64,000 bases of DNA from Bacteroidota bacterium (GTDB taxonomy: Bacteria > Bacteroidota > Ignavibacteria > UBA10030 > SZUA-254). The translations under genes were made by a program, and so were the position numbers. The notes under the pieces were generated by a model. It saw nothing but the letters and a program-made list of their open reading frames with translations, made no database searches and was not told the DNA's origin. Within the stretch, counting starts at the first letter, position 1. Each line of letters begins with the position of its first letter. The stretch is taken from positions 248,001-312,000 of the forward strand of contig DATDFQ010000056.1 of NCBI GenBank assembly GCA_036522515.1. Direction: 5' to 3'. Positions 1-64,000 of this stretch are shown here, piece after piece.

Positions 1-887
1 TCTTCCGACGAGACGACCTGCTTGAAATATTCAATCGCATTCTTATAACGGCGCGCGTTTTGTTCGAGCATCCCCATCTCATACGCGACGCTCGCGCGGA
101 TGAGCGGCTGAAGCTGTTTCCGGGCCAGCAGGGAACCGAACGTCGTCGAAGCGTCGTCAAACAGCGCTTCCTTCGCCTGCAATCTTCCAAGCGAGAAGAG
201 AGCGGAAGCCTTGATCCCTTCGGGGGCATCGCCCTCGCTGACACGCCGGGCTTCCTGTTCCGCCAGCTCCATTTGCCCGTCGTCGGCGTAGATGTCGGCA
301 ATTGCGAGCCGGGCCCTCAGCAGGCTCTTGCTGGAAGGATAATCCTGAATGATCGAGCGGAGTGCCTGTTTTGCGCTCTCCTTTTTACCGGTTCTGCGGT
401 AGATCTCCGCTGCCTTCAACAGGGCTTCCGGGACCAGGGGGCTCTTGGGGTGGAACACCCTCACCCGCTCGTATGCGGAAGCCGCCTCGTCGTCGTTCTG
501 CATGGCAAGAAAGGCCTCTCCGACGTTAAACCAGGCCTCCGGCGCCTTCGGATGATCCACGTACGCGAGCGCGAAGTTCTGAAACGTGATCCTTGCGTCG
601 TCGTACTTCATCAACTTCATCTGGGTCAGCCCCAGGTAGAACCGGGCTTCGATTCCGTCCGCGGTATTGGGATATGCGGCGACGAAATTCTTGAATTGCT
701 GGAGGGCCAGATCGAACATCCCGTCTCGGAAGAGGCCCAGGGCCATCTTGAATTCGGGATTCTCCTTGGTTTCCTGGGCTCTGGCGCGAGAGGGGAGAGA
801 AAAAAGGAGCACAAATCCGAACAGCACCGCTCCGGTTGCGATTACGCGATGAATCCCTGCTATCGTATCAGGCCTGCGCCGATTCAT
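1..887 (-). CDS. Exported TPR-repeat protein (3' end beyond window)
   Basis: The frame opens leftward at the ATG at 887 and is still open at base 1, so about 295 N-terminal residues are visible. After a basic N-terminus there is a hydrophobic stretch (residues about 16-33) ending in SRARAQ, which looks like a signal peptide, so the product should be exported. The rest is a chain of about seven helical tetratricopeptide-type repeats, for example FDLALQQFKNFVAAYPN and FYLGLTQMKLMKYDDA. Proteins of this build (CpoB/YbgF or BamD-like) act as periplasmic scaffolds near the outer membrane. Which of these it is cannot be told without the C-terminus. It is transcribed divergently from the gene at 1067 and has a good promoter at 967-995. 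Confidence 0.85.
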   Translation of the reverse strand, partial: MNRRRPDTIAGIHRVIATGAVLFGFVLLFSLPSRARAQETKENPEFKMALGLFRDGMFDLALQQFKNFVAAYPNTADGIEARFYLGLTQMKLMKYDDARITFQNFALAYVDHPKAPEAWFNVGEAFLAMQNDDEAASAYERVRVFHPKSPLVPEALLKAAEIYRRTGKKESAKQALRSIIQDYPSSKSLLRARLAIADIYADDGQMELAEQEARRVSEGDAPEGIKASALFSLGRLQAKEALFDDASTTFGSLLARKQLQPLIRASVAYEMGMLEQNARRYKNAIEYFKQVVSSE

Positions 888-966
888 TGTCCTGAAATGA
901 GACTCCTAGGAAGAAATGCCGGGATGGGTTGAGAGCGGCTCGCGATCCTCGATCCAATGCCGACGA

Positions 967-995
967 AAGATAGGATTAATTTGTGAGTTGTGCAA
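967..995 (-). promoter_or_regulatory. Sigma-70-like promoter of the TPR gene
   Basis: On the minus strand TTGCAC, exactly 17 bases, then TATCTT. Transcription would start near 960 and give a leader of about 73 nt before the ATG at 887. Spacing and boxes match the other promoters listed for this window. Confidence 0.55.
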
Positions 996-1026
996 GGTTT
1001 CGGGGGTTTGAGCTTTCCCGATTCTA

Positions 1027-1055
1027 TTGCATTTCAACGTAATACTCCGCATATT
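1027..1055 (+). promoter_or_regulatory. Sigma-70-like promoter of the 1067 gene
   Basis: TTGCAT, 17 bases, CATATT. The predicted start of transcription (about 1062) is only about 5 nt before the ATG at 1067. That ATG has no purine-rich ribosome binding site, so the mRNA may be nearly leaderless. Confidence 0.4.
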
Positions 1056-1066
1056 GAACCATTGTC

Positions 1067-1546
1067 ATGAAGATTCTTTTCGCTCTCATGCTGATACCCC
1101 TCGTCTCAAGCGGTCCGGGATGCTGTAGCCGGGAGACGGCCCAAAAAGCGCCCCAGGAATCAGATGCGGCGGGCCCGGCCGGCCGCGAAGCGATCGTCCG
1201 TGACCCGCACCCACCCCCCCCGGAAGAAACAACTCTCAAGCGAAACGGAGCCTCCGTCTCTGCTCTCGTGGAATCCGTTTCAGTCCTCGGGGACGACATG
1301 TATACTCTTTTTGTCCGGCTCGATTCGGCCGTCGCGATCGAAGGGATGGATTCTCCCGCGGTTCAGGGGCAATGGCTCACTCTCTCACCCGGTTACGTGC
1401 TCGATGAGAAGGGACAGATCGACCGGTCGAACGAGCGGAACAAGAGGTTGATGAGCCTCCGGTCCTTGAAACAGGGGGATCAGTTCAAAGGCAGGATCAC
1501 CCTGGAGAAGAAGAACGGCTGGGTGCTTGTGGATGTTGAGCAGTAA
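1067..1546 (+). CDS. Small exported protein of unknown function
   Basis: 159 residues. The N-terminus (MKILFALMLIPLVSSGPGCC) is a signal peptide; the Cys pair at residues 19-20 could be a lipobox (GPGC), but the -3/-2 residues are atypical, so lipidation is uncertain. A low-complexity Pro/Glu linker follows (about 40-60), then a compact domain with LFVRLDSAVAIEGMDSPAVQ and a C-terminal beta-rich end. I recognise no family. It lies 24 bases upstream of the large T9SS protein on the same strand and may share its transcript. No Shine-Dalgarno sequence precedes the ATG. Confidence 0.65.
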   Translation: MKILFALMLIPLVSSGPGCCSRETAQKAPQESDAAGPAGREAIVRDPHPPPPEETTLKRNGASVSALVESVSVLGDDMYTLFVRLDSAVAIEGMDSPAVQGQWLTLSPGYVLDEKGQIDRSNERNKRLMSLRSLKQGDQFKGRITLEKKNGWVLVDVEQ

Positions 1547-1570
1547 CTATTCCAACTCGATCAAATACTT

Positions 1571-4500
1571 ATGAAATCGAAGATTCTTTCACTCATTGTA
1601 GTTTTCATTGCATTCCTGACGGGGTTTCAGGCGGTCGTCCAGTACGGTTCGCGGCGGGCCTCCGGAACGATCGATCCGGCCGGGAAGGAACAGCTTGAAG
1701 CGACACATGCCTGGCAGGCGCTGAGATGGTACAACGACCAGCGTGCCTATCCCACGGGGCGAATTCCGGCCGATTGGCGGGAAAAGGCGCTCGTTCACGT
1801 CGCGGGGAATAACCTGATGAAGACATTTTCCGAGAATTCGGTCTCCTGGACCAATGTGGGGCCGACAGCGATTGGCGGACGGGTCCGATCGATCGTGATC
1901 AATCCTCTCAATCCGAATACGATCTATTGCGGGTCCGTGAGCGGAGGAATCTGGAAGAGCACCAATGCCGGAGGATCGTGGTTTCCGACGAGCGACGCCG
2001 CGGCGAATCTTGTCATCGGCACCATGGTGATTGATCCGACCGACACAAACACGATCTACGCGGGGACAGGCGAAGGGTATTTCAACGTCGATGCCCTCCG
2101 CGGCGCCGGCGTGCTGAAATCGACCGACGGCGGCGCACATTGGAGCCTCCTCACCAATTTTGCGGGCGCGACCTCCCCGAATTTTTACTATTACATCAAT
2201 AAACTTGTCATCCGGTCCGACGCGCACAACACGCTCTACGCCGCCCTCCTCGGCGGGATCTGGAAAACGACCGACGGCGGGACCAGCTGGACAAAACTGA
2301 CGATCGCAACGGCTTCGACCGGATGCATGGACCTCGTCATCAATCCCGTCGATAACAATACGCTCTACGCGGCCTTCGGATTGTTCGTTTCCGACGGGGT
2401 GTACAAGACCACGAACGGGGGAACCTCGTGGTCGAAGCTTACCAACGGCTTTCCCTCAACTGCGACGAAGTTCGGCAGGATCAGCCTGTCGATCTCAAAG
2501 CTCAATCCATCCACCCTCTATGCGTGTCTCGCGGATTCGAATTACTACACGCACAGCATCCAGAAAACGACCAACGCCGGAGCTTCCTGGTTCCCGATCG
2601 CGACCCCGTTCGATAATTCGGGCGCGGTGAACGGGACACACCTCGGCGGCCAGGGATGGTATAATAATTACATCGCCGTGAGCCCCATCGATTCGAACAC
2701 GGTCTTTACCGGGGGAATCAATATTTTCAGATCGACAAACGGCGGGGCGGCTTGGACCAGGGTCAGCGACGGGTATGGGAACCCTTATGTCCACGTCGAT
2801 CAGCATGCGATCGCGTTCGATCCGAATGTTTCCTCCGTCGTTTACTTCGGGAACGACGGGGGAGTGTTCTGGACCGCGAACGGAGGAGCCTCGTTCGCTC
2901 CGATCAACAACAATCTGGCGATCACGCAGTTTTACAGCGGGGCCGTGCATCCGACCTCGGAAATCTATTACGGGGGGACGCAGGATAACGGCACCCTGAG
3001 GACCACTTCGCCCCCGACGTGGAGCGTCGCAGTGACGGGGGACGGCGGAGCGACGGCAGTCGATTTCACGACCCCGACGACGGTCTACTCTGAATATGTC
3101 TATTTGAGTATCCTTAAATCGACCAGCTCGGGGAGTCCGAATTCATGGGCGAAAGCGATGAACGGAATACCGACAACGGGGTCCAATTTATCGGACGGGA
3201 CGTCCGACCGGTGCGAGTTTATCGCCCCGCTCGTCATGGATCCCACAAACTCTCTGACGCTGGTGGCCGGCACGTACCGGATATTCCGGACGACCAACGG
3301 GGGAGCGAACTGGAGCGCCATCAGCGTCGACCTGACCGGCGACGGTTCGGGGAGCGTCGGCTCTTCCGGCTCCGTCGTTACCGCCCTTGCGGTCGCCAAA
3401 TCCGCGTCGTCGACGATTTACATCGGGACGAGCGGTAGCGCGGGAACGGCCTCGCGGGTATGCGTCACGACGAACACGGGTAATTCGTGGTCCGACGTCA
3501 CGAAAGCGCCGCTGCCGAATCTCTACGTGAAATCGGTCGCAGTCGACCCCGCCAACAGCAGCCGCGCGATCGTCACCTATTCCGGATATGGGGCGGGACA
3601 TGTCTTCCTGACGACGAACCGCGGCTCGTCATGGACGAATATCAGCGGGGACCTGCCCGATCTTCCCGTCAACACGATCGTGATCGATCCGAGCAATACC
3701 GGCCACTGGGTCATCGGCACCGATCTGGGCGTCTTTGAGTCGAATAACGGAGGCTCAAACTGGATTCAGCAGAATAGCGGGCTGGCAAATGTTTCAGTCT
3801 CGGACCTGGATCTTCGCGGCGATCTCTATCTCTTCGCCGCCACCCACGGCCGCGGGATGTTCAAGACGACGGCTCCGATCAACGTCGCTGCGCGTGTCCA
3901 TCTGACGCTCTCCGTCCACCAGAACCCGGCCCTCTCCCAGTATCTGGACATCTACGTTCTTTCGGATACCGCCCTCCAGGGCCCCCCGGCCCTTGCGGTG
4001 GGCGGCAACACTCTCACCGTTGCGCAGACATCGGCGGGTGTCTACCGGGGGAGCTATCAGTTGACCGCGAGTGGAACCGTTACGATCACGGCCTCGGCGC
4101 TTGATCCGGGCGGAAACACGCTCTCCGCACAACGAACATTCCAGGCGACGTTACTGAAGCAGGGGGTGGCGCAGACGATATCGAGTCCCGAGGGAGATGC
4201 TTCCGTCTCCGTGCCCGCCGGAGCGCTTACAGAAGATACATGGTTCACGGTCGTCCCCGGCGAGAACGCCGGCGGCGATATACGCAGCCGCGTCTTCACG
4301 GTCGGTCCGGCTCGCGAATTCCAATCACCGCTCACCGTTTCGATGCGTTACGATCCGGCATGGGTGGCGGAAGGCCGTGAGGGGTCGCTCAACATCGTCC
4401 GGTCCGACGGCTCGGGCTGGGTGCCCCTCGAGAGTCGGGTGGATGTACAGCACCGGAGTGTCAACGCGCATGTGAGCTCGCTGGGAACGTTTGCGGTGGC

Positions 4501-4828
4501 GGTGAACGGAAATGCGGGTGCGGGAATCACCCCGGAGACGTTCCGGCTGGCCCAGAATTATCCGAATCCGTTTAATCCCGTCACGTCGATCGAATACACG
4601 CTCCGGGAACCTGCACACGCCCTGCTCCGCGTCTTTGATGTCGCGGGCCGGGAAGTGGCGACGCTCGCAGACGGGAACGAACCGGCAGGGAATTATCGCA
4701 TCTCCTGGGACGGCCGCGGCCGGGGGGGTGAAGCGATGGCCAGCGGCGTCTATTTTTACCGGTTGAGCATTCTCCAGTCTGGCAGGACCACCTACACGTC
4801 GACAAAGAAGATGTTGCTCGCGCGGTAA
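1571..4828 (+). CDS. Secreted Asp-box beta-propeller protein with T9SS sorting domain
   Basis: 1085 residues. Residues 1-22 form a signal peptide. Residues about 90-770 carry at least ten Asp-box (BNR) motifs of the form T(N/D)xGxxW (TNAGGSW, TDGGAHW, TDGGTSW, TNGGANW, TNRGSSW), as in sialidase/VPS10-type propellers, here probably two propellers in tandem. No catalytic Arg triad of a sialidase is evident, so glycosidase activity is not claimed. Residues about 860-980 resemble a ZU5-like beta domain (SSPEGDASVSVPAGALTEDT). The last 90 residues are a type IX secretion sorting/FlgD-like domain starting FRLAQNYPNPFNP and ending KKMLLAR. The protein should be delivered to the cell surface or medium. 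The ATG lacks a clear ribosome binding site. Confidence 0.9.
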   Translation: MKSKILSLIVVFIAFLTGFQAVVQYGSRRASGTIDPAGKEQLEATHAWQALRWYNDQRAYPTGRIPADWREKALVHVAGNNLMKTFSENSVSWTNVGPTAIGGRVRSIVINPLNPNTIYCGSVSGGIWKSTNAGGSWFPTSDAAANLVIGTMVIDPTDTNTIYAGTGEGYFNVDALRGAGVLKSTDGGAHWSLLTNFAGATSPNFYYYINKLVIRSDAHNTLYAALLGGIWKTTDGGTSWTKLTIATASTGCMDLVINPVDNNTLYAAFGLFVSDGVYKTTNGGTSWSKLTNGFPSTATKFGRISLSISKLNPSTLYACLADSNYYTHSIQKTTNAGASWFPIATPFDNSGAVNGTHLGGQGWYNNYIAVSPIDSNTVFTGGINIFRSTNGGAAWTRVSDGYGNPYVHVDQHAIAFDPNVSSVVYFGNDGGVFWTANGGASFAPINNNLAITQFYSGAVHPTSEIYYGGTQDNGTLRTTSPPTWSVAVTGDGGATAVDFTTPTTVYSEYVYLSILKSTSSGSPNSWAKAMNGIPTTGSNLSDGTSDRCEFIAPLVMDPTNSLTLVAGTYRIFRTTNGGANWSAISVDLTGDGSGSVGSSGSVVTALAVAKSASSTIYIGTSGSAGTASRVCVTTNTGNSWSDVTKAPLPNLYVKSVAVDPANSSRAIVTYSGYGAGHVFLTTNRGSSWTNISGDLPDLPVNTIVIDPSNTGHWVIGTDLGVFESNNGGSNWIQQNSGLANVSVSDLDLRGDLYLFAATHGRGMFKTTAPINVAARVHLTLSVHQNPALSQYLDIYVLSDTALQGPPALAVGGNTLTVAQTSAGVYRGSYQLTASGTVTITASALDPGGNTLSAQRTFQATLLKQGVAQTISSPEGDASVSVPAGALTEDTWFTVVPGENAGGDIRSRVFTVGPAREFQSPLTVSMRYDPAWVAEGREGSLNIVRSDGSGWVPLESRVDVQHRSVNAHVSSLGTFAVAVNGNAGAGITPETFRLAQNYPNPFNPVTSIEYTLREPAHALLRVFDVAGREVATLADGNEPAGNYRISWDGRGRGGEAMASGVYFYRLSILQSGRTTYTSTKKMLLAR

Positions 4829-4874
4829 GCGTTTTGTAGTTCACACGAAAACAGGGGAGGGGGGGGCGCAAGAC

Positions 4875-7800
4875 ATGGACTGTTTAATCCGGGGGCGAAT
4901 GAACTATTCCCTGTTCACGATTTCCTCTCTGGTCTCCTTCTTCATTTCTTCCATTTCCTTTGTCGTCGCACAGGAGCCCCGGATCGAGTTCGAACGCGTC
5001 TCCATCACGCAGGGATTATCACAATCGGAGGTGAACTGCATCCTCCGCGACCGGCAGGGCTTCATGTGGTTCGGGACCCAGGATGGATTGAACAGATACG
5101 ACGGCTACACCTTCACCGTTTACCGCCACAACCCCTCCGATTCAAATTCCATATCCGACAACTATGTGACGGCGCTCGCCGAAGACCGCGGGGGAAACCT
5201 ATGGATCGGGACGCAAAACGGGCTGAACGAGTTCGACCCGGGACGGGGCCGGTTTCGGACGTTTGTTCCACCCCCCGGCTCCGGCGGCGGTCCGGCGGGC
5301 AAGTTTATTTCCTCGATCTGCGAAGATTCGGACGGGGGCCTGTTCGTCGGATCGCTTGGCGGAGAGTTGTACCGTCTTGAGACCGCCCGGGGGAGGTGGT
5401 CGCCGGTGCGGTGGGATTCTGCCGCCGGAGGGGGGACGGGTTCCGCGGCTGTGCTTGCGATCGCGGGGGACAGGGAAGGAAAGGTCTGGGTCGGCACGCG
5501 GGGAGAAGGGCTCGCGGAGCTCGACCGGTCGGGTGGAATCCGGGCCAGGTACCGGCACACCCCCGGGCTTGAGACCAGCCTGAGCCATGAAATTGTCCAG
5601 TGCGTGCTGGAAGACCGGCGGGGGAATTTCTGGGTCGGGACCAGCCACGGACTCAACAGGCTCGACCGCCGGTCGGGGAAATTCAAGCGCTACGCGTTCG
5701 GCCGCGATCCCCGGAGCGTCTACGCGAACTATATTTTCTGCATCTTCGAGGATCAGACAGGCGCCCTCTGGGCGGGGACCGACGAGGGAGTGCAACTTTA
5801 TGACGCGGAACAGGATCGCTTCCGGCACATCGAGAGCAGGCCCGAGGACCCGGAGGCGTTGAGCGACGACGCGATCATGTCGATCTATGATGCGGGAGGG
5901 GTCGTCTGGTTCGGCACGAAACGGGGATTGAACAAGTATTGCCGTTACAGGAAGAAATTTCAGAATTACAGACATCGTCCCGGGGAACAGAATTCGCTCA
6001 GCGATAACAAGGTCTGGTCCGTCTACTCCGACCGCGAGGGTGTCCTCTGGGTCGGTTCGAACGGCGGGCTCGACGCGATCGACAGGAAATCAGGCCGGAC
6101 GGTCCATTATCGCCACAACCCCTCCGATCCGGCGAGCCTGAGCAATAACAGCGTCATGTCGATTCTCGAAGACGAGTCGGGGGTGATGTGGCTCGGGACC
6201 TGGGGAGGGGGGCTGAACAGGTTCGATCGAAAGACGGGAACCTTCAAGCGCTTCATCCGCCGTGCAAGCGATTCGCTCTACTCCAGCGATAACACCGTCG
6301 TCTCGATGGCCGAGGACAAGAACCGGACCCTCTGGCTGGCAACGTACGGGGGGATGGCCGCGTTCGACATCGGGGAAGAAAGATTTCGGAGCCCCGGGAA
6401 GACGGCCCCCGGGTGCGCAGAATTGTTTCACGATCCGGTTCGGGTGGTGAGGGCGGATTTGCATGATAGAATCTGGGCGGGAACGTCACAGGGACTCCTG
6501 GCGTTGGATCTTCGCTCGGGGTCGTGCACGGCGTTCCGGCACCATCTCCCCGATCCCTCAACGCTGAGCGACGACCGGGTCCTGTCGATGGGGGGATCCG
6601 GGGACGACCGGCTCCTTGTCGGGACGGAAGAGGGCCTGAACCTCTTTAGCCCCTCGAGCGGCGCGTCCATCCGTTTCACCGTGGCAAACGGATTGCCGAA
6701 CGACGTGATCTGCGGAATTCTCGAGGATGCCCGCGGCAATCTCTGGATCAGCACCAACAAGGGGTTGGCGATGCTCAATCCCGCGACGGGGAAAGTCAGG
6801 ACCTATGACATGGCCGACGGACTGCAAAGCAACGAATTCAACGAATGGGCCTCGTACAGGAGCGCCTCGGGAGAACTCTTCTTCGGCGGCGTGAACGGCC
6901 TGACCGGCTTTTTCCCGGACAGTCTGGGGGAGAATCCACTGATCCCGCCCGTCGTCGTGACCTCTCTGAACGTCGGCGGCCGCGAGGCCGGATCGGGACA
7001 ACCGGTCTCCGACACGAACGGGCTTGATCTGTCGTACAGGGAGAACAGCCTCTCGTTTGAGTTTGCGGCGCTCGATTACACGAAACCCGAAAAAAATCAG
7101 TACGCATACATGCTCGAAGGATTCGATCAGGATTGGATTTATTCCGGGACGAGGCGTTACGCGAGTTATACGAACCTCGATCCGGGAACCTACCGGCTGC
7201 GCCTCAAAGGGAGCAACAACGACGGGGTCTGGAACGACGGAGGATTCTCGCTCCGTCTCACGATCGCCCCGCCGTTCTGGCGCACATGGTGGTTCCGGGC
7301 GACCGCGATTCTCTCTCTCCTCTGGCTCTCCGGCGCCGGGGTCCGGGCCCGGCTGAAGACAATTCGAATGCGGAACGAACTCCTGGAGGTGAAGATCGCC
7401 GAGCGGACGGAGGAGCTGGCACAGATCAACCGCGCGCTCCAGGCGGAAGTCGGCGAACGCAAGCGGACGGAGGCCGAGCTCCGCAGGTTGCAGCAGCATC
7501 TCGAGCACCAGGTTCGGGAAAGGACCGCGGAGCTCTCCAACACAGTCTCATCCCTCGAACAGCAGGCCGCAGCCCGCGGGATCGCGGAACAGAATCTGCT
7601 CGCGTATCAGGAAAAACTACGCTCGCTCGCATCCGATCTCTCGATGACCGAGGAACGGGAGCGCCGCCGGCTCTCGAGCGTCCTCCACGATTCGATCGGA
7701 CAAACCCTCGCATTCTGCAAAATCAAACTCGGATCGGTCCAGCGCTCCGCGCGTCTCGCCGGTTCGGACAAACGGTTGAGGGAGGTCCTCGGGATGATCG

Positions 7801-8297
7801 AACAGTCGATCTCCGACACCCGCCGACTGACGCTGGAGCTGAGCCCCCCGATACTCCACGAGCTGGGTCTCGTCCCGGCGATCGATTGGCTCTGCGCCCG
7901 CATCGCTGAACAACACGGCTTGCGCTTCGACGTGGAGGACGAAGCGGGCTCCCCGGAGCCCGAACCGGACATACGGATCCTGCTCTTCCATGCCGTGCGC
8001 GAGGTGATCGTCAACGCCGTCAAGCATGCGAAGGCGAGCCACGGAAGCATCCGGATCTTCCGCGCGGACGGTTCCTTCAGCGTTCAGGTGGAAGACGACG
8101 GAGGCGGCTTCGATGCGTCGCTCCTCCAGGATCACCGGACGGGGCACGACGGATTCGGGCTGTTCCACATCCGGGAGAGGCTTCACTCCCAGGGGGGGAC
8201 TCTGGAAATCGCCTCGGCGCCCGGCCGGGGTACAAGAGTGTGCCTGACCGTCCCGCTCCGCCGCGGCGTCGAACAGGGGAGGGGATTCACCGCATGA
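4875..8297 (+). CDS. Two-component sensor kinase with double beta-propeller input domain
   Basis: 1140 residues. A signal peptide is followed by fourteen Reg_prop blades (MWFGTQDGLNRYD, LWIGTQNGLNEFD, LWISTNKGLAML and others), enough for two seven-bladed propellers, then a Y_Y_Y domain (YAYMLEGFDQDWIYSGT), one membrane segment (about residue 805-825), a coiled coil, and a HisKA_3 core. The phospho-acceptor is His at about residue 938 in SSVLHDSIGQ. The HATPase domain has EDDGGGFD and GFGLFHIRERL. It is an outside-sensing NarL-family kinase with a periplasmic propeller. A second start at 4899 would place the signal peptide exactly at the N-terminus; the 4875 start has the stronger purine-rich upstream run. 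It overlaps its regulator by 4 bases. Confidence 0.92.
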   Translation: MDCLIRGRMNYSLFTISSLVSFFISSISFVVAQEPRIEFERVSITQGLSQSEVNCILRDRQGFMWFGTQDGLNRYDGYTFTVYRHNPSDSNSISDNYVTALAEDRGGNLWIGTQNGLNEFDPGRGRFRTFVPPPGSGGGPAGKFISSICEDSDGGLFVGSLGGELYRLETARGRWSPVRWDSAAGGGTGSAAVLAIAGDREGKVWVGTRGEGLAELDRSGGIRARYRHTPGLETSLSHEIVQCVLEDRRGNFWVGTSHGLNRLDRRSGKFKRYAFGRDPRSVYANYIFCIFEDQTGALWAGTDEGVQLYDAEQDRFRHIESRPEDPEALSDDAIMSIYDAGGVVWFGTKRGLNKYCRYRKKFQNYRHRPGEQNSLSDNKVWSVYSDREGVLWVGSNGGLDAIDRKSGRTVHYRHNPSDPASLSNNSVMSILEDESGVMWLGTWGGGLNRFDRKTGTFKRFIRRASDSLYSSDNTVVSMAEDKNRTLWLATYGGMAAFDIGEERFRSPGKTAPGCAELFHDPVRVVRADLHDRIWAGTSQGLLALDLRSGSCTAFRHHLPDPSTLSDDRVLSMGGSGDDRLLVGTEEGLNLFSPSSGASIRFTVANGLPNDVICGILEDARGNLWISTNKGLAMLNPATGKVRTYDMADGLQSNEFNEWASYRSASGELFFGGVNGLTGFFPDSLGENPLIPPVVVTSLNVGGREAGSGQPVSDTNGLDLSYRENSLSFEFAALDYTKPEKNQYAYMLEGFDQDWIYSGTRRYASYTNLDPGTYRLRLKGSNNDGVWNDGGFSLRLTIAPPFWRTWWFRATAILSLLWLSGAGVRARLKTIRMRNELLEVKIAERTEELAQINRALQAEVGERKRTEAELRRLQQHLEHQVRERTAELSNTVSSLEQQAAARGIAEQNLLAYQEKLRSLASDLSMTEERERRRLSSVLHDSIGQTLAFCKIKLGSVQRSARLAGSDKRLREVLGMIEQSISDTRRLTLELSPPILHELGLVPAIDWLCARIAEQHGLRFDVEDEAGSPEPEPDIRILLFHAVREVIVNAVKHAKASHGSIRIFRADGSFSVQVEDDGGGFDASLLQDHRTGHDGFGLFHIRERLHSQGGTLEIASAPGRGTRVCLTVPLRRGVEQGRGFTA

Positions 8298-8938
8298 GCA
8301 TCCGCGTCCTCATCGCAGACGACCATAAGATCGTGCGGGAAGGGCTCCGGAGCATCCTGCAGCACGATTTGAAGATGGATGTTGTCGGGCAGGCGGAAAA
8401 CGGGAGGAAGACGATTGAGCTCGCGCGGGAGTTGAAGCCCGATGTCGTGATCATGGATATCAGCATGCCGGACCTGAACGGGATGGAGGCCACCAGGCTG
8501 ATCCTCGAAGAGAGTTCGTCGATCAAGGTCGTCGCCCTCTCGATGCACTCCGACGAGCGCTTCGTCTCGGAAATGCTGAAGGCGGGAGCTTCCGGATACC
8601 TCCTGAAGGATTGCGCGCTGGACGAACTGGACCGCGCGATACGCACAGTCCTGAAGAATCAAACGTATATCAGTCCCGCGATCGCCGGCACCGTCGTCAA
8701 GGAGTACGTCCACCGGCTCGCCGCCCGGCGGCCGTCGGTTCTGACGTCGAGGGAACGTGAAGTGCTCCAAATGATCGCGGAGGGGAAATCCGCCAAACAA
8801 ATCGCCTATCAGCTCAAGGTCAGCATCAAGACGGTCGAGGCCCATCGAAAACATATCATGGAAAAACTCGATATCTACAGCGTCGCTGAACTGACGAAGT
8901 ACGCCATCCGGGCAGGCGTCACCTTCCTGGAGAGATAA
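8294..8938 (+). CDS. NarL/FixJ-family response regulator
   Basis: 214 residues starting at the ATG whose ATGA overlaps the kinase stop. The receiver domain shows the acidic pair in LIADDH, the phospho-acceptor Asp in VVIMDISMP and Lys in YLLKDCA. A C-terminal LuxR-type helix-turn-helix follows (LTSREREVLQMIAEGKSAK ... VSIKTVEAHRKHI). The overlap with the HisKA_3 kinase makes them a cognate pair. Targets are unknown; the upstream secreted propeller protein is an obvious candidate by proximity only. Confidence 0.95.
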   Translation: MSIRVLIADDHKIVREGLRSILQHDLKMDVVGQAENGRKTIELARELKPDVVIMDISMPDLNGMEATRLILEESSSIKVVALSMHSDERFVSEMLKAGASGYLLKDCALDELDRAIRTVLKNQTYISPAIAGTVVKEYVHRLAARRPSVLTSREREVLQMIAEGKSAKQIAYQLKVSIKTVEAHRKHIMEKLDIYSVAELTKYAIRAGVTFLER

Positions 8939-8948
8939 CCCCCCAACT

Positions 8949-9047
8949 GTCATCCTGAACAAACAGATGTGTCATCCTGAGCGAAGCGAAGGATCTGCTT
9001 TTTCATGGACGGGGATCCTTCGGTCGCTTCTCTCCCTCAGGATGACA
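8949..9047. repeat. Long palindromic repeat, family A, copy 1
   Basis: A complete element runs 8970-9047: TGTCATCCTGAGCGAAGCG at the left and its near complement (ending CTCAGGATGACA) at the right, with a loop of about 20 bases. An orphan half (GTCATCCTGA) precedes it at 8949. It sits just after the response regulator stop. The same element recurs at 21972, 29747, 53286 and 61247. Confidence 0.8.
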
Positions 9048-9089
9048 ATGTGGTTTTTACCTTAGCTCGGTGAAAGATATTGCGTTTTT

Positions 9090-9114
9090 GTAGGGGCGAG
9101 GCATGCCTCGCCCG
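9090..9114. repeat. Short palindrome, family B (GTAGGGGCGAGGC...)
   Basis: GTAGGGGCGAGGCATGCCTC followed by GCCC: a perfect palindromic core GGGCGAGGCATGCCTCGCCC. Also found at 20631, 20683 (reverse) and 55012. Confidence 0.7.
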
Positions 9115-9146
9115 TGCTCGGGTTTTACCACTGTCCTGATACTATC

Positions 9147-9172
9147 GGTAGCCGCAGCCTTCAGGCTGCGGG
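9147..9172. repeat. Short palindrome, family C (GGTAGCCGCAGCC...)
   Basis: GTAGCCGCAGCCTTCAGGCT with the closing GCGG: 8-bp arms CCGCAGCC/GGCTGCGG around TTCA. The family also occurs at 29835, 37107, 37171, 44182, 44227 and in the 54828 cluster. Confidence 0.7.
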
Positions 9173-9228
9173 CTTCACCCCGCGATGGATCTCAGGTTTT
9201 TCGAACCATCGATTCAGGTTTTCCCCTA

Positions 9229-9257
9229 TTGAACTCCCTCCCGTAGTATCGTATCTT
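9229..9257 (+). promoter_or_regulatory. Promoter of the candidate RNA at 9264
   Basis: TTGAAC, 17 bases, TATCTT on the plus strand, in a stretch without any open frame. Transcription would start near 9264 and run to the terminator at 9401-9445. Confidence 0.45.
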
Positions 9258-9263
9258 GGACAT

Positions 9264-9445
9264 GTAATCAGAATGAACGCCGGCGCCTGAACGAAGCGGC
9301 TCAAGTTCAACGAGAGTGATTCTAACCGTGAGTGCTGCGGGTCTGTGGCTACCACGGGAGGCGAAGGCGGATGTGAGGGGCACGCGTCCGCCTTGCAGTC
9401 AAAATGTCCCGGTGAGCAATCGCCGGGGCATTTTATTTTTTTTTT
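9264..9445 (+). ncRNA. Candidate structured small RNA, about 180 nt
   Basis: No coding frame. Between the promoter at 9229 and the terminator at 9401 the sequence can form successive stems: AGAAT 9270-9274 with 9319-9323, enclosing TGAAC 9288-9292 with 9305-9309; CCGTG 9326-9330 with CACGG 9353-9357; AAGGCGGA 9364-9371 with TCCGCCTT 9387-9394; then the terminator hairpin. I do not recognise a known class: no SRP, tmRNA, RNase P or common riboswitch core is visible, though the length would suit a 6S-like RNA. It could instead be the far 3' UTR of the regulator operon. Confidence 0.35.
9401..9445 (+). terminator. Rho-independent terminator
   Basis: Stem 9401-9412 pairs with 9423-9434 (AAAATGTCCCGG with CCGGGGCATTTT, one G-T pair), loop of 10, then A and ten T. 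It is oriented rightward, so it does not serve aroB, which converges on it from the right; it ends the candidate RNA or read-through from 8938. Confidence 0.8.
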
Positions 9446-9479
9446 GGTCCGGGCGTGATGCCGTAACTCTGATTGATCT

Positions 9480-10562
9480 TTATCGTGCGGGAACAAGGCT
9501 CTTCAACACCGACCGCACCAGACGGGGCTGGAGCGAGTCGGTGGTGGTCACCTTTCCCAGTCCCGCTGGAAGCACAAACCTTGCTTTCCCTTCCCGCCCG
9601 AAGATGGCCCCGATCAGGGAGTCCATCCGGATGAACCCGAGATCGGGCCGGAATGCGATCCGTTCCAGCAACCGGTTGATTTCTTCCCAGGCCGGTTTGT
9701 CGATGACTCCCGCCGCCCTGGCGATCGCGAGCTCCCACCGGAGCCCGACGACGACCGCCTCGCCGTGGTGCAGCCTGAAATTCGACAATTCCTCGAGGAC
9801 ATGGCCGATCCTGTGTCCGAGGTTCAACACCATCCTCCCCCCTTCGGGACGCGTCTCCCGCTCGTCTTCAGAAATCATCGCGGCCTTCAGCATGTTGCAG
9901 CGCACGACTGTCTCCTCGAGGATCTCCGGATCCAGCCGCACGATCGAATCGAGATGCGCGTCGATGAACGCATAGATCCCGGCGTCGAGAATTGCGTACT
10001 TCAACACCTCCCCCAATCCGCAGATGAGCTCCCGGGGGGTAAGCGTCAACAGGAGATCGATGTCGGAGAAGACAAACTTCGGCTGGTAGAACGTTCCGAC
10101 GGCGTTTTTCGCAAGGGGATGGTTGACGCCCACTTTCCCCCCGAGCGCGCTCTCCACCTGGCCGAGGAGCGTGGTGGGGATCTGCACGAACGGCGTGCCG
10201 CGCCGGTAGTTTGCTGCAACAAATCCGGCCACGTCGCCGACCACCCCTCCGCCGAAGGCCGCGATAGCGGAACCTCGCCGGTGGCCCGCCCCGAGGAGTT
10301 GCGTGGTCATCGTGTTGAAACGGGAGAGCGACTTCTGCCGCTCACCGGCGGGCATGAGGAGGGGGATGAACGGGATTCCGGAACGCCGCAGGATGCCGGA
10401 TAACCGCTTCAGGTGCCGGGAGGCGACGTTTCTGTCGGACACAATCGCGATCCTGGACGAAAGTTTGTGCGAGGAGAATTTCCCGGGAAGATCGGTCAGA
10501 ATCCCCCGCCCGACGTAGATCGGGTAGCTCCGCTCGCCGAGCTCGACCGTGATCGTGCGCAT
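9480..10562 (-). CDS. aroB: 3-dehydroquinate synthase
   Basis: 360 residues, usual family length. Converts DAHP to 3-dehydroquinate, second step of the shikimate pathway, in the cytoplasm with NAD and a divalent metal. Seen: the NAD-binding segment FGGGVVGDVAGFVAANYRRG (residues about 100-120), the PTTLLGQVESALGGKVGVNH block, and metal ligands in LGEVLKYA (Glu) and MVLNLGHRIGH and LHHGEAV (His). It is separated from aroK by 9 bases and belongs to the leftward run ppiD-like, barrel protein, aroK, aroB. Confidence 0.97.
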   Translation of the reverse strand: MRTITVELGERSYPIYVGRGILTDLPGKFSSHKLSSRIAIVSDRNVASRHLKRLSGILRRSGIPFIPLLMPAGERQKSLSRFNTMTTQLLGAGHRRGSAIAAFGGGVVGDVAGFVAANYRRGTPFVQIPTTLLGQVESALGGKVGVNHPLAKNAVGTFYQPKFVFSDIDLLLTLTPRELICGLGEVLKYAILDAGIYAFIDAHLDSIVRLDPEILEETVVRCNMLKAAMISEDERETRPEGGRMVLNLGHRIGHVLEELSNFRLHHGEAVVVGLRWELAIARAAGVIDKPAWEEINRLLERIAFRPDLGFIRMDSLIGAIFGREGKARFVLPAGLGKVTTTDSLQPRLVRSVLKSLVPAR

Positions 10563-10571
10563 GAGCGGCCG

Positions 10572-11123
10572 CTACTCCACAAGCTGGTTGATCGCCCGCA
10601 CGATCTTGTCGACCGTGAGCCCGACCGGCTGGTCGCCCGTCACGATCGTGAGATCGGCCTGCTCATAGTAGGGCGCGCGCTCGGTCATCAGGAACGAGAT
10701 CCTCTCGCGGAGGTCCGATTCGCTCAGGCGCTCTCCCTCCGGCGTCAGGAGGAGGGGCCTGTTGGTCTTATGCCTGACCCGCCGCAGGATTTGATCCACG
10801 CTCGCCATGAGATAGACGAGTACGCCGGAAGACTTCACGATCTGGAGGTTCGCCGTGTTTGCGATGGTTCCGCCGCCGAGGGAAACAATGCAGCCCTCCA
10901 ATCTGCTCGACTCCCGGAGGAGCCTCTGCTCGGTTTCGCGAAAGTATGTTTCACCGTGGTCCGTGAAAATATCCGACACTTTCTTCCCGGTGACCTGTTC
11001 GATTTCCGCGTCGATATCGCGGGAGGTGTACCCGAGCGTGTTGGCGAGGATGGGCGCGATGGTGCTTTTACCGCTCCCCATAAAGCCCGTCAGGTAGATG
11101 AGGTTCTTCCTGCGCCTGGTCAT
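10572..11123 (-). CDS. aroK: Shikimate kinase
   Basis: 183 residues. Phosphorylates the 3-hydroxyl of shikimate with ATP. The Walker A motif GFMGSGKST is at residues 14-22, the Asp in RDIDAEIE binds shikimate, and IVSLGGGT (about residue 81) and the lid Arg in KTNRPLL follow the family pattern. It directly precedes aroB and follows the barrel protein by 3 bases, so the shikimate pair is co-transcribed. Confidence 0.96.
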   Translation of the reverse strand: MTRRRKNLIYLTGFMGSGKSTIAPILANTLGYTSRDIDAEIEQVTGKKVSDIFTDHGETYFRETEQRLLRESSRLEGCIVSLGGGTIANTANLQIVKSSGVLVYLMASVDQILRRVRHKTNRPLLLTPEGERLSESDLRERISFLMTERAPYYEQADLTIVTGDQPVGLTVDKIVRAINQLVE

Positions 11124-11126
11124 GCC

Positions 11127-11831
11127 TCAGAAATGAACGACAATCCCGAGGGTCACCGTCATGCCGTCGATGCTGACCCGGGATTGAAGGGGCGCCTGGT
11201 CGAGGAGGATGGTCCTGCCGAGATAGGTGGTGGTGAGGGTTTCGAACCGGTTGACCGTTTCGAACTGAACGTCCCGGAATTTCAGGTCGCTCCGGAGAGA
11301 GACCGCCGGCCTCAGCCAGTACTCGATTCCGCTGAGCACATGAATGCCGTAGCCGGTGTTTCGTTCGACCGTGGGCGCTTCGGCTCCGCCCAGGCGGTAA
11401 CTCCGGGTCCCGAGATAAATTCCGCCGCCGCCCCCCATGTAAATTTGAAGCTTCGAGTCTCCGAGGGGAATCAGAAAGTACCCGGAGAGCTCTATCGGGA
11501 TTGCGGTGAAGCCGTCCTGGGCGGGGATCGACGTCGTGGAGGTGACGGGGATGGAGACGGTTCCGTTCTTGGAGATGTACTCTGCGCTGAGCCCGACCTG
11601 CACGCGGAACTGGTCGAAATTCCGGCGCAGATCGATGCCGGCGCTGAAGATGTCGTCGAGGGGAAGGAACTGGCTCCGGATGATCTGATCGGGATCCTCG
11701 GGGTGATGGAACAGCTTTGAGGAGGAAATGAAGGTCCCGAACAGAGCGATGCTATAGGGTTGTTCCTGCGTGAACGCGGCCGCCGGGGTGAGAAGAAGGG
11801 CACAGAGGGCGGCGATCCCGGGGTGGCGCAC
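11127..11831 (-). CDS. Outer-membrane beta-barrel protein (OmpA/porin-like fold)
   Basis: 234 residues. A signal peptide (MRHPGIAALCALLLTPAAAF) is followed by alternating amphipathic strands such as FRVQVGLSAEYI, FTAIPIELSGYFLIP and SLRSDLKFRDVQFE. It ends in Phe (TLGIVVHF), as outer-membrane barrels do for BAM recognition. About eight strands fit this length. No enzyme signature is seen. It lies between a PpiD-like foldase and aroK in the same direction; a folding chaperone next to a barrel protein is sensible, while the link to aroK is probably only transcriptional. Confidence 0.75.
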   Translation of the reverse strand: MRHPGIAALCALLLTPAAAFTQEQPYSIALFGTFISSSKLFHHPEDPDQIIRSQFLPLDDIFSAGIDLRRNFDQFRVQVGLSAEYISKNGTVSIPVTSTTSIPAQDGFTAIPIELSGYFLIPLGDSKLQIYMGGGGGIYLGTRSYRLGGAEAPTVERNTGYGIHVLSGIEYWLRPAVSLRSDLKFRDVQFETVNRFETLTTTYLGRTILLDQAPLQSRVSIDGMTVTLGIVVHF

Positions 11832-11865
11832 AGGAAATCTCCTTCATCCGGATTTTGGGAAGGTC

Positions 11866-13971
11866 CTACTTGTAAAACTGGTCGCGGTTGTCGACGATAT
11901 CCGCGCTTTTCTTCAACTGGTCCGACCAGTCGGTCAGGAACCGGGTTCTCTTGTCCGTCATCAGTTGGCTGCGGATCGCATCCTTCTGGCTCTTGTAGAG
12001 CGTGGAATCGAACGGGGTCTTGTTCACGATCCTCGCCAGATACACGCCCCGCTGCCCTTCGATCGGTTTTGAAATCTCACCGGGCTTCAGCTCGGAGATC
12101 CCGCCGATGAAACCAAGGTCGCGGCCGAGACCCGGAATAAAGCTCCCCATCGCGAAGGGGGGGAGGTGCTGCACGCTGAGACCGGGCTTTTTTTGCGCAA
12201 TCTTCTGCAGGCTGTCCGCGCCGGAGGCCGACTGGCGCAACTCAAGCGCCATCGCCTTCAGTTTCTCCATCTTCTTCTCGTGACGGAGCTGGGTCTCGAT
12301 CGAAGTTTTCAGTTCGTCGAACGGGCGGATTCCGGCTTCTTTGACTTCCGAGATCATGAACACGGCGGTCCCGGTCTGGACGCTGAGAGGATCGCTGATC
12401 GCGCCGGCCTTTCCGCTGAACGCAAACTTGTTGACCGCGGAATTCATACCGACGCCCGGAATGATTCCGTTCTTGACGAAGGGAGGAGTCTCGTTGATGG
12501 AATACTTGTTCTTCTCCGCCTCCTTCGTGAAATCACCCTGCTGCGAGAAATAGGAGAGTTCCTGCGCGTGCTGCTGGAGGTCGCTCTTTGTCTTGGAGCT
12601 GACCGCGATCGCCATATGGAGGTCCGCGATCTTCACCTCCCGGTTATCCCTCGCGACCACCTGGATGATGTGGTATCCGAACTGCGTGCGGACGGGCCCG
12701 ATGATCTGTCCCGTGCGCGCCTTGAATGCCGCCTCGTCGAACTGTTTCACCATGCGGCCCTTGCCGAACCATCCGAGATCTCCCCCGCGGGCTCCCGAGC
12801 CGGCGTCCTTGGAATATTTCTTGGCGAGGGCGGAGAAATCCTCCCCGCGCTTCGCTCTCGCGTACAAATCCTTCGCGGTCTTCAGGGCCGCCACGCTGTC
12901 GTTGTTCTCGATGTTGACCAGGATGTGACGCGCGTTGATATAGTCGTCCTTCCCCGCGCGGATGTCGAGCACTTTGATGAGATGGTATCCGTCGCCCTCA
13001 AGTGTGGGGCCGATCAGGTCTCCAGCCTTCGCGCCGAAGACCGCCGTGTTTCTCGGTTCGGAAAGTTCGCCGCGCTTGAAGTACGTCTCGGAGATCGGTG
13101 TTTCCGAGTAGGTCTTTGCGAGGTCCAAAAAGTCCGCCCCGGAATTCGTCCGTTTGACGATGTCCTTCATTTCCGCCAGCACGCCGTCGGAATCGGCGCG
13201 CGACGCCTGCTCGAAGAACAGGACGTACTTGAGCCGTCTCGAGGCATCGACTTTGTATTCGCCCGTATGATCGTTGTAGTACCGCCGGAGCTCGTCGTCG
13301 GAAACCTTGACTTCGTCGTCCTTCACGAGGACCGCCGGGTCGAAGAGGATGTAATCGGCTTCGCACCTGATGTTCTGGTCCGTGAACCGCTGGAGTATCT
13401 CGTCGTCGGTGACCCGCACGCTCGCGAGAACCGTGCTCTGCAGCTTTTCCCGCAATCTCTGTTTCCGGAGAAAGTCTTCGACGGTCAGCAACTGCTTCTT
13501 GTTGCGGGGATCGAGGAGGGCGGACTCGTAGCGCTGCCGGTCGAAGGTGCCCGTGGAATCGACGAATTGCGACCGGAGGAAGTCGGGAGGATTATCGCCC
13601 CGGACCCAGTCGATCAGTTCCTGGTCGGTGACGCTGATATTAAATTGTTTTGCCTGTTCGTCAAAAAGACGCTGCTCGACGAGCTGGTTCCAGACCTGGT
13701 CCCGGATGTTTCTCAACTGGTTTTCATCCGGCTCGGTGCCTGTCTGGGTCTTCTGATTATCCGACATCTGTCGGACGATTTCGGAGAAATCCTTGTAGGA
13801 AACCGGATCACCGTCGATTTTTCCGACTTCGAGGCCGGCCTGGGTTTGCTGGTTATGCCTGCGGCCTGTGATATCCATTCCCCAGTCCAAAACGATGTAG
13901 ACGACGAAGAGTCCCGCAAAGACGGAGAAAAAGGTCGTCAGTCTTTCTCGTATGCTGGTCATTAACGGCAT
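11866..13971 (-). CDS. Membrane-anchored peptidyl-prolyl isomerase, PpiD/SurA type
   Basis: 701 residues from the ATG at 13971, which sits about 10 bases after an AAGGA and downstream of the promoter at 14015-14043; a longer frame to 14082 would start upstream of that promoter. One membrane segment (residues 13-30) is followed by a SurA-N-like helical region with a conserved LRNIRDQVWNQLVEQRLFDE, then a parvulin domain at about 340-440 (NARHILVNI, GGDLGWFGKGRMVKQFDEAA, FGYHIIQV) and a weaker second rotamase-like region near the C-terminus. It should assist folding of exported and outer-membrane proteins at the inner membrane surface. Confidence 0.9.
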   Translation of the reverse strand: MPLMTSIRERLTTFFSVFAGLFVVYIVLDWGMDITGRRHNQQTQAGLEVGKIDGDPVSYKDFSEIVRQMSDNQKTQTGTEPDENQLRNIRDQVWNQLVEQRLFDEQAKQFNISVTDQELIDWVRGDNPPDFLRSQFVDSTGTFDRQRYESALLDPRNKKQLLTVEDFLRKQRLREKLQSTVLASVRVTDDEILQRFTDQNIRCEADYILFDPAVLVKDDEVKVSDDELRRYYNDHTGEYKVDASRRLKYVLFFEQASRADSDGVLAEMKDIVKRTNSGADFLDLAKTYSETPISETYFKRGELSEPRNTAVFGAKAGDLIGPTLEGDGYHLIKVLDIRAGKDDYINARHILVNIENNDSVAALKTAKDLYARAKRGEDFSALAKKYSKDAGSGARGGDLGWFGKGRMVKQFDEAAFKARTGQIIGPVRTQFGYHIIQVVARDNREVKIADLHMAIAVSSKTKSDLQQHAQELSYFSQQGDFTKEAEKNKYSINETPPFVKNGIIPGVGMNSAVNKFAFSGKAGAISDPLSVQTGTAVFMISEVKEAGIRPFDELKTSIETQLRHEKKMEKLKAMALELRQSASGADSLQKIAQKKPGLSVQHLPPFAMGSFIPGLGRDLGFIGGISELKPGEISKPIEGQRGVYLARIVNKTPFDSTLYKSQKDAIRSQLMTDKRTRFLTDWSDQLKKSADIVDNRDQFYK

Positions 13972-14014
13972 GAAAAGGGAGTCCTTACGTGAACGATGGT
14001 CGATTCTAGCACAA

Positions 14015-14043
14015 AATATACGAGAAAAATGGCTTAGAAGCAA
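14015..14043 (-). promoter_or_regulatory. Promoter of the PpiD-like gene
   Basis: TTGCTT, 17 bases, TATATT on the minus strand, start near 14008, leader about 37 nt. The -35 box begins inside the T-run of the terminator at 14042-14070, so the end of one gene and the promoter of the next are interlocked. Confidence 0.6.
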
Positions 14044-14070
14044 AAAAACCCCATCCATCTCTGGACGGGG
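14042..14070 (-). terminator. Rho-independent terminator of the 14102 gene
   Basis: Read leftward: CCCCGTCC, loop AGAGAT, GGATGGGG, then seven T. It lies 31 bases after the stop of the small exported Cys protein. Confidence 0.85.
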
Positions 14071-14101
14071 TCCTCTCGCCAAGCCTCAAAAAGCGGGTTC
14101 T

Positions 14102-14533
14102 TCAGTTCCCCGCCGCAGGTTTCGCTTCCTCCACCTTTGAAATCATGATCCCCCGGACGCCCGCTTTGGTCCTGACAATTCCTGTCGCTTCGACCTGATG
14201 GGCGACATGCTCCAGAAGGACCGCGTTGGGTCCCGTGCTATGATCATCCGGGAGGACTGACACATAGAGCTTCCCGTCCTTCGTGAGAATGCCGAGCGGA
14301 GTTCCGGCCTTCGCGCACGCCTCGGCGCACGACTTGTGGCCATCCCCCATCCCAGAGTCGCCATGCCTGAGATAACAGGACACGTCCACAACCTCACCCT
14401 TGACGGTGGTTTCCTTCTCCTTCGAGGCCATCTTCGCATCGCTTTTTGCCGCCTTCGGAGTCCCCTGCGCGTAAATCAGGCCGACTGCACAGGCGAGAAC
14501 CAGAACGAGTAGGATTAATGCAGTTCGTCTCAT
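14102..14533 (-). CDS. Small exported protein with conserved cysteines
   Basis: 143 residues. Residues 1-22 are a signal peptide ending in IYAQ. The mature part has a beta-rich domain with VVDVSCYLRHG, GHKSCAEACAKAGTPLGIL and LEHVAHQVEATG. The cysteines and histidine suggest a disulfide or metal site. I know this arrangement from uncharacterised exported proteins of Bacteroidota and Acidobacteria but know no assigned function. An AAGGAG lies 7 bases before the ATG. It is a single-gene unit, with its own terminator downstream. Confidence 0.75.
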   Translation of the reverse strand: MRRTALILLVLVLACAVGLIYAQGTPKAAKSDAKMASKEKETTVKGEVVDVSCYLRHGDSGMGDGHKSCAEACAKAGTPLGILTKDGKLYVSVLPDDHSTGPNAVLLEHVAHQVEATGIVRTKAGVRGIMISKVEEAKPAAGN

Positions 14534-14705
14534 GAAACGCTCCTTGAAATAGTGGTGGATTCGAGTGAGTTGCGGGATATCAATGTGTGTTCCGGAATTC
14601 CAGGTTTCTCAAGAATAGGAACGAATCCCCCTCCGGGGAAGTTCCGCACGCAATTGATACAGTGCGACTGCCCGGAAGTATCTCAGTCTGGCCATACTTC
14701 AACCC

Positions 14706-14791
14706 ATCTCGTCATGCTGACACGTTGTTGGTCAGCATCTTTAAACGCTTTTAGAAAGATCCCGACCTAAAGCATGTCGGGATGACGAGAT
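14706..14791. repeat. Multi-arm palindromic element
   Basis: A perfect outer stem ATCTCGTCAT (14706-14715) with ATGACGAGAT (14782-14791) encloses three further palindromes: GCTGAC/GTCAGC (14716-14721, 14731-14736), ATCTTT/AAAGAT (14737-14742, 14755-14760) and CCCGAC/GTCGGG (14761-14766, 14776-14781). The remainder of the gap 14534-14821 shows nothing else recognisable. Confidence 0.65.
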
Positions 14792-14821
14792 AAGGTGAAG
14801 GGGAAACCCTACTGGATATCC

Positions 14822-16180
14822 TTATTTTTTGACATAGATATAGAGTTCCTGACCGGGTTTGACGCCGATCGACTTGAGCAGGTTCCATTTCAGGATCTGT
14901 TCAACCGTGACCCCATACTGCTTCGCAATCGTGGTCATCGTCTCGCTTTTTTTGACCGTGTGAACCGTCAGATCACCCTCCTCGTCGGTTGCCGTCCCGG
15001 AGGATGAAGTTTTCGGCTGCGCGGCGGGTGCTGTCTCGGTTTTCTGGCCGGCGGGGCTCGGAGACCGGCCCGTTGTGCGTGTTCGCTTCGGCGCCGCGGA
15101 GGAGTCCTGCTTCTGCGACTCGGCGGTCTTCTGGTTCTTCACACCGGGGGCGGGCACGTTCTGGCTGGTCTCAGCCGCTTTCCGGGAGGCCGGAACAGGG
15201 ATGGGGGGTTTTTCATCCTCCGTAATTTGCGGAGGAGCGCTCACCGCCGGTTCCTTCTTCGCGGCGACACTTGGATGCGGTTTTGCGGGGAACGCCGCTT
15301 CCTCCACCGGCTTCAGTAATTGCTGCGCCGTCCACTTGCTGACCACGAATAACTGGGGGGTGTTCGAGACCTGGACGTAGTACCTGGACGAGTCGGGAGG
15401 CGCCGGGAAGAGACTGATCGTGACGTCCTCGGCCGCATGAATTCCGAGCGCGGCCGGATGCGTCTGCATTTTCATCAGAGAGTCGACAAAGTCGTCGGCG
15501 TGTAGGTTCGCGAGCTGGTTGAGCGTGGAACTCATGCCGGCCGCGTCGAGAGTCTTCTCGGCCGATCTCCATCCCGAGCTATCGCGCTGAAACCTGGTTT
15601 CCTTGTTCGCCACCGTATAGGTCAGCTGTTTGACCGATTCGGAGGGAATGGAGACGATCGATTTGTCGCGCCATTCTTTCACTTCCTTGTTGATCGTCCA
15701 GGTGTCGAGTCCCTCTCCGAGGTAGACGTCCTTCGAGGAAGGGAGGCGGAAGTAAACCTCCGAGAAGGAAGGCCCCATCTTGCCCACGACCAGCGCGACC
15801 GGCTTCCCCGAGCGGTCGGTCACAGAGATTCTTGTCCCCGTACTGTCGACCTGGAAGATGTTCTGTTTCTCCGGATTGGAGGAGATCAGGCTCCCCACCC
15901 TGAACTTGGAGAGCCCGCTCAGGAGCTGTTTGATCGAGGTCGCGTCCGCGGCATACCGGAGGGGCGAGGTGATCATCCATTTCCCGCCCACATTCTCGAT
16001 CGTCACGGACTTCCCTTTCTGTTCGATCTCGATCTTGACGACGGAGGCGGAGTCGACCTTCACGTTGAGGTCCGAAGGCTCATAACTCGATTCGTGTTCC
16101 TTCTGCGAAGGCAGGAGAAAGTAGGTAACGGCTCCCAGCACGAGCAGGAGGGAGATCAGGATGATCGTTGACTTGTTCAT
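14822..16180 (-). CDS. DUF4340 protein with C-terminal LysM domain
   Basis: 452 residues. One N-terminal membrane segment (MNKSTIILISLLLVLGAVTYF), then repeated DUF4340 units (VVKIEIEQKGKSVTIENVGG, IVSIPSESVKQLTYTV), a long Pro/Ala/Lys/Thr-rich linker (about 300-400) and a LysM peptidoglycan-binding domain in the last 46 residues (TVKKSETMTTIAKQYGVTVE). DUF4340 proteins regularly follow GldG-like genes, as here 3 bases downstream. The LysM fusion suggests that this partner of the ABC system reaches the cell wall. Confidence 0.85.
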   Translation of the reverse strand: MNKSTIILISLLLVLGAVTYFLLPSQKEHESSYEPSDLNVKVDSASVVKIEIEQKGKSVTIENVGGKWMITSPLRYAADATSIKQLLSGLSKFRVGSLISSNPEKQNIFQVDSTGTRISVTDRSGKPVALVVGKMGPSFSEVYFRLPSSKDVYLGEGLDTWTINKEVKEWRDKSIVSIPSESVKQLTYTVANKETRFQRDSSGWRSAEKTLDAAGMSSTLNQLANLHADDFVDSLMKMQTHPAALGIHAAEDVTISLFPAPPDSSRYYVQVSNTPQLFVVSKWTAQQLLKPVEEAAFPAKPHPSVAAKKEPAVSAPPQITEDEKPPIPVPASRKAAETSQNVPAPGVKNQKTAESQKQDSSAAPKRTRTTGRSPSPAGQKTETAPAAQPKTSSSGTATDEEGDLTVHTVKKSETMTTIAKQYGVTVEQILKWNLLKSIGVKPGQELYIYVKK

Positions 16181-16183
16181 GCG

Positions 16184-17779
16184 TTACAGTCCTCTCGATT
16201 CGAGTCGTTTTCGCTTCGATATCCGCATTCGCCATCTCACGACGCCGACAAGGATCACGAGAAGGGGAGGTACGCCGAGGTTGATTCCCTTCAGCAGGGT
16301 TTTGGTTCCTTCGCCGGTCTCGTCGAGCGGCTTGCTGCTGTTGTCGCGGGCGCGAATCGAGGCAAGCCCGATGTCGTCCGCCAGCCAGTCGATGAGATTG
16401 CTCGCAAAGATAAAGTTGTCCTTGTTCCCCCCGGAGAGCTGATCCTGAAGAAAATCGCCGTCTCCGACGACCGCTATTTTCGACGCCCTGCCCGCGACGA
16501 ACCTCCCGGTCGTGTCGATCTGATTCCGCACCGTGCTATCGATGAGGACCGGCTTGCCGGAGAATGCGCTCATGAAGGATCCCTCGACGGTCACGGCCAG
16601 AGGGATTCCCGCCTCCTTGAACATGTCCGGCGTCATCTGGACAGTCGGGTTGATGACAAACACGTTCTCGGCCCTGCCGCTGTGGCCCGAGGATTTCAGG
16701 AGAACGCGGGGGGTCAGGCTCTTCGGGCGGGCAAGGCTCGTGTCGATCGAACTGGCGAAGTAGAGCGTGACCGACCGCAGGTCCTTGACGACGGGGCTGG
16801 TGCGGTCGAACTCGCTCGCATTGGGGAGGTAGTAAAACGGCACCTGGTTCTGCATGACCATGAACCCCGCCTGCTGGCTCACGGTCACGTACGCGCAGTT
16901 GACATCCCGGACGAGGTCGGTGTTGACGCGCACCCCGTACGATTCAAGCATGTCGTCGATGTCGAGGTTCAGCGGACGCGCCTGCTGCGCCTGCAGCGTG
17001 GCGTTCACCTTGTTGAGGAGGAACGCGATCTTTCCCCCCCGCATGAGATACTGGTCGATGAGGAATTTCTCCCAGCTCTTGAACGGCTTGTCCGGTGCGA
17101 CGACGGCGAGCACCGAAAGGTCGGCGGGGATCGCCTTGCCGCCGGAGAGATCGACGTTCGTCACCGAATACTGTTTCGAGAGCATCTCCTGAAGACGGCT
17201 CATCTGTTGCAGGGAGGGCTCGCCGTGGCCGGAGAGGAATCCGACCTTCTTCAGTTCCTTCGAGGTGAGCTTCTTCATCGCGGAACTGATCTCGTATTCC
17301 AGGTTGGAGGTCGATTGGACGACCGGCAGGTGCTCCTGCTTGTCCCCGAAAAGGAACACGAGCCCCATGTACGCCTCCTGGACCTGCAGCCGGTCCTCCT
17401 TAAGGACCTGGATCTGTACCGGCGGGACGCCGTAGCGCTGGGCTTCCTGCTTCAGCTCCTCTTTCTTGCTGGGGTCGATGAACTCATATTGAAAATTCCC
17501 CCCCGCGTAGGCCCGGTATTCGTCGAGCTGGTCGTTGAGGTAGCGCTTGTTGTTCTGGTATTCCGGAGGGAGGTCCGAGCTGAAATAGACTTTCACGAGA
17601 AACTTGTCGTCGAGCGATTTGGCGAGGTTTCTGCTGGCGTCCGAGAGCGTGTAAATCTTGTCCTGGGTCAGGTCGATCCGCTTGAACAAACGGAGCCCGG
17701 CGACGTTGAGGACCACGATCACCCCGAGGGCGAGCAGGAGACGGAGGATCGCCTCGCGGCGGTTCACAGGCGATTTCAT
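16184..17779 (-). CDS. GldG-like ABC-system auxiliary protein
   Basis: 531 residues from the ATG that overlaps the permease stop (ATGA). A membrane helix (about residues 10-30) is followed by a large extracytoplasmic domain with the family block LTQDKIYTLSDASRNL, VKVYFSSDLPPEY and KKVGFLSGHGEPSLQQ, and a C-terminal membrane helix (LLVILVGVVRW). This is the PF09822 family found with Gld-type ABC permeases. In gliding Bacteroidetes GldA-GldF-GldG are needed for motility, but homologues are also common in non-gliding members, so motility is not implied. Confidence 0.88.
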   Translation of the reverse strand: MKSPVNRREAILRLLLALGVIVVLNVAGLRLFKRIDLTQDKIYTLSDASRNLAKSLDDKFLVKVYFSSDLPPEYQNNKRYLNDQLDEYRAYAGGNFQYEFIDPSKKEELKQEAQRYGVPPVQIQVLKEDRLQVQEAYMGLVFLFGDKQEHLPVVQSTSNLEYEISSAMKKLTSKELKKVGFLSGHGEPSLQQMSRLQEMLSKQYSVTNVDLSGGKAIPADLSVLAVVAPDKPFKSWEKFLIDQYLMRGGKIAFLLNKVNATLQAQQARPLNLDIDDMLESYGVRVNTDLVRDVNCAYVTVSQQAGFMVMQNQVPFYYLPNASEFDRTSPVVKDLRSVTLYFASSIDTSLARPKSLTPRVLLKSSGHSGRAENVFVINPTVQMTPDMFKEAGIPLAVTVEGSFMSAFSGKPVLIDSTVRNQIDTTGRFVAGRASKIAVVGDGDFLQDQLSGGNKDNFIFASNLIDWLADDIGLASIRARDNSSKPLDETGEGTKTLLKGINLGVPPLLVILVGVVRWRMRISKRKRLESRGL

Positions 17780-18510
17780 CACGCCCACCTCCGTTTCTGA
17801 AGCACCACGGTCGCAAGCAGCAGGGAGAAGCCGACCGCGGAGGCGTAATAGACCAGATCGCGGGAGTCGATGACTCCCCGCGCGATGTTCGAAAAGTGAT
17901 AGTCGATGCTGATGAATTGCAGGATGCTCCCGATCGGGATGATCCCGACAGACGTGGGGAGGTAAAAGAGCACCTTGTCCAGCATGAAGAGGACAAACAC
18001 GATGAAGAGGCTGACGATAAACGCCACCACCTGGTTTTCGGTCACCGAGGAGCCGAAGACGCTGATCGCAAGAAACACGCCGCCGACGAGCAGAAGTCCG
18101 AGATATCCCCCGATCACGGAGCCGGCGTCGAGGCTGCCGACCGCCGCGACGGTCCCGTAGTAGCAGAGCGTCGGGAGGAGGGTGAAGAAGTAGAGCGCCC
18201 ATGCCGCGAGGAACTTCCCGGCGATGATTTCGCCTTCCTGGATGGGTTTCGTGATCAGGAGCTCCAGCGTGCCGGATTTCTTCTCCTCCGAGATCAGACG
18301 CATGGTCATCGCGGGGGCGAAGAAGAGGAGGAGGAACGGCGTCATCTCGAACACCGTGCGGAGGGTGGCGAGATTGCTGATGAAGAGGTTGCTCGTGAAG
18401 AACCACCCGAGGATCACGAGATAGACGACGATAACGATGTACGCGACCGGTGAATTAAAAAAAGAGCGGAGCTCCTTCAGAAAAATGTACTTGATGTTGT
18501 GAAAATTCAT
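17779..18510 (-). CDS. GldF-like ABC transporter permease
   Basis: 243 residues starting at MNFHNIKYIFLKELRSFF; the ATG overlaps the stop of the ATPase gene. Six membrane segments are visible (for example VAYIVIVVYLVILGWF, MTPFLLLFFAPAMTM, VVAFIVSLFIVFVLFML). The sequence KKSGTLELLITKPI after the second helix is typical of ABC-2 permeases. It works with the ATPase at 18507 and the GldG-like protein at 16184. A longer reading to 18588 runs into the ATPase gene and is not used. Confidence 0.9.
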   Translation of the reverse strand: MNFHNIKYIFLKELRSFFNSPVAYIVIVVYLVILGWFFTSNLFISNLATLRTVFEMTPFLLLFFAPAMTMRLISEEKKSGTLELLITKPIQEGEIIAGKFLAAWALYFFTLLPTLCYYGTVAAVGSLDAGSVIGGYLGLLLVGGVFLAISVFGSSVTENQVVAFIVSLFIVFVLFMLDKVLFYLPTSVGIIPIGSILQFISIDYHFSNIARGVIDSRDLVYYASAVGFSLLLATVVLQKRRWA

Positions 18511-19460
18511 TTGGCCGGATCGGAAGTAAGTTGACGGAAAATATCCTCGAGGCTGGTCTGTTCGCGGTGGAGCTCGAGGAGTCCCCATCCCCTCTGGACA
18601 CAGAGCAGGAAGAGGTCTTTCCGGATATCCACCGCCCGGGAGGTCGCAATGCTCATTTTCTTCACCCCGTTCCGCTCCTCGAGCAGCGAAACGGTCTCGA
18701 TGGCGGGGATCGCCTTGACCTGCATGGAAACCAGATCGAACGGCTCGCCGTCGGCGACTTCGACCTCGAACACCACCTTCTCGCCGCCGTGCAGGCTGCG
18801 CTGCAGGTCCTCGATCGGTCCGTCCGCGACGATTTTTCCCCGGTTGATGATCACGACCCGGTTGCAGGTCGCCTGAACCTCCGGGAGGATGTGGGTCGAG
18901 AGGACGACGGTTTTTTCCTTCCCGAGGTCCTGGATCAGCTTCCGGATCTCCACGATCTGATTCGGATCCAGCCCGCTCGTCGGTTCGTCCAGGATCAGGA
19001 CCCGGGGATCGTGGATCATGGCAGCCGCGAGCCCGACTCTCTGGCGATACCCTTTGGAAAGCTGGCTGATATCTTTGTGAATCATTTCCCCGAGGCCGCA
19101 GATCTGCACCATTTCCTTCAGGCGCCGGGGCACCATGGCCTTCCCGACTCCGAGCAGTTGCGCCGAGTACTCGAGGTATTCGAGCACGTTCATATCCAGA
19201 TAGAGGGGGTTTTGCTCGGGCAGGTAACCGACGAGGCGGCGGACCGCCAGGGATTCAGCCACGACATCCATCCCCTCGACCTGAACGGAGCCCGAGCTGG
19301 GCATGAGATAACTCGTGATGATCCGCATCGAAGTCGTTTTCCCCGCGCCGTTCGGACCGAGGAAACCGAGGATCTCGCCGGAGTGAACCTCGAAGGAAAT
19401 ATCGTCGACCGCCTTCGCGTCGCCGTAATACTTCGAGAGATTGCTTACGAGAATAGACAT
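18507..19460 (-). CDS. GldA-like ABC transporter ATP-binding protein
   Basis: 317 residues. Walker A GPNGAGKTTSMRI (about 34-46), Q-loop, signature SKGYRQRVGLAAAM, Walker B VLILDEPTSGLDPNQ, H-loop STHILPEV. The C-terminal extension (about 220-317) is common in the GldA/NatA group. First gene of the leftward operon ATPase, permease, GldG-like, DUF4340-LysM. Confidence 0.94.
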   Translation of the reverse strand: MSILVSNLSKYYGDAKAVDDISFEVHSGEILGFLGPNGAGKTTSMRIITSYLMPSSGSVQVEGMDVVAESLAVRRLVGYLPEQNPLYLDMNVLEYLEYSAQLLGVGKAMVPRRLKEMVQICGLGEMIHKDISQLSKGYRQRVGLAAAMIHDPRVLILDEPTSGLDPNQIVEIRKLIQDLGKEKTVVLSTHILPEVQATCNRVVIINRGKIVADGPIEDLQRSLHGGEKVVFEVEVADGEPFDLVSMQVKAIPAIETVSLLEERNGVKKMSIATSRAVDIRKDLFLLCVQRGWGLLELHREQTSLEDIFRQLTSDPAK

Positions 19461-19520
19461 CGTACTTGCGTGATGTTAGCGAAAAAGAAAAGAAACAGAT
19501 CGGGGTTCAATCGAGACGAA

Positions 19521-19549
19521 AATATGATTAAATTTCCAGAAAGAAGCAA
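19521..19549 (-). promoter_or_regulatory. Probable promoter of the Gld-like ABC operon
   Basis: TTGCTT, 17 bases, CATATT on the minus strand; start near 19514, leader about 54 nt. As at 14015, the TTGCTT begins in the T-run of the preceding gene's terminator. Confidence 0.4.
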
Positions 19550-19570
19550 AAAAACCTACCGTTCGTAGAT
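19548..19570 (-). terminator. Weak Rho-independent terminator of the PEBP gene
   Basis: Leftward: ATCTAC, loop GAACG, GTAGGT (6 bp with one G-T pair), then seven T. The stem includes the stop codon of the gene at 19556. Confidence 0.45.
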
Positions 19571-20026
19571 CCCCGTCATCTTCGCGGATGCGATGATTTT
19601 CCCTTCGAGGGCCTTCCCAAACGCCGAAAGGGAGATGTTTGCCGCGAGATCCAGCGACTCCACGTTGAGCGCGTGGAGAGTCACTATATAGGGATGGGGA
19701 CCCGAGCCCTTTGGTGGCTCCGGCCCGCCGTATCCTAACATTCCATAGGTATTATAGAGTTCCTTCGAACCGGGGGGCATTGAGGCGCCGGAAGCTCCCT
19801 CGGCCAGCCCTGAGGCAGACCGTGGTATGTTCACGGCAATCCAATGCACCCAGTTGTTTGCAACGGGATGGGGATCTACAATCGACAACGCGAACGATTT
19901 TGCCTCCGGGGGAACATCAGTCCACGCCAGGGGGAGGGAGATATTCTTTCCGCCTGTCACGCCCGGGTGGGCGTATTTGGTGGGAATTGGTTTTCCGTCT
20001 TGAAATGCGGATGAGGAGATGCGCAT
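19556..20026 (-). CDS. YbhB/YbcL-type phosphatidylethanolamine-binding (PEBP) family protein
   Basis: 156 residues from the ATG at 20026, which has a G-rich site 8 bases upstream; an in-frame GTG at 20035 is an alternative. The family blocks are present: SSAFQDGKPIPTKYA at the N-terminus, AKSFALSIVDPHP and WVHWIAVNIP for the ligand pocket, and the C-terminal GPHPYIVTLHALN. Bacterial PEBPs are small cytoplasmic or periplasmic proteins of poorly defined role. No signal peptide is seen. It follows the STAS gene by a short gap and is probably co-transcribed. Confidence 0.9.
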   Translation of the reverse strand: MRISSSAFQDGKPIPTKYAHPGVTGGKNISLPLAWTDVPPEAKSFALSIVDPHPVANNWVHWIAVNIPRSASGLAEGASGASMPPGSKELYNTYGMLGYGGPEPPKGSGPHPYIVTLHALNVESLDLAANISLSAFGKALEGKIIASAKMTGIYER

Positions 20027-20053
20027 CGAATTCACCCCCCGCGAAGAACTCCC

Positions 20054-20404
20054 TTAGGGTTTCCCCGTTTTGAAACTCGCAAGAGCCCGGTCGACCGTCT
20101 CGTAGGTGTCAAAGACTTTTACAAGCTGGGTCATGACGAAGAGGTTCTGGACTTTCCCCTCCACGCGCGCAAGGCGCAAATCGCCTCCGGAGTTCCGAAC
20201 CGTCGTCAGCGCGGCAATCAAGGTTCCGAGGCCGGAACTGTTCATATAATTAACCCCGCCCAGATCGAGAACGACCTGCTTCACCTGGTCGCTGCAAAGG
20301 CTATGGATCTTCTCGCGAATAGTCGTCGTGTCGGGCTCGCCAAGCAGGTCGCCCTTCAAGCTCAGGATCGCGACATTATTCTCGATTTTTTCTTTGATCT
20401 GCAT
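20054..20404 (-). CDS. STAS-domain anti-sigma factor antagonist
   Basis: 116 residues, one STAS domain. The phosphorylatable Ser lies in GVNYMNSSGLGTLIAAL (residue about 59). Such proteins (SpoIIAA/RsbV type) bind and sequester an anti-sigma kinase when unphosphorylated, and are reset by an SpoIIE-type phosphatase. A SpoIIE-type phosphatase is encoded at 58221, so both ends of a partner-switch are in the window, though unlinked; no kinase of the RsbW type is seen. Strong promoter at 20452-20480. Confidence 0.9.
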   Translation of the reverse strand: MQIKEKIENNVAILSLKGDLLGEPDTTTIREKIHSLCSDQVKQVVLDLGGVNYMNSSGLGTLIAALTTVRNSGGDLRLARVEGKVQNLFVMTQLVKVFDTYETVDRALASFKTGKP

Positions 20405-20451
20405 ACTATTCCCTGGATGGTTTCAAATGAAAACACGACAATGAGAGATCA

Positions 20452-20480
20452 ATCATACAAAAACCCTGACATAAAGTCAA
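20452..20480 (-). promoter_or_regulatory. Promoter of the STAS-PEBP operon
   Basis: TTGACT, 17 bases, TATGAT on the minus strand: 5 of 6 consensus matches in each box. Start near 20445, leader about 41 nt. Confidence 0.7.
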
Positions 20481-20515
20481 CTTGGCGATGGGGCAGGCAA
20501 TGCCGTGCTTTCCTC

Positions 20516-20706
20516 ATTCCCACGCTCTGCGTGGGAACGCCGTTCTGCGGCGCTCTGCGCCGCAACCAGGTCGGGACGCAGAGCGTCCCGGTATGCATTC
20601 CGCCGCGGAGCGGCGGAACGAGTAGATGACGTAGGGGCGGGGCTTGCCCCGCCCGGACCGACAGATGATCCGTAATCAGCCCGGGCGACGCATGCGTCGC
20701 CCCTAC
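20516..20706. repeat. Cluster of six short palindromes (families D, E, B)
   Basis: In order: CCCACGCTCTGCGTGGG type (20516-20540), GCGGCGCTCTGCGCCGC (20546-20563), GGGACGCAGAGCGTCCC (20573-20589), CCGCCGCGGAGCGGCGG (20600-20616), GTAGGGGCGGGGCTTGCCCC (20631-20654) and its family in reverse (20683-20706). The last one supplies the TAG stop of threonine synthase. The same D-E-B order recurs at 54936-55035. The gap 20405-20702 holds nothing else besides the promoter above. Confidence 0.75.
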
Positions 20707-21878
20707 TTCGTAAACAGCTCCACATACTTGTACCCGGAGCCGGTATTGAAAACGACCACCCGGTCGGAGGGCGCGATGAACCCCTGCTGCCTCAATTTCC
20801 GGGCCGCAGCCACGCCGGCTGCCCCTTCCGGACAAAGGAAGATTCCCTCGAGAGCCGCAACCCGCGCCATCTCGGAGAGAAGGTCCGAATCCGGCACCGC
20901 AACGGCGCAGCCCTTGCTCTCGTAGATCGCCGCGAGGATCATCGCATCCGCAAAAGCCTTCGGGACCCGTAGTCCCGATGCGACCGTTTGAGCTCCGTCC
21001 CAGAACGCGGATTCAACCTTCCGTTCGTCGAAAGCGCGGACGACCGGGGCGCAGCCGGCGGCCTGGACGGAGACCATCTTTGGCCGTTTGGAAGAAATCC
21101 ACCCGAGCGTTTCCAGTTCGTTAAACGCCTTCCACATTCCGATCAATCCTGTCCCCCCGCCGGTAGGGTAGATAATCACCTCCGGCAGATCCCACTCGAA
21201 TTGTTCGGCGAGCTCGAAGCCCATCGTCTTTTTTCCCTCGAGCCGGTACGGTTCCTTCATCGTCGACATATCGAACCAGTTTGTCCCCGGCCGGAGTTCG
21301 TTCATACGCTTTGCCGCGTCGCTGATGACGCCCTGGACGAGCTCGACGCGGGCGCCGAAGAACGAGGCCTCCCGGACATTCACAAGAGGCGTATCCCTGG
21401 GCATGAAGATGTGGGCCGCGATCCCCGCCTTCGCCGCATAGGCGGCGAGCGCGCCGCCGGCGTTTCCGGCGGAAGGCATCGCGACCTCCCTGATTCCGAG
21501 TTCCTTCGCCCGCGAAACCGCCAGCGAAATTCCTCTCGCTTTGAACGAGCCGGTGGGGTTGAGGCCCTCCTCCTTGATGAAGAGCCGGTCCAACTCCAGT
21601 TCCGTTCCCAGCCTCGCGGTCCGGAGCACGGGGGTCGATCCCTCCCCGAGCGTGATGACAGCCGAGTCGTCGCTCACCGGGAGGAGTTTCCGGTATTTCC
21701 ACAGGCCCCTCTCATGGGAAGCAAAGTCCCGGCGGGGAAGCTCCTTCCGCGCGGCGGAGAGGTCATACTCCGCAACCAGCGCCTTGCCGCATGCGGGGCA
21801 AACCGTCTGAACAATGTCTCCGGGGAGGGTCTTGTTGCAGGCACTGCAGCGGAGATGGGTGAAAAATGTGTTGCGCAC
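20703..21878 (-). CDS. thrC: Threonine synthase
   Basis: 391 residues from the GTG at 21878; GAGG lies 9 bases upstream and the promoter at 21905-21933 would start transcription about 20 nt before it. A TTG at 21893 is in frame but would leave only a 5-nt leader. The N-terminus has a zinc-ribbon-like CSACNKTL ... CPACGKAL, as in archaeal-type threonine synthases. PLP is held by Lys in PTGSFKARG; the phosphate-binding loop is SAGNAGGALAAYAAK, and a second Gly-rich loop is YPTGGGTGLIG. It converts O-phosphohomoserine to threonine. The stop codon lies inside a family B palindrome. Confidence 0.93.
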   Translation of the reverse strand: MRNTFFTHLRCSACNKTLPGDIVQTVCPACGKALVAEYDLSAARKELPRRDFASHERGLWKYRKLLPVSDDSAVITLGEGSTPVLRTARLGTELELDRLFIKEEGLNPTGSFKARGISLAVSRAKELGIREVAMPSAGNAGGALAAYAAKAGIAAHIFMPRDTPLVNVREASFFGARVELVQGVISDAAKRMNELRPGTNWFDMSTMKEPYRLEGKKTMGFELAEQFEWDLPEVIIYPTGGGTGLIGMWKAFNELETLGWISSKRPKMVSVQAAGCAPVVRAFDERKVESAFWDGAQTVASGLRVPKAFADAMILAAIYESKGCAVAVPDSDLLSEMARVAALEGIFLCPEGAAGVAAARKLRQQGFIAPSDRVVVFNTGSGYKYVELFTK

Positions 21879-21904
21879 GTGAAAAAACCTCAAAATGGTA
21901 GGCT

Positions 21905-21933
21905 AATATAAACCGCCCCTCTCTCAGATGCAA
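21905..21933 (-). promoter_or_regulatory. Promoter of thrC
   Basis: TTGCAT, 17 bases, TATATT on the minus strand; predicted start near 21898. It favours the GTG at 21878 as the start of thrC. Confidence 0.6.
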
Positions 21934-21971
21934 AGGAATTGCCTCCGGGGGGTAGTGACTAAATTTGTCTT

Positions 21972-22059
21972 TGTCATCCTGAGCGTAGCGAAGGATCTCC
22001 CTCCATTTTGAAAGCCAAAAGGCCAGATCCTTCGGTCGCTACGCTCCCTCAGGATGACA
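21972..22059. repeat. Long palindromic repeat, family A, copy 2
   Basis: TGTCATCCTGAGCGTAGCG ... CCCTCAGGATGACA with a loop of about 30 bases, between thrC and the orphan terminator at 22204. Confidence 0.8.
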
Positions 22060-22203
22060 AATAACGGGAAAATGCATCGCCACCGCCCTCCGCGGCGGGA
22101 ACTATCGGCGGGAGGTGCCTGTTCTGGTAGGTGAAACTCATCCTCCTACGTATGGCTAGTGAGATGGTGGATTAGGTACGGTGGATAGGCAGAGGTGAGT
22201 TCG

Positions 22204-22250
22204 AACCGCCACACAGCGTGAAATTCAGATTTTGTGTGGCGGTTTTTTTT
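22204..22250 (+). terminator. Strong rightward Rho-independent terminator with no gene upstream
   Basis: Perfect 12-bp stem AACCGCCACACA (22204-22215) with TGTGTGGCGGTT (22233-22244), then a run of eight T. Upstream on this strand (21894-22203) there is no coding frame, only family A repeat copy 2 and about 140 unassigned bases, so an uncharacterised RNA may end here. Confidence 0.8.
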
Positions 22251-22272
22251 ATGACCCCGGCGAAACCGGGGC

Positions 22273-22308
22273 AAAAAAAAGGGCCGCCATGGTTTCATGG
22301 CGGCCCTT
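22273..22308 (-). terminator. Rho-independent terminator of the lipoprotein gene
   Basis: Leftward: AAGGGCCGCCATG, loop AAAC, CATGGCGGCCCTT, then T-run (13-bp perfect stem). It begins about 15 bases after the stop of the gene at 22323. A further small hairpin (CCCCGG/CCGGGG) follows at 22255-22271. Confidence 0.92.
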
Positions 22309-22322
22309 GTGTTAAAACGGGA

Positions 22323-23189
22323 TTAATCGGTGATGATCACAAGGTACTGATCCTGCCAGAACGCGGTCGGTTCGGCGATCGTGATCATCGACTGGTTGTT
22401 ATCGACCAGCGTTTTCGTGTAAAACTCGGGGCTTCGTTTCGGAATGACCTCGTCGATCTTTCCGTTCACCTGGATCGTCCGCTCCTCAACCTTGTTGATC
22501 GGGGTGAAGTATTTCGGGTCGACGCCACTCGCGAGAATGGTGGACGAACCGAGCAATCCCCAGAGGAAGCCGCCGTCTTTGGCGATGATCCCCTTCTGCT
22601 CCAGATCCGAGCGCTTGCCCACCACATAATAGGCGGTGTTGATCTTCGTCGTTTGAGCCGTGATCACGGCTTCCTTCTCCGTCACCACCCGGGTCTTCTC
22701 GGCCACATCCGATTCGAGACCGTGCACTTTCGTTTCGAGCGCTGCGATCGACTGCTCGCGGTCTTCGATTGTCTTCTTCAGAGTTGCGACCATCTTCCTG
22801 AGTCCGGAGAACTGGGTCCTGTAGGAGGCCATCTTTGCCTGGACATCGGTCAGCTTTTTCCTGTTTGCGGCCATCGACTCATTAATGGTGCTCAACTGGG
22901 TAAGGATCCGCTGGCGGACCTCGCGGTTCGTAGCGTGTTTCCCCGTTTCGAGTCCGCTCGTTTCCGACGCGATCATTTTTTCGCCTGCGCGCACCCCCTC
23001 CAGATTGGCGTAGATCTCGTTGATCGATTGAGTGACAGTATCGATGTAGGCGTCACGCGATGAAATGTCCGCGGAAAGCTCACTCGACTTATTGCGCAAT
23101 TCCGCATTCTGTCTCTCGAGTTCGTCGGTTCTCCCGGTGCAGCCCCCGATAATGACCGCAACGACTATGAGCGAAAGATATTTTGTCAT
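22323..23189 (-). CDS. Coiled-coil lipoprotein of unknown function
   Basis: 288 residues from the ATG at 23189, which has AGAAGGAG 7 bases upstream; a longer frame to 23243 has no such site. The lipobox VIIGGC puts the lipidated Cys at residue 16. Residues about 20-190 are heptad-rich coiled coil (ELERQNAELRNKSSELSADI, KMVATLKKTIEDREQSIAAL), then a small C-terminal domain (NTAYYVVGKRSDLEQKGII ... QDQYLVIITD). Similar lipoproteins are widespread in Bacteroidota and remain uncharacterised. Complete transcription unit: promoter 23292-23320 and terminator 22273-22308. Confidence 0.85.
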   Translation of the reverse strand: MTKYLSLIVVAVIIGGCTGRTDELERQNAELRNKSSELSADISSRDAYIDTVTQSINEIYANLEGVRAGEKMIASETSGLETGKHATNREVRQRILTQLSTINESMAANRKKLTDVQAKMASYRTQFSGLRKMVATLKKTIEDREQSIAALETKVHGLESDVAEKTRVVTEKEAVITAQTTKINTAYYVVGKRSDLEQKGIIAKDGGFLWGLLGSSTILASGVDPKYFTPINKVEERTIQVNGKIDEVIPKRSPEFYTKTLVDNNQSMITIAEPTAFWQDQYLVIITD

Positions 23190-23291
23190 CGGTGTTCTCC
23201 TTCTCAAATGCGTTAGGTTGATGGACAAGGCTCGGAACAACAATACTTTCGGCCGATGTGTTCCGACCCAGGTTGACTAGTCTCTGGCAAC

Positions 23292-23320
23292 ATAGTACAA
23301 ATAGAAGGAGTCAGTGTCCA
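23292..23320 (-). promoter_or_regulatory. Promoter of the lipoprotein gene
   Basis: TGGACA, 17 bases, TACTAT on the minus strand; start near 23285, leader about 96 nt. Confidence 0.6.
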
Positions 23321-23357
23321 GTTAAAAATAGTTCATACTGGGCGCTCTGCTAGGAGC

Positions 23358-23386
23358 TTGTTAATCCGGTGAATTTTTGCTATCTT
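23358..23386 (+). promoter_or_regulatory. Promoter of the nucleotidyltransferase-Mla operon
   Basis: TTGTTA, 17 bases, TATCTT on the plus strand; start near 23393, leader about 100 nt to the TTG at 23496. Apart from this and the promoter at 23292, the gap 23190-23495 shows no other feature. Confidence 0.5.
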
Positions 23387-23495
23387 TCATCCCATTTTAA
23401 AAAAAAATTAACTTTGCATCATTCAAAATTGTCCGGAATGGTGCAATTTGTTTTGGATCTGAAGCACTTTTTTCGAACAGCACGGACCGACACTA

Positions 23496-24275
23496 TTGAA
23501 AGCGGGGATCATCGCGGCCGGAGACGGGAGCCGCCTCAAGTCTGAAGGAGTTTTGTCCCTGAAGCCGCTGGTGGAAGTGCAGGGCGTCCCCCTGATCGAG
23601 CGGCTGATCCGGTCGTACATCGGATCCGGCGTCGAGGAAATCGTTTGCATCGTCAACGAGTCATCCCTGGAGGTGAAGCGGTTCGTGGAGTCGAAGGGCT
23701 TCTCCGCCCCCGTGAAGTTTGTGGTTCAAACGACCCCGAGTTCGATGCACAGCCTGTTCGCCCTCGCGCCGCACCTCGAGGGCGGGAGGTTTCTCCTCTC
23801 GACGGTCGATTCCATCTTTAACGCGGGCGAATTCGGCAGGTTTTTGGAATACGCCCGGTCCCCCGGGGCGGCGGAAGGAGTCCTTGCGGTCACAAATTTT
23901 GTGGATGACGAAAACCCTCTCTATGTTGAGCTCGATCCGTCCTGGAACATTCTCTCCTTTGGACGGAAAAGCGAACAACCCGGCGGGCCTGCCGGCCCTG
24001 TCACGCCCCGGGGGCCTGCGGGCGTCTACGGAGGCGGCCGGGGAGCGGCTTCCCTTGATTTCCCCTGGGTCACCGGGGGGCTCTATGTCCTCTCGCCGCG
24101 GGTTTTTTCCGAGATGGATGCCGTGTTGAAACTGAACGTCGGCCGCCTGCGAAATTTCCTCGCTCATCTGGTGAACCAGGGATACCGGTTGGAGGGATAC
24201 CCGTTCTCGAGGATCGTCGACGTCGATCATGCGGACGATATCCGCGCGGCCGAAGAGCTGCTGAGAACCGCCTGA
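23496..24275 (+). CDS. NTP-transferase family nucleotidyltransferase
   Basis: 259 residues, TTG start (no ATG or GTG fits the conserved N-terminus). The pyrophosphorylase signature is at residues 2-35: GIIAAGDGSRLKSEGVLSLK then PLVEVQGVPLIERLI, and the Mg-binding Asp is in LLSTVDSIF. The family activates sugar or polyol phosphates as NDP-derivatives (GlmU/RfbA-like fold) and includes CTP:inositol-1-phosphate cytidylyltransferase. It is 2 bases upstream of an Mla permease and in the same run as four to five lipid head-group genes, so a CDP-polyol product is a reasonable inference. The substrate is not shown by the sequence. Confidence 0.82.
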   Translation: MKAGIIAAGDGSRLKSEGVLSLKPLVEVQGVPLIERLIRSYIGSGVEEIVCIVNESSLEVKRFVESKGFSAPVKFVVQTTPSSMHSLFALAPHLEGGRFLLSTVDSIFNAGEFGRFLEYARSPGAAEGVLAVTNFVDDENPLYVELDPSWNILSFGRKSEQPGGPAGPVTPRGPAGVYGGGRGAASLDFPWVTGGLYVLSPRVFSEMDAVLKLNVGRLRNFLAHLVNQGYRLEGYPFSRIVDVDHADDIRAAEELLRTA

Positions 24276-24277
24276 TC

Positions 24278-25063
24278 GTGGCCGGGCTCGCGGGTTACAT
24301 ATCGCCGGTGCAGGGTTTCAAGAGGTCGCTTCTCCGGCTCCAGGAATACTCGCTCTTTCTGTACGAAAACGTCCGCTCCCTCGGCTCCGTCTGGAGGTAC
24401 CGGCGCGACACGATGGAGCAGATGTACCTCATCGGAGCGCAATCGTTCATGATCGTTTTTCTCGCCGGCCTCTTCATGGGTATCATCATGTCGATCGAGG
24501 GGGGCCACCGGCTCGAGACGTTCGGCGCGAAGTTGCTGGTGGGACGAACCACGTCGCTCGCATTGATCCGCGAGCTCGGTCCGGTGATCACCGGGCTCAT
24601 GCTGGCGGCGAGGACCGGCGCAAAAAACGCCTCCGAGCTGGGGTCGATGCAGGTGAGCGAGCAGATCGACGCGCTGCGCGCCTTCGGAACGAATCCGGTC
24701 GAGAAACTCGCGATGCCCCGCCTGGTCGCGGCGCTGATCATGTTTCTTCCTCTCACGCTGGTCGCCGATCTGGTCGGGATCCTCGGGGGGATGTTCGTAT
24801 CGGATCTCTGGCTTCACGTCGACAAGTCCTTCTACTGGCATTCCGCGATTTACGACCTGAAGCTGAAGGATTTGATCGTCGGCTTCGCCAAGCCCGTCAT
24901 CTTCTCGTTCTTCATCTCGACGATCAGCTGTTACTACGGCCTCTCCACGACCGGGGGCACGCTGGGAGTCGGAAGAGCCGCCGTGAACGCGGTCGTGGTG
25001 GGCTCGATTGTCGTGCTCTTCAACGATTTTATTTTCACCAAGGTCATCTGGTCGATCTTATAA
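24278..25063 (+). CDS. MlaE-family lipid ABC transporter permease
   Basis: 261 residues, GTG start 2 bases after the preceding stop. The MlaE blocks are FLAGLFMGIIMSIEGGHRLE, SLALIRELGPVITGLMLAAR and the coupling region GAKNASELGSMQVSEQIDAL. Five to six membrane segments. With the ATPase at 25064 and the MCE protein at 25828 it forms an Mla-type system that moves phospholipids between the inner and outer membranes. No separate MlaB or MlaC gene is nearby. Confidence 0.93.
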   Translation: MAGLAGYISPVQGFKRSLLRLQEYSLFLYENVRSLGSVWRYRRDTMEQMYLIGAQSFMIVFLAGLFMGIIMSIEGGHRLETFGAKLLVGRTTSLALIRELGPVITGLMLAARTGAKNASELGSMQVSEQIDALRAFGTNPVEKLAMPRLVAALIMFLPLTLVADLVGILGGMFVSDLWLHVDKSFYWHSAIYDLKLKDLIVGFAKPVIFSFFISTISCYYGLSTTGGTLGVGRAAVNAVVVGSIVVLFNDFIFTKVIWSIL

Positions 25064-25828
25064 ATGATACGTCTCGAACATGTGAGCGTTGAGGTCGAGG
25101 GACGCAAGATCCTCGACGATGTCTCGTTCGTCGTGAAGGACGGCGAGACGAAAGTCATTCTGGGCCCGAGCGGAGCGGGAAAAAGCTCGCTTCTCAAGAT
25201 GATCCTCGGTCTCTGGAAGCCGGACAGCGGGTCGGTGTTCGTCGACGGCACGGAACTGACGCATTTGACCGAGAGGGAGAAGATGCCCGTCAGGCGGCGG
25301 ATGTCGATGGTGTTTCAGGGGAACGCGCTCTTCGATTCCCTGACCGTGGCGGAAAATGTGGCGTTTTTTCTCCAGGAGCATTCCGACATGCCTCCCGACC
25401 AGATCGGGGAGCGGGTGGAGGACTGCCTGGAGTTCGTCAATTTGCCCGAAACGCAGGATCTCCTTCCCGAGGAGCTCAGCGGCGGGATGAAGAAGCGGGT
25501 CGCCATCGCCCGGGCGATCGCCTTCAACCCCGAAGTCATTCTCTACGACGAGCCGACGACCGGCCTCGACCCGCTGAATGCGAAACTGATCACGGAGCTG
25601 ATTATCAGGCTGAAGAAAAAAAGGAACGTGACCTCCGTCGTCGTGACGCACATCCTCCGGGATGCCTTCGCGGTGGGAGACTCGCTCGCCCTGATGAACG
25701 ACGGGCGGGTCGTCTTCGACGGATCCGCCGAAGATCTTCTCGGGTCGGCCGATTCGTTCGTCCAGAGCTTTCTGTCAGAAATTCGGGAGGAAGCAAACCT
25801 GCTATCCCTGCACAAGGAGGGGTCATAA
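25064..25828 (+). CDS. MlaF-family lipid ABC transporter ATPase
   Basis: 254 residues, ATG directly after the permease stop. Walker A LGPSGAGKSSLLKMI (about 34-48), signature LSGGMKKRVAIARAI (typical MlaF variant GGMKKR), Walker B ILYDEPTTGLDPLNA, H-loop VTHILRDA. ATP hydrolysis drives lipid transfer by the MlaE-MlaD complex. Confidence 0.95.
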   Translation: MIRLEHVSVEVEGRKILDDVSFVVKDGETKVILGPSGAGKSSLLKMILGLWKPDSGSVFVDGTELTHLTEREKMPVRRRMSMVFQGNALFDSLTVAENVAFFLQEHSDMPPDQIGERVEDCLEFVNLPETQDLLPEELSGGMKKRVAIARAIAFNPEVILYDEPTTGLDPLNAKLITELIIRLKKKRNVTSVVVTHILRDAFAVGDSLALMNDGRVVFDGSAEDLLGSADSFVQSFLSEIREEANLLSLHKEGS

Positions 25829-26790
25829 TGGATTCCCAGCAACTCCGGTGGTCGAACCTGAAGGTCGGGATCGTCCTGATGATCGGCCTCATCATCTTCG
25901 TCTTCATCGTCAGCATCGTGGGCACGGAGCAGAACATTTTCACCTCCACCTACACGGTGAAACTCTTTGTGACGAACGTGCACGGGCTCGTGAACGGCGC
26001 GATGGTCACGCTGGGCGGCCTGAAGATCGGATATGTGACGGACCTCCAGTTTCAAACGAGGGACAGCGTGAACGGGGTGGAGGTGACAGCCACGCTCCTG
26101 TCGAAGTACCGGGCCTCCGTCACCTCCAGCACGATGGCGCAGATCAAGACCATCGGCCTTCTGGGCGACAAGTACATCGACCTCAGCATCGGGAACCGGA
26201 ACGAGCCGCCGGTCGCGGAAAATACGTTTATTCCGATCATCGAGTCGTTCGACATCGAAACCGCGGGCCCGCAGTTTAAGTCGGCCCTCGCCGATTTCAC
26301 CGAATTGATGGGAAGCGCCCGCAGGATCGCCGCGTCCGTTGAAAAAGGGGAGGGGTCTCTCGGAAAACTCGTGAAACGGAACGATGTCGCCCTGGGGATG
26401 GAGCGCTTTCTTGCCTCGCTCAACGGGGTGATGAGCGCCGTCGAGAAAAAGAGGGGCCTCCTCGGAGCGCTTGTGTACGACGATTCGCTCTCCCGCGGCG
26501 TCTCCGAGGTTTCCTCGAACCTGAGGTCGATCACCGGGCAGATCCGGAAGGGGCAGGGGACCATGGGAAAGCTGATCATGGAGGATGACCTCTACCGCCA
26601 CCTCTCGTCGTTCACCTCCCGGGCGGATACGCTGATGGCGAAAGCGGCCAGCGACTCGAGCAACGTCTCGAAGTTCATCGGCGACGGAAGATTCTATACC
26701 CAGATGAACTCTCTCATGAAGGATCTGAACCTGTTCCTGATCGACCTGAAGGAACACCCGGAACGTTACGTCCACTTTTCGGTCTTTTGA
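25828..26790 (+). CDS. MCE-domain (MlaD-like) lipid transport protein
   Basis: 320 residues. One N-terminal membrane anchor (NLKVGIVLMIGLIIFVFIVS), then an MCE domain (VHGLVNGAMVTLGGLKIGYV ... IKTIGLLGDKYIDLSIG, residues about 40-125) and a long helical C-terminal part (about 150-310) that may form the MlaD-type hexameric channel. Its ATG overlaps the MlaF stop by one base. Longer than E. coli MlaD (about 183 residues), like the mycobacterial and chloroplast forms. Confidence 0.92.
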   Translation: MDSQQLRWSNLKVGIVLMIGLIIFVFIVSIVGTEQNIFTSTYTVKLFVTNVHGLVNGAMVTLGGLKIGYVTDLQFQTRDSVNGVEVTATLLSKYRASVTSSTMAQIKTIGLLGDKYIDLSIGNRNEPPVAENTFIPIIESFDIETAGPQFKSALADFTELMGSARRIAASVEKGEGSLGKLVKRNDVALGMERFLASLNGVMSAVEKKRGLLGALVYDDSLSRGVSEVSSNLRSITGQIRKGQGTMGKLIMEDDLYRHLSSFTSRADTLMAKAASDSSNVSKFIGDGRFYTQMNSLMKDLNLFLIDLKEHPERYVHFSVF

Positions 26791-27800
26791 TGGGCTTGAA
26801 GCTGCCGCTGGCCAAAATCGGTTTCTTTCTCTTCGGTCTTGCAGGATTCGTCTACCTTGTCCTCCATTTCGGCGTCGATCAGATTGCCGCCAACATCAGG
26901 CAGGCGGGGTGGAGCCTCTGCTACGTCGTGCTGGTCTGGCTCGTCGTCTACCTCCTGAACGCCTCCGCATGGACGCTGACGCTCGGGGCGGGGGGGTGGA
27001 AGATCCCCTTCCTCCGGTTGTTTATCCTGACGGTCTCCGGATTTGCCATCAACTATGTCACCCCGTTTGTGGCCCTCGGCGGGGAGCCCTACAGGGTGAA
27101 AGCGCTTTCGCCGCTGCTCGGGACCCAGCAATCGATTTCTGCCGTCATTCTCTACCGGATGGTGCACCTTCTGGGCCACATGCTTGTCCTTCTGTCGGGC
27201 ATCGTCGTAGCCCTCGCCGTTCTTCCGCTGCCGGTCACGCTCGTCGCCTTGCTGGCATTCGCGGGTCTCCTGATCTGCTGTGTCATTGTCCTGACTGTTC
27301 TGGGGCACCGGTATGGCTTCTTCACCAGAGTGCAGTCGTGGCTCGCGAAGACGCCTCTTCTCCGGCGGCTCGCCGGGCTGTTGGGGAAGTACGAGTCCCA
27401 GTTGGTCGAAATGGACAGGCGGATCACCGCACCCTACCATCACGCGAGGCCGCGCCTCGTGCTCGCGGTCGCGCTCGAATCCCTCAGCCGGATCTGTATG
27501 GGAATCGAAGTCTATTTCATCGTCCGGGGCATCGGGATCGAGATCAGCCTCCCCGAGGCCCTCTTCCTCTATATCGTCTATTCGATCATCATCAATCTTC
27601 TCTTTTTTATTCCGTTGAACTTCGGGGCCCGGGAAGGGGGGCTCGCGCTCGGGATGGGAAGCCTCGCGCTGCCGCCTCTGCTGGGAGTCTACATGGGAGT
27701 CGTCATGCGCATTCGTGAATTCTTCTGGATCATGCTCGGTTTGCTGTTCATCCTTCTCTCGGGCCACCCCAAGAAGGCCTCGCCGGTGGCTCCCGTATGA
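26790..27800 (+). CDS. Flippase-like integral membrane protein (LPG synthase TM / UPF0104 family)
   Basis: 336 residues from the ATG in the TGATG overlap with the MCE gene. About eight membrane segments. The family motifs PFVALGGEPYRVKALSPLLG and, near the C-terminus, FGAREGGLALGMG are present. This is the membrane domain of lysyl-phosphatidylglycerol synthase/AglD-like proteins without the synthase domain, believed to translocate or glycosylate lipids. Here it links the Mla genes to the CDP-alcohol transferase genes. Confidence 0.85.
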   Translation: MGLKLPLAKIGFFLFGLAGFVYLVLHFGVDQIAANIRQAGWSLCYVVLVWLVVYLLNASAWTLTLGAGGWKIPFLRLFILTVSGFAINYVTPFVALGGEPYRVKALSPLLGTQQSISAVILYRMVHLLGHMLVLLSGIVVALAVLPLPVTLVALLAFAGLLICCVIVLTVLGHRYGFFTRVQSWLAKTPLLRRLAGLLGKYESQLVEMDRRITAPYHHARPRLVLAVALESLSRICMGIEVYFIVRGIGIEISLPEALFLYIVYSIIINLLFFIPLNFGAREGGLALGMGSLALPPLLGVYMGVVMRIREFFWIMLGLLFILLSGHPKKASPVAPV

Positions 27801-28264
27801 CGATTCTCCCGCATCTCCTCCTCACGACCGTGGGGGTCCAGGTTCTGGGGCTCGAAGGCAAAGACGTCGCGCTCGCGTACACCTTCGGGTACGGTATCGA
27901 TCTGGTCGATCATCCGATTAAATTGAAGCTCTATCTCAGGAAGAACGGGAAGAAGAACGAATCGAATTATCACTGGCGGACCCCCCTGCAGGAGCCGGTC
28001 GCGCTCCTCTGGATCGTCCCGCTCGGTTTGTATCTGGGGACGTGGGTGCCGGCGCTCTTTTTCGCATCTCATTTTTTTCTGGACTACCTGGTCGGGTATG
28101 AAAAACGGCCGTTCTATCCGTTCAGCACTTATTCGACGGAGGGACTGCTCGGCAGATATTCCGACGGAGCGAAGGAGATCTGGACCTGCGCGATCTGCGC
28201 TGCGGTGAGTATCGCGCTCGGGTACCAGCAGATTTTGCATTTTGCATCCAACTTGTTTTCCTGA
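27797..28264 (+). CDS. Small multi-spanning membrane protein, possible YdjM/DUF457-like hydrolase
   Basis: 155 residues, ATGA overlap with the preceding gene. Hydrophobic segments at about 1-18, 70-95 and 130-150; conserved-looking polar residues at GIDLVDHPIKLK, SHFFLDYLV and KRPFYPFS. The His/Asp pattern recalls membrane-bound metal-dependent hydrolases of the YdjM type, but the similarity is weak. Overlaps on both sides put it firmly in the lipid operon. Confidence 0.7.
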   Translation: MTILPHLLLTTVGVQVLGLEGKDVALAYTFGYGIDLVDHPIKLKLYLRKNGKKNESNYHWRTPLQEPVALLWIVPLGLYLGTWVPALFFASHFFLDYLVGYEKRPFYPFSTYSTEGLLGRYSDGAKEIWTCAICAAVSIALGYQQILHFASNLFS

Positions 28265-28272
28265 GCGGGCCG

Positions 28273-28914
28273 ATGGGCAGAGAATCAGACGGTTTCCTTA
28301 AAATCCCGATTGTCTTCGCGCACGAGAAACTCGGCCTGAGTCCGAACGGAATCTCGACGATCGGCTTCGTGGCCGGGATCGCCGCGGCGGGGCTCGTGGC
28401 GGCCGGACTCCTCTTGCCCGGGTTGATCGTGATGGCGGTTTCCCAGATTATTGACGGATTGGACGGGGGGGTGGCCCGCCTTTACAACCTCCAGTCGCCC
28501 ACAGGCCGGACGCTCGAAACCGTCTACGACCGGTTGAACGAGCTGGCGATCCTGCTCGCCCTCGCCTACACGGGGTATGTCACCTATACGATGGTGGGAC
28601 TTGCTTTCATCGCGATCCTCCTCGTCACAATGCTGGAGCCGCTCTCCGGATTCGATCCCGGATTCAAGCGCTTCGTCATTTATTTCGGCTATGCGGCGAC
28701 GCTGCTTTTTCATCTCCGCGGGTTTCAGATTGCGCTGGAAGTCATCTTCTTCGCAAACCTCGCGGGGTTTGCCGTGGGAACGATTCTGGTCGACTACCGC
28801 CTCCAGGAGGAAATCGACAGGCAGTCGATGCTCCGGCGCGTACGGGAGGTCGAAGCCGGCATCGCTCAACCCCCCGACGATCCGCCTTCGTTCCTGTCGA
28901 GGCTGTTCTCATGA
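28273..28914 (+). CDS. CDP-alcohol phosphatidyltransferase family protein, variant motif
   Basis: 213 residues, six membrane segments. The family motif DxxDGxxAR(x8)Gx3Dx3D is present at about residues 60-85 as DGLDGGVAR ... GRTLETVYD: the third acidic residue is Glu rather than Asp, while the final Asp is kept. Such enzymes join a CDP-activated alcohol or diacylglycerol to a second alcohol or alcohol phosphate, releasing CMP. The next gene, the ATP-grasp enzyme, overlaps it by 4 bases. The substrate pair is unknown. Confidence 0.88.
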   Translation: MGRESDGFLKIPIVFAHEKLGLSPNGISTIGFVAGIAAAGLVAAGLLLPGLIVMAVSQIIDGLDGGVARLYNLQSPTGRTLETVYDRLNELAILLALAYTGYVTYTMVGLAFIAILLVTMLEPLSGFDPGFKRFVIYFGYAATLLFHLRGFQIALEVIFFANLAGFAVGTILVDYRLQEEIDRQSMLRRVREVEAGIAQPPDDPPSFLSRLFS

Positions 28915-29738
28915 AACTTCGCCTCGCAGGCATTCGAAGGAAAACGGAGTTTTCGCCCAACCATGTGGTGAACGACCTCCTCATCATCAACCAGACGGCC
29001 GATGCCCTGAAGGAGATCGGCGCCGAGGTTGCGATGTACGATGAAGGGGTCATTACGCCGGAAACGCTGAAGGAAGACCTGATTTTTTCAATGGCGCAGG
29101 GCCCGATCGGGTCGCAGACCCTTCTCAAGATAGCAAAGCGGGGCGCCCTGATCATCAACTCGCCCGAAAGCGTCATGAATTGTTACCGCATCAGCATGAT
29201 CCGGATTCTGCCGGCTGCCGGGATCCCCTTCCCGAAAAGCGTCGTCGTATCGACGGACTCCGACCTGAATCCACGGCAGGCCGGGTTTACCACCTCCCGG
29301 GTGTGGGTCAAGCGGGGCGATGTGCATGCCGTCCATAAGGAGGACGTTTCCCTGGCAAACACCGACGAGGAGGAGCTGACCCTCCTGAAGGAGTTTCACC
29401 AGCGCGACATCAGGGAAGCGGTGTTGCAGGAACACCTCGACGGCGACACGGTCAAGTTCTACGGCGTCAACGAGAGCGACCTGTTTCACTGGTACTACCT
29501 GAACGGCGTCTACCACACGAAGTTCGACGCGGGGCGTTTGCGCGAACTGGCCTCCGCTTCCGCCGTCGCGCTCGGGCTCTCGGTCTACGGCGGCGACGCG
29601 ATCATCGGAAGAGACGGCGGCGTCACGGTGATCGATATCAACGACTGGCCGAGCTTTGCTCCCATCCGGGAGGAGGCGAGCCGGCACATCGCGCAATTGA
29701 TTTATCGAAAGGCGACCGAATTCAAGAAGTCGTCCTGA
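28911..29738 (+). CDS. ATP-grasp enzyme of the RimK/ITPK-like group
   Basis: 275 residues, ATGA overlap with the CDP-alcohol transferase. ATP-grasp features: RVWVKRGDVHAVHKEDV (ATP-binding Lys, about 129), LQEHLDGDTVKFYGVN (about 185-200) and the metal-binding segment VIDINDWPSFAPIREEA near the C-terminus. The spacing recalls both RimK-like ligases and inositol-phosphate kinases of the ITPK type. With an inositol-phosphate synthase in the same gene run, a cyclitol phosphate kinase or an amide-forming ligase acting on a lipid head group are both possible. The sequence does not decide. Confidence 0.75.
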   Translation: MKLRLAGIRRKTEFSPNHVVNDLLIINQTADALKEIGAEVAMYDEGVITPETLKEDLIFSMAQGPIGSQTLLKIAKRGALIINSPESVMNCYRISMIRILPAAGIPFPKSVVVSTDSDLNPRQAGFTTSRVWVKRGDVHAVHKEDVSLANTDEEELTLLKEFHQRDIREAVLQEHLDGDTVKFYGVNESDLFHWYYLNGVYHTKFDAGRLRELASASAVALGLSVYGGDAIIGRDGGVTVIDINDWPSFAPIREEASRHIAQLIYRKATEFKKSS

Positions 29739-29746
29739 CAACCATT

Positions 29747-29824
29747 TGTCATCCTGAGGAAGCGTAGCGACCGAAGGATCCCGGTCCACGAAGAGAGAGA
29801 TCCTTCGCTGCGCTCAGGATGACA
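29747..29824. repeat. Long palindromic repeat, family A, copy 3
   Basis: Element in the opposite orientation to the others (TGTCATCCTGAGGAAGCG ... CGCTCAGGATGACA), 8 bases after the ATP-grasp stop. Confidence 0.8.
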
Positions 29825-29834
29825 ATCAAATTTC

Positions 29835-29858
29835 GGTAGCCGCAAGCTTTAGCTTGCG
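29835..29858. repeat. Family C palindrome with T-run, possible terminator
   Basis: GGTAGCCGCAAGCTTTAGCT and closing TGCG: CGCAAGC/GCTTGCG around TTTA, followed by TGTTTTT. It may end the 23496-29738 transcript. Confidence 0.55.
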
Positions 29859-29872
29859 TGTTTTTAAAAGGA

Positions 29873-29902
29873 TTGAAACATAACTGAGGTTACGGACACA
29901 AT
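29873..29902 (+). promoter_or_regulatory. Possible promoter of the aminotransferase operon
   Basis: TTGAAA, 18 bases, CACAAT; start near 29909, about 10 nt before the ATG at 29919. Weaker than the other candidates. Confidence 0.3.
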
Positions 29903-29918
29903 ATGAGAGAATTCAACC

Positions 29919-31277
29919 ATGACAACCACTGAAACACTGCCAAAGAAGGCATCGGTGAAAACCGCGATCCCCGGGCCCAAATCGAAGGAGATTTTCGATT
30001 TCGAACAGAAATATATTTCCCCCGGCATTCAGACCATTGCGACCCTCTCCCAGCTCGCGATGGAGAAGGGGGAGGGTTGCGTGATCCAGGACGTGGACGG
30101 CAACCGGTACATCGATTTCTTTGCCGGTGTCGCGGTGGCGAGCCTGGGCTACAATCATCCCAAGTACGTAAAGGCTCTCCAGGAGCAGGTCGCCAAAATT
30201 CATGTTGGAAGTTTCGCGACGAAAGTCAGGGCTGACCTCTCCAAACTCCTTTCCGATCATGCGGTGGGCGACCTGCGCCGGACGCAATACTACAGCGGCG
30301 GTTCCGAAGCGGTGGAGGCGGCCCTGCGGCTTGCGAAGTCGTACACGAAAAAGAGCGAGGTGATCGGATTCTGGGGGGGGTTCCACGGAAAAACGCTCGG
30401 AGTCGTCGGCCTGATCGGGGACGATTTCAAGCAGCATCTCGGCCCGCTCCCCTTCGGGATCTATAATACGCCCTATGCCGATTGCCGCCGGTGCCCGTTG
30501 AACCACACGTTCCCGGAGTGCGAATGGGCCTGCGTGGATTTCATCAAGCTCAAAATGAAGGCGGAGACGACCAACAACGTCGCTGCGATCATCGTCGAGC
30601 CGATCCAGGGAACGAACGGGAATGTGGTGCCTCCCGCAGGGTTTCTGAACCAGCTCCGGCGGCTCTGCGACGAGATCGGCGCCCTTCTGATCGTCGACGA
30701 GATGATCACCGGTTTCGGCCGGACAGGCCGGTTGTTCGCCTGCCAGCATGACGAGGTCGTCCCCGACATCATCACGATCGGCAAGAGCTTCGGCGGAGGG
30801 TATCCGATGACCGGGCTCATGTCCCGCGAGGAGGTGATCTTCTCGAAGCCGTTCGCGAATCCGAGCGGCAGTTCGTCGAGCTACGGAGGAAATCCCCTCG
30901 CCTCGGCCGCGGCCTATGTCACCGTCAAGACGATTCTGGACGAGGGGCTCGTGGAGAATTCCGAAAAGGTGGGCCGCTTCATGCTCGAGCGGCTGATGAC
31001 GTTCAAGGAAAAATTTCCCTTCGTGGGGGACGTCAGGGGCCGCGGGCTTCTCATCGGCGTCGAGCTGGTGAAGAACAGGAAGACGAAGGAGAAACTCGAC
31101 AAGGAAACGTGCCGGACCATCTTTAAAGAGTGCCTGAAACGCGGGCTCATCGTCATGGGGTACAATCCCGATATCCGGATCAACCCCCCGCTTGTCATCG
31201 ATGAAGCCACCGCGGAAGAGGGAATCGATATCATGGAAGAGGTCTTTACGCATGTCGCGGATCGAAGCAACTTATAA
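29919..31277 (+). CDS. Class III (omega/acetylornithine-type) PLP aminotransferase
   Basis: 452 residues. Fold-type I class III features: YYSGGSEAVEAALRLAKSYT for cofactor phosphate, IIVEPIQG, LLIVDEMITGFGRTG (Asp to pyridine N) and the Schiff-base Lys in TIGKSFGGGYPMTG (about 288). Residues about 188-205 hold a four-Cys insertion, CRRCPLNHTFPECEWAC, seen in some archaeal and Bacteroidota members and possibly metal-binding. The family moves amino groups between omega-amines, ornithine derivatives or keto-sugars/cyclitols and a keto acid. Beside a Gfo/Idh/MocA dehydrogenase and inositol-phosphate synthase, an inosose aminotransferase is an attractive but unproven reading. Confidence 0.9.
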   Translation: MTTTETLPKKASVKTAIPGPKSKEIFDFEQKYISPGIQTIATLSQLAMEKGEGCVIQDVDGNRYIDFFAGVAVASLGYNHPKYVKALQEQVAKIHVGSFATKVRADLSKLLSDHAVGDLRRTQYYSGGSEAVEAALRLAKSYTKKSEVIGFWGGFHGKTLGVVGLIGDDFKQHLGPLPFGIYNTPYADCRRCPLNHTFPECEWACVDFIKLKMKAETTNNVAAIIVEPIQGTNGNVVPPAGFLNQLRRLCDEIGALLIVDEMITGFGRTGRLFACQHDEVVPDIITIGKSFGGGYPMTGLMSREEVIFSKPFANPSGSSSSYGGNPLASAAAYVTVKTILDEGLVENSEKVGRFMLERLMTFKEKFPFVGDVRGRGLLIGVELVKNRKTKEKLDKETCRTIFKECLKRGLIVMGYNPDIRINPPLVIDEATAEEGIDIMEEVFTHVADRSNL

Positions 31278-32169
31278 AGCGCGCGACGTCGAAGAGACGA
31301 TCGACATCTATTTTTACCGGCCCATAGGGTATCTGCTCGCCCTGGGGTGCCGGGCGTTGCGGATCAGCCCGAACGTCGTCACGATCGTCAGCATTTTCAT
31401 CGGCGTTGCCGGGGGTCATCTCCTCTACTACCGCGACGCTGTCCTGAATGTCTGGGGGATGATCCTCTGGGTCCTCGCGGACACACTCGACAGCGTGGAC
31501 GGGCAGCTTGCCCGCATGACAGACCACAAATCGCGGTTCGGCAGGATTCTGGATGGCCTCGGGGGAAATATCATATTTATGAGCATCTATGGACATCTGT
31601 TCGCACGGCTCGTCGTCACGACCGATGTCTGGTGGCCGCTCCTCGTTCTTTTCGTGATTGTCAGCGCGATGAGCCATTCGGTGCAAAGCGCCCTCGCGGA
31701 TTATTACCGGAATGCCTACATCAAATTCGTGATCGATCCCGCCAAATCGGAGCTTGACGATTCGGTTGAGGTCCGGAAGGAATTGGAGAGCCTCTCCTTC
31801 CGGAAGAACCCTGTCAGGAAATTCATGATGCGCGTCTACCTGAACTATACGGTGGAGCAGGAGGCGTTCTCGAAGAATTTCCAGAAACTCCGCCGCCGTG
31901 TGGATCAGGAGTACGGCAGGGAGATCCCGGGATGGTTCGCCGACCGCTACCGCGCGCTCAATAAGCCGTTGATGAAGTACTATGCGATCCTGACCACGAA
32001 CATCCGCATGATCATCATGGCCGTCTGCGTTGTTCTCGACCGCGTTCCGCTCTTTTTCGCCATCGAGATCGTCGGCATCAACCTCGTCATGATCGCGGTG
32101 ACGATGTACCAGGAACGGCTCAGCGCCCGCCTCCTCGGGGAAATCGATCAACACGGCCACTCCTCCTGA
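31252..32169 (+). CDS. CDP-alcohol phosphatidyltransferase homologue lacking the last catalytic Asp
   Basis: 305 residues from the ATG at 31252, overlapping the aminotransferase end by 26 bases; a longer frame to 31192 lies wholly in that gene. The motif at about residues 80-105 reads DSVDGQLAR ... GRILDGLGG: the first three acidic residues are intact, but the fourth position, normally the general-base Asp, is Gly. An amphipathic stretch without membrane helices (about 150-245) separates the two membrane parts. Its N-terminus (YFYRPIGYLLALG ... SPNVVTIVS) resembles the proteins at 59492 and 60373, so the three are paralogues. Confidence 0.85.
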   Translation: MSRIEATYKARDVEETIDIYFYRPIGYLLALGCRALRISPNVVTIVSIFIGVAGGHLLYYRDAVLNVWGMILWVLADTLDSVDGQLARMTDHKSRFGRILDGLGGNIIFMSIYGHLFARLVVTTDVWWPLLVLFVIVSAMSHSVQSALADYYRNAYIKFVIDPAKSELDDSVEVRKELESLSFRKNPVRKFMMRVYLNYTVEQEAFSKNFQKLRRRVDQEYGREIPGWFADRYRALNKPLMKYYAILTTNIRMIIMAVCVVLDRVPLFFAIEIVGINLVMIAVTMYQERLSARLLGEIDQHGHSS

Positions 32170-33185
32170 TGCTCGAAGGGGCGATTATCGGTTTTGGAAA
32201 TATCGTCGTGCGGGGCCACATCCCGGCGTATCTCTCGGACGAAGGCCTCCGCAGCCGGGTGCGGATCAGGGCGGTGCTGGACGTATCGGAGCAATCGCGT
32301 CCGGCCGCGAGGGAGCTCCTTCCCGATGCGGCGTTCTATACGGACGCCGGGTCGTTGCTGGAAAACGAGAAACTCGATTTTGTGGACATCTGCACGCCTC
32401 CGTCGACGCATGCGGGTTTCCTGAAAGAGTTTGCCGCAAGAGGGATCCACATCCTCTGCGAAAAACCGCTCGCCGAGAGTTATGCGGCAGCCCTGGAAGC
32501 GTCGCGGCACATCCGCGAACAGAAGGTGGTGTTCGTGCCCTGCCACCAGTATAAGTATTCGCCTCTCTGGAGATCGATTCATCAGATCATCTCGTCGGGA
32601 GGGATCGGCAGCGTGGTGCTTGCCCAGTGCAATGTGTTCCGCATGCAGGCCGATACCGGCACCGCCGGCTGGAATCCGCGCTGGCGGACGGACAAAGCGC
32701 ACGGAGGAGGGGGAATCCTCGTGGATACCGGCGCCCACTACTTCTATCTTGCCCAGTACCTGTTCGGAGTTCCGGACTCGGTTTCGGCGGTGCTCAGGAC
32801 CCTCAAACACAGGGAATACGGCGTGGAAGACACCGCCCTCGTCACGCTGGAGTACGGCGGGATGATCATGCAATTGAATCTCACCTGGGCCGCCGCCCTG
32901 CGCGCGAACAGCGTGACGGTCGTCGGAACCACCGGGAGTTTGACCTACGACGGTTCAAGGCTGGTGCACGTCGACCAGGCCGGATCCCGCGAGATCCCAA
33001 TGCCGGACGTGTCGGACAAGAACCAGTATGTCGGCTGGTACGCCTCGCTGCTGAAGGAGTTCCTCGACAGGGTGGAACAGGGAAACCGTTCGGAGGACCT
33101 CCTGGATGAGGCCGTGACCGTCATGCAGCTCTTGGATCTGAGCGCGGGCGCCTCCCTGAAGGGGTGCGCGGTGAAGATCGCATGA
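32169..33185 (+). CDS. Gfo/Idh/MocA-family NAD(P)-dependent oxidoreductase
   Basis: 338 residues. Rossmann start GAIIGFGNIVVRGHIPAY, the family signature ILCEKPLAES (catalytic-region Lys, about residue 98) and GGILVDTGAHYFYLAQYLFG (His about 180). Members oxidise or reduce sugars and cyclitols, including inositol 2-dehydrogenases. One-base overlap with the transferase before it and 4-base overlap with the HAD gene after it. A polyol or cyclitol dehydrogenase role in the head-group pathway is inferred from the neighbours. Confidence 0.9.
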   Translation: MLEGAIIGFGNIVVRGHIPAYLSDEGLRSRVRIRAVLDVSEQSRPAARELLPDAAFYTDAGSLLENEKLDFVDICTPPSTHAGFLKEFAARGIHILCEKPLAESYAAALEASRHIREQKVVFVPCHQYKYSPLWRSIHQIISSGGIGSVVLAQCNVFRMQADTGTAGWNPRWRTDKAHGGGGILVDTGAHYFYLAQYLFGVPDSVSAVLRTLKHREYGVEDTALVTLEYGGMIMQLNLTWAAALRANSVTVVGTTGSLTYDGSRLVHVDQAGSREIPMPDVSDKNQYVGWYASLLKEFLDRVEQGNRSEDLLDEAVTVMQLLDLSAGASLKGCAVKIA

Positions 33186-33865
33186 GGGCCGTCCTCTTTG
33201 ATTTCGGCGGGACGCTCGACACCGGCGGAGTTCATTGGAGTGAGGTGTACCGGGAATTATACAGGCGCTTTGGAGCCGGAGTCACGGACGGGGATGTGGA
33301 CCGCGCGTTTCTCTGGTCGGAGCAGCAGCTCCTGCTCGACGCCGGGATCCCGGCTGCCACGTTCCGGCAGACGCTCGGGAAGCAACTCTCCCTCCAATTC
33401 GCTTTTCTGCATCTTGAAGGCAAGGACGGCCTTCGCGAGACGATGCTCGATCAATGTTACCGCGATGTGCTTGCCGTCGCCGCGAAGTCGGCCGGCGTGC
33501 TCGCGGCGGCGCGTCCCGGGTTCAAGCTCGGGGTCGTTTCCAATTTTTACGGGAATCTCCCGATCGTCTGTAACGAGCTTGGCCTCGGGGCCTTTCTCGA
33601 CGTCATGGTCGATTCGGCACTGGTGGGTCTCAGGAAGCCCGACCCGGAGATATTCCGGTTTGCCGCCGCCCGGCTTTCCGTGGCGCCCGAAGAGACATAC
33701 GTGGTGGGCGATTCGTACGAGCGGGATATCGCTCCGGCGAAACTCATCGGGTGCCGGACAATCTGGTTGAGGGGCCCAAGCTGGACGACCCCTTCCTCCA
33801 CCGCGTCCGCCGACTGGACGATCAGGAATCTCGAAGAGGTCACAACGATTCTATCATCTCACTGA
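33182..33865 (+). CDS. HAD-superfamily phosphatase
   Basis: 227 residues, ATGA overlap with the oxidoreductase. HAD motifs: I LFDFGGTLD (nucleophile Asp; the second acid is Gly, as in many YjjG-type members), II VVSNFYGN, III RKPDPEIF (Lys), IV VVGDSYERDI. An alpha-helical C1 cap lies between motifs I and II. In pathways that pass through a phosphoinositol phosphate an obligatory phosphatase removes the extra phosphate; this gene, 20 bases before the inositol-phosphate synthase, is the candidate. Confidence 0.88.
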   Translation: MRAVLFDFGGTLDTGGVHWSEVYRELYRRFGAGVTDGDVDRAFLWSEQQLLLDAGIPAATFRQTLGKQLSLQFAFLHLEGKDGLRETMLDQCYRDVLAVAAKSAGVLAAARPGFKLGVVSNFYGNLPIVCNELGLGAFLDVMVDSALVGLRKPDPEIFRFAAARLSVAPEETYVVGDSYERDIAPAKLIGCRTIWLRGPSWTTPSSTASADWTIRNLEEVTTILSSH

Positions 33866-33885
33866 AAATGCGAAAGGAAACCTGA

Positions 33886-35238
33886 ATGAAATCTGTAAAA
33901 TCCGCCAAATCCGTCTCCTCCCGGAGCGCCGCACAACCGATTCGCAAGCCGAAAGGGAAACTCGGCGTCCTGATCGTCGGATTGAACGGGGCCGTTTCGA
34001 CGACGTTTCTCGCCGGTGTGATGGCGGCGAGGAAAGGGATCGCAAAGCCGATCGGTTCCCTGACACAGATGGGCACGATCCGGCTCGGGAAACGGACCGA
34101 ACACCGGTCGCCCCTGATCCGGAAATTTATCGAGCTCGCGAAGCTCGAGGACCTCGTGTTCGGAGGGTGGGATATTCGGGACGAGAATTGCTATCAATCG
34201 GCGGTGCACGCCGGAGTCCTCCAGCGCGAGCACCTCGATCTGGTGAAAAAGGAGCTCGAATCGGTGCGCCCGATGCGGGGCGTGTTCGACCAGTACTACG
34301 TCAAGCGGCTGAAGGGCTCCCACGTCAAGAAGGCGAAGACAAAATTCGAGCTGATGGAACAACTGCGCGCGGATATCCGGGCGTTCAAGCAACAGAGCGG
34401 GTCAGACCGGTGCCTGATCGTCTGGTGCGGCAGCACGGAAATCTTCATCACTCCCAAGGGCGTGCACAACACGCTCAAGAAGTTCGAGGAGGGGATGCGG
34501 AAGAACGATGTCGACATCTCCCCCAGCATGCTCTACGCCTACGCCGGATTGATGGAAGGCGTCCCGTTCGCAAACGGCGCCCCGAATCTGACGCTGGATA
34601 CCCCCGCACTGATGAAGCTGGCGAACGACCGGGGAGTTCCGGTTTCGGGAAAAGATTTCAAAACCGGACAAACCCTCCTGAAGACCGTGATTGCCCCGAT
34701 GCTGAAGGCTCGCCTCATCGGCCTGAACGGATGGTTTTCCAGCAACATACTCGGAAACAGGGACGGGGAGGTGCTCGACGACCCGGAGTCGTTCAAGACG
34801 AAGGAGGAGAGCAAACTTTCGGTGCTGGACGGAATACTCCAACCCGAGCTGTATCCCGATCTCTACAAGGATTTCTACCACAAGGTGCGAATCAACTATT
34901 ATCCCCCCCGCGGAGACAACAAGGAGAGCTGGGACAACATCGACATTTTCGGCTGGATGAACTATCCGATGCAGGTGAAGGTCAATTTTCTCTGCCGCGA
35001 CTCGATCCTCGCAGCTCCGATTGTGCTTGACCTCGTTCTCTTCATGGACCTCGCCCACCGGGCGGGGATGAAGGGGATCCAGGAATGGCTTTCCTTCTAT
35101 TTCAAGAGCCCGATGTTTGCGCCCGGGCTCTACCCGGAGCACGATCTGTTCATCCAGCTCATGAAACTGAAGAACACACTCAGATTCATGAGAGGCGAGG
35201 AGCTCATCACGCATCTGGGGCGTGAGTACTACGATTGA
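33886..35238 (+). CDS. ino1: myo-Inositol-1-phosphate synthase
   Basis: 450 residues. Isomerises glucose 6-phosphate to inositol 3-phosphate using NAD. The NAD-binding start GVLIVGLNGAVSTTFLAG is preceded by a short basic tail. The diagnostic blocks are GLNGWFSSNILGNRDGEVLD (about residues 279-298), FKTKEESKLSVLDGIL (catalytic Lys region), VRINYYPPRGDNKESWDN and FLCRDSILAAPIVLDLVLF. AAAGGAAA lies 9 bases before the ATG. It is the strongest functional anchor of the 23496-37019 region: the cell makes inositol phosphate, and surrounding genes look like head-group activation, transfer and lipid transport. Confidence 0.95.
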   Translation: MKSVKSAKSVSSRSAAQPIRKPKGKLGVLIVGLNGAVSTTFLAGVMAARKGIAKPIGSLTQMGTIRLGKRTEHRSPLIRKFIELAKLEDLVFGGWDIRDENCYQSAVHAGVLQREHLDLVKKELESVRPMRGVFDQYYVKRLKGSHVKKAKTKFELMEQLRADIRAFKQQSGSDRCLIVWCGSTEIFITPKGVHNTLKKFEEGMRKNDVDISPSMLYAYAGLMEGVPFANGAPNLTLDTPALMKLANDRGVPVSGKDFKTGQTLLKTVIAPMLKARLIGLNGWFSSNILGNRDGEVLDDPESFKTKEESKLSVLDGILQPELYPDLYKDFYHKVRINYYPPRGDNKESWDNIDIFGWMNYPMQVKVNFLCRDSILAAPIVLDLVLFMDLAHRAGMKGIQEWLSFYFKSPMFAPGLYPEHDLFIQLMKLKNTLRFMRGEELITHLGREYYD

Positions 35239-35250
35239 CCGGAGGGCTTC

Positions 35251-35790
35251 ATGCCTCTGAACTCCTGGAAACGATTGCGTCAATCGTTCGAGTTGAAGAA
35301 CCCCTGGTGGACCTACCGGAAGGACGACGTCCTCCTGCCCTCCGGCAGGCAGGGGGAATATCACTTTGTGCATGTGGAGGGTTCGAGCATGATCGTTCCG
35401 GTCCTCCGCGACGGGACGCTGATCCTGGTAAACCAGTATCGATACCTGGCGGACCGGGAAAGTCTCGAGTTTCCCTGCGGGAGCGTCAAGGAAGGATCGA
35501 CCTACGACGAGACGGCGCGCCACGAATTGGAGGAGGAGACGGGGTTCGGGTCTCAGAATCTCGTCGCGGTGGCGGGGTTCAATCCCTACAACGGCGTGAC
35601 GGATGAGATGTGCCGCATCTATATCGCGCGCGACCTTCTCCCGGTGGATTCGCGCCCGGACGACACCGAAGAATTTGAACAGCTCCATCTCACCTGCTCC
35701 GAACTTGACCGCAAGATCCGTTCGGGCGAGGTCTGGGACGGCATGACGCTCGCCGCCTGGGCCCTCATCCGGCATCTGGTAATCCCATGA
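35251..35790 (+). CDS. NUDIX hydrolase with altered Nudix box
   Basis: 179 residues, ADP-ribose pyrophosphatase-like. The box begins CGSVKEGSTYDETARHE and continues LEEETGF: the three Glu of REUxEE and the closing G-U are kept, but the first Glu (after G-x5) is Ser and the Arg is His. The N-terminal strand (WWTYRKDDVLLPSGRQGEYH) matches NudF-type dimer domains. It could hydrolyse an NDP-linked intermediate of the neighbouring genes. It is 12 bases after the synthase and overlaps the next gene by 4. Confidence 0.87.
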   Translation: MPLNSWKRLRQSFELKNPWWTYRKDDVLLPSGRQGEYHFVHVEGSSMIVPVLRDGTLILVNQYRYLADRESLEFPCGSVKEGSTYDETARHELEEETGFGSQNLVAVAGFNPYNGVTDEMCRIYIARDLLPVDSRPDDTEEFEQLHLTCSELDRKIRSGEVWDGMTLAAWALIRHLVIP

Positions 35791-37019
35791 AGCGGCTGCT
35801 CCTTCTCGTCTGCCTACTCGCCCTGGCTGCCTCCGGCGGCCTGGGCCAGCGGGTCCGCATCGGCGCGGAGGTGTTGCTCGAAAAACATTCCGGCCTGATC
35901 CGGGGCAAGGGGCTCGGCGTCGTTTGCAACCAGACTTCCGTTTTTCCGGACGGAACGCATCTCGTGGACTCCCTTCTGCGTCTCGGGATGAGCGTCAAGG
36001 CATTGTTCAGTCCCGAGCACGGGATACGGGGGGATGCCGCCGCCGGGGCGGGCGTTTCGAACCAGACCGATTCTCTCACCGGGTTGAGGGTCTATTCATT
36101 GTACGGAAAAACGCTGAAGCCGACACCGGACATGCTCCGCGGGGTCGACGTCCTCCTCGTCGATCTCCAGGACGTGGGTGCGCGTTTTTACACCTATGCG
36201 AGCACGATGGCGAAGGTGATGGAGGCCGCGCGGGATGAAGGGAAGAAGGTCATCATACTCGACAGGCCCAACCCGATCAATGGAATCGATATCGAAGGGC
36301 CGGTCCTCGACATGTCGCTGATCTCGTTCCTGGGGCTTTTTCCGCTTCCGGTGCGCCACGGCCTGACCCTGGGCGAGCTCGCGCAGACGATCGTGGGCGA
36401 GGGGTGGTTGAACTACAATTCGAATGTCGATCTCACGGTGGTGCCGATGGAAGGCTGGAAGCGGTCGATGTGGTACGACGAAACCGGCCTGCCCTGGAAG
36501 GCGCCTTCGCCGAACATGAAGACGCTCGCGACGGCGACGGTCTATCCGGGAACCTGCTTTTTCGAGGCGACGAACGTATCGGAAGGGCGCGGCACGCCGA
36601 AACCGTTCGAAACGATAGGCGCCCCGAACCTGAACGGAGGAAAAGCCGCTTCCCGGTTGAATGCCCTTCACCTTCCCGGTGTGGCATTCAGGGCCGTCAC
36701 TTTCACCCCGCAGGCCGACCCGGTCGCCGCTCCGGATCCCAAGTATAAGAATCGCCCCTGCAGCGGCGTCTCCATCCGGGTGACCAACCGCAAGAAGTTC
36801 CGTCCTGTCCTTACCGGGGTGATGCTGCTCTCCGTCATCCGGAGCCTTGCTCCCGGGAAGTTCGAGCTGATGCAGGGCCGGCTCGACCGGCTGGCCGGCG
36901 ATACGATCATCGGAGACAAACTGATGAAGGGGGCGGCCGGAAAGAATATCCTCGACGTGTTCGACACCCAGTTGGATCAGTTCAGGCGCCTTCGGGCGAA
37001 ATACCTTCTCTATCCGTAG
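35787..37019 (+). CDS. NamZ-like exo-beta-N-acetylmuramidase (DUF1343)
   Basis: 410 residues with a signal peptide (MKRLLLLVCLLALAASGG). Blocks of the family: SVKALFSPEHGIRGDAAAGA (about 70-90), YSLYGKTLKPTPDML, VDLQDVGARFYTYASTM, DRPNPINGIDIEGP, NMKTLATATVYPGTCFFEAT. NamZ removes terminal N-acetylmuramic acid from peptidoglycan fragments in the periplasm. It ends the gene run that includes inositol-phosphate synthase; a metabolic link is not evident. Confidence 0.9.
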   Translation: MKRLLLLVCLLALAASGGLGQRVRIGAEVLLEKHSGLIRGKGLGVVCNQTSVFPDGTHLVDSLLRLGMSVKALFSPEHGIRGDAAAGAGVSNQTDSLTGLRVYSLYGKTLKPTPDMLRGVDVLLVDLQDVGARFYTYASTMAKVMEAARDEGKKVIILDRPNPINGIDIEGPVLDMSLISFLGLFPLPVRHGLTLGELAQTIVGEGWLNYNSNVDLTVVPMEGWKRSMWYDETGLPWKAPSPNMKTLATATVYPGTCFFEATNVSEGRGTPKPFETIGAPNLNGGKAASRLNALHLPGVAFRAVTFTPQADPVAAPDPKYKNRPCSGVSIRVTNRKKFRPVLTGVMLLSVIRSLAPGKFELMQGRLDRLAGDTIIGDKLMKGAAGKNILDVFDTQLDQFRRLRAKYLLYP

Positions 37020-37106
37020 CACCGCTTCCCCCCATCCAAAACGGTTCCTGCTCCTTCCTGGATCCCTCTGCCGATACCTTTAATAATCCGCCGCACTCCC
37101 CATGTC

Positions 37107-37131
37107 GATAGCCGCAGCCTTTAGGCTGCGG
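37107..37131. repeat. Family C palindrome acting as probable terminator
   Basis: CCGCAGCC, loop TTTA, GGCTGCGG, then TCTTTTT. Rightward, 88 bases after the NamZ-like gene; likely ends that transcript. Confidence 0.6.
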
Positions 37132-37170
37132 TCTTTTTCCTGCCTTGGCACAGCTCCTCGATCAAAAACC

Positions 37171-37195
37171 CGCAAGCTAAAGCTTGCGGCTACCG
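37171..37195. repeat. Family C palindrome, reverse copy
   Basis: CGCAAGC, loop TAAA, GCTTGCG, then GCTACCG; preceded by A5, so it reads as a leftward hairpin plus T-run. With the copy at 37107 it forms an inverted pair in the gap 37020-37307. Confidence 0.6.
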
Positions 37196-37239
37196 ATGCC
37201 TCGGGCTTTCTCGTTCCCGCGCTCTGCGCCCCCATTTCA

Positions 37240-37268
37240 TTGACATTCAGGCAGATTCTTCCTATATT
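37240..37268 (+). promoter_or_regulatory. Strong promoter of the M23 peptidase-bactofilin-ATP synthase region
   Basis: Perfect -35 TTGACA, 17 bases, TATATT (5 of 6). Start near 37275, leader about 33 nt to the ATG at 37308. Confidence 0.75.
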
Positions 37269-37307
37269 GAGCACGATTTTTATGAGCCTGATCCGTGAAG
37301 ATAACCC

Positions 37308-38216
37308 ATGCCACCTGATGATCTACCCGATCGCGCATCGGAGGGTCGTTTTGCAGTCGTTTCGTTCCCGGCCGGCCGTTCGGGGAACCCCCGCACATTT
37401 ACGTTTAACGGTTGGGGCTTCTCGTTTGCCATCGCCTCCTTCATTCTTGTCGTCGTCGCTCTAACCATCGCCGTACTCGTTTACACTCCCGTGGGCAGCA
37501 GTCTACCGATAGCCGATCAGGAACTGGAGAGGCAGTACGGGCGACAAATTGCGGGAATACAGGGGCAGTTGCAGCAGCTCGCGCAGGAAATGAACAGTTT
37601 GACAGTCTATAACCTTCGGCTGCGCAAGATTCTCGGCGAGCGAATTTCGGGGAAAGACAGCGTTTTGGAAGCGACCGCGGTTGAGCCGCCCGATTCGGGT
37701 TTGCATGCGGTTGAGGGCGCCGGCAAAGCCCTGGTCGACTCGAGGAAAGCAGGGGGTAACCTCACTGCCGGAGAGGCAGCCGGGGTGCCGGGACCGCAAA
37801 TTTCACGGCGGGATGAGCAGGGACATGCGGAGACGGCCCTTCAGTTGCCTCTCACGATGCCTGCAGAGGGCTACTTCTCGAAGAGTTTTGAACCCGGTGA
37901 ATTCCATTACGGGATGGACATCGCCGGGAAGGAGGGGAGCGGGATATTCGCAGCCGCCGACGGGCATGTCGTTTTTTCCGGATGGACGTACGATGACGGC
38001 TATACCCTTTTGATCGCCCATGCTGAAGGATTTGTGACGGTCTATAAGCACAACCAATCGCTCCTGAAGATCACGGGCGCGACCGTGAAGCGGGGGGACC
38101 TGGTTGCGCTGATGGGAAACACGGGCCGGACGAGCTCGGGTCCTCATCTTCACTTTGAAGTGTGGAAGAACGGGATTGCGGATAACCCACAACAGTACTT
38201 TTTGACCACACCATAA
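37308..38216 (+). CDS. Membrane-anchored M23-family metallopeptidase
   Basis: 302 residues. One membrane segment (about 38-62), a coiled coil (ELERQYGRQIAGIQGQLQQL), then a LytM/M23 domain from about 180. Zinc ligands: H and D in FHYGMDIAGK and HxH in GPHLHFEVWKNG; the third strand AAADGHVVFSGW is intact. So it should be an active cell-wall endopeptidase in the periplasm. It is followed 16 bases later by a bactofilin; M23 peptidase-bactofilin pairs are common and shape cells by local wall cutting. Confidence 0.92.
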   Translation: MPPDDLPDRASEGRFAVVSFPAGRSGNPRTFTFNGWGFSFAIASFILVVVALTIAVLVYTPVGSSLPIADQELERQYGRQIAGIQGQLQQLAQEMNSLTVYNLRLRKILGERISGKDSVLEATAVEPPDSGLHAVEGAGKALVDSRKAGGNLTAGEAAGVPGPQISRRDEQGHAETALQLPLTMPAEGYFSKSFEPGEFHYGMDIAGKEGSGIFAAADGHVVFSGWTYDDGYTLLIAHAEGFVTVYKHNQSLLKITGATVKRGDLVALMGNTGRTSSGPHLHFEVWKNGIADNPQQYFLTTP

Positions 38217-38232
38217 AGGAGATCAGATCCCA

Positions 38233-38655
38233 GTGAAAACAGAACCAGGCAACGACGTGTCAAGTATCATCACGGCCGGAACCATCTGTGAGGGGAAGCT
38301 CAGGAGTCCGGGGAGTATCCGTGTCGAAGGCCGGATCGTCGGAGAGATCGTCGCGGGGGCGGGCATCTCGATCGGCGGGACGGGTGAGGTGGACGGAAAC
38401 GTTTCGGCGAAACTCGTGACGATCGGCGGCAAGATCACCGGAAGTGTGCTCGCGCAGGAGAAGCTGGTGTTTGAATCGAAAGCGATCGTTCGCGGCGACA
38501 TCCGTGCGGCGAAGCTCGTCATCGAGGAAGGGGCCGTATTCGACGGGAAGTGCATCATGTCCGACTCCAAAGCCATGCCGCCGCAGCCGGGCCCGGAAAT
38601 GAAACAGGATGCGAGGCCGGGGGATCCCCAGGTCAGGCGGCCCGATCAGAAGTAG
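38233..38655 (+). CDS. bacA: Bactofilin (polymer-forming cytoskeletal protein)
   Basis: 140 residues, GTG start with AAAGGAGA about 10 bases upstream. The beta-helical core (residues about 12-110) has the regular G-x-I/V repeats: GSIRVEGRIVGEIVAGAG, VDGNVSAKLVTIGGKITGSV, VRGDIRAAKLVIEEGAVFDG. Disordered Pro-rich tail. It polymerises without nucleotides and positions wall enzymes, here presumably the M23 peptidase upstream. Confidence 0.93.
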   Translation: MKTEPGNDVSSIITAGTICEGKLRSPGSIRVEGRIVGEIVAGAGISIGGTGEVDGNVSAKLVTIGGKITGSVLAQEKLVFESKAIVRGDIRAAKLVIEEGAVFDGKCIMSDSKAMPPQPGPEMKQDARPGDPQVRRPDQK

Positions 38656-38661
38656 CCGGCA

Positions 38662-38964
38662 TTGGAACTCCCGCGCGGCGAACACGATGATCCGGAAACC
38701 GCGAAGCAGGCGGGGAATCCGGAAGAGAATCGCGGAAGCGCTCTCCGGAACGTCGGGCTCCTCTTCGGCTCCGGAACCCAGCTTGCCATCTCCGTCGCGG
38801 TGATGTTTTTCCTGGGACGGTGGGCTGACGAGAAGCTTCACACTGCTCCCTGGCTCCTCATCGGAGGAGTCCTGGTGGGAGTCGGAGCGGGCCTCGCCTC
38901 GTTTATCAGGACGGCGATGAGCCTGGATGACCGGGCAAAGCAAGACGACCATCCGGCGAAATGA
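38662..38964 (+). CDS. atpZ: AtpZ/AtpI-family ATP synthase accessory membrane protein
   Basis: 100 residues, TTG at 38662 as the most upstream start; the true start is uncertain. Two membrane hairpins (VGLLFGSGTQLAISVAVMFF and PWLLIGGVLVGVGAGLASFI) with the small polar loop GRWADEKL typical of AtpZ. Members precede F0 genes and help c-ring assembly or Mg uptake. Overlaps the next gene by 4 bases. Confidence 0.82.
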   Translation: MELPRGEHDDPETAKQAGNPEENRGSALRNVGLLFGSGTQLAISVAVMFFLGRWADEKLHTAPWLLIGGVLVGVGAGLASFIRTAMSLDDRAKQDDHPAK

Positions 38965-39344
38965 GAGGCACCGACTGGTCGTTCCCGCGCCAGGTGCTCA
39001 TCACGCTCCTGGTCGTCGCCTGCGGCGCCGCCTACCCGCTCATGAAGTACGGAACGGCGGAAATCCTGAGGGCTGTCCTGGCGGGCGCGGCGATCACGAC
39101 GATGAATGTGCTCGCCGGCTACGCGGCGATAGAATATTCGCACGGCAAATCCGCCTCGACATTTCTGAAATACGTCCTCGGCGGAATGGGAGTGCGGCTG
39201 ATGGCGGTTGCCGCGGTTCTCGTGGCGTTGATCAGGGTGTTCGGGTTTGAGGTCTCAGCCCTGGTCTGGTCCATGGTCTTCTTTTACGTTATTTTCTTAA
39301 TCCTGGAACTCATGTTCATACAGAAGAAATTCGGAAACAGATGA
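38961..39344 (+). CDS. AtpI-like membrane protein of the ATP synthase operon
   Basis: 127 residues, four membrane segments (QVLITLLVVACGAAYPLM, AVLAGAAITTMNVLAGYAAI, LKYVLGGMGVRLMAVAAVLV, VWSMVFFYVIFLILELMFI). Low conservation, as usual for subunit I; identified mainly by place, between atpZ and atpB. Confidence 0.75.
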   Translation: MRGTDWSFPRQVLITLLVVACGAAYPLMKYGTAEILRAVLAGAAITTMNVLAGYAAIEYSHGKSASTFLKYVLGGMGVRLMAVAAVLVALIRVFGFEVSALVWSMVFFYVIFLILELMFIQKKFGNR

Positions 39345-39359
39345 AATCGTTCACCCGTC

Positions 39360-40268
39360 GTGCCGTTTAATAGCATGGTTACTGCAGGCCTCCAGGAGCA
39401 GGCCGTCGCGGACACCTCCAGGGCGGCAGCCGGGTCCGGAGGGGCCGGCGGCGAGATTTTCGGAGAGCTGCTCAAGCACGTCCGGGATTCGCATGAGCTG
39501 GATACGCCGTTCGGAGAGATTCCGCTCCCCCATTTTCACATCGTGACGATCGCGGGCATCCCCGTCGATTTTTCGATCACCAAGCACGTCCTCTTCGTCT
39601 GGCTTGCCGCGGCCGTCCTGGCGGCGGTCGCCATCTCCGCGGCACGGAAGAACAGGAACCGGCCCGTCCCGACCGGTATCGGCAACCTCGTCGAAGCGAT
39701 GCTGGTTTTCGTGCGAGACGAAATCGCGGTTCCGAATATGGGCAGGGGGGGAGTCGTATATATGCCCTATCTCGTCACCACGTTTCTCTTCATCCTCGTC
39801 ATGAACCTGCTCGGGATCCTCCCCTACGGTTCGAGCGCGACGGGGAATATCAGCGTCACGGCGGGGCTGGCGATCATCGCGTTTGTGGTGATCCAGGTTT
39901 CCGCGATACGGACGCAGGGATTCGGACACTACCTGGCCCATCTTACCGGCGGGGTTCACTGGGGGCTCTGGCCCATCATGGTCCCGATCGAAATCCTGGG
40001 CCTCTTCACGAAGAACTTCGCCCTCTGCATGCGTTTGTTCGCAAACATGATCGGAGGCCACATCGTGATTCTTTCCTTCATCGGCCTGATCTTCCTGTTT
40101 AAAACATACCTCATCGCGCCGGCCTCGATCGCGTTCGCGCTCGGAGTCTCGATGCTCGAACTGTTCGTCGCTTTTCTGCAGGCGTATATCTTCACAATGC
40201 TGACCTCTCTGTTCATGGGCCTCGGAATGCAGGCTGGCCACGTCGAACAGGAGGAGCATCGGTCATAA
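39360..40268 (+). CDS. atpB: ATP synthase F0 subunit a
   Basis: 302 residues, GTG at 39360 (an ATG at 39375 is also possible). N-terminal extension of about 75 residues before the first membrane segment, as in Chlorobi and Bacteroidota. The essential Arg is in FALCMRLFANMIGGHIV, and the family end LELFVAFLQAYIFTMLTSLF is present. Forms the proton half-channels against the c-ring. Confidence 0.96.
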   Translation: MPFNSMVTAGLQEQAVADTSRAAAGSGGAGGEIFGELLKHVRDSHELDTPFGEIPLPHFHIVTIAGIPVDFSITKHVLFVWLAAAVLAAVAISAARKNRNRPVPTGIGNLVEAMLVFVRDEIAVPNMGRGGVVYMPYLVTTFLFILVMNLLGILPYGSSATGNISVTAGLAIIAFVVIQVSAIRTQGFGHYLAHLTGGVHWGLWPIMVPIEILGLFTKNFALCMRLFANMIGGHIVILSFIGLIFLFKTYLIAPASIAFALGVSMLELFVAFLQAYIFTMLTSLFMGLGMQAGHVEQEEHRS

Positions 40269-40293
40269 ACCACACATCATAAGGAGCAACAGA

Positions 40294-40521
40294 ATGGATC
40301 CAAAAACACTCGGTTTTCTTGCCGCCGGAATCGGCGCCGGTATTACGGTGATCGGTGCCGGCCTCGGCATCGGTAAACTCGCCGCCGCCGCCATGGAAGC
40401 AAGCGGACGGCAGCCGGAGGCCGCCGGGGCGGTCCGGACGTCGATGCTGATTGCAGCGGCGCTGATTGAAGGCGTGACGTTCTTCTCGCTGGTCATCTGC
40501 CTGATCCTTGCGTTGAAATAA
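40294..40521 (+). CDS. atpE: ATP synthase F0 subunit c
   Basis: 75 residues, two membrane helices with the polar loop SGRQPEAAG. The ion-binding carboxylate is Glu in AAALIEGVTFF. The Na-type Gln in helix 1 and Glu-Ser pair in helix 2 are absent, so protons are the likely ion. AAGGAG lies 8 bases before the ATG. Confidence 0.97.
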   Translation: MDPKTLGFLAAGIGAGITVIGAGLGIGKLAAAAMEASGRQPEAAGAVRTSMLIAAALIEGVTFFSLVICLILALK

Positions 40522-40566
40522 GATCACTTCTTCCCATAACCGGCCACACCCTGGAGAATAGCAACG

Positions 40567-41052
40567 ATGCTTGAAGTCAACACGGGATTGATATCCTGGA
40601 CGATCGTCACTTTTGTTCTCCTGCTGATCGTCCTGCGCAAGTTTGCCTGGAAACCCCTTCTTGAAGGCCTTCAGCGGAGGGAAGAAAGGGTGCGCACCTC
40701 GATCGAACGAGCCGAGCAGGCGCAGAAGGACGCGGAGCGATTGATGGAGGAGAACCGCCAGCGGCTTGCCCAGGCGGATCAGGAGAGCCACCGCCTGCTG
40801 AGCGAAGGGCGCGTGCTCGCGGAAAAGTTGAAAGCCGACATCGTCGAACAGGCGAACAAGCAATCGCGGAAGATGATCGAGCAGGCGCATCAGGAGATCG
40901 AGCGGGAGAAGGAAGCGGCGCTGGCGCAGTTGCGCGACGAGGTCGCAACCCTCGCGATCAAGGCCGCGGAGAAGATCCTCGACGAAACGCTGGACGAAAA
41001 GCGGCAGCGCAAACTGCTCGATACCTACCTCGATTCCATCAAGGGGAACTGA
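40567..41052 (+). CDS. atpF: ATP synthase F0 subunit b
   Basis: 161 residues. One membrane helix (LISWTIVTFVLLLIVLRKFA), then a long charged helix (ERAEQAQKDAERLMEENRQR onward) that dimerises as the peripheral stalk. Usual length. Confidence 0.96.
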   Translation: MLEVNTGLISWTIVTFVLLLIVLRKFAWKPLLEGLQRREERVRTSIERAEQAQKDAERLMEENRQRLAQADQESHRLLSEGRVLAEKLKADIVEQANKQSRKMIEQAHQEIEREKEAALAQLRDEVATLAIKAAEKILDETLDEKRQRKLLDTYLDSIKGN

Positions 41053-41057
41053 CCGGG

Positions 41058-41603
41058 ATGGCTGAATACCGGGCCTCGCACCGATACGCGCTCGCCCTCA
41101 TCGGTGTGGCCGAAGAGAGGAACAGCATCGACGAGATCGGCCGCGATTGCCAGATGCTCGAGCGGCTGGTTTCCGGCCACCGGGACGTCCGCTTGTTTCT
41201 CGAGAGCCCCGTCATCAATGCGCACAAGAAACGCCAGATCCTCGAGGAGCTCCTCCGGGGGCGGATCGGGGAGACGATGCTGACGTTTGTATTCTTCCTC
41301 GCTTCCAGAAACCGCGAGGGCCTTCTCCCCCAGATCATCGCCGAGTTTTTCCGTCTTCGGGACGACCGGATGGGAATCCTCAATGTGGCCGCCACGGTGG
41401 CGGTGGCGCTGACGCCCGCGCAGGAAACGCGCCTGGTCGCGCGTCTCGAAGCGGCGACGAAGAAAACGGTTCGTATGACATATACCCTGGATCCCTCCCT
41501 CAAGGCGGGGTTCACCGTCCGGCTCGAAGATACCGTCTGGGACGCGAGTGTCCGTCACGACCTCGAGAATCTTCGGCGGCGATTCCTCGAGGGGGCCGCA
41601 TAA
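41058..41603 (+). CDS. atpH: ATP synthase F1 subunit delta
   Basis: 181 residues. The OSCP/delta fold: YRASHRYALALIGVAEERN at the N-terminus, LFLESPVINAHKKRQIL, and the C-terminal GFTVRLEDTVWDASVRHDLE. Binds subunit alpha and b at the top of F1. Confidence 0.94.
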   Translation: MAEYRASHRYALALIGVAEERNSIDEIGRDCQMLERLVSGHRDVRLFLESPVINAHKKRQILEELLRGRIGETMLTFVFFLASRNREGLLPQIIAEFFRLRDDRMGILNVAATVAVALTPAQETRLVARLEAATKKTVRMTYTLDPSLKAGFTVRLEDTVWDASVRHDLENLRRRFLEGAA

Positions 41604-41647
41604 TGGAGCGGAGCACGAGTACAACCAAGAGAAAAAAGGACTAAACC

Positions 41648-43195
41648 ATGGCGGAAGTAAGACCTGATGAAGTATCGGCCATCCTGCGCAAGCAGCTGGC
41701 CGGATTTGAAAAAGAGATGGATGTCTACGACGTCGGCACCGTGCTGCAGGTCGGCGACGGGATTGCCCGCGTCTACGGGCTCTCGAAAGTGATGGCAAGC
41801 GAGCTGGTGGAGCTTCCGAACGACGTGTTCGGGATGGTCCTGAACCTCGAAGAAGACAACGTCGGCTGCGTGCTCTTCGGCGAGAGCGGGCTCATCAAAG
41901 AGGGGGACATCGTCAAACGAACGGGACGTCTCGCATCGATGCCTGTCGGGGAAGGGATGCTTGGCCGCGTGATCAACCCGCTGGGCCAGCCGATCGACGG
42001 GCGCGGGCCCATCAAGACCGACAAATTTCTCCCCCTGGAACGGAAAGCCCTCGGTGTCATTCAGCGACAGCCGGTCAAGGAGCCCCTTCAGACCGGGATC
42101 AAGGCGGTGGATGCGATGATCCCGATCGGCCGCGGACAACGCGAGTTGATTATCGGCGATCGCCAGACGGGAAAGACGGCCGTCGCCCTCGATACGATCG
42201 TCAATCAGAAATATACGCACACCGAGCAGGCGAAGCAGCGGGGAATCAAGCCGATGTATTGCATCTATGTCGCCATCGGGCAGAAGGGTTCGACGGTCGC
42301 CTCCGTCGTCGCCAAGCTCGAAGAGTCCGGCGCGATGGAATATACGACCGTCATTTGCGCCACGGCGAGCGATCCCGCCCCGATGCAGTTCATCGCACCC
42401 TACGCGGGGGCGACTCTCGGCGAGTTTTTCAGGGATAACGGCAGGCACGCCCTTGCGGTTTACGACGACCTCTCCAAGCACGCCCAGGCCTACAGGCAGG
42501 TTTCGCTCCTCCTCCGGCGTCCGCCGGGAAGGGAAGCGTACCCGGGCGATGTGTTCTACCTTCACTCACGCCTTCTGGAGCGTGCATCCAAACTCAACGA
42601 GGAGCTCGGCGGCGGCAGCCTGACGGCGTTGCCGATAATTGAAACCCAGGCGGGCGACGTCTCGGCCTATATCCCGACAAACGTCATCTCCATCACCGAC
42701 GGGCAGATTTACCTCGAGCCGGGCCTCTTCAACTCCGGCGTTCGCCCGGCCATCAACGTCGGGATCTCGGTTTCCCGCGTGGGAGGGAATGCCCAGATCA
42801 AGGCCATGAAGCGGGTCGCCGGGCGCATGCGTCTCGACCTTGCCCAGTACCGCGAGCTCGAGGCCTTTGCAAAATTCGGATCCGACCTCGACAAGGCGAC
42901 ACAGGCGCAGCTCCGGCGCGGCGCGCACCTGGTCGAACTCCTCAAGCAGGGCCAGTATGTGCCGATGCCCGTCGAAGAGCAGGTGGTCAGCATGTTCGCC
43001 GGGACAAACGGCTACCTGGATGAGTTTCCGCTCGAACAGGTCGGCCGGTTTGAACGGGAATTCCTGGACGTGCTGCGGCTGAAACATGCGGCGCTGCTGG
43101 AGGAGATCCTCGTCAAACGGGATCTCTCCGACGAGCTGCAGAAAAAACTTCATACGGTCGTCAAGGAATTTGTCGAAGGGTTCAAGGTCTCCTGA
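41648..43195 (+). CDS. atpA: ATP synthase F1 subunit alpha
   Basis: 515 residues. P-loop [15 protein letters not shown] (about 170), family signature [15 protein letters not shown]-terminal barrel with [10 protein letters not shown]. Non-catalytic nucleotide-binding subunit. A short leader of 44 bases separates it from atpH. Confidence 0.98.
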
Positions 43196-43216
43196 CGCAC
43201 AACCCAGCCTAGAACC

Positions 43217-44146
43217 ATGGCCACACTCAGGGAAATACGGCGCCGGATCGGCGGGGTCAAGAGCACCCAGAAGATCACGAAGGCGATGAAAATGGTGGCG
43301 GCGGCCAAGCTGCGGAGGGCGCAGGATGCCGTCATCGCCGCCCGCCCGTATGCGCGGAAGATGAAGGAGCTCCTTACCCATCTCGCTTCGGAAGTCGACC
43401 TGACCGCCAACCCCCATTTCGCCGCCAGAGCGGTGAAGAATGTGGCGGTGGTCGTGGTGACGGCCGACCGCGGCCTGTGCGGCGCGTTCAATTCTAACCT
43501 GGTCCGCGCCGCCGCGCAGCATTGCCGGGAGCAGTACGGAGCCCAGGCTGCGGCGGGAGGATTGAAGGTCATCTGCGTCGGAAGGAAGGGGTTTGAGTTT
43601 TTTGCAAAACATGACTACCGGGTCGCCGGCAAGTATATCGGTGTCTATGCAGGTCTGCAATTCAGCACCGCCCAGGAGATCGTTTCAACCCTCGTGAAAT
43701 CATTCCTCGCCGGGGAGGTGGACCGGGTGGATATCGTATCGAATGAATTCAAATCCATCGTGCAGCACCGTATCGTCATCGATCAGTTTCTTCCGATACC
43801 TGCGGCAAAGATCGATGCTCCGGCCTCTGCAGGCGGACATGCGCCGGCTCCGGGTTCCCCCCGGCCCGCGCCACCCCGTCTCGACTACATTTACGAACCG
43901 TCAGGGGAGGCAATCATCTCCGCACTGGTGCCGAAACACCTCAATTTTCAGTTCTGGCGCATTCTCCTGGAGTCGAACGCGGCGGAGCAGGGCGCCCGGA
44001 TGGCGGCAATGGACAACGCCACTACCAACGCGTCGGAGCTGATCCGCAGCCTTCAACTCTCCTATAACAAGGCCCGCCAGGCGTCGATCACCAAGGAATT
44101 ACTCGAAATCGTCAGCGGCGCGGAGGCGCTTAAACAAAGCCTTTGA
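43217..44146 (+). CDS. atpG: ATP synthase F1 subunit gamma
   Basis: 309 residues, slightly long. The rotor helices are at both ends (LREIRRRIGGVKSTQKITKA and TTNASELIRSLQLSYNKARQ). Residues about 198-218 are a Pro/Ala/Gly-rich insertion (ASAGGHAPAPGSPRPAPP). The atpD and atpC genes that normally follow are missing here; the next gene is ffh. Confidence 0.96.
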   Translation: MATLREIRRRIGGVKSTQKITKAMKMVAAAKLRRAQDAVIAARPYARKMKELLTHLASEVDLTANPHFAARAVKNVAVVVVTADRGLCGAFNSNLVRAAAQHCREQYGAQAAAGGLKVICVGRKGFEFFAKHDYRVAGKYIGVYAGLQFSTAQEIVSTLVKSFLAGEVDRVDIVSNEFKSIVQHRIVIDQFLPIPAAKIDAPASAGGHAPAPGSPRPAPPRLDYIYEPSGEAIISALVPKHLNFQFWRILLESNAAEQGARMAAMDNATTNASELIRSLQLSYNKARQASITKELLEIVSGAEALKQSL

Positions 44147-44181
44147 GGTCCGCCGAAATTTACCGGGAATCCTCCGGAATC

Positions 44182-44252
44182 GGTAGCCGCAAGCTTTAGC
44201 TTGCGCGCCCTCCAACCCCAAGGCATCGGTGCTACGACCTTTAGGTCGCGCG
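44182..44252. repeat. Two family C palindromes
   Basis: GGTAGCCGCAAGC/GCTTGCG at 44182-44205 and a variant CGACC/GGTCG (TGCTACGACCTTTAGGTCGC) at 44227-44252, between atpG and ffh. Confidence 0.65.
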
Positions 44253-44253
44253 C

Positions 44254-44282
44254 TTGCTTCCCTTTTATTTTTTGAGTAAATT
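44254..44282 (+). promoter_or_regulatory. Possible promoter of the ffh-rplS operon
   Basis: TTGCTT, 17 bases, TAAATT directly after the second family C palindrome; start near 44289. Confidence 0.35.
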
Positions 44283-44375
44283 TAAGCCTATTTTGGCGAA
44301 GAACCGCCCGGAATATCATTCCGCCGGTGCGGATTGGGCACCAATCCATGGAGCTTATCAGGATCATCTCATCAA

Positions 44376-45707
44376 GTGTTTGAGGATCTCAGTCAAAAAC
44401 TAGAACTTGTCTTCAAGAAACTCCGCGGCCAGGGAAAGATCACGGAGTCGAACATCGCGGAATCGATGCGGGAGGTTCGCCGGGTCCTTCTCGACGCCGA
44501 CGTGAACTATAAGGTCGTCAAGACCTTTGTCGAAGATGTGCAGAAGCGGGCTCTCGGCCAGGAGGTTCTTCGAAGCATCACTCCCGGCCAGCTCATCGTC
44601 AAGATCATGTATGACGAGCTGGTAAAGATGATGGGGACGTCGACCGCGGAGCTTAATTTCTCGGCGATGCCGCCCACTGTGATCATGGTTGCCGGCCTGC
44701 AAGGCTCCGGGAAAACAACGTTTTGTGCGAAACTTTCGTTATATTTAAAGACGAAGGGGCGTTTTCCGCTGCTGGCAGCCGCGGACGTCCAGAGGCCCGC
44801 GGCGATCGACCAGCTTGAGATGCTCGCCGGCCAGATCCAGGTGCCGGTCCTCGCGGAACGGGGCGTGAGCGCGCTCGAGATCGCCCGCCGCTCCGTGGAG
44901 CACGCCCGAACGGGGGCGCGCGACGTCGTGATTCTCGATACCGCCGGGCGGCTGCATGTGGATGAAGAAATGATGCAGGAGCTCGAAGCCATCAAGGCGG
45001 CAGTCAAGCCGTCCGAAATTCTTTTCGTGGTCGATTCGATGACCGGCCAGGATGCGGTCAACACCGCAAAGGCGTTCCACGACCGGCTCGATTTCCACGG
45101 CGTCGTGCTGACGAAGCTCGACGGCGACACGCGGGGCGGAGCCGCTCTTTCGATCCGGGCCGTCGTCGACAGGCCGATCAAATTTGTCGGTGTGGGCGAG
45201 AAGCTCGACGCGCTCGAGGTGTTCCATCCGGACCGCATGGCGTCGAGAATCCTCGGGATGGGCGATATCGTCACGCTCGTCGAGAAGGCCCAGGAACGGT
45301 TCGACGAGCAGCAGGCGCAGAAGCTCGACGAGAAAATCCGAAAGGCGCAATTCACCTTCGACGATTTCCTCGACCAGCTGCACGAGATCAAGAAAATGGG
45401 GTCGCTCCAGCAGGTGTTGAGCATGATCCCCGGCATGAACCGGATCCCCGCCGGAGCCGCGCTCGACGAAAAGGGCCTGGTCTATGTGGAAGCGATCATA
45501 CGCTCCATGACGAGGGAGGAACGCCACAAGCCGCACATCATCAACGGCGAGCGGCGAAGGCGGATCGCCTCCGGCAGCGGCACCTCGGTGCAGCAGGTCA
45601 ACAAAGTCCTCAAGCAGTTCGCAGAGATGCAGAAAATGATGAAGACAATTTCGAAAGGCAAGATGCCCCGGATGCTCCAGGGGATGCAGACGCCCCGAAT
45701 GGGTTGA
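44376..45707 (+). CDS. ffh: Signal recognition particle GTPase Ffh
   Basis: 443 residues from the GTG at 44376, which gives the conserved start (M)FEDLSQKLELVFKKLRG; an upstream TTG in frame at 44334 would add 14 unrelated residues. G domain: GLQGSGKTTFCAKLSLYL (G1), DVQRPAAIDQL, ILDTAGRLHVDEEM (G3), TKLDGDTRGG (G4). The Met-rich M domain at the C-terminus (RMLQGMQTPRMG) binds SRP RNA and signal peptides. First gene of ffh-rpsP-khpA-rimM-trmD-rplS, the classical order. Confidence 0.96.
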   Translation: MFEDLSQKLELVFKKLRGQGKITESNIAESMREVRRVLLDADVNYKVVKTFVEDVQKRALGQEVLRSITPGQLIVKIMYDELVKMMGTSTAELNFSAMPPTVIMVAGLQGSGKTTFCAKLSLYLKTKGRFPLLAAADVQRPAAIDQLEMLAGQIQVPVLAERGVSALEIARRSVEHARTGARDVVILDTAGRLHVDEEMMQELEAIKAAVKPSEILFVVDSMTGQDAVNTAKAFHDRLDFHGVVLTKLDGDTRGGAALSIRAVVDRPIKFVGVGEKLDALEVFHPDRMASRILGMGDIVTLVEKAQERFDEQQAQKLDEKIRKAQFTFDDFLDQLHEIKKMGSLQQVLSMIPGMNRIPAGAALDEKGLVYVEAIIRSMTREERHKPHIINGERRRRIASGSGTSVQQVNKVLKQFAEMQKMMKTISKGKMPRMLQGMQTPRMG

Positions 45708-45747
45708 GGATTACAGAAAGATTCATTAATCATAAGGAGTGCTGAGA

Positions 45748-46206
45748 GTGGTAAAAATACGTTTGCGCAGGACCGGCAAGAAGAAACAACCGTTCTACAA
45801 GATCATTGTGGCGGATTCCCGCGCGTCGCGGATGGGAAAATACATCGAAGCGATCGGGCACTATAACCCGCGCGCGAATCCGATGACCGTCGATGTCGAC
45901 GAATCCCGTCTTTACCTCTGGCTGAAACAGGGAGCGCAGCCGACGGACACGCTCCGGAGCCTCCTGCAGCGGAAGGGACTCTGGCTGAAGTGGGGGTTGA
46001 TGAAACGCGGCGCCGATGAGGCCAAGATCGCGTCCGAATTCGAGAAGTGGCAGGGACTGCAGTCCGAGAAACTGCAGAGAGACGAAGAGAGAAAGGCACG
46101 CAGGAAAGTGGCACGGAAGAAGAAAAACGCGGTAGAAGCACCTCCTGCTCCGGCGGCATCCGCGCCGGAAGCTGCGCCTGAACCGGCACCCGCACCCGCG
46201 GCCTAA
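45748..46206 (+). CDS. rpsP: 30S ribosomal protein S16
   Basis: 152 residues from the GTG at 45748, placed 8 bases after AAGGAG; the upstream GTG at 45739 overlaps that site. The S16 core is residues 1-85 (VKIRLRRTGKKKQPFYKIIV, IEAIGHYNPRANP, WLKQGAQPTDTLRSLL). The C-terminal 60 residues are a basic then Ala/Pro/Glu-rich tail, longer than the usual 80-90 residue protein, as in many Bacteroidota. Confidence 0.96.
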   Translation: MVKIRLRRTGKKKQPFYKIIVADSRASRMGKYIEAIGHYNPRANPMTVDVDESRLYLWLKQGAQPTDTLRSLLQRKGLWLKWGLMKRGADEAKIASEFEKWQGLQSEKLQRDEERKARRKVARKKKNAVEAPPAPAASAPEAAPEPAPAPAA

Positions 46207-46223
46207 TTGTGATCTCCGGGGAA

Positions 46224-46341
46224 CACCCGGGATGACTGAGGATTTCGTTGAGCCTCGATTCAATCATATGAGGTGCTTGTGAGCCCGAGAATGCCTGACG
46301 ATCACTGGAAACTCCGTTCTCATCGAAGGGTATCCCGGGTG
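46224..46341 (+). other. Long-range RNA stem between rpsP and khpA
   Basis: CACCCGGGAT (46224-46233) is exactly complementary to ATCCCGGGTG (46332-46341), closing a 98-base loop with smaller stems inside (GAGG/CCTC, GAGAA/TTCTC). No frame is coded here (gap 46207-46369). It could adjust expression between the two parts of the operon. Confidence 0.45.
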
Positions 46342-46369
46342 GGCACGCGTATAGATCGACGGAGGATCT

Positions 46370-46600
46370 ATGAAAGAATTCGTGGAATATATCGCCAAGC
46401 AGCTCGTCGATCAACCGGATCTGGTAGCGATTGAAGAAGAGAGCCGCGAAGAAAGATTGATTCTGAAGGTGAAGGTTGCCCAGCCCGATATCGGCAAGAT
46501 CATAGGGAAGAGAGGGAGGACCGCCTTCGCGCTTCGCACGCTGGTGGCCGCGGTCGGCAAGAAAGCCGGCAAGCGTGTTTCTGTCGAAGTGTTGGATTGA
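46370..46600 (+). CDS. khpA: KhpA, KH-domain RNA-binding protein
   Basis: 76 residues, one KH type II domain with the RNA-binding GxxG as GKRG in DIGKIIGKRGRTAFALRTLV. Fits the normal rpsP-khpA-rimM order. A small cytoplasmic RNA chaperone, usually paired with KhpB. Confidence 0.95.
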   Translation: MKEFVEYIAKQLVDQPDLVAIEEESREERLILKVKVAQPDIGKIIGKRGRTAFALRTLVAAVGKKAGKRVSVEVLD

Positions 46601-46619
46601 ACGTCCTGACAGGCGCACC

Positions 46620-47150
46620 GTGAGCCGCCGGGAGAACCGGGGGTTGACTGCCCTGGCAAGAATAACGGGTTGTTTCGGTCTCAAGGGGCATCTGAAGCTT
46701 CGTTTGAGCACCGGATCGCCCGGCAGACTGAAAGGTTTGAAAGAGGTGTTCCTCGGGGAGTCCGCGGCGGATTGCGAACCGCTCGAAATCGAGGAAGTGA
46801 CTGCGGGACTCCGCAACACGCTCGTGAAGTTTCGCGGTGTGAACGACCGGACCTCGGCCGAGCCGCTTGTCGGCCGCTACCTGTTCGTCGAAGAGAGCCG
46901 GACGGTAAAGCTGAAGAAGGGATCGTATTTTGTCCATGATATCATCGGATGTTCCGTCGTCACCGCAGACGGGACTCTCATCGGAGAGGTTGAGAACGTG
47001 TATAAGTTTCCCGGACAGGATGTGTGGGCGATTCGCAGGGGGGCCGCCTCGGACATGATCCCCGCCGTGAAGGAATTCATCAAGGAAGTCGATCTCGCCC
47101 ACCGGAGGATCGTCGTGCAGCTCATCGATGGCTTGCTCGAGAGGCCGTGA
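46620..47150 (+). CDS. rimM: Ribosome maturation factor RimM
   Basis: 176 residues from the GTG at 46620; a TTG at 46644 with GGGAG 9 bases upstream is an equally good start and gives LTALARITGCFGLKG near the N-terminus. RimM domain, then PRC-barrel (GCSVVTADGTLIGEVENVY, ASDMIPAVKEFIKEVDLAH). Needed for 30S assembly near S19. 3 bases before trmD. Confidence 0.92.
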   Translation: MSRRENRGLTALARITGCFGLKGHLKLRLSTGSPGRLKGLKEVFLGESAADCEPLEIEEVTAGLRNTLVKFRGVNDRTSAEPLVGRYLFVEESRTVKLKKGSYFVHDIIGCSVVTADGTLIGEVENVYKFPGQDVWAIRRGAASDMIPAVKEFIKEVDLAHRRIVVQLIDGLLERP

Positions 47151-47153
47151 CGC

Positions 47154-47840
47154 ATGGATCAACGGCTTCGCGTGGATATCGTCACCGGATTCCCGGCTCT
47201 CGCCGCAGGCCCTCTCCGGACCAGCATCATCCGCCGGGCGAGAATGAAAAAGCTCGCGCAGATCAGGGTGCACGATCTGCGGAAGTACACGCACGACCGG
47301 CATCGCACGATTGACGACACTCCCTACGGGGGCGGGGCCGGGATGGTTCTCAAACCCGGTCCGATTTTCGAATGCATCGAGAAGCTCCAGTCTGCCCGCA
47401 GCTACGACGAGGTGATCTATATGAGCGCCGACGGGGAGCCGTTCAACCAGAAGACGGCAAACGAGTTGTCGTTGAAGAAAAACATCATCCTGCTCTGCGG
47501 CCACTACAAGGGGATCGACGAACGTGTCCGCATGAAACTGGTCACCAGGGAGATTTCGATCGGCGACTACGTCCTGACGGGGGGCGAACTCGCAGCCCTG
47601 GTCGTCGTCGATGCCGTGGTCAGATTGATTCCGGGCGTGCTGGGGGACGGACAATCGATGCTCACGGATTCGTTCCAGGATCCCCTGCTCGACGGACCGG
47701 CCTATACCAGGCCCCCCGAATTCCGGGGGATGCCCGTGCCGGGCGTTCTTCTCTCGGGCGATCATGATGCCATTGGACGCTGGCGCCAGACGCAGCGTGT
47801 CGAACGGACGAAGATCCGTCGCAAAGACCTTTTATCATAA
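47154..47840 (+). CDS. trmD: tRNA (guanine37-N1)-methyltransferase
   Basis: 228 residues. SPOUT-fold enzyme that methylates G37 with S-adenosylmethionine. Blocks: RTIDDTPYGGGAGMVLKPGP, LCGHYKGIDERV, EISIGDYVLTGGELAALVVV (knot and AdoMet site), LLDGPAYTRPPEFRG. Confidence 0.98.
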   Translation: MDQRLRVDIVTGFPALAAGPLRTSIIRRARMKKLAQIRVHDLRKYTHDRHRTIDDTPYGGGAGMVLKPGPIFECIEKLQSARSYDEVIYMSADGEPFNQKTANELSLKKNIILLCGHYKGIDERVRMKLVTREISIGDYVLTGGELAALVVVDAVVRLIPGVLGDGQSMLTDSFQDPLLDGPAYTRPPEFRGMPVPGVLLSGDHDAIGRWRQTQRVERTKIRRKDLLS

Positions 47841-47858
47841 CCTGAAGGAATAGCAGCC

Positions 47859-48203
47859 ATGGAGAAACTCAAGCTTGTAGAAGCCACACAAATGAAGACC
47901 GACCTTCCGCCCTTCAAGCCCGGAGACACGGTGAACGTGCATGTCCGCGTCATCGAAGGAGACAAGGAGCGAATCCAGCAATTTCTCGGGGTCGTGATCG
48001 GAAGGCGCGGGGGCGGCCTCGGAACCACGTTTACCGTCCGGAAAGTCTCGAACGGAGTCGGCGTCGAGCGCATCTTCCTCCTTCATTCTCCGCGCATCGC
48101 CAAGATCGAGGTGACGAAGCAGGGGAACGTCCGCCGCGCAAAGATGTATTACCTGCGCGCGCTTGCGGCGAAGCAGATCCGGCAGAAAACCTCGCTCTCG
48201 TAG
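47859..48203 (+). CDS. rplS: 50S ribosomal protein L19
   Basis: 114 residues, typical length: [65 protein letters not shown] about 9 bases before the ATG. Last ribosomal gene of the operon. Confidence 0.98.
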
Positions 48204-48218
48204 GTTCGCCGGGGCAGG

Positions 48219-49013
48219 ATGAAACGGATCGGCGTCGTTCCTCATCTCTTCGCGCAGCCGCTCTTCTACGGCCTGAAAAGACAGGAAGATCCTCCGGCGT
48301 TTGAATTGGTCGAATCCCGTCAGGCCGGGACCGCCGAGCTGGCGATCAAGCTCCGTCAGGCGCAGCTCGACGGAGCTTTCTTGTCTCCGATCGATTATGC
48401 GCGGGAGTCCTCCCGTTACAGGATCCTTCCTTCCGTCGGCGCGCGCTCCGAAGGCGAAAGTTCCGCCGTCACGCTCCTCTTCCGTGAGAATCTCCGCCGC
48501 GTGGGTTCCATCGCCGTCGACCCGAGCGCCGGCTCGGAGGTCGTTCTCGCCCATCTTATTTTCGCGGAAAAGTATGACAACGTGCCGCGCATCATCCCGA
48601 CCCCGGCCTCCGGCGAGGAGGCGTTGGCGGGAGCCGATGCGGTTCTGCTTCTCGGCGATTCCGCGCTCCGGGCCGAGGGAAGAAGAAACAAGCTCGACCT
48701 GGTCGCCGAGTGGGGCGACCTGACAGGACTCCCGTACATCCATGGCTTCTGGGCCGTTCCCGCCGGGGGGTTGTCGTCCCCCGAGGCGCGAACCGTCATC
48801 GAGAGCGGGAAGAAGGGAGCGTCCAACCTGGAGGCCTTCGGGCAGGACAGCGCGTACCTCCGCCGATTCTCCTACGACCTGGACGAGGAATCCCTCGCCG
48901 CCCTGGCGGAGTTTTTCAGGATGGCATTCTACCACGGAATCCTGAAGGAAATCCCCGAATTGAACCAGTTCGACCTCGATGGCGAGCCGTCGCCCTCTCT
49001 CCGGCTCAATTAG
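48219..49013 (+). CDS. MqnA-like chorismate dehydratase (menaquinone, futalosine pathway)
   Basis: 264 residues, MqnA/MqnD substrate-binding-protein-like fold: IGVVPHLFAQPLFYGL, QLDGAFLSPIDYARESSRYR, IAVDPSAGSEVVLAHLIFAE, DAVLLLGDSALRAEG, WGDLTGLPYIHGFWAVP. In the futalosine route MqnA turns chorismate into 3-[(1-carboxyvinyl)oxy]benzoate. It links to the shikimate genes at 9480-11123 only in pathway terms. No other mqn genes are in the window, so MqnD cannot be formally excluded. Confidence 0.8.
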   Translation: MKRIGVVPHLFAQPLFYGLKRQEDPPAFELVESRQAGTAELAIKLRQAQLDGAFLSPIDYARESSRYRILPSVGARSEGESSAVTLLFRENLRRVGSIAVDPSAGSEVVLAHLIFAEKYDNVPRIIPTPASGEEALAGADAVLLLGDSALRAEGRRNKLDLVAEWGDLTGLPYIHGFWAVPAGGLSSPEARTVIESGKKGASNLEAFGQDSAYLRRFSYDLDEESLAALAEFFRMAFYHGILKEIPELNQFDLDGEPSPSLRLN

Positions 49014-49022
49014 ACTCCCCCG

Positions 49023-50732
49023 ATGCTGAATACCCTCACGATCAAGAACTACGCGTTGATCGACGATTTGAATGTCGCCTTCGAGCCCGGCCTGAACATC
49101 ATCACGGGCGAGACCGGCGCGGGCAAGTCGATCGTCATCGGCGCGCTCGGGCTTGTCCTCGGTGAGCGGGGGGACGCCGATGCGGTCCGCGGAGGCGCCG
49201 AGAAGGCGATCGTGGAAGCGTCGCTCTCGGTGGGAGGGAACAAGGGCCTCAAGGAACTCCTCGAGACGCATGAGATCGAGTTCTCGGGCGAACTGCTCCT
49301 CCGGCGGGAAATTTCCGTCAGGGGTCAGTCGCGCTCTTTTATGAACGACACGCCGGCCACGACGGGGCTTCTCAAGCAGGCCGGAGACCTTCTCGTCGAT
49401 CTCCACGGGCAGCACGAGCATCAATCCCTGCTTCGTGCCGGGACCCACATCGGCCTTCTGGACGACTTCGGCGGGTTGGAGGGCCTGGCGGGCGAGTTCC
49501 GGGAAGCGTACGGGCACGCGCAAGAGATCCTGAAGAATCTCCGGGATCTTCGCGCGAAAGAACTGACGCTCAAGGACCGGCGGGTTCTGTACGACTTCCA
49601 GGTGAGGGAAATCGACGCGGTGGGCCCCCGGCCCGGCGAGGAGGGGGACCTCGAATCGGAGTTGAACATTCTTGAGCACGCCGAGCGGTTGTTCAGCGCG
49701 ACGGAGCGCCTCTACCAGATGATCTACGAGGGCGACAATGCCGTGCACGACCAGCTCGTGCTCGCGCGGAACGAGCTGCAGAATCTCGCCTCCATCGACA
49801 AATCCCTGGAGGAACCCGCCAACGAGGCGGCCGCCGCCGCGGCGATCGTCGATGAGCTCGCGAAATTCATCCAGCGCTATACGTCGCGGATCGAATTCAA
49901 CCCCGACCGGCTCGAGGAGATCCGAAACCGGCTCGGGCAGCTTGCCCTGTTAAAAAAGAAATATGGCGGATCGCTTGAGACGATCGTCGAGCACAGGGGG
50001 ACGATCGGAAGAGAGCTCGAGCTGGCCGATAATTTCGAGGCGGAAATTGCGGCGCTCCGGAAACAGCTCGACCGGCAAAAAAACGCCTGCTCGGAAATCG
50101 CGCAGCGGCTCTCCCTGAAGCGCCACGAGCTGGCGAAGAAGCTCAACCGTTCGGTCCAGGCGGCTCTTGTCGCGCTCGGAATCCCGCACGCCTCGTTCGA
50201 GACCCGGATCGTGCACAGGCCTGCGCCCCCGGGCGACGAGGCGATCGTCACGCTGGGCCGCGAGTGCTTCGACGCGACCCCGAAGGGGATCGACGAGGTC
50301 GAATTCCATGTGTCGACCAATGCCGGCGAGGAACCCAAACCTCTGGCGAAGGTGGCCTCCGGCGGCGAGATCTCGCGCATCATGTTGGCCCTCAAGATGA
50401 TCCTCGCGAAATCCGACCGGCTTCCCCTCCTGGTGTTCGACGAGATCGACGTGGGAGTGAGCGGCCGCATCGCGCAGGCGGTCGGCCGGAACCTGAAGAA
50501 CCTCTCCCGGTTCCATCAGGTCATCGCGATTACCCATCTTCCCCAGATCGCCGGCTTCGCGGACACGCACTATGTGGTCGAGAAGGTTGAACTCGACGGG
50601 CGGTCGTCTTCCCGGATGCGCAAGCTGGAGCTCGGGGAACGGATCAACGAAGTCGCAAAATTGCTCAGCGGGTCGGAGGTCACCCAGAGCGGCCTGGAGA
50701 GCGCGCGGGAACTGATGGGGCTCCTGCCGTGA
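49023..50732 (+). CDS. recN: DNA repair protein RecN
   Basis: 569 residues. SMC-like ATPase: Walker A ITGETGAGKSIVIGALGLVL (about 30-49), long coiled coil in the middle, signature KVASGGEISRIMLALKM and Walker B LLVFDEIDVGVSGRIA near the C-terminus. Acts early in double-strand break repair. Overlaps cysS by 4 bases. Confidence 0.96.
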   Translation: MLNTLTIKNYALIDDLNVAFEPGLNIITGETGAGKSIVIGALGLVLGERGDADAVRGGAEKAIVEASLSVGGNKGLKELLETHEIEFSGELLLRREISVRGQSRSFMNDTPATTGLLKQAGDLLVDLHGQHEHQSLLRAGTHIGLLDDFGGLEGLAGEFREAYGHAQEILKNLRDLRAKELTLKDRRVLYDFQVREIDAVGPRPGEEGDLESELNILEHAERLFSATERLYQMIYEGDNAVHDQLVLARNELQNLASIDKSLEEPANEAAAAAAIVDELAKFIQRYTSRIEFNPDRLEEIRNRLGQLALLKKKYGGSLETIVEHRGTIGRELELADNFEAEIAALRKQLDRQKNACSEIAQRLSLKRHELAKKLNRSVQAALVALGIPHASFETRIVHRPAPPGDEAIVTLGRECFDATPKGIDEVEFHVSTNAGEEPKPLAKVASGGEISRIMLALKMILAKSDRLPLLVFDEIDVGVSGRIAQAVGRNLKNLSRFHQVIAITHLPQIAGFADTHYVVEKVELDGRSSSRMRKLELGERINEVAKLLSGSEVTQSGLESARELMGLLP

Positions 50733-52192
50733 CCCTCAGGATCACGAATACGCTCACGCGCCGGAAGGAAGAGTTTACCCCGCTCGTCAAGGGTCAGGTG
50801 GGCATGTATGTCTGCGGGCCGACGGTCTACGGGCATTCCCACATCGGTCACGCCAAGAGCTATGTGTCGTTCGACGTCATCCTCCGCTACCTCCGGTTCC
50901 TCGGGTACAAGGTCCTTTATGTCCAGAACATCACCGACGTCGGGCATTTAACCGACGACGCGGACGAGGGAGAGGATAAGATCGAGCGGCGCTCGAAGAT
51001 CGACCGGATCCACCCGATGCAGCTTGTCGAGACGTACACCCGCAGCTATTTCGAGGATATGGATGCCTTGAATGTGCTGCGCCCCGACATCTCTCCCCGA
51101 GCCACCGGGCATATCATCGAACAAATCGAGCTCGTCAGGGAGCTGATAGCGAAGGGTTTTGCCTACGAGGTGAACGGCTCCGTCTACTTCGACGTCTCCC
51201 GTGACAAGGAGTACGGCAAACTTTCGGGCCGAAGGCTGGATGAACTCGAATCCGGCACCCGCGTCGAGGTGAGCCCGGAAAAGCGGCACCCGAACGACTT
51301 CGCCCTCTGGAAAAACGCCGGGACGGGCCATATCATGCAGTGGCCGAGCCCCTGGGGCTCCGGTTTCCCCGGATGGCACGCCGAGTGCTCCGCGATGGCG
51401 ATGAAATACCTCGGCGAAACGTTCGATATTCACGGAGGCGGGCTGGACAATCAGTTTCCCCATCATGAGTGCGAGATCGCCCAGAGCGAGTGCGCCACCG
51501 GGAAGCCGTTCGTCCGGTACTGGATTCACAACAACCTGGTGACCGTCGGCGGGCAGAAGATGGGAAAGTCGCTGGGGAACGTCATCTCCCTCAAGGACGC
51601 CTTCCGGAGGCACTCGCCGTATGTCGTCAGGTTCTTCATCCTTCAGAGTCATTACAGAAGCACTCTCGATTTTTCGGATGAAGCCCTCGACGGCGCCGCG
51701 AGGGGCCTGGAAAAACTGGTGAACACGGTGCGAAACGTCCGCGCCGAACTCGGGAAGAATGGCTCGGGCGCTTCACAAGCGTCCGCAGCCACGGAAATCG
51801 ATCCCGCGGGCGTCCGGACCAGGTTTCTCGAGGCGATGGACGACGATTTCAATGCACCGCAGGCGATCGCGGTGCTCTTTGACCTGAGCCGCCAGGTGAA
51901 CAACGCCCTCTCGGGCGGGACGCTCCCGGCTCAGGCGCTCGAGGCGGTCCTCCGTTTGTACGAGGAACTGGGCGGAACGATCCTGGGGATTCTCCCGGGC
52001 GACGGCACCGCGGGCTCCCAGGGCGACCGCTCTCTCGAGCCGGAGCTGATTCAAGAGATGATCGATCTCCGCAAGGAGGTGCGGGCTCAGAGGCTCTTCC
52101 CCCTGTCAGACCGGATCAGAGACGGGCTCGCGCGCCTGGGGATCGTGCTGGAAGATAAAAAAGACGGGACGGTCTGGAAGCGTACGCCCTGA
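50729..52192 (+). CDS. cysS: Cysteinyl-tRNA synthetase
   Basis: 487 residues. Class I signature near residue 36: GPTVYGHSHIGHAKSYVS; zinc ligands in YVCGPTVYG, ECSAMAMKYLG and HHECEIAQSE; the KMSKS loop appears as QKMGKSLGNVI. The stop TGA lies in the loop of the hairpin at 52181-52204 shared with the convergent cyclase gene. Confidence 0.97.
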   Translation: MTLRITNTLTRRKEEFTPLVKGQVGMYVCGPTVYGHSHIGHAKSYVSFDVILRYLRFLGYKVLYVQNITDVGHLTDDADEGEDKIERRSKIDRIHPMQLVETYTRSYFEDMDALNVLRPDISPRATGHIIEQIELVRELIAKGFAYEVNGSVYFDVSRDKEYGKLSGRRLDELESGTRVEVSPEKRHPNDFALWKNAGTGHIMQWPSPWGSGFPGWHAECSAMAMKYLGETFDIHGGGLDNQFPHHECEIAQSECATGKPFVRYWIHNNLVTVGGQKMGKSLGNVISLKDAFRRHSPYVVRFFILQSHYRSTLDFSDEALDGAARGLEKLVNTVRNVRAELGKNGSGASQASAATEIDPAGVRTRFLEAMDDDFNAPQAIAVLFDLSRQVNNALSGGTLPAQALEAVLRLYEELGGTILGILPGDGTAGSQGDRSLEPELIQEMIDLRKEVRAQRLFPLSDRIRDGLARLGIVLEDKKDGTVWKRTP

Positions 52193-52204
52193 CTAGGGCG
52201 TGCG
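52181..52204. terminator. Hairpin whose loop carries both stop codons of convergent genes
   Basis: CGTACGCCC (52181-52189) pairs with GGGCGTGCG (52196-52204), nine pairs with one G-T. The six-base loop TGACTA is the cysS stop (TGA) plus the complement of the cyclase stop (TAG). No T-run, so intrinsic termination is uncertain. Confidence 0.55.
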
Positions 52205-53212
52205 CCACTCGTAGACCTCGTAGCCGTCGACGACCGTGCCCGCCGGCTCGAATCCGGAACGCTCGTTGAGAGGTTCGATCGCCGGCTTCGCGACGCTGAC
52301 GGTGTTCGGTTTCGCTTTCTTCTGGATGTGAGCGGCGATATCGATCACGCGGTCGCTGACTTCCTCGAGAGGGAGGGTGTCGTCAAAGTAGACGAACCCC
52401 GCGTTCACTCCGCATCTTACCCTGAAATTTCCCCGGATCGTTTTGACGTTTCTGTTAAAGGGGTCGAGTCCGTTGATGACCTCCCGGGCCGCGCGTACGG
52501 CCGCATCGACCGTCGTAAAGCAGCTCATGACGCCGTCCGGCGTCCAGGTCGCCTTCAGGCATCCGGACTGCGAGAGCTTCCCCTCTACGAACCGTTTATA
52601 TTCCTTGAAATCGTGCTCAACGGACGCCCGCTCTTCCGCCATCTTGAGGCCGGTGGAATCGACGACGTCGATCGAGAGGAACGCGAGATCTTTCCCCATC
52701 TCATCGAGCCGTTTCTTCGTCTCGGCGAAATCCCTCAGGAGCTCCTCCCGTTCCTTCCGCCGGGCGGTCTTGAGCGCCTCCAGCTTCCGGTTGAGCGGCG
52801 AGAGAATGATCGCATTGTCCGAAAGATTCATTTGCGTCTTCCAGACGTCCAGGTTCGCCTTATATTTGAGGTATTCGGCCTTGTTGTGAAGCCGTTCCCC
52901 CGCGCGGCTGATGGTGCCGCTCAGGATGAACATGCCGACCATGATGATCCAGCGCGTCATATCCTTCCCCGCGATCCTGGTCGGAATCCAGTTCTTCACG
53001 GCCCCCTCGATGATCCGCTCCGCCGCAAGCGCCGAACGAATATAGGAAAACGATTGGGCGTCCTCGAGGACCGGAACCACGAATGTGAGGATCACCAGCA
53101 GAATCACGGCGATCATCATCCCGCTCAGGACCCGCGCGCCGAGGGCTGTGAGACCGAGAACAAACGGTCTCACGGATCCGCCGGTCTCACCGTTGTTGAA
53201 GGGATTCGCCAT
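52193..53212 (-). CDS. Class III adenylate/guanylate cyclase-like protein, probably inactive variant
   Basis: 339 residues. Two N-terminal membrane segments (MMIAVILLVILTFVVPVL and WIIMVGMFILSGTIS), a coiled coil (LEALKTARRKEREELLRDFA), then a cyclase homology domain (about 175-335). Metal-binding Asp residues are present in FLSIDVVDSTGLK and WTPDGVMSCF. The transition-state Asn and Arg of the usual VNxAaRL are replaced: DRVIDIAAHIQKKA has Asp and His. It may be a regulatory pseudo-cyclase. Promoter at 53221; the mRNA would be nearly leaderless. Confidence 0.82.
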   Translation of the reverse strand: MANPFNNGETGGSVRPFVLGLTALGARVLSGMMIAVILLVILTFVVPVLEDAQSFSYIRSALAAERIIEGAVKNWIPTRIAGKDMTRWIIMVGMFILSGTISRAGERLHNKAEYLKYKANLDVWKTQMNLSDNAIILSPLNRKLEALKTARRKEREELLRDFAETKKRLDEMGKDLAFLSIDVVDSTGLKMAEERASVEHDFKEYKRFVEGKLSQSGCLKATWTPDGVMSCFTTVDAAVRAAREVINGLDPFNRNVKTIRGNFRVRCGVNAGFVYFDDTLPLEEVSDRVIDIAAHIQKKAKPNTVSVAKPAIEPLNERSGFEPAGTVVDGYEVYEWRTP

Positions 53213-53220
53213 GGCAATGT

Positions 53221-53249
53221 ATGGTACTTAACCATCGTTTGAGAGTCAA
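53221..53249 (-). promoter_or_regulatory. Promoter of the cyclase-like gene
   Basis: TTGACT, 17 bases, TACCAT on the minus strand. The -10 box ends 8 bases before the ATG at 53212, so transcription would begin within about 2 nt of the start codon. Confidence 0.6.
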
Positions 53250-53285
53250 GAAAGCGTCCGGATCGGTTGCGTCTTACCTTGCCAT

Positions 53286-53396
53286 TGTCATCCTGAGCAC
53301 ATTCGCTTCGCTCAGTGTAAACTCCGCAAAGGATCTCTGTCCGCTCGGAACCCAAGAAGCTAGATCCTTCGGTCGCCACGCTCCCTCAGGATGACA
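53286..53396. repeat. Long palindromic repeat, family A, copy 4 (expanded)
   Basis: TGTCATCCTGAGCACATTCG ... CCCTCAGGATGACA, with about 30 extra bases in the left arm. Its right end touches the stop codon of the HDAC-like gene. Confidence 0.75.
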
Positions 53397-53397
53397 A

Positions 53398-54363
53398 CTA
53401 AGTGGAAACTGCGACCTTACCCCCGATCAGACTCCGGAGGTGCGCCTCGACGCTTTCTGAAAGAGCGGTGAGATGGTACCCGCCTTCGAGGACGGAGACG
53501 ATTCTTCCGTTGCAGACCTTCTCTGCCGTCTCCATCACGAGCGAGGTGAGCCGTCCGAACGAGCCGGCCGAGAGATTCATGTTGGCGAGCGGGTCGTCGC
53601 GGTGCGCGTCGAAACCCGCGGAGATGACGATCAGGTCCGGACGGTACCGCTCGATGGCCGGGAGGATCTCCCCCCGGAATGCGGCGACATACTCCTTCTC
53701 CCCCGTGCCCGCCGGCATCGGAACGTTGAGCGTGAAGCCCGAACCCTCGCCCTCCCCGCGCTCCGGGCGGCTCCCGGTGCCGGGGTAAAATGGAAATTGG
53801 TGCGTGCTGATATAAAACACCGACGGGTCTTCATAAAAGATATTCTGCGTGCCGTTGCCGTGGTGCACGTCCCAGTCGATGACCGCCACGCGTCCGGCTC
53901 CATGCTTGTTCTGCGCATAGCGTGCGCCGATCGCCGCATTATTGAAGAGGCAGAACCCCATGACCTTGTCCCGCTCCGCATGGTGCCCCGGCGGCCTGAC
54001 GGCGCAGAACACGTTCCGGAGAACCCCCTGCATGACGGCATCGATCCCGGCGATGACGCCCCCCGCGGCAAGGAGCGCGACGTCACACGACTCCTTTGAG
54101 ACGTGGGTATCTCCCTCGTCGAGAACGGTCAATCCCTGTGCGCAGGATTCCCGAACGTACCGGATATGATCCGGCGTGTGGACTTCAGCAACCAGCTCTT
54201 CCGGCGCCCGGTCGATCGGGAGCGGATGGAGCGACGTCCAGAGAGAACTCGTCCGGAGGTGAGCCGAAAGGGAGCGGAGGCGTTCGGCGCGCTCGGGATG
54301 GCCCGGCCCGGTATCGTGGTCGAGAAAGCGGTCGTTCAAGACCAATCCGGTGCGCGAAGACAT
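53398..54363 (-). CDS. HDAC-family (acetoin utilisation/polyamine-type) deacetylase
   Basis: 321 residues from the ATG at 54363, one base after the VKOR stop. Zinc-dependent deacetylase fold: RPPGHHAERDKVMGFCLFNN (charge-relay His pair), VIDWDVHHGNGTQNIF (Asp/His zinc ligands), ISAGFDAHRDDPLA (second zinc Asp) and LEGGYHLTAL (Tyr). All catalytic residues are kept. Natural substrates may be acetylated polyamines or proteins. Confidence 0.93.
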   Translation of the reverse strand: MSSRTGLVLNDRFLDHDTGPGHPERAERLRSLSAHLRTSSLWTSLHPLPIDRAPEELVAEVHTPDHIRYVRESCAQGLTVLDEGDTHVSKESCDVALLAAGGVIAGIDAVMQGVLRNVFCAVRPPGHHAERDKVMGFCLFNNAAIGARYAQNKHGAGRVAVIDWDVHHGNGTQNIFYEDPSVFYISTHQFPFYPGTGSRPERGEGEGSGFTLNVPMPAGTGEKEYVAAFRGEILPAIERYRPDLIVISAGFDAHRDDPLANMNLSAGSFGRLTSLVMETAEKVCNGRIVSVLEGGYHLTALSESVEAHLRSLIGGKVAVST

Positions 54364-54364
54364 G

Positions 54365-54790
54365 TCAGTCAAAGAGCCGGGCAACGAGAAAGCCGAAAAT
54401 GAGCGCGTTGAGGAGGTGGCTCGTCAGGCAGAGCACGCAAGACACCCTGAGAATGGAGATGAGCGAATAGACGAGGTAAATGCCCATGACGACCGTCAGG
54501 GCGGAGAGGGCGATCAACACCTCGTGGAAGAGCGTCGAAGACCCGGACGGGGCGACCGCGAAATAGAAGACTCCCGCATAGTAACCGAGGCCGAGGAGAG
54601 AGTTCGGCACTCCCAGCAGGCGTGCCTGCCGGGTGTCCACGATTGCGGCGCATTCATTGCCGGTCATACGACAGAATTTCGGTATGTACCGCTGGTCCGG
54701 ACTGACCAGCCGGTAGGTCACCAGCGTAAAGTAGAGGGAAATGAGAAAGCCCGCGCCGGAGAACAGCAGCAATCCTGCCGGGATAAGCAT
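54365..54790 (-). CDS. VKOR-family thiol oxidoreductase
   Basis: 141 residues, four membrane helices. Active-site CxxC is VSCVLCLTSH (about residues 115-125); the loop cysteine pair appears as FCRMTGNECAAIVDTRQARL; the Ser/Gly-rich VPNSLLGLGYYAG is the quinone pocket. It reoxidises periplasmic disulfide catalysts using quinone; no fused or adjacent thioredoxin-like partner is seen. Promoter at 54797 gives a leaderless mRNA. Confidence 0.92.
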   Translation of the reverse strand: MLIPAGLLLFSGAGFLISLYFTLVTYRLVSPDQRYIPKFCRMTGNECAAIVDTRQARLLGVPNSLLGLGYYAGVFYFAVAPSGSSTLFHEVLIALSALTVVMGIYLVYSLISILRVSCVLCLTSHLLNALIFGFLVARLFD

Positions 54791-54796
54791 TGCAAC

Positions 54797-54825
54797 AAGA
54801 TACCAATTGTTCGGATGGGCTTCAA
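54797..54825 (-). promoter_or_regulatory. Promoter of the VKOR-deacetylase operon, probably leaderless
   Basis: TTGAAG, 17 bases, TATCTT on the minus strand; seven bases after the -10 box is the A of the ATG at 54790. Confidence 0.55.
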
Positions 54826-54827
54826 GC

Positions 54828-55035
54828 CCGCGACCTAAAGGTCGCGCCTACCGATCGCTCGGGCTTGGTAGGCGCAGGCTTTAGCCTGCGTTAAACGGCA
54901 CGCGACCTAAAGGTTGCGCCTACCGATCGCTCACTCGTTCCCACGCTCTGCGTGGGAACGCATACCGCGGCGCTCCGCGCCGCAACCCGGCGCCGACCCG
55001 AAACCGCCTTTGTAGGGGCGAGGCATGCCTCGCCC
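54828..55035. repeat. Cluster of palindromes, families C, D, E, B
   Basis: Three family C elements (54828-54853, 54867-54891, 54899-54924), then CCCACGCTCTGCGTGGG (54940-54956), CGGCGCTCCGCGCCG (54967-54981) and GTAGGGGCGAGGCATGCCTC type (55012-55035). The D-E-B order equals that at 20516-20706. It occupies most of the gap 54791-55220; nothing recognisable is in 55036-55220. Confidence 0.75.
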
Positions 55036-55220
55036 GTCCTGAAACGGCCGGCAAACTTGCAATTGAACGCGGAGATCGGTACGTTTAACCCTGAGGTGTG
55101 CAACAGAACCCATCCTCGGTCTTTCTCTTCCGTTGTGAATCCCACGATGGTCGGAACGGGGGCACCATCCCCCCAGCGCAGCATCTCGTCAAACCATGCG
55201 GGTGATCGTCTGATTGCCGC

Positions 55221-55628
55221 ATGAGCCTTCCGCTCGAAGAGCGCTTGCGGGAAGCATTGAGCGAGGTCATCGACGGCCGGAGCGTCAAGCGCGGAAGGCA
55301 CGAACTCGTCTATGAGGGGGAAGACCTTACACCCGTTTTTGTGAGCGAGCTCGTCCGGCACGGCTACGTGCCGGCAACGGTGGAAGCGGTGAAGGTGGAG
55401 CCGGGCGAACGCGTCCCTGCATTTTTCATCGACCGCCGCGTCGCTTATTTCGGATGGGTGTTCTGGGAGCAATTCACGAGCTGGAAACTCCGGAAGCTCT
55501 GGGGCTCGGTCATCAAGAACGAACTCGGGGATTGGGAGATTCAGATTCCGGCCACGCGCAGCACCGTCATCTACTCCAACGAATCGTTAAAGCTGGAAAT
55601 GGACATCGATCACCCGCCCGAATTCTGA
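55221..55628 (+). CDS. Protein of unknown function
   Basis: 135 residues, no signal peptide or membrane segment. N-terminal charged helix (LPLEERLREALSEVIDG), then a mixed alpha/beta domain with aromatic-rich FFIDRRVAYFGWVFWEQF and an acidic end (LKLEMDIDHPPEF). Codon use resembles the neighbours. I recognise no family. It converges on the DoxX gene, 19 bases apart, and follows the repeat cluster, with no clear promoter. Confidence 0.6.
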   Translation: MSLPLEERLREALSEVIDGRSVKRGRHELVYEGEDLTPVFVSELVRHGYVPATVEAVKVEPGERVPAFFIDRRVAYFGWVFWEQFTSWKLRKLWGSVIKNELGDWEIQIPATRSTVIYSNESLKLEMDIDHPPEF

Positions 55629-55647
55629 GCCCGGCGGCAAACCTCCG

Positions 55648-56118
55648 TTACCAGAGCAAGCCTTTCGGGTTCGAAGCCGCAAGCATCGCGTCGACGCCTC
55701 CCCAGCGGCCGCCGCGCGCCAGGAAGACAACCAGCAGGCCGGCGAGGAGCAGACACGCCCACGGAGAACCGAAGAAATTCAGGGAGAAGAGATTCCCGGT
55801 GGCAGCGTGGAAATTCAGCACCATGAAGATCGCAATCAGTGAGGAAAGTCTCGCGAGGAGCCCGAGAATGAGCGAGACCCCCACCGCCGTTTCCCCGACG
55901 GCCATGAGTGTCGACCAGATGCGCTCATACGGCATCGCGACATGTTCGAGATAATATAACTGGGGGCCGGTGGCGCGCTGGTGATAATTATTCAGCGAGG
56001 ACGTCAAAGGCTCCGGATTGTTCAGCCAACCGTCGTGGACTTTCCCGAGGCCGAGGTTGAGAAACAACCCTCCGATCGCCAGCCGGAGGATGAAAATTTG
56101 GATCGTGTGCAATTTCAC
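55648..56118 (-). CDS. DoxX-family membrane protein
   Basis: 156 residues from the GTG at 56118, which has AGGAG 6 bases upstream; a frame to 56247 would overlap the rho gene. Four membrane segments: FILRLAIGGLFLNLGLGKVH, STLMAVGETAVGVSLILGLL, LSSLIAIFMVLNFHAA, WACLLLAGLLVVFLA. The N-terminal RLAIG..F...G..K pattern and GETAVGVSLILGLL are DoxX/TQO-like. Related proteins take part in quinone or thiosulfate redox chemistry; no specific role is seen here. Confidence 0.85.
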   Translation of the reverse strand: MKLHTIQIFILRLAIGGLFLNLGLGKVHDGWLNNPEPLTSSLNNYHQRATGPQLYYLEHVAMPYERIWSTLMAVGETAVGVSLILGLLARLSSLIAIFMVLNFHAATGNLFSLNFFGSPWACLLLAGLLVVFLARGGRWGGVDAMLAASNPKGLLW

Positions 56119-56173
56119 AAGCAGCTCCTGATGTGGGTGTAAAATATATGAAAATTTCGGGGTATAAAGAAGC

Positions 56174-57283
56174 ATGATTGAAAGTACGTGTAGCGGCCTT
56201 TTGGAATTGGACGGCCGCAGGGGCGGCCACCTCCGCCGTCTCTCCATCGAACTCGACAGATCTCCCGCCGATCCCTATGTCTCCCCCTCCATGATCAGTC
56301 GATTCGTCCTGAGAAGCGCCTGTTTCATTGAATGTACGACCAAGCGCGGCGACCAGGGGAAACAGGACGTGGCCGGAATCAAGTCGATCAACGGCTTGGA
56401 GCCGGAAGAATGGAAATATGTCGAGGATTTTGCCCGGCGCACTGCGGTCGACCCGAGCGAGCGAATCAGGCTTACCACCACACCGGCCGGGGTCTCCATG
56501 CGGGTTGTCGATCTCCTCTGTCCCGTCGGTAAAGGACAGCGGGCGCTCATCGTGGCGCCGCCCCGGTCGGGGAAGACCGTCCTGATGCAGCAATTTGCGG
56601 CGTCGATTTCCTCGAATCATCCGGAAATCCATCTCATGGTGCTGCTCGTCGACGAACGGCCCGAAGAAGTGACTGATATGAGCCGCACCATCAAGGGGGA
56701 AGTGTTCGCCAGCTCCAGCGACAGCGACAAGGAAAGCCATGTCCGCATCGCCCAGCTCGTCCTCGAATACGCGAAGCGCTATGTCGAGACGGGGAAGGAT
56801 GTCGTGTTGCTGCTCGATTCGCTGACGAAGATGGGACGGGCGTTCAACGCCGCTCAGCGGAGCAGCGGAAGGACGATGTCGGGCGGGGTCGACATCCGGG
56901 CCCTCGAAATTCCGAAGCGCATATTCGGTTCCGCCCGCGCCCTCGAGGGGGCGGGATCGCTGACGATCGTCGCCACGGCGCTCGTCGAGACCAACTCGCG
57001 TATGGATGAGTTGATCTTCCAGGAGTTCAAGGGGACCGGCAACATGGAACTCGTTCTCGACCGGGACCTCTCCAACGAACGGATCTATCCCGCCATCAAC
57101 ATACCGGAATCGGGGACGCGCAGGGAAGAGCTCCTCTTCGGAAACGACACCGGAAAGCATCATGCGCTCAGGCGGGCCCTGAACAGGATGAAACCGAAGG
57201 AAGCAATGCTCACGCTGCAAAAAGCGATCCAGCAGTATCCGACAAATGAAAAACTGCTCGACTACCTTGCAAAGAGCCTTTGA
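56174..57283 (+). CDS. rho: Short, divergent transcription termination factor Rho
   Basis: 369 residues, against about 420 or more for typical Rho: the N-terminal Rho_N helix bundle is absent. The cold-shock-like RNA-binding domain (about 8-75) has lost the FGFLR motif ([20 protein letters not shown]). The ATPase core is complete: P-loop [13 protein letters not shown] (about 130), [48 protein letters not shown]. The usual S-T-x-D-E-P-x-x-x-H segment reads [11 protein letters not shown]. Probably a Rho paralogue with altered RNA selection; a full-length Rho elsewhere is expected but not visible. The next gene starts within its stop (TTGA). Confidence 0.88.
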
Positions 57284-58179
57284 AACTTTCAATACACGTC
57301 GGTCCGGATTTTAACTTCTGGACGACCGTCTGCAGCCACGGTTGGTGCACCCTTCCCCCGTTCAACGCCGATAAAGAAGCGCGCGCGCTCGAACGGCCGT
57401 TCGAACTCTCCGGCGGCCGCGTGCTCAACGTCAGAATCAGGCACGCTTCGCGACGCCTCACCCTCGATCTTCCCTCGGTGCGAAGTCTTCCCCCCGGCGC
57501 GACGCGGGAACTCCTCTCCCAGGTCAAAAGCTGTTTGCGCATCGATGAGGATTACGCCGACTTTTACAGGATCGCGACGCATCACAAGGAATACCGGTGG
57601 GTCACCCGGGCCGGCGCCGGTCGATTGCTCCGGTCCCCGACTGTCTTTGAGGATCTGGTCAAGATGATCTGCACGACGAACTGCAGCTGGGCGCTGACCG
57701 AGATCATGGTCGGCAACCTCTGCCGGAAACTCGGGACGCCGGACGGAGACGGGTGGTTCACATTTCCGCGGCCGGAGGCTCTCGCCGGCTGCACGGAGAA
57801 GTACCTGAGATCACAAATCCGCGTGGGGTATCGCGCCCCCTACCTCCTGGAGGCTGCGCGGCGCGCGGCGTCGGGGGAACTCGATCTTGAATCCTGGCGC
57901 ACGCCGGGCCTTCCGGCATCCGAGCTCTACGACCGGCTCCGAACGGTCAAGGGGGTCGGGCCCTACGCCGCCGGCAATATCCTCAAACTCCTGGGACACT
58001 ACGACCATCTCGGCATCGACAGCTGGTGCAGGAAGAAGTTCTTCGAGATTCATCGAAAAGGGCGGAAGACGAGCGACAGGGTCATCGAACGGCACTACGA
58101 ACCGCTCGGGAAATGGAAGGGGCTCTTTTTCTGGATGGACCTTACGAAACACTGGTACGAGAAAGAATTTCCGTTCTGA
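57280..58179 (+). CDS. HhH-GPD DNA glycosylase (AlkA/OGG-like)
   Basis: 299 residues, TTG start overlapping the rho stop. The helix-hairpin-helix is LRTVKGVGPYAAGNILKLLG (about 210-229), followed by the catalytic Asp in LGIDSWCRKKFFE. The position of the OGG1 lyase Lys is not a Lys (GVGPYAAG), so a monofunctional glycosylase such as an AlkA-type enzyme is more likely. N-terminal domain with DFNFWTTVCSHGW resembles the AlkA/OGG N-domain. Confidence 0.88.
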   Translation: MKLSIHVGPDFNFWTTVCSHGWCTLPPFNADKEARALERPFELSGGRVLNVRIRHASRRLTLDLPSVRSLPPGATRELLSQVKSCLRIDEDYADFYRIATHHKEYRWVTRAGAGRLLRSPTVFEDLVKMICTTNCSWALTEIMVGNLCRKLGTPDGDGWFTFPRPEALAGCTEKYLRSQIRVGYRAPYLLEAARRAASGELDLESWRTPGLPASELYDRLRTVKGVGPYAAGNILKLLGHYDHLGIDSWCRKKFFEIHRKGRKTSDRVIERHYEPLGKWKGLFFWMDLTKHWYEKEFPF

Positions 58180-58220
58180 CCGGCAAGTGTCAGTCCTCCC
58201 GAACAACATGAGAACCTCAG

Positions 58221-59480
58221 ATGGCGCATAAGAAGGGACCCATCAACATTTGGAGGGAAATGAAGCCCGCCTCGCTGCGCAGATTCGGTCTCGCTGCGTT
58301 TCTCCTCTTTAGCGTGCTGGGATTGCTCTCCATTCTGATGGAGTCGGAGCTGCGGCCCCACCGGTGGGTCTTCGTAGTGGTCCAGTGCGCGGCGTACGGC
58401 GGTCTCGCTGCAAGTCTCGTCCTCTCTCCCATCAGGCGCTGGTGGATCACCGTGTTTCTCCTCGCTCTCTGGTCCGCGGTCCTTGTCTTGAATTCCGGCG
58501 GGATCTCGTTCGTGTTCAACGAACAGGGCTTCCGGGTCCATCTCGGGAGTGCAATCGGAAGCTCCGACATCAAGGCGGCGGTCAAACAACCCGGGGAACC
58601 TCTCGTGTTGACCCCCGAGGAACTCAGCGCGATCTACACGCAGCGAGCCATCATCGGAACCGCGGCGATCTTCCTCCTTGTCCTCGGATATGTGACGTTT
58701 ATCCGGGTTGTCCGCCTGGAGGTCAGGGAGCGCGCCCGGCTCGAGACCGAAGTCACCATCGCCCGCGATATTCAGCAGTCGCTCTTGCCCCAGGCGCCGC
58801 TGAAGACTGCATGGTGCGAGATCGCCGGTCTTACCGTCCCGATGACCGAGGTGGGAGGAGACTACTTCGACTGCGTGGAGCTGCCGGGGGAGATGATCGC
58901 AATCGCGATCGCGGATGTGACGGGTCATGGGGTCGGTGCGGGGATTCTCTCCGCGATGACCAAGAGCGCATTCCATTCGGAGCTCGAGCACGACACATCT
59001 CCCGATCTGGTCCTGCGGAACGTGAACCGGACCGTGCGCACGTTGTCGGATGAGAAGACCTTCGTGACATTCGCGTACCTCCGGTTGGAGAGGAAAAACG
59101 GGAGAGGTCTCTTATCGACAGCCGGACATCCCCCCATATTCCACCGGGATGGACGGACCGGGACGATCACGCAGCTCCGCACGGCGGCGCTCGGGCTCGG
59201 CATGCGGGACGACGCCCGTTTCAGCAACCTCGAGCTCCCCTGCGCGCCGGGTGACCGCCTGCTGCTCTACACCGACGGGGCGCTCGAACTTACCAACCGC
59301 AAGGGAGAGCAGTTCGGAAGCGACCGGCTGGCGGAAACCTTCAGGGCGCAGGACGGAGGGCCGGAGAAGATCTGCGCGGGGATTGTTTCGGAACTCCGCT
59401 CGTTCTCAGGCGATGAAGAGTTTCGCGACGATGTCACTCTGGTTTGCATCGGGCTGTCTGCCGGGATGTCTGGCGCGTAG
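58221..59480 (+). CDS. SpoIIE/RsbU-type PP2C phosphatase with membrane domain
   Basis: 419 residues. Membrane segments in residues about 20-95 and a further one at about 145-165, then a short coiled linker (RLETEVTIARDIQQSLLPQA) and the PP2C domain. Metal-binding residues: VGGDYFDCVEL, IADVTGHGVGAGILSAM, DDVTLV near the end. Dephosphorylates a STAS antagonist, possibly the one at 20054. The following two CDP-alcohol transferase genes (11 and 5 bases apart) share its operon. Confidence 0.93.
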   Translation: MAHKKGPINIWREMKPASLRRFGLAAFLLFSVLGLLSILMESELRPHRWVFVVVQCAAYGGLAASLVLSPIRRWWITVFLLALWSAVLVLNSGGISFVFNEQGFRVHLGSAIGSSDIKAAVKQPGEPLVLTPEELSAIYTQRAIIGTAAIFLLVLGYVTFIRVVRLEVRERARLETEVTIARDIQQSLLPQAPLKTAWCEIAGLTVPMTEVGGDYFDCVELPGEMIAIAIADVTGHGVGAGILSAMTKSAFHSELEHDTSPDLVLRNVNRTVRTLSDEKTFVTFAYLRLERKNGRGLLSTAGHPPIFHRDGRTGTITQLRTAALGLGMRDDARFSNLELPCAPGDRLLLYTDGALELTNRKGEQFGSDRLAETFRAQDGGPEKICAGIVSELRSFSGDEEFRDDVTLVCIGLSAGMSGA

Positions 59481-59491
59481 AGTGTCTGCCG

Positions 59492-60367
59492 ATGGCGATG
59501 AGCGAGAGCGAATACAAACGGTCTTTAAAATTTCCCCCCTCGGAGGAGATTCTCGATCTTCTCTTCTACAGGCCTGTCGCCTTTGTGGTGGTCAAGGCGG
59601 TGGCGCGATTACCGGTCACGCCCAACCAGGTTACGCTCGCTTCGCTTGCGGCCGGGCTGGCGGCCGCAGCCGAATTTGCTTCGGGATCCCGCTCCGGCCT
59701 CATCGAGGGCGCCCTCCTCTACGCTTTAGCCAACGTGCTTGATTGTGCCGACGGGCAGCTTGCCAGACTCCAGAAAAGCGGCACGCTCCTCGGAAGGGTT
59801 GTGGACGGGGCGGCCGATTATCTTTCAGGTGTCGCCATCTTCCTCGGCCTGGGCATCGGGCTCGCATCGTCGGGTGCAGCGGCCTGGTGGTTGATCGCCA
59901 TTGCGGGGGTGAGCAGCGCTCTCCAGGCAATGTTCTTCGACCGCCACCAGAGCGAGTTTATTTCCTTTGCAGCCGGGGAGCCGGATTTTGCCGCCCGGGA
60001 GATCACCCGGTTTCAAACGGAGCTTCGACGCATCCGGCTCGATGGGAAAGAGTTCTTCAGGCCCGTGTTATTGCAGCTCTACATCAGATATCTGGCGGTG
60101 CAACAGCGTTTTCGCGGGAAAGAAGGGGTGCAGAGACGATCCTCCGGCGGGGAGGGCCTTAACCGGACGCTTATGATCCGCCTCTGGAGCGTTCTCGGTC
60201 CGACGACCAACCGTACGTTACTCATCGTTTGCGCTCTGGCGGGACGAATCGACATCTATCTCTGGTCGATCGCCGTCGGCGGGAATGCATGGCTGCTCGC
60301 GATCTCCGCGCTGCAGGCACTTGGAGCGTCCGCCAACCCGCCAGCATCCGCACGGGGAACCCCGTAG
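59492..60367 (+). CDS. CDP-alcohol phosphatidyltransferase family protein
   Basis: 291 residues from the ATG at 59492. The catalytic motif is canonical: DCADGQLAR, eight residues, GRVVDGAAD (about 83-108). Like its paralogues it starts with a PSEEILDLLFYRPVAF / TPNQVTLAS module and carries a polar insertion (about 175-240) between membrane parts. Long for a phosphatidylglycerol- or phosphatidylserine-type synthase, which argues for a different alcohol. 5 bases before the next transferase. Confidence 0.87.
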   Translation: MAMSESEYKRSLKFPPSEEILDLLFYRPVAFVVVKAVARLPVTPNQVTLASLAAGLAAAAEFASGSRSGLIEGALLYALANVLDCADGQLARLQKSGTLLGRVVDGAADYLSGVAIFLGLGIGLASSGAAAWWLIAIAGVSSALQAMFFDRHQSEFISFAAGEPDFAAREITRFQTELRRIRLDGKEFFRPVLLQLYIRYLAVQQRFRGKEGVQRRSSGGEGLNRTLMIRLWSVLGPTTNRTLLIVCALAGRIDIYLWSIAVGGNAWLLAISALQALGASANPPASARGTP

Positions 60368-60372
60368 CCGCC

Positions 60373-61257
60373 ATGGCCCGCCCAGGTGCGTTCACGCTCT
60401 ACCGCCGGACGCTCAAATCGGATGAGTTCTACGCCGACGAGCTGATCAATATTTTTCTCCTCCGGCCCCTCGCCGCACTGGTCGTCTGGCTCGTCTATCC
60501 GCTGCGGGTGACACCGAACGATGTGACGATCGCAGCGATCGCGGTTGGGTTCGCTTCGGCGTATGACTATTGGCTCGGCACTTCGGGCGCGATTGCCCTC
60601 GCCGGAGTACTTATCGTCCTGAAGGACATCCTGGACGACGCGGACGGACAGCTCGCGCGGGCGAAAGAGCTTTATTCCCGTCGGGGGAGATTCCTCGATT
60701 CGGTGGGCGACTTTGCGGTAAACCTGGCCCTGTTTGCCGGGATTACTTCTGCGGTCCACAGGGTCCATCCGAACGGTTTGACGCTCCTCCTCGGAGCGCT
60801 TTCGCTCCTCGGGATCACGCTCCGGGTTTCCTACCATGTGTTCTACCAGGTTTCATTCCTGCACCGGGAGAACCGGTACAAGCTGAACCGGATCAGCGAG
60901 GAAATAACGGACGAGGACCGCACAGGCGACCCCGTCGCCCTCCGGTTGCAACGGGCTTTCGTCCTGATCTACGGCTGGCAGGACCGGCTGATGGCGGGGA
61001 TTGACCGGTGGAGCATGGGGGAGCGGTTCGACGAGACGCACACGGACCTCTGGTACTCCGACCGGTTCGGGCTCCGTCTCTCAGGGCTGATGGGATTCGG
61101 CACCGAGTATATCCTGCTCGCGGCGTTTTCGTGGTGGAACATGCTCGACGCGTACCTCCTGTTCAACGTGTTCATCCTGAACGGAGTCTGGCTTTCGAGC
61201 GTCCTCTACCGGAGGATTGTCCTTGCGAAGAACCTGGCGCAGGAATTGTCATCCTGA
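60373..61257 (+). CDS. CDP-alcohol phosphatidyltransferase family protein
   Basis: 294 residues from the ATG at 60373. Canonical motif DDADGQLAR, eight residues, GRFLDSVGD (about 87-112). Same N-terminal module (ELINIFLLRPLAALVV, TPNDVTIAAI) as the proteins at 31252 and 59492. The last codons (TTG TCA TCC TGA) are the first bases of the family A repeat, so the C-terminus and stop come from the repeat. Confidence 0.87.
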   Translation: MARPGAFTLYRRTLKSDEFYADELINIFLLRPLAALVVWLVYPLRVTPNDVTIAAIAVGFASAYDYWLGTSGAIALAGVLIVLKDILDDADGQLARAKELYSRRGRFLDSVGDFAVNLALFAGITSAVHRVHPNGLTLLLGALSLLGITLRVSYHVFYQVSFLHRENRYKLNRISEEITDEDRTGDPVALRLQRAFVLIYGWQDRLMAGIDRWSMGERFDETHTDLWYSDRFGLRLSGLMGFGTEYILLAAFSWWNMLDAYLLFNVFILNGVWLSSVLYRRIVLAKNLAQELSS

Positions 61258-61323
61258 GCGAAGCGAAGGATCCCGTCCCACACTGGACGAGATCCTTCGG
61301 TCGCTACGCTCCCTCAGGATGAC
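61247..61323. repeat. Long palindromic repeat, family A, copy 5
   Basis: TGTCATCCTGAGCGAAGCG ... CCCTCAGGATGAC between convergent genes. It supplies the stop of the gene at 60373, and its other end overlaps the stop of the zinc-ribbon gene. Confidence 0.85.
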
Positions 61324-61592
61324 TATGCGTTCGTCTCCCACCGTTTGAGCGTGGGAATCTTCTTCACGAAGAAGTAGCCGAGGAAACCGGGAATCCGCAT
61401 TTCCTTCATCTTGCCCCTCACCCGGTCCTGCATTTGCCCGAGGGTCATTTCCGGCATGGTGAACTTGCCCCCCTGATAACAATGGCTGCAATAGGTCGAA
61501 CTCTTTGCCCCATTCGCTTCCGTTCCGCCCCCCTGTTCGTCCCTGGAGAGCGGCATTCCGCAACTTTGACAATTCTTGTACCGTTCCGACAT
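61323..61592 (-). CDS. Small zinc-ribbon protein
   Basis: 89 residues. CQSCGMPLSRDEQGGGTEAN near the start and YCSHCYQGGKF form the CxxC ... CxxC of the putative zinc-ribbon family (PF12674-like), followed by a helical tail with PGFLGYFFVKKIPTLKRW. GGAGAACGAA precedes the ATG. It follows the helicase C-terminal frame by 33 bases in the same direction. Function unknown. Confidence 0.85.
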   Translation of the reverse strand: MSERYKNCQSCGMPLSRDEQGGGTEANGAKSSTYCSHCYQGGKFTMPEMTLGQMQDRVRGKMKEMRIPGFLGYFFVKKIPTLKRWETNA

Positions 61593-61625
61593 TTCGTTCT
61601 CCTCTCTATGAGTGTAAAGGAATCC

Positions 61626-62648
61626 TCAGGCCGGTAACCCGCCGACAACCCACGGTTCGATCAGCTTTTCATCCAATCCTTCGAGAAATCTCGACGGTTT
61701 TGTCAGGATCATGCCGGTCTCCCTGTCGTAGATATTGATCGGGTAGGTGATAAACAGGTGTTCCTGCGCCCGCGTGCAGGCCACGTACATGAGCCGGCGT
61801 TCCTCCTCCATCTGTTCGATGTCGTCCACGGCCCGCGAGGTGGGGAACCGGCCGTCGAGCGCGTAGATGAGAAAGACGCTGTTCCATTCAAGCCCTTTCG
61901 CGCTGTGGATCGTCGAGAGGACCAGGTATTCCTGCTCTTTCCCCGGAGAAGTCACGTCGGCGATGCTCTCGGTCGGCGGCTCGAGGGCGAGGTCGGTCAG
62001 AAGCGAGCCGATATCGTCGTAGCGGGCGGCGATGTTCTCAAACGCTTCGAGGTCCTTTTTTCGTTTCGTGTGATCGTCGTACTGCTTCCTGAACATCGGA
62101 TGATAGTAGGTGATGAGGCGCGAGACCTTGTCGGCGGGCGAGGACCGGTCCGCGCTCATCGAGCGCAAGAGCTCAAAGAGTTCTTTCACGCTCGCCGGAT
62201 ACGAGGTGTATTCGGCCCAGAAGGCCGACGACTGTCCGGAGCGCCGCTCGAGGATATCGTCGATGATCTTCTCCGCGCTCCTCGGACCGATCCCGTCGAT
62301 CAGGAGCAGGATCCGGTTCCACGCGACGACGTCCCTCGGGTTCTCGATGACGCGAAGATACGCGATCATATCCTTCACGTGGGCGGTTTCGATGAACTTG
62401 TACCCCCCGAACTTCACGAACGGGATATTCGCCTTCGTGAGCTCGATCTCGAGATCGAAGGAATGGAAGGAGGAGCGGAAGAGCACCGCGATCTCCTCCA
62501 GCGGGACGCCCTCCTCGCGCAGGTCCAGGATCTTTTGGACGACGAATTTCGACTGGTTGTTTTCGTCTTCCGCCACCACCAGCTGCGGAAGCGAGCCGCC
62601 GGATTTGTTCGTGAAGAGTTTCTTGGTGTACTTGTGGCGCACGGGCAT
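61626..62648 (-). CDS. UvrD/PcrA-type helicase, C-terminal part of a split gene
   Basis: 340 residues. Carries helicase motifs IV-VI of superfamily 1: EEIAVLFRSSFHS, LSTIHSAKGLEWNSVFLIYA (V), EERRLMYVACTRAQEHLFIT (VI). It starts in the +1 frame directly after the stop of the N-terminal part (TAG, G, ATG). A continuous protein would read ...RRALD then (R)MPVRHKYTKKLFTN, which fits the family, so a one-base insertion near 62650 or an assembly error is likely. Translational coupling across TAGGATG could still yield both halves. Confidence 0.85.
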   Translation of the reverse strand: MPVRHKYTKKLFTNKSGGSLPQLVVAEDENNQSKFVVQKILDLREEGVPLEEIAVLFRSSFHSFDLEIELTKANIPFVKFGGYKFIETAHVKDMIAYLRVIENPRDVVAWNRILLLIDGIGPRSAEKIIDDILERRSGQSSAFWAEYTSYPASVKELFELLRSMSADRSSPADKVSRLITYYHPMFRKQYDDHTKRKKDLEAFENIAARYDDIGSLLTDLALEPPTESIADVTSPGKEQEYLVLSTIHSAKGLEWNSVFLIYALDGRFPTSRAVDDIEQMEEERRLMYVACTRAQEHLFITYPINIYDRETGMILTKPSRFLEGLDEKLIEPWVVGGLPA

Positions 62649-62649
62649 C

Positions 62650-63633
62650 CTAGTCGAGCGCCCGCCTTAAGATCTCGTTCGCAACATCGAGGATCGCCTG
62701 CGTGCTCCGGTAATTCTCCTCCAGCGTAATGACCTTGCACTCCGGGAAGTCTTCCGGAAACTCCAGGATGTTGCGGATCGTGGCGCCCCTGAAGGAATAG
62801 ATCGACTGTGAGTCGTCCCCCACGACCATCAGGTTCTGGTGGCGGTAGGCGAGCAGTTTCACGATCTCCGACTGCAATTTGTTCGTATCCTGATACTCGT
62901 CCACCATGATATACCGGTACTTTCCGGAGATCTCGGCTCTGACCGGCTCATGTTCCTTCAAAAGCCGCACGAGGTTCAAAAGGAGATCGTCGTAATCCAT
63001 CAGGTTGTGGGCCGACTTGTAATCGGCGTAGGAGTGAAAGACCGAGCAGATGTCGTCGAGCTGCTCGAGGTAATGCGGATAATCCGCCGCGAGGATGTTC
63101 TCGACGGGGGTGATGGTATTGATCGACCGGCTGTAGAGATCGTACAACGTCTCTTTCCGGGGAAACCTTCGCTCCTTGGTGTCGAGTTTGAGGCGCGTCC
63201 GGATCAGGCTGACGACATCCTCCGCGTCGCGCTGGTCGAGTATCGTAAAGGCCCGGTCGTAGCCGAGAAGGGATGCGTGCCTGCGCAGGACGTAATTTGC
63301 GAACGAATGGAACGTTCCTCCGGAGACCTTTTCACACCGGTGGTCGAGGAGGATGGATGCCCGCCGGAGCATCTCCTGGGCGGCTCTCCGGGTAAAGGTC
63401 AGGAGGAGAATGTGTTCGGGCCTGGCTCCGAGCTCGACGAGGTAGGCGACCCGGTAGACGATCGTCCGCGTCTTCCCGGTCCCCGCTCCGGCGATGATCA
63501 GATGGGGCCCGTCGATCGAGGTGACGGCGTCGTGCTGGGCGGAATTCAGCTGATTCTTGTAATCGATCAGAAAACGCTGCGGGTGAACGAGGTGAAGCTC
63601 ATCCGGGCGCTTCTTCAGTTCGTATCGTTTCAT
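62650..63633 (-). CDS. UvrD/PcrA-type helicase, N-terminal part of a split gene
   Basis: 327 residues. Superfamily 1 motifs: LIIAGAGTGKTRTIVYRVAY (Walker A), LLTFTRRAAQEMLRRA (Ia), YIMVDEYQDTN (II), VVGDDSQSIYSFRGA (III), EENYRSTQAILDVANEI (IV). It ends at a TAG within what should be the continuing 2A domain. Alone it lacks motifs V and VI and would not be an active helicase. Family role: 3'-5' unwinding in nucleotide excision and mismatch repair. Confidence 0.88.
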   Translation of the reverse strand: MKRYELKKRPDELHLVHPQRFLIDYKNQLNSAQHDAVTSIDGPHLIIAGAGTGKTRTIVYRVAYLVELGARPEHILLLTFTRRAAQEMLRRASILLDHRCEKVSGGTFHSFANYVLRRHASLLGYDRAFTILDQRDAEDVVSLIRTRLKLDTKERRFPRKETLYDLYSRSINTITPVENILAADYPHYLEQLDDICSVFHSYADYKSAHNLMDYDDLLLNLVRLLKEHEPVRAEISGKYRYIMVDEYQDTNKLQSEIVKLLAYRHQNLMVVGDDSQSIYSFRGATIRNILEFPEDFPECKVITLEENYRSTQAILDVANEILRRALD

Positions 63634-63681
63634 TCAGAATAAATATATGAAAAAGGAAATGGGAATGCGAGAACTCTTGAT

Positions 63682-63710
63682 TTGCAATTGATGGCCCGAA
63701 TCGATATTTC
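63682..63710 (+). promoter_or_regulatory. Possible promoter of the flavoprotein gene
   Basis: TTGCAA, 17 bases, TATTTC; the -10 box ends 9 bases before the ATG at 63720. Weak -10, but the spacing and closeness to the start codon match 53221 and 54797. Confidence 0.3.
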
Positions 63711-63719
63711 TATACACCA

Positions 63720-64000
63720 ATGACTGACGTGATCATACTCGGCGCAGGGGCGGCGGGCCTCATGTGCGCGATCGAGGCGGGCAAGAGGGGAAGATCGGTC
63801 CTCGTGCTCGAGCGGAATAAGAGGATCGGTGAGAAGATACGGATCTCGGGGGGCGGGAGGTGCAATTTTACCAACAGGGTGACCGAACACGAGCATTATA
63901 TTTCGGAAAACCCCCATTTCTGCAAGTCGGCCCTTGCCCGGTTCACCCCCGATGATTTCATCTCCCTCGTCAACAAACACCGGATCGCGTATCACGAAAA
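63720..64000 (+). CDS. BaiN/HI0933-family flavoprotein (3' end beyond window)
   Basis: The ATG at 63720 opens a frame that runs to the window end (93 residues visible). FAD-binding start DVIILGAGAAGLMCAIEAG and the family signature GEKIRISGGGRCNFTN. Members are putative NAD(P)/FAD-dependent oxidoreductases; the bile-acid enzyme BaiN belongs here, but most have no known substrate. Confidence 0.92.
   Translation, partial: MTDVIILGAGAAGLMCAIEAGKRGRSVLVLERNKRIGEKIRISGGGRCNFTNRVTEHEHYISENPHFCKSALARFTPDDFISLVNKHRIAYHE

Follow-up and report, generated by a model that had tools for sequence, protein, structure and literature searches.

How a CDP-alcohol phosphotransferase homologue could work without the fourth aspartate of its signature is the question raised by one gene in the window, the 64,000-nucleotide stretch of Bacteroidota DNA analysed here. 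The open reading frame begins with ATG at 31252, stops at 32167-32169 and encodes 305 aa. Its motif DSVDGQLARMTDHKSRFGRILDGLGGN reads D80-x2-D83-G84-x2-A87-R88-x8-G97-x3-D101-x3-G105, a signature of the form DX2DGX2AR-X8-GX3D-X3-Gly in which the fourth Asp (D4) has become Gly. D4 is termed absolutely conserved in PMC4634129. A sequence-only reading of the window had pointed out the glycine and its GGA codon, which we confirmed at 31564-31566. It was also right that the gene is intact and lies in a tight operon, overlapping the upstream aminotransferase gene (ending at 31277) and abutting the downstream GFO/IDH gene (starting at 32169), and that the paralogues at 59492 and 60373 retain Asp. A misaligned motif was ruled out by the exact spacing and by a profile alignment of the region to AF2299. 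The gene and the two codons of most concern are as follows.

31252..32169, + strand: D4-less CDP-alcohol phosphotransferase homologue (ORF, Pfam, fold)
31564..31566, + strand: codon 105, GGA, Gly replacing the signature Asp D4 (Gly in 61/63 relatives)
31675..31677, + strand: codon 142, CAT, His on TM4, invariant (63/63 relatives) and proposed to stand in as general base

The protein matches Pfam PF01066 at 41.8 bits (cut-off 22) and carries D1, D2, D3 and the Gly, Ala, Arg and Gly of the signature. Since Gly105 stands where a class I CDP-alcohol phosphotransferase (CDP-AP) has D4, we class it as a homologue whose signature is altered and not as a canonical CDP-AP. More specific models score below their cut-offs: 38 bits against 170 for PIP synthase NF045883 (NCBIfam PIPSynth), 36.2 against 580 for IPCT/DIPPS NF041135, and 45 against 180 for archaetidylinositol phosphate synthase NF040950. 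The AlphaFold2 model (pLDDT 88) has the CDP-AP fold, with Z-scores of 18.2 to AF2299 (rmsd 2.9 over 202 residues), 16.5 to AfDIPPS, 14-15 to PIPS, 12.4 to CHPT1 and 11.1 to CEPT1. The Archaeoglobus CDP-APs AF2299 and AfDIPPS are the closest solved folds and use small CDP-linked donors, as is predicted here. Unlike the focal protein, they keep D4 in the alignments and make soluble products, and their identity to it is 13-18%. AfDIPPS uses CDP-inositol, as its PDB title also indicates.

For PIP synthases the base is presumed to be D4, and changing it to Asn nearly abolishes activity of the mycobacterial enzyme (PMC4634129). The sequence-only reading gave D4 this role, deprotonation of the alcohol; that stands as the presumed function, with the addition that D4 also contacts Mg-2 (PMC4634129, PMC6506517, PMC10182977). 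In MtPgsA1, for example, D4 moves with Mg-2 (PMC6506517). A D4-to-Ala change leaves xlCHPT1 with under 20% activity (PMC10182977) and CEPT1 with about 15% (PMC10156783), and both reports propose histidines as the base; CEPT1 uses DAG and has His155 and His197 near the acceptor (PMC10156783). In lipid-acceptor enzymes, then, D4 is important but may not be the base. CEPT1 and CHPT1 resemble the focal protein in their soluble CDP-alcohol donor and lipid acceptor, both of which are predicted here. They differ from it in keeping D4, in having extra C-terminal helices and in a His next to D3, proposed as base, where the focal protein has Gly102. BT_1523 and the mycobacterial PIP synthases share the CDP-AP fold and a (here predicted) inositol lipid product, but they use CDP-DAG and inositol phosphate and keep D4.

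The glycine is not peculiar to this genome. Among distinct close relatives (blastp E<=1e-40, fetched loci), D4 is Gly in 61/63, so the alignment of orthologues that the sequence-only reading had proposed as a check bears out fixation of Gly. The other two relatives have Asp, a state that reading overlooked. D1, D2, D3 and the motif Gly, Ala, Arg and Gly are invariant in all 63, as are His142, Gln145, Tyr199, Gln203 and Arg252. The residue after D4 (D4+1) is Asp in 42 relatives and Asn in 21, and nothing else. Asn is found in 18 Gly rows besides the focal protein, in both Asp-bearing relatives and in the focal protein itself, which at the sequence level has no acid there. A scan of species genomes returned 15 loci, all Gly (six from Ignavibacteria at 65-81%, nine from Bacteroidales at 34-41%). 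In a whole-genome sample of relatives, 47/60 had some match, mostly weak matches to other CDP-OH genes. A phylum sample held a relative in 41/395 genomes at E<=1e-20, and a sample of a single family, by inference Bacteroidaceae-type, in 304/399 at E<=1e-25, with Gly in all of the best 30 of the 304. D4 was read from the best-scoring loci of each search (<=30 each) and only these were fetched, so the readings represent a minority of the matches and are biased to close relatives. Four loci of the organism's own genome were left out of the first comparison, L001-L003 being ordinary CDP-OH genes and L005 a duplicate.

Compared with its nearest orthologue, the focal gene has dN 0.12 and dS 1.45 (dN/dS about 0.08), dS being saturated against two other orthologues; selection on the gene is purifying. 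The loss of D4 is real and fixed, and the enzyme that shows it is probably active. In the first tree set, 31 of 72 rows have Gly and 41 have Asp, both Asp-bearing close relatives among them. The Gly rows cluster, and the two Asp rows fall inside the Gly group in the best trees. Forcing the Gly rows into one clade costs 3.5 log units, and the AU test does not reject this arrangement (p 0.40). Both trees leave out the seven 28273-type rows (see below) and the D4 and D4+1 columns, and the tree with the AU test also leaves out 13 far rows and L070. Every Gly row has the TM4 His, as do both Asp-bearing relatives and another seven outgroup rows with Asp at D4; the remaining 32 of the 72 mostly have Ser, Ile or Asn. 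Since D4-Asp rows also have the His, it seems to have come first, with D4 lost on that background. This order fits compensation, with at most one or two events. The Gly sequences may all share one event, so His plus Gly counts as a single observation.

The neighbourhood of the gene contains the following.

23496..24275, + strand: NTP transferase, probable CTP:inositol-phosphate cytidylyltransferase (NCBIfam, Pfam, PDB matches)
24278..25063, + strand: permease gene, linked in some orthologous clusters, which we take to encode an MlaE-like permease
25064..25828, + strand: ATPase gene, presumably MlaF-like
25828..26790, + strand: gene assumed to encode an MlaD/MCE-like protein
26787..27800, + strand: LPG_synthase_TM / flippase-like membrane protein (Pfam PF03706, 3.6e-25)
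27797..28264, + strand: small membrane protein (YdjM match, weak and below cut-off)
28273..28914, + strand: second CDP-OH homologue, 213 aa, Glu at D3, Asp at D4
28911..29738, + strand: ATP-grasp protein, conserved cluster core, ITPK-like or RimK-like
29919..31277, + strand: class III aminotransferase (Pfam PF00202, 3.2e-100)
32169..33185, + strand: GFO/IDH oxidoreductase (top NCBIfam match, under its cut-off: inositol 2-dehydrogenase)
33164..33865, + strand: HAD-IA phosphatase (soluble HAD-IA phosphatase models)
33886..35238, + strand: myo-inositol-1-phosphate synthase, MIPS (Pfam PF07994, 3.9e-103)

For the NTP transferase at 23496, the best NCBIfam model is IPCT/DIPPS (9.8e-13, under cut-off); it also matches Pfam NTP_transf_3, and IPCT 2xme is among its PDB matches. 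The gene at 28273-28914 is a third paralogue that the sequence-only reading overlooked. It has Glu at D3 (GRTLETVYD) and Asp at D4 in 7/7 copies (the window and L038-L043), so that the operon holds two CDP-OH proteins with one altered signature acid in each. In the best-hit neighbour table its pairing with the focal gene is confined to the window and L038-L043; the other Gly loci do not have it alongside. The aminotransferase and the inositol-dehydrogenase-like gene always go together in the 30 wide Gly loci: 13 have both and 17 have neither. They could build an amino-inositol head group; nothing to the point on amino-inositol lipids was found in the literature searched.

An "alternative inositol lipid cluster" has been described in Bacteroides vulgatus and Prevotella, comprising a cytidylyltransferase, a CDP-OH enzyme, a HAD phosphatase and MIPS, with gene functions that its authors call unconfirmed (PMC9246714). 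The window holds an NTP transferase, a CDP-OH enzyme and a HAD gene near MIPS (23496, 31252, 33164 and 33886), and by this gene content the focal gene belongs to that cluster. The cluster itself has been described before; what is new is the clade-wide change in the signature. The transferase BV Ptrans BVU_RS13105 has the same kinds of neighbours as here, with MIPS in the vicinity, and the B. vulgatus tags (NTP 13095, transferase 13105, HAD 13115; PMC9246714) agree with the gene order found here: NTP, ATP-grasp, transferase, flippase, HAD. Judged by gene order, BVU_RS13105 is very probably the orthologue of the focal gene. It was identified by a search for DX2DGX2AR...GX3DX3D (PMC9246714), whereas 29/29 new orthologues here read GX3DX3GD. 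The ATP-grasp gene found here goes unnamed in the cluster description of that paper. In the literature searched, neither a fixed loss of D4 nor a mechanism without D4 is described, and we found no knockout or assay of the cluster's transferase step; PMC11334938 does not mention inositol.

Species assigned this cluster, B. vulgatus and P. veroralis, make PI-DHC (PMC9246714), and P. copri makes DHC-PI (PMC10865984). The proposal in PMC9246714 is that CDP-inositol and diacylglycerol give PI-DAG, which is then turned into PI-DHC via the HAD protein. In B. vulgatus, Cer-PI / inositol phosphoceramide is present and diacyl PI is not detectable (PMC10056535). Given this, and since the HAD matches soluble phosphatase models, direct transfer to ceramide appears more likely than a PI-DAG intermediate, although species lacking the BT genes gave TLC bands compatible with PI-DAG (PMC9246714), which speaks against this.

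The linkage to the cluster differs between Gly-type and Asp-type loci. In the 30 Gly loci with wide flanks (the window counted), the NTP transferase is present in 26, the ATP-grasp gene in 26, HAD in 27, the flippase in 19 and MIPS in 19. None of these accompanies L048, L049 (near copies) or L094, and L092 has HAD and MIPS adjacent, while its genome carries NTP and ATP-grasp at other sites. The new Bacteroidaceae-type loci carry NTP, ATP-grasp, flippase and HAD in 29/29 cases (1.5 kb each side). All five genes, MIPS included, are absent from the flanks of both Asp-type loci. The Asp genomes G087 and G187 do carry MIPS beside an IPCT-like gene elsewhere, which rules out the idea that the Asp state means no CDP-inositol. 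Nor does ceramide capacity separate Gly from Asp genomes: SPT-like proteins occur in both types, and of the five seen only that of G287 exceeds the cut-off. The organism's own genome encodes one (L144, C64:23997-25145) whose best NCBIfam model is serine palmitoyltransferase (482.9 bits, cut-off 640), so the organism may be able to make sphingolipids. The Gly genomes G390, G833 and G834 are without ATP-grasp, and G833 and G834 are without MIPS; we count these against the cluster-based explanation. L094, in G390, is a divergent Gly relative whose neighbours are an SDR, an acyltransferase and a cytidylyltransferase of the glycerol-3-phosphate type, which suggests a different CDP-alcohol donor, again in a soluble-donor setting.

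We consider it fairly probable that the focal protein has an active, D4-independent role using CDP-inositol. The fuller explanation, an active enzyme responsible for a membrane lipid's inositol head group, is one we lean towards. In this explanation, MIPS would make inositol phosphate and the NTP transferase would then form the CDP-inositol donor. The retained D1, D2 and D3 would bind the CDP part and one Mg2+, and phosphoinositol would be transferred to a lipid alcohol, presumably dihydroceramide or diacylglycerol. Tree and alignment support a disappearance of D4 in one event, or close to one, from an ancestor in which the TM4 His was already present, and the proton would be taken by His142 on TM4 instead of D4. 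The explanation draws on Gly in 61/63 with the other signature residues invariant, the low dN/dS, the cluster linkage and the predicted CDP-AP fold. Because species with the cluster are reported to make inositol phosphoceramide, the focal enzyme is probably active. By analogy, the near loss of activity in the Asp-to-Asn mycobacterial PIP synthase weighs against an active D4-less enzyme.

Among candidate bases we rank His142 first, the D4+1 residue second and substrate assistance third, and we offer His142 as the general base replacing D4 tentatively, as a possibility on the weaker side of even. It lies on helix 128-161 of the predicted model, at +37 from D4, against +39 for CEPT1 His197, xlCHPT1 Gln175 and MtPIPS S132. 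The spacing is no proof of equivalence, since members of the Gly group show values between 34 and 48. Profile alignment pairs His142 with a Ser of AF2299, and the CEPT1/MtPIPS register is unsure by about a turn.

The D4+1 residue, Asp in Bacteroidaceae-type and Asn in Ignavibacteria-type proteins, could instead turn inward and replace D4 as metal ligand or base. Its restriction to Asp or Asn in 63/63 relatives speaks for such a role. Asn would be a poor base, however, in the focal protein and the 18 other Gly rows that have it, and its presence in the two Asp-bearing relatives implies that the D4+1 residue predates the loss of D4. On a helix it would also point about 100 degrees away. We regard this as unlikely.

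Less likely still is substrate assistance, in which the ATP-grasp protein would phosphorylate the inositol ring, the phosphate would occupy the place of D4 and take the proton, and the HAD would then remove it. The Gly enzyme nearly always has ATP-grasp and HAD as neighbours, neither Asp enzyme has them, neither Asp genome has ATP-grasp anywhere, and in P. veroralis the HAD is fused to the CDP-OH enzyme (PMC9246714). The ATP-grasp protein, whose hallmark is DINDWPSF, matches profiles of ITPK inositol phosphate kinases at 2.6e-5 to 2.4e-3. It might equally be a RimK-like ligase, as the top profile match is the ligase PsnB (1.3e-6) and the fold list is led by LysX, carbamoyl phosphate synthetase and RimK; the weak likenesses leave both readings equal. 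G390, G833 and G834 have Gly without ATP-grasp, and there are only two Asp genomes. The specific version in which this pair, as ATP-grasp inositol phosphate kinase and HAD, replaces one catalytic residue, with a phosphate on the CDP-inositol donor as base, strikes us as very improbable. The related suggestion of the sequence-only reading, a phosphate acceptor bringing its own base, is unsupported in that form, since what the cluster predicts is a lipid acceptor, with CDP-inositol as donor.

That reading also raised a pseudoenzyme, which would scaffold or regulate an active partner such as the 28273 CDP-OH protein. In its favour, changing the lost residue to Asn nearly kills MtPIPS (PMC4634129), and a second CDP-OH gene is present in the same operon. 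The remaining catalytic residues are nevertheless invariant in 63/63 under purifying selection, the Gly-type loci outside the focal family have no orthologue of the 28273 gene next to them (the window and L038-L043 do), and cluster species make the expected lipid. The published cluster description names no other CDP-OH candidate (PMC9246714). A pseudoenzyme is thus disfavoured and scarcely probable. Sequencing error or local mutation is refuted, with a probability close to nil: 61/63 distinct relatives from many assemblies share the Gly, no point in support was found, and the Asp orthologues named beforehand as a refutation amount to just 2/63, both without the cluster.

Because the loss is common to nearly all close relatives, this branch probably departs from the textbook D4-base mechanism. 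In a large family of lipid-synthesis enzymes the base is taken to be D4, yet the CHPT1/CEPT1 work had already put histidines forward in that role. If the D4-less enzymes are active, D4 is not essential everywhere for proton removal, and a natural D4-less clade that is common in one gut-associated family makes the question testable. Motif searches that require D4 will miss or misdescribe enzymes like this one. The finding is relevant as well to the route by which inositol sphingolipids are made in gut bacteria.
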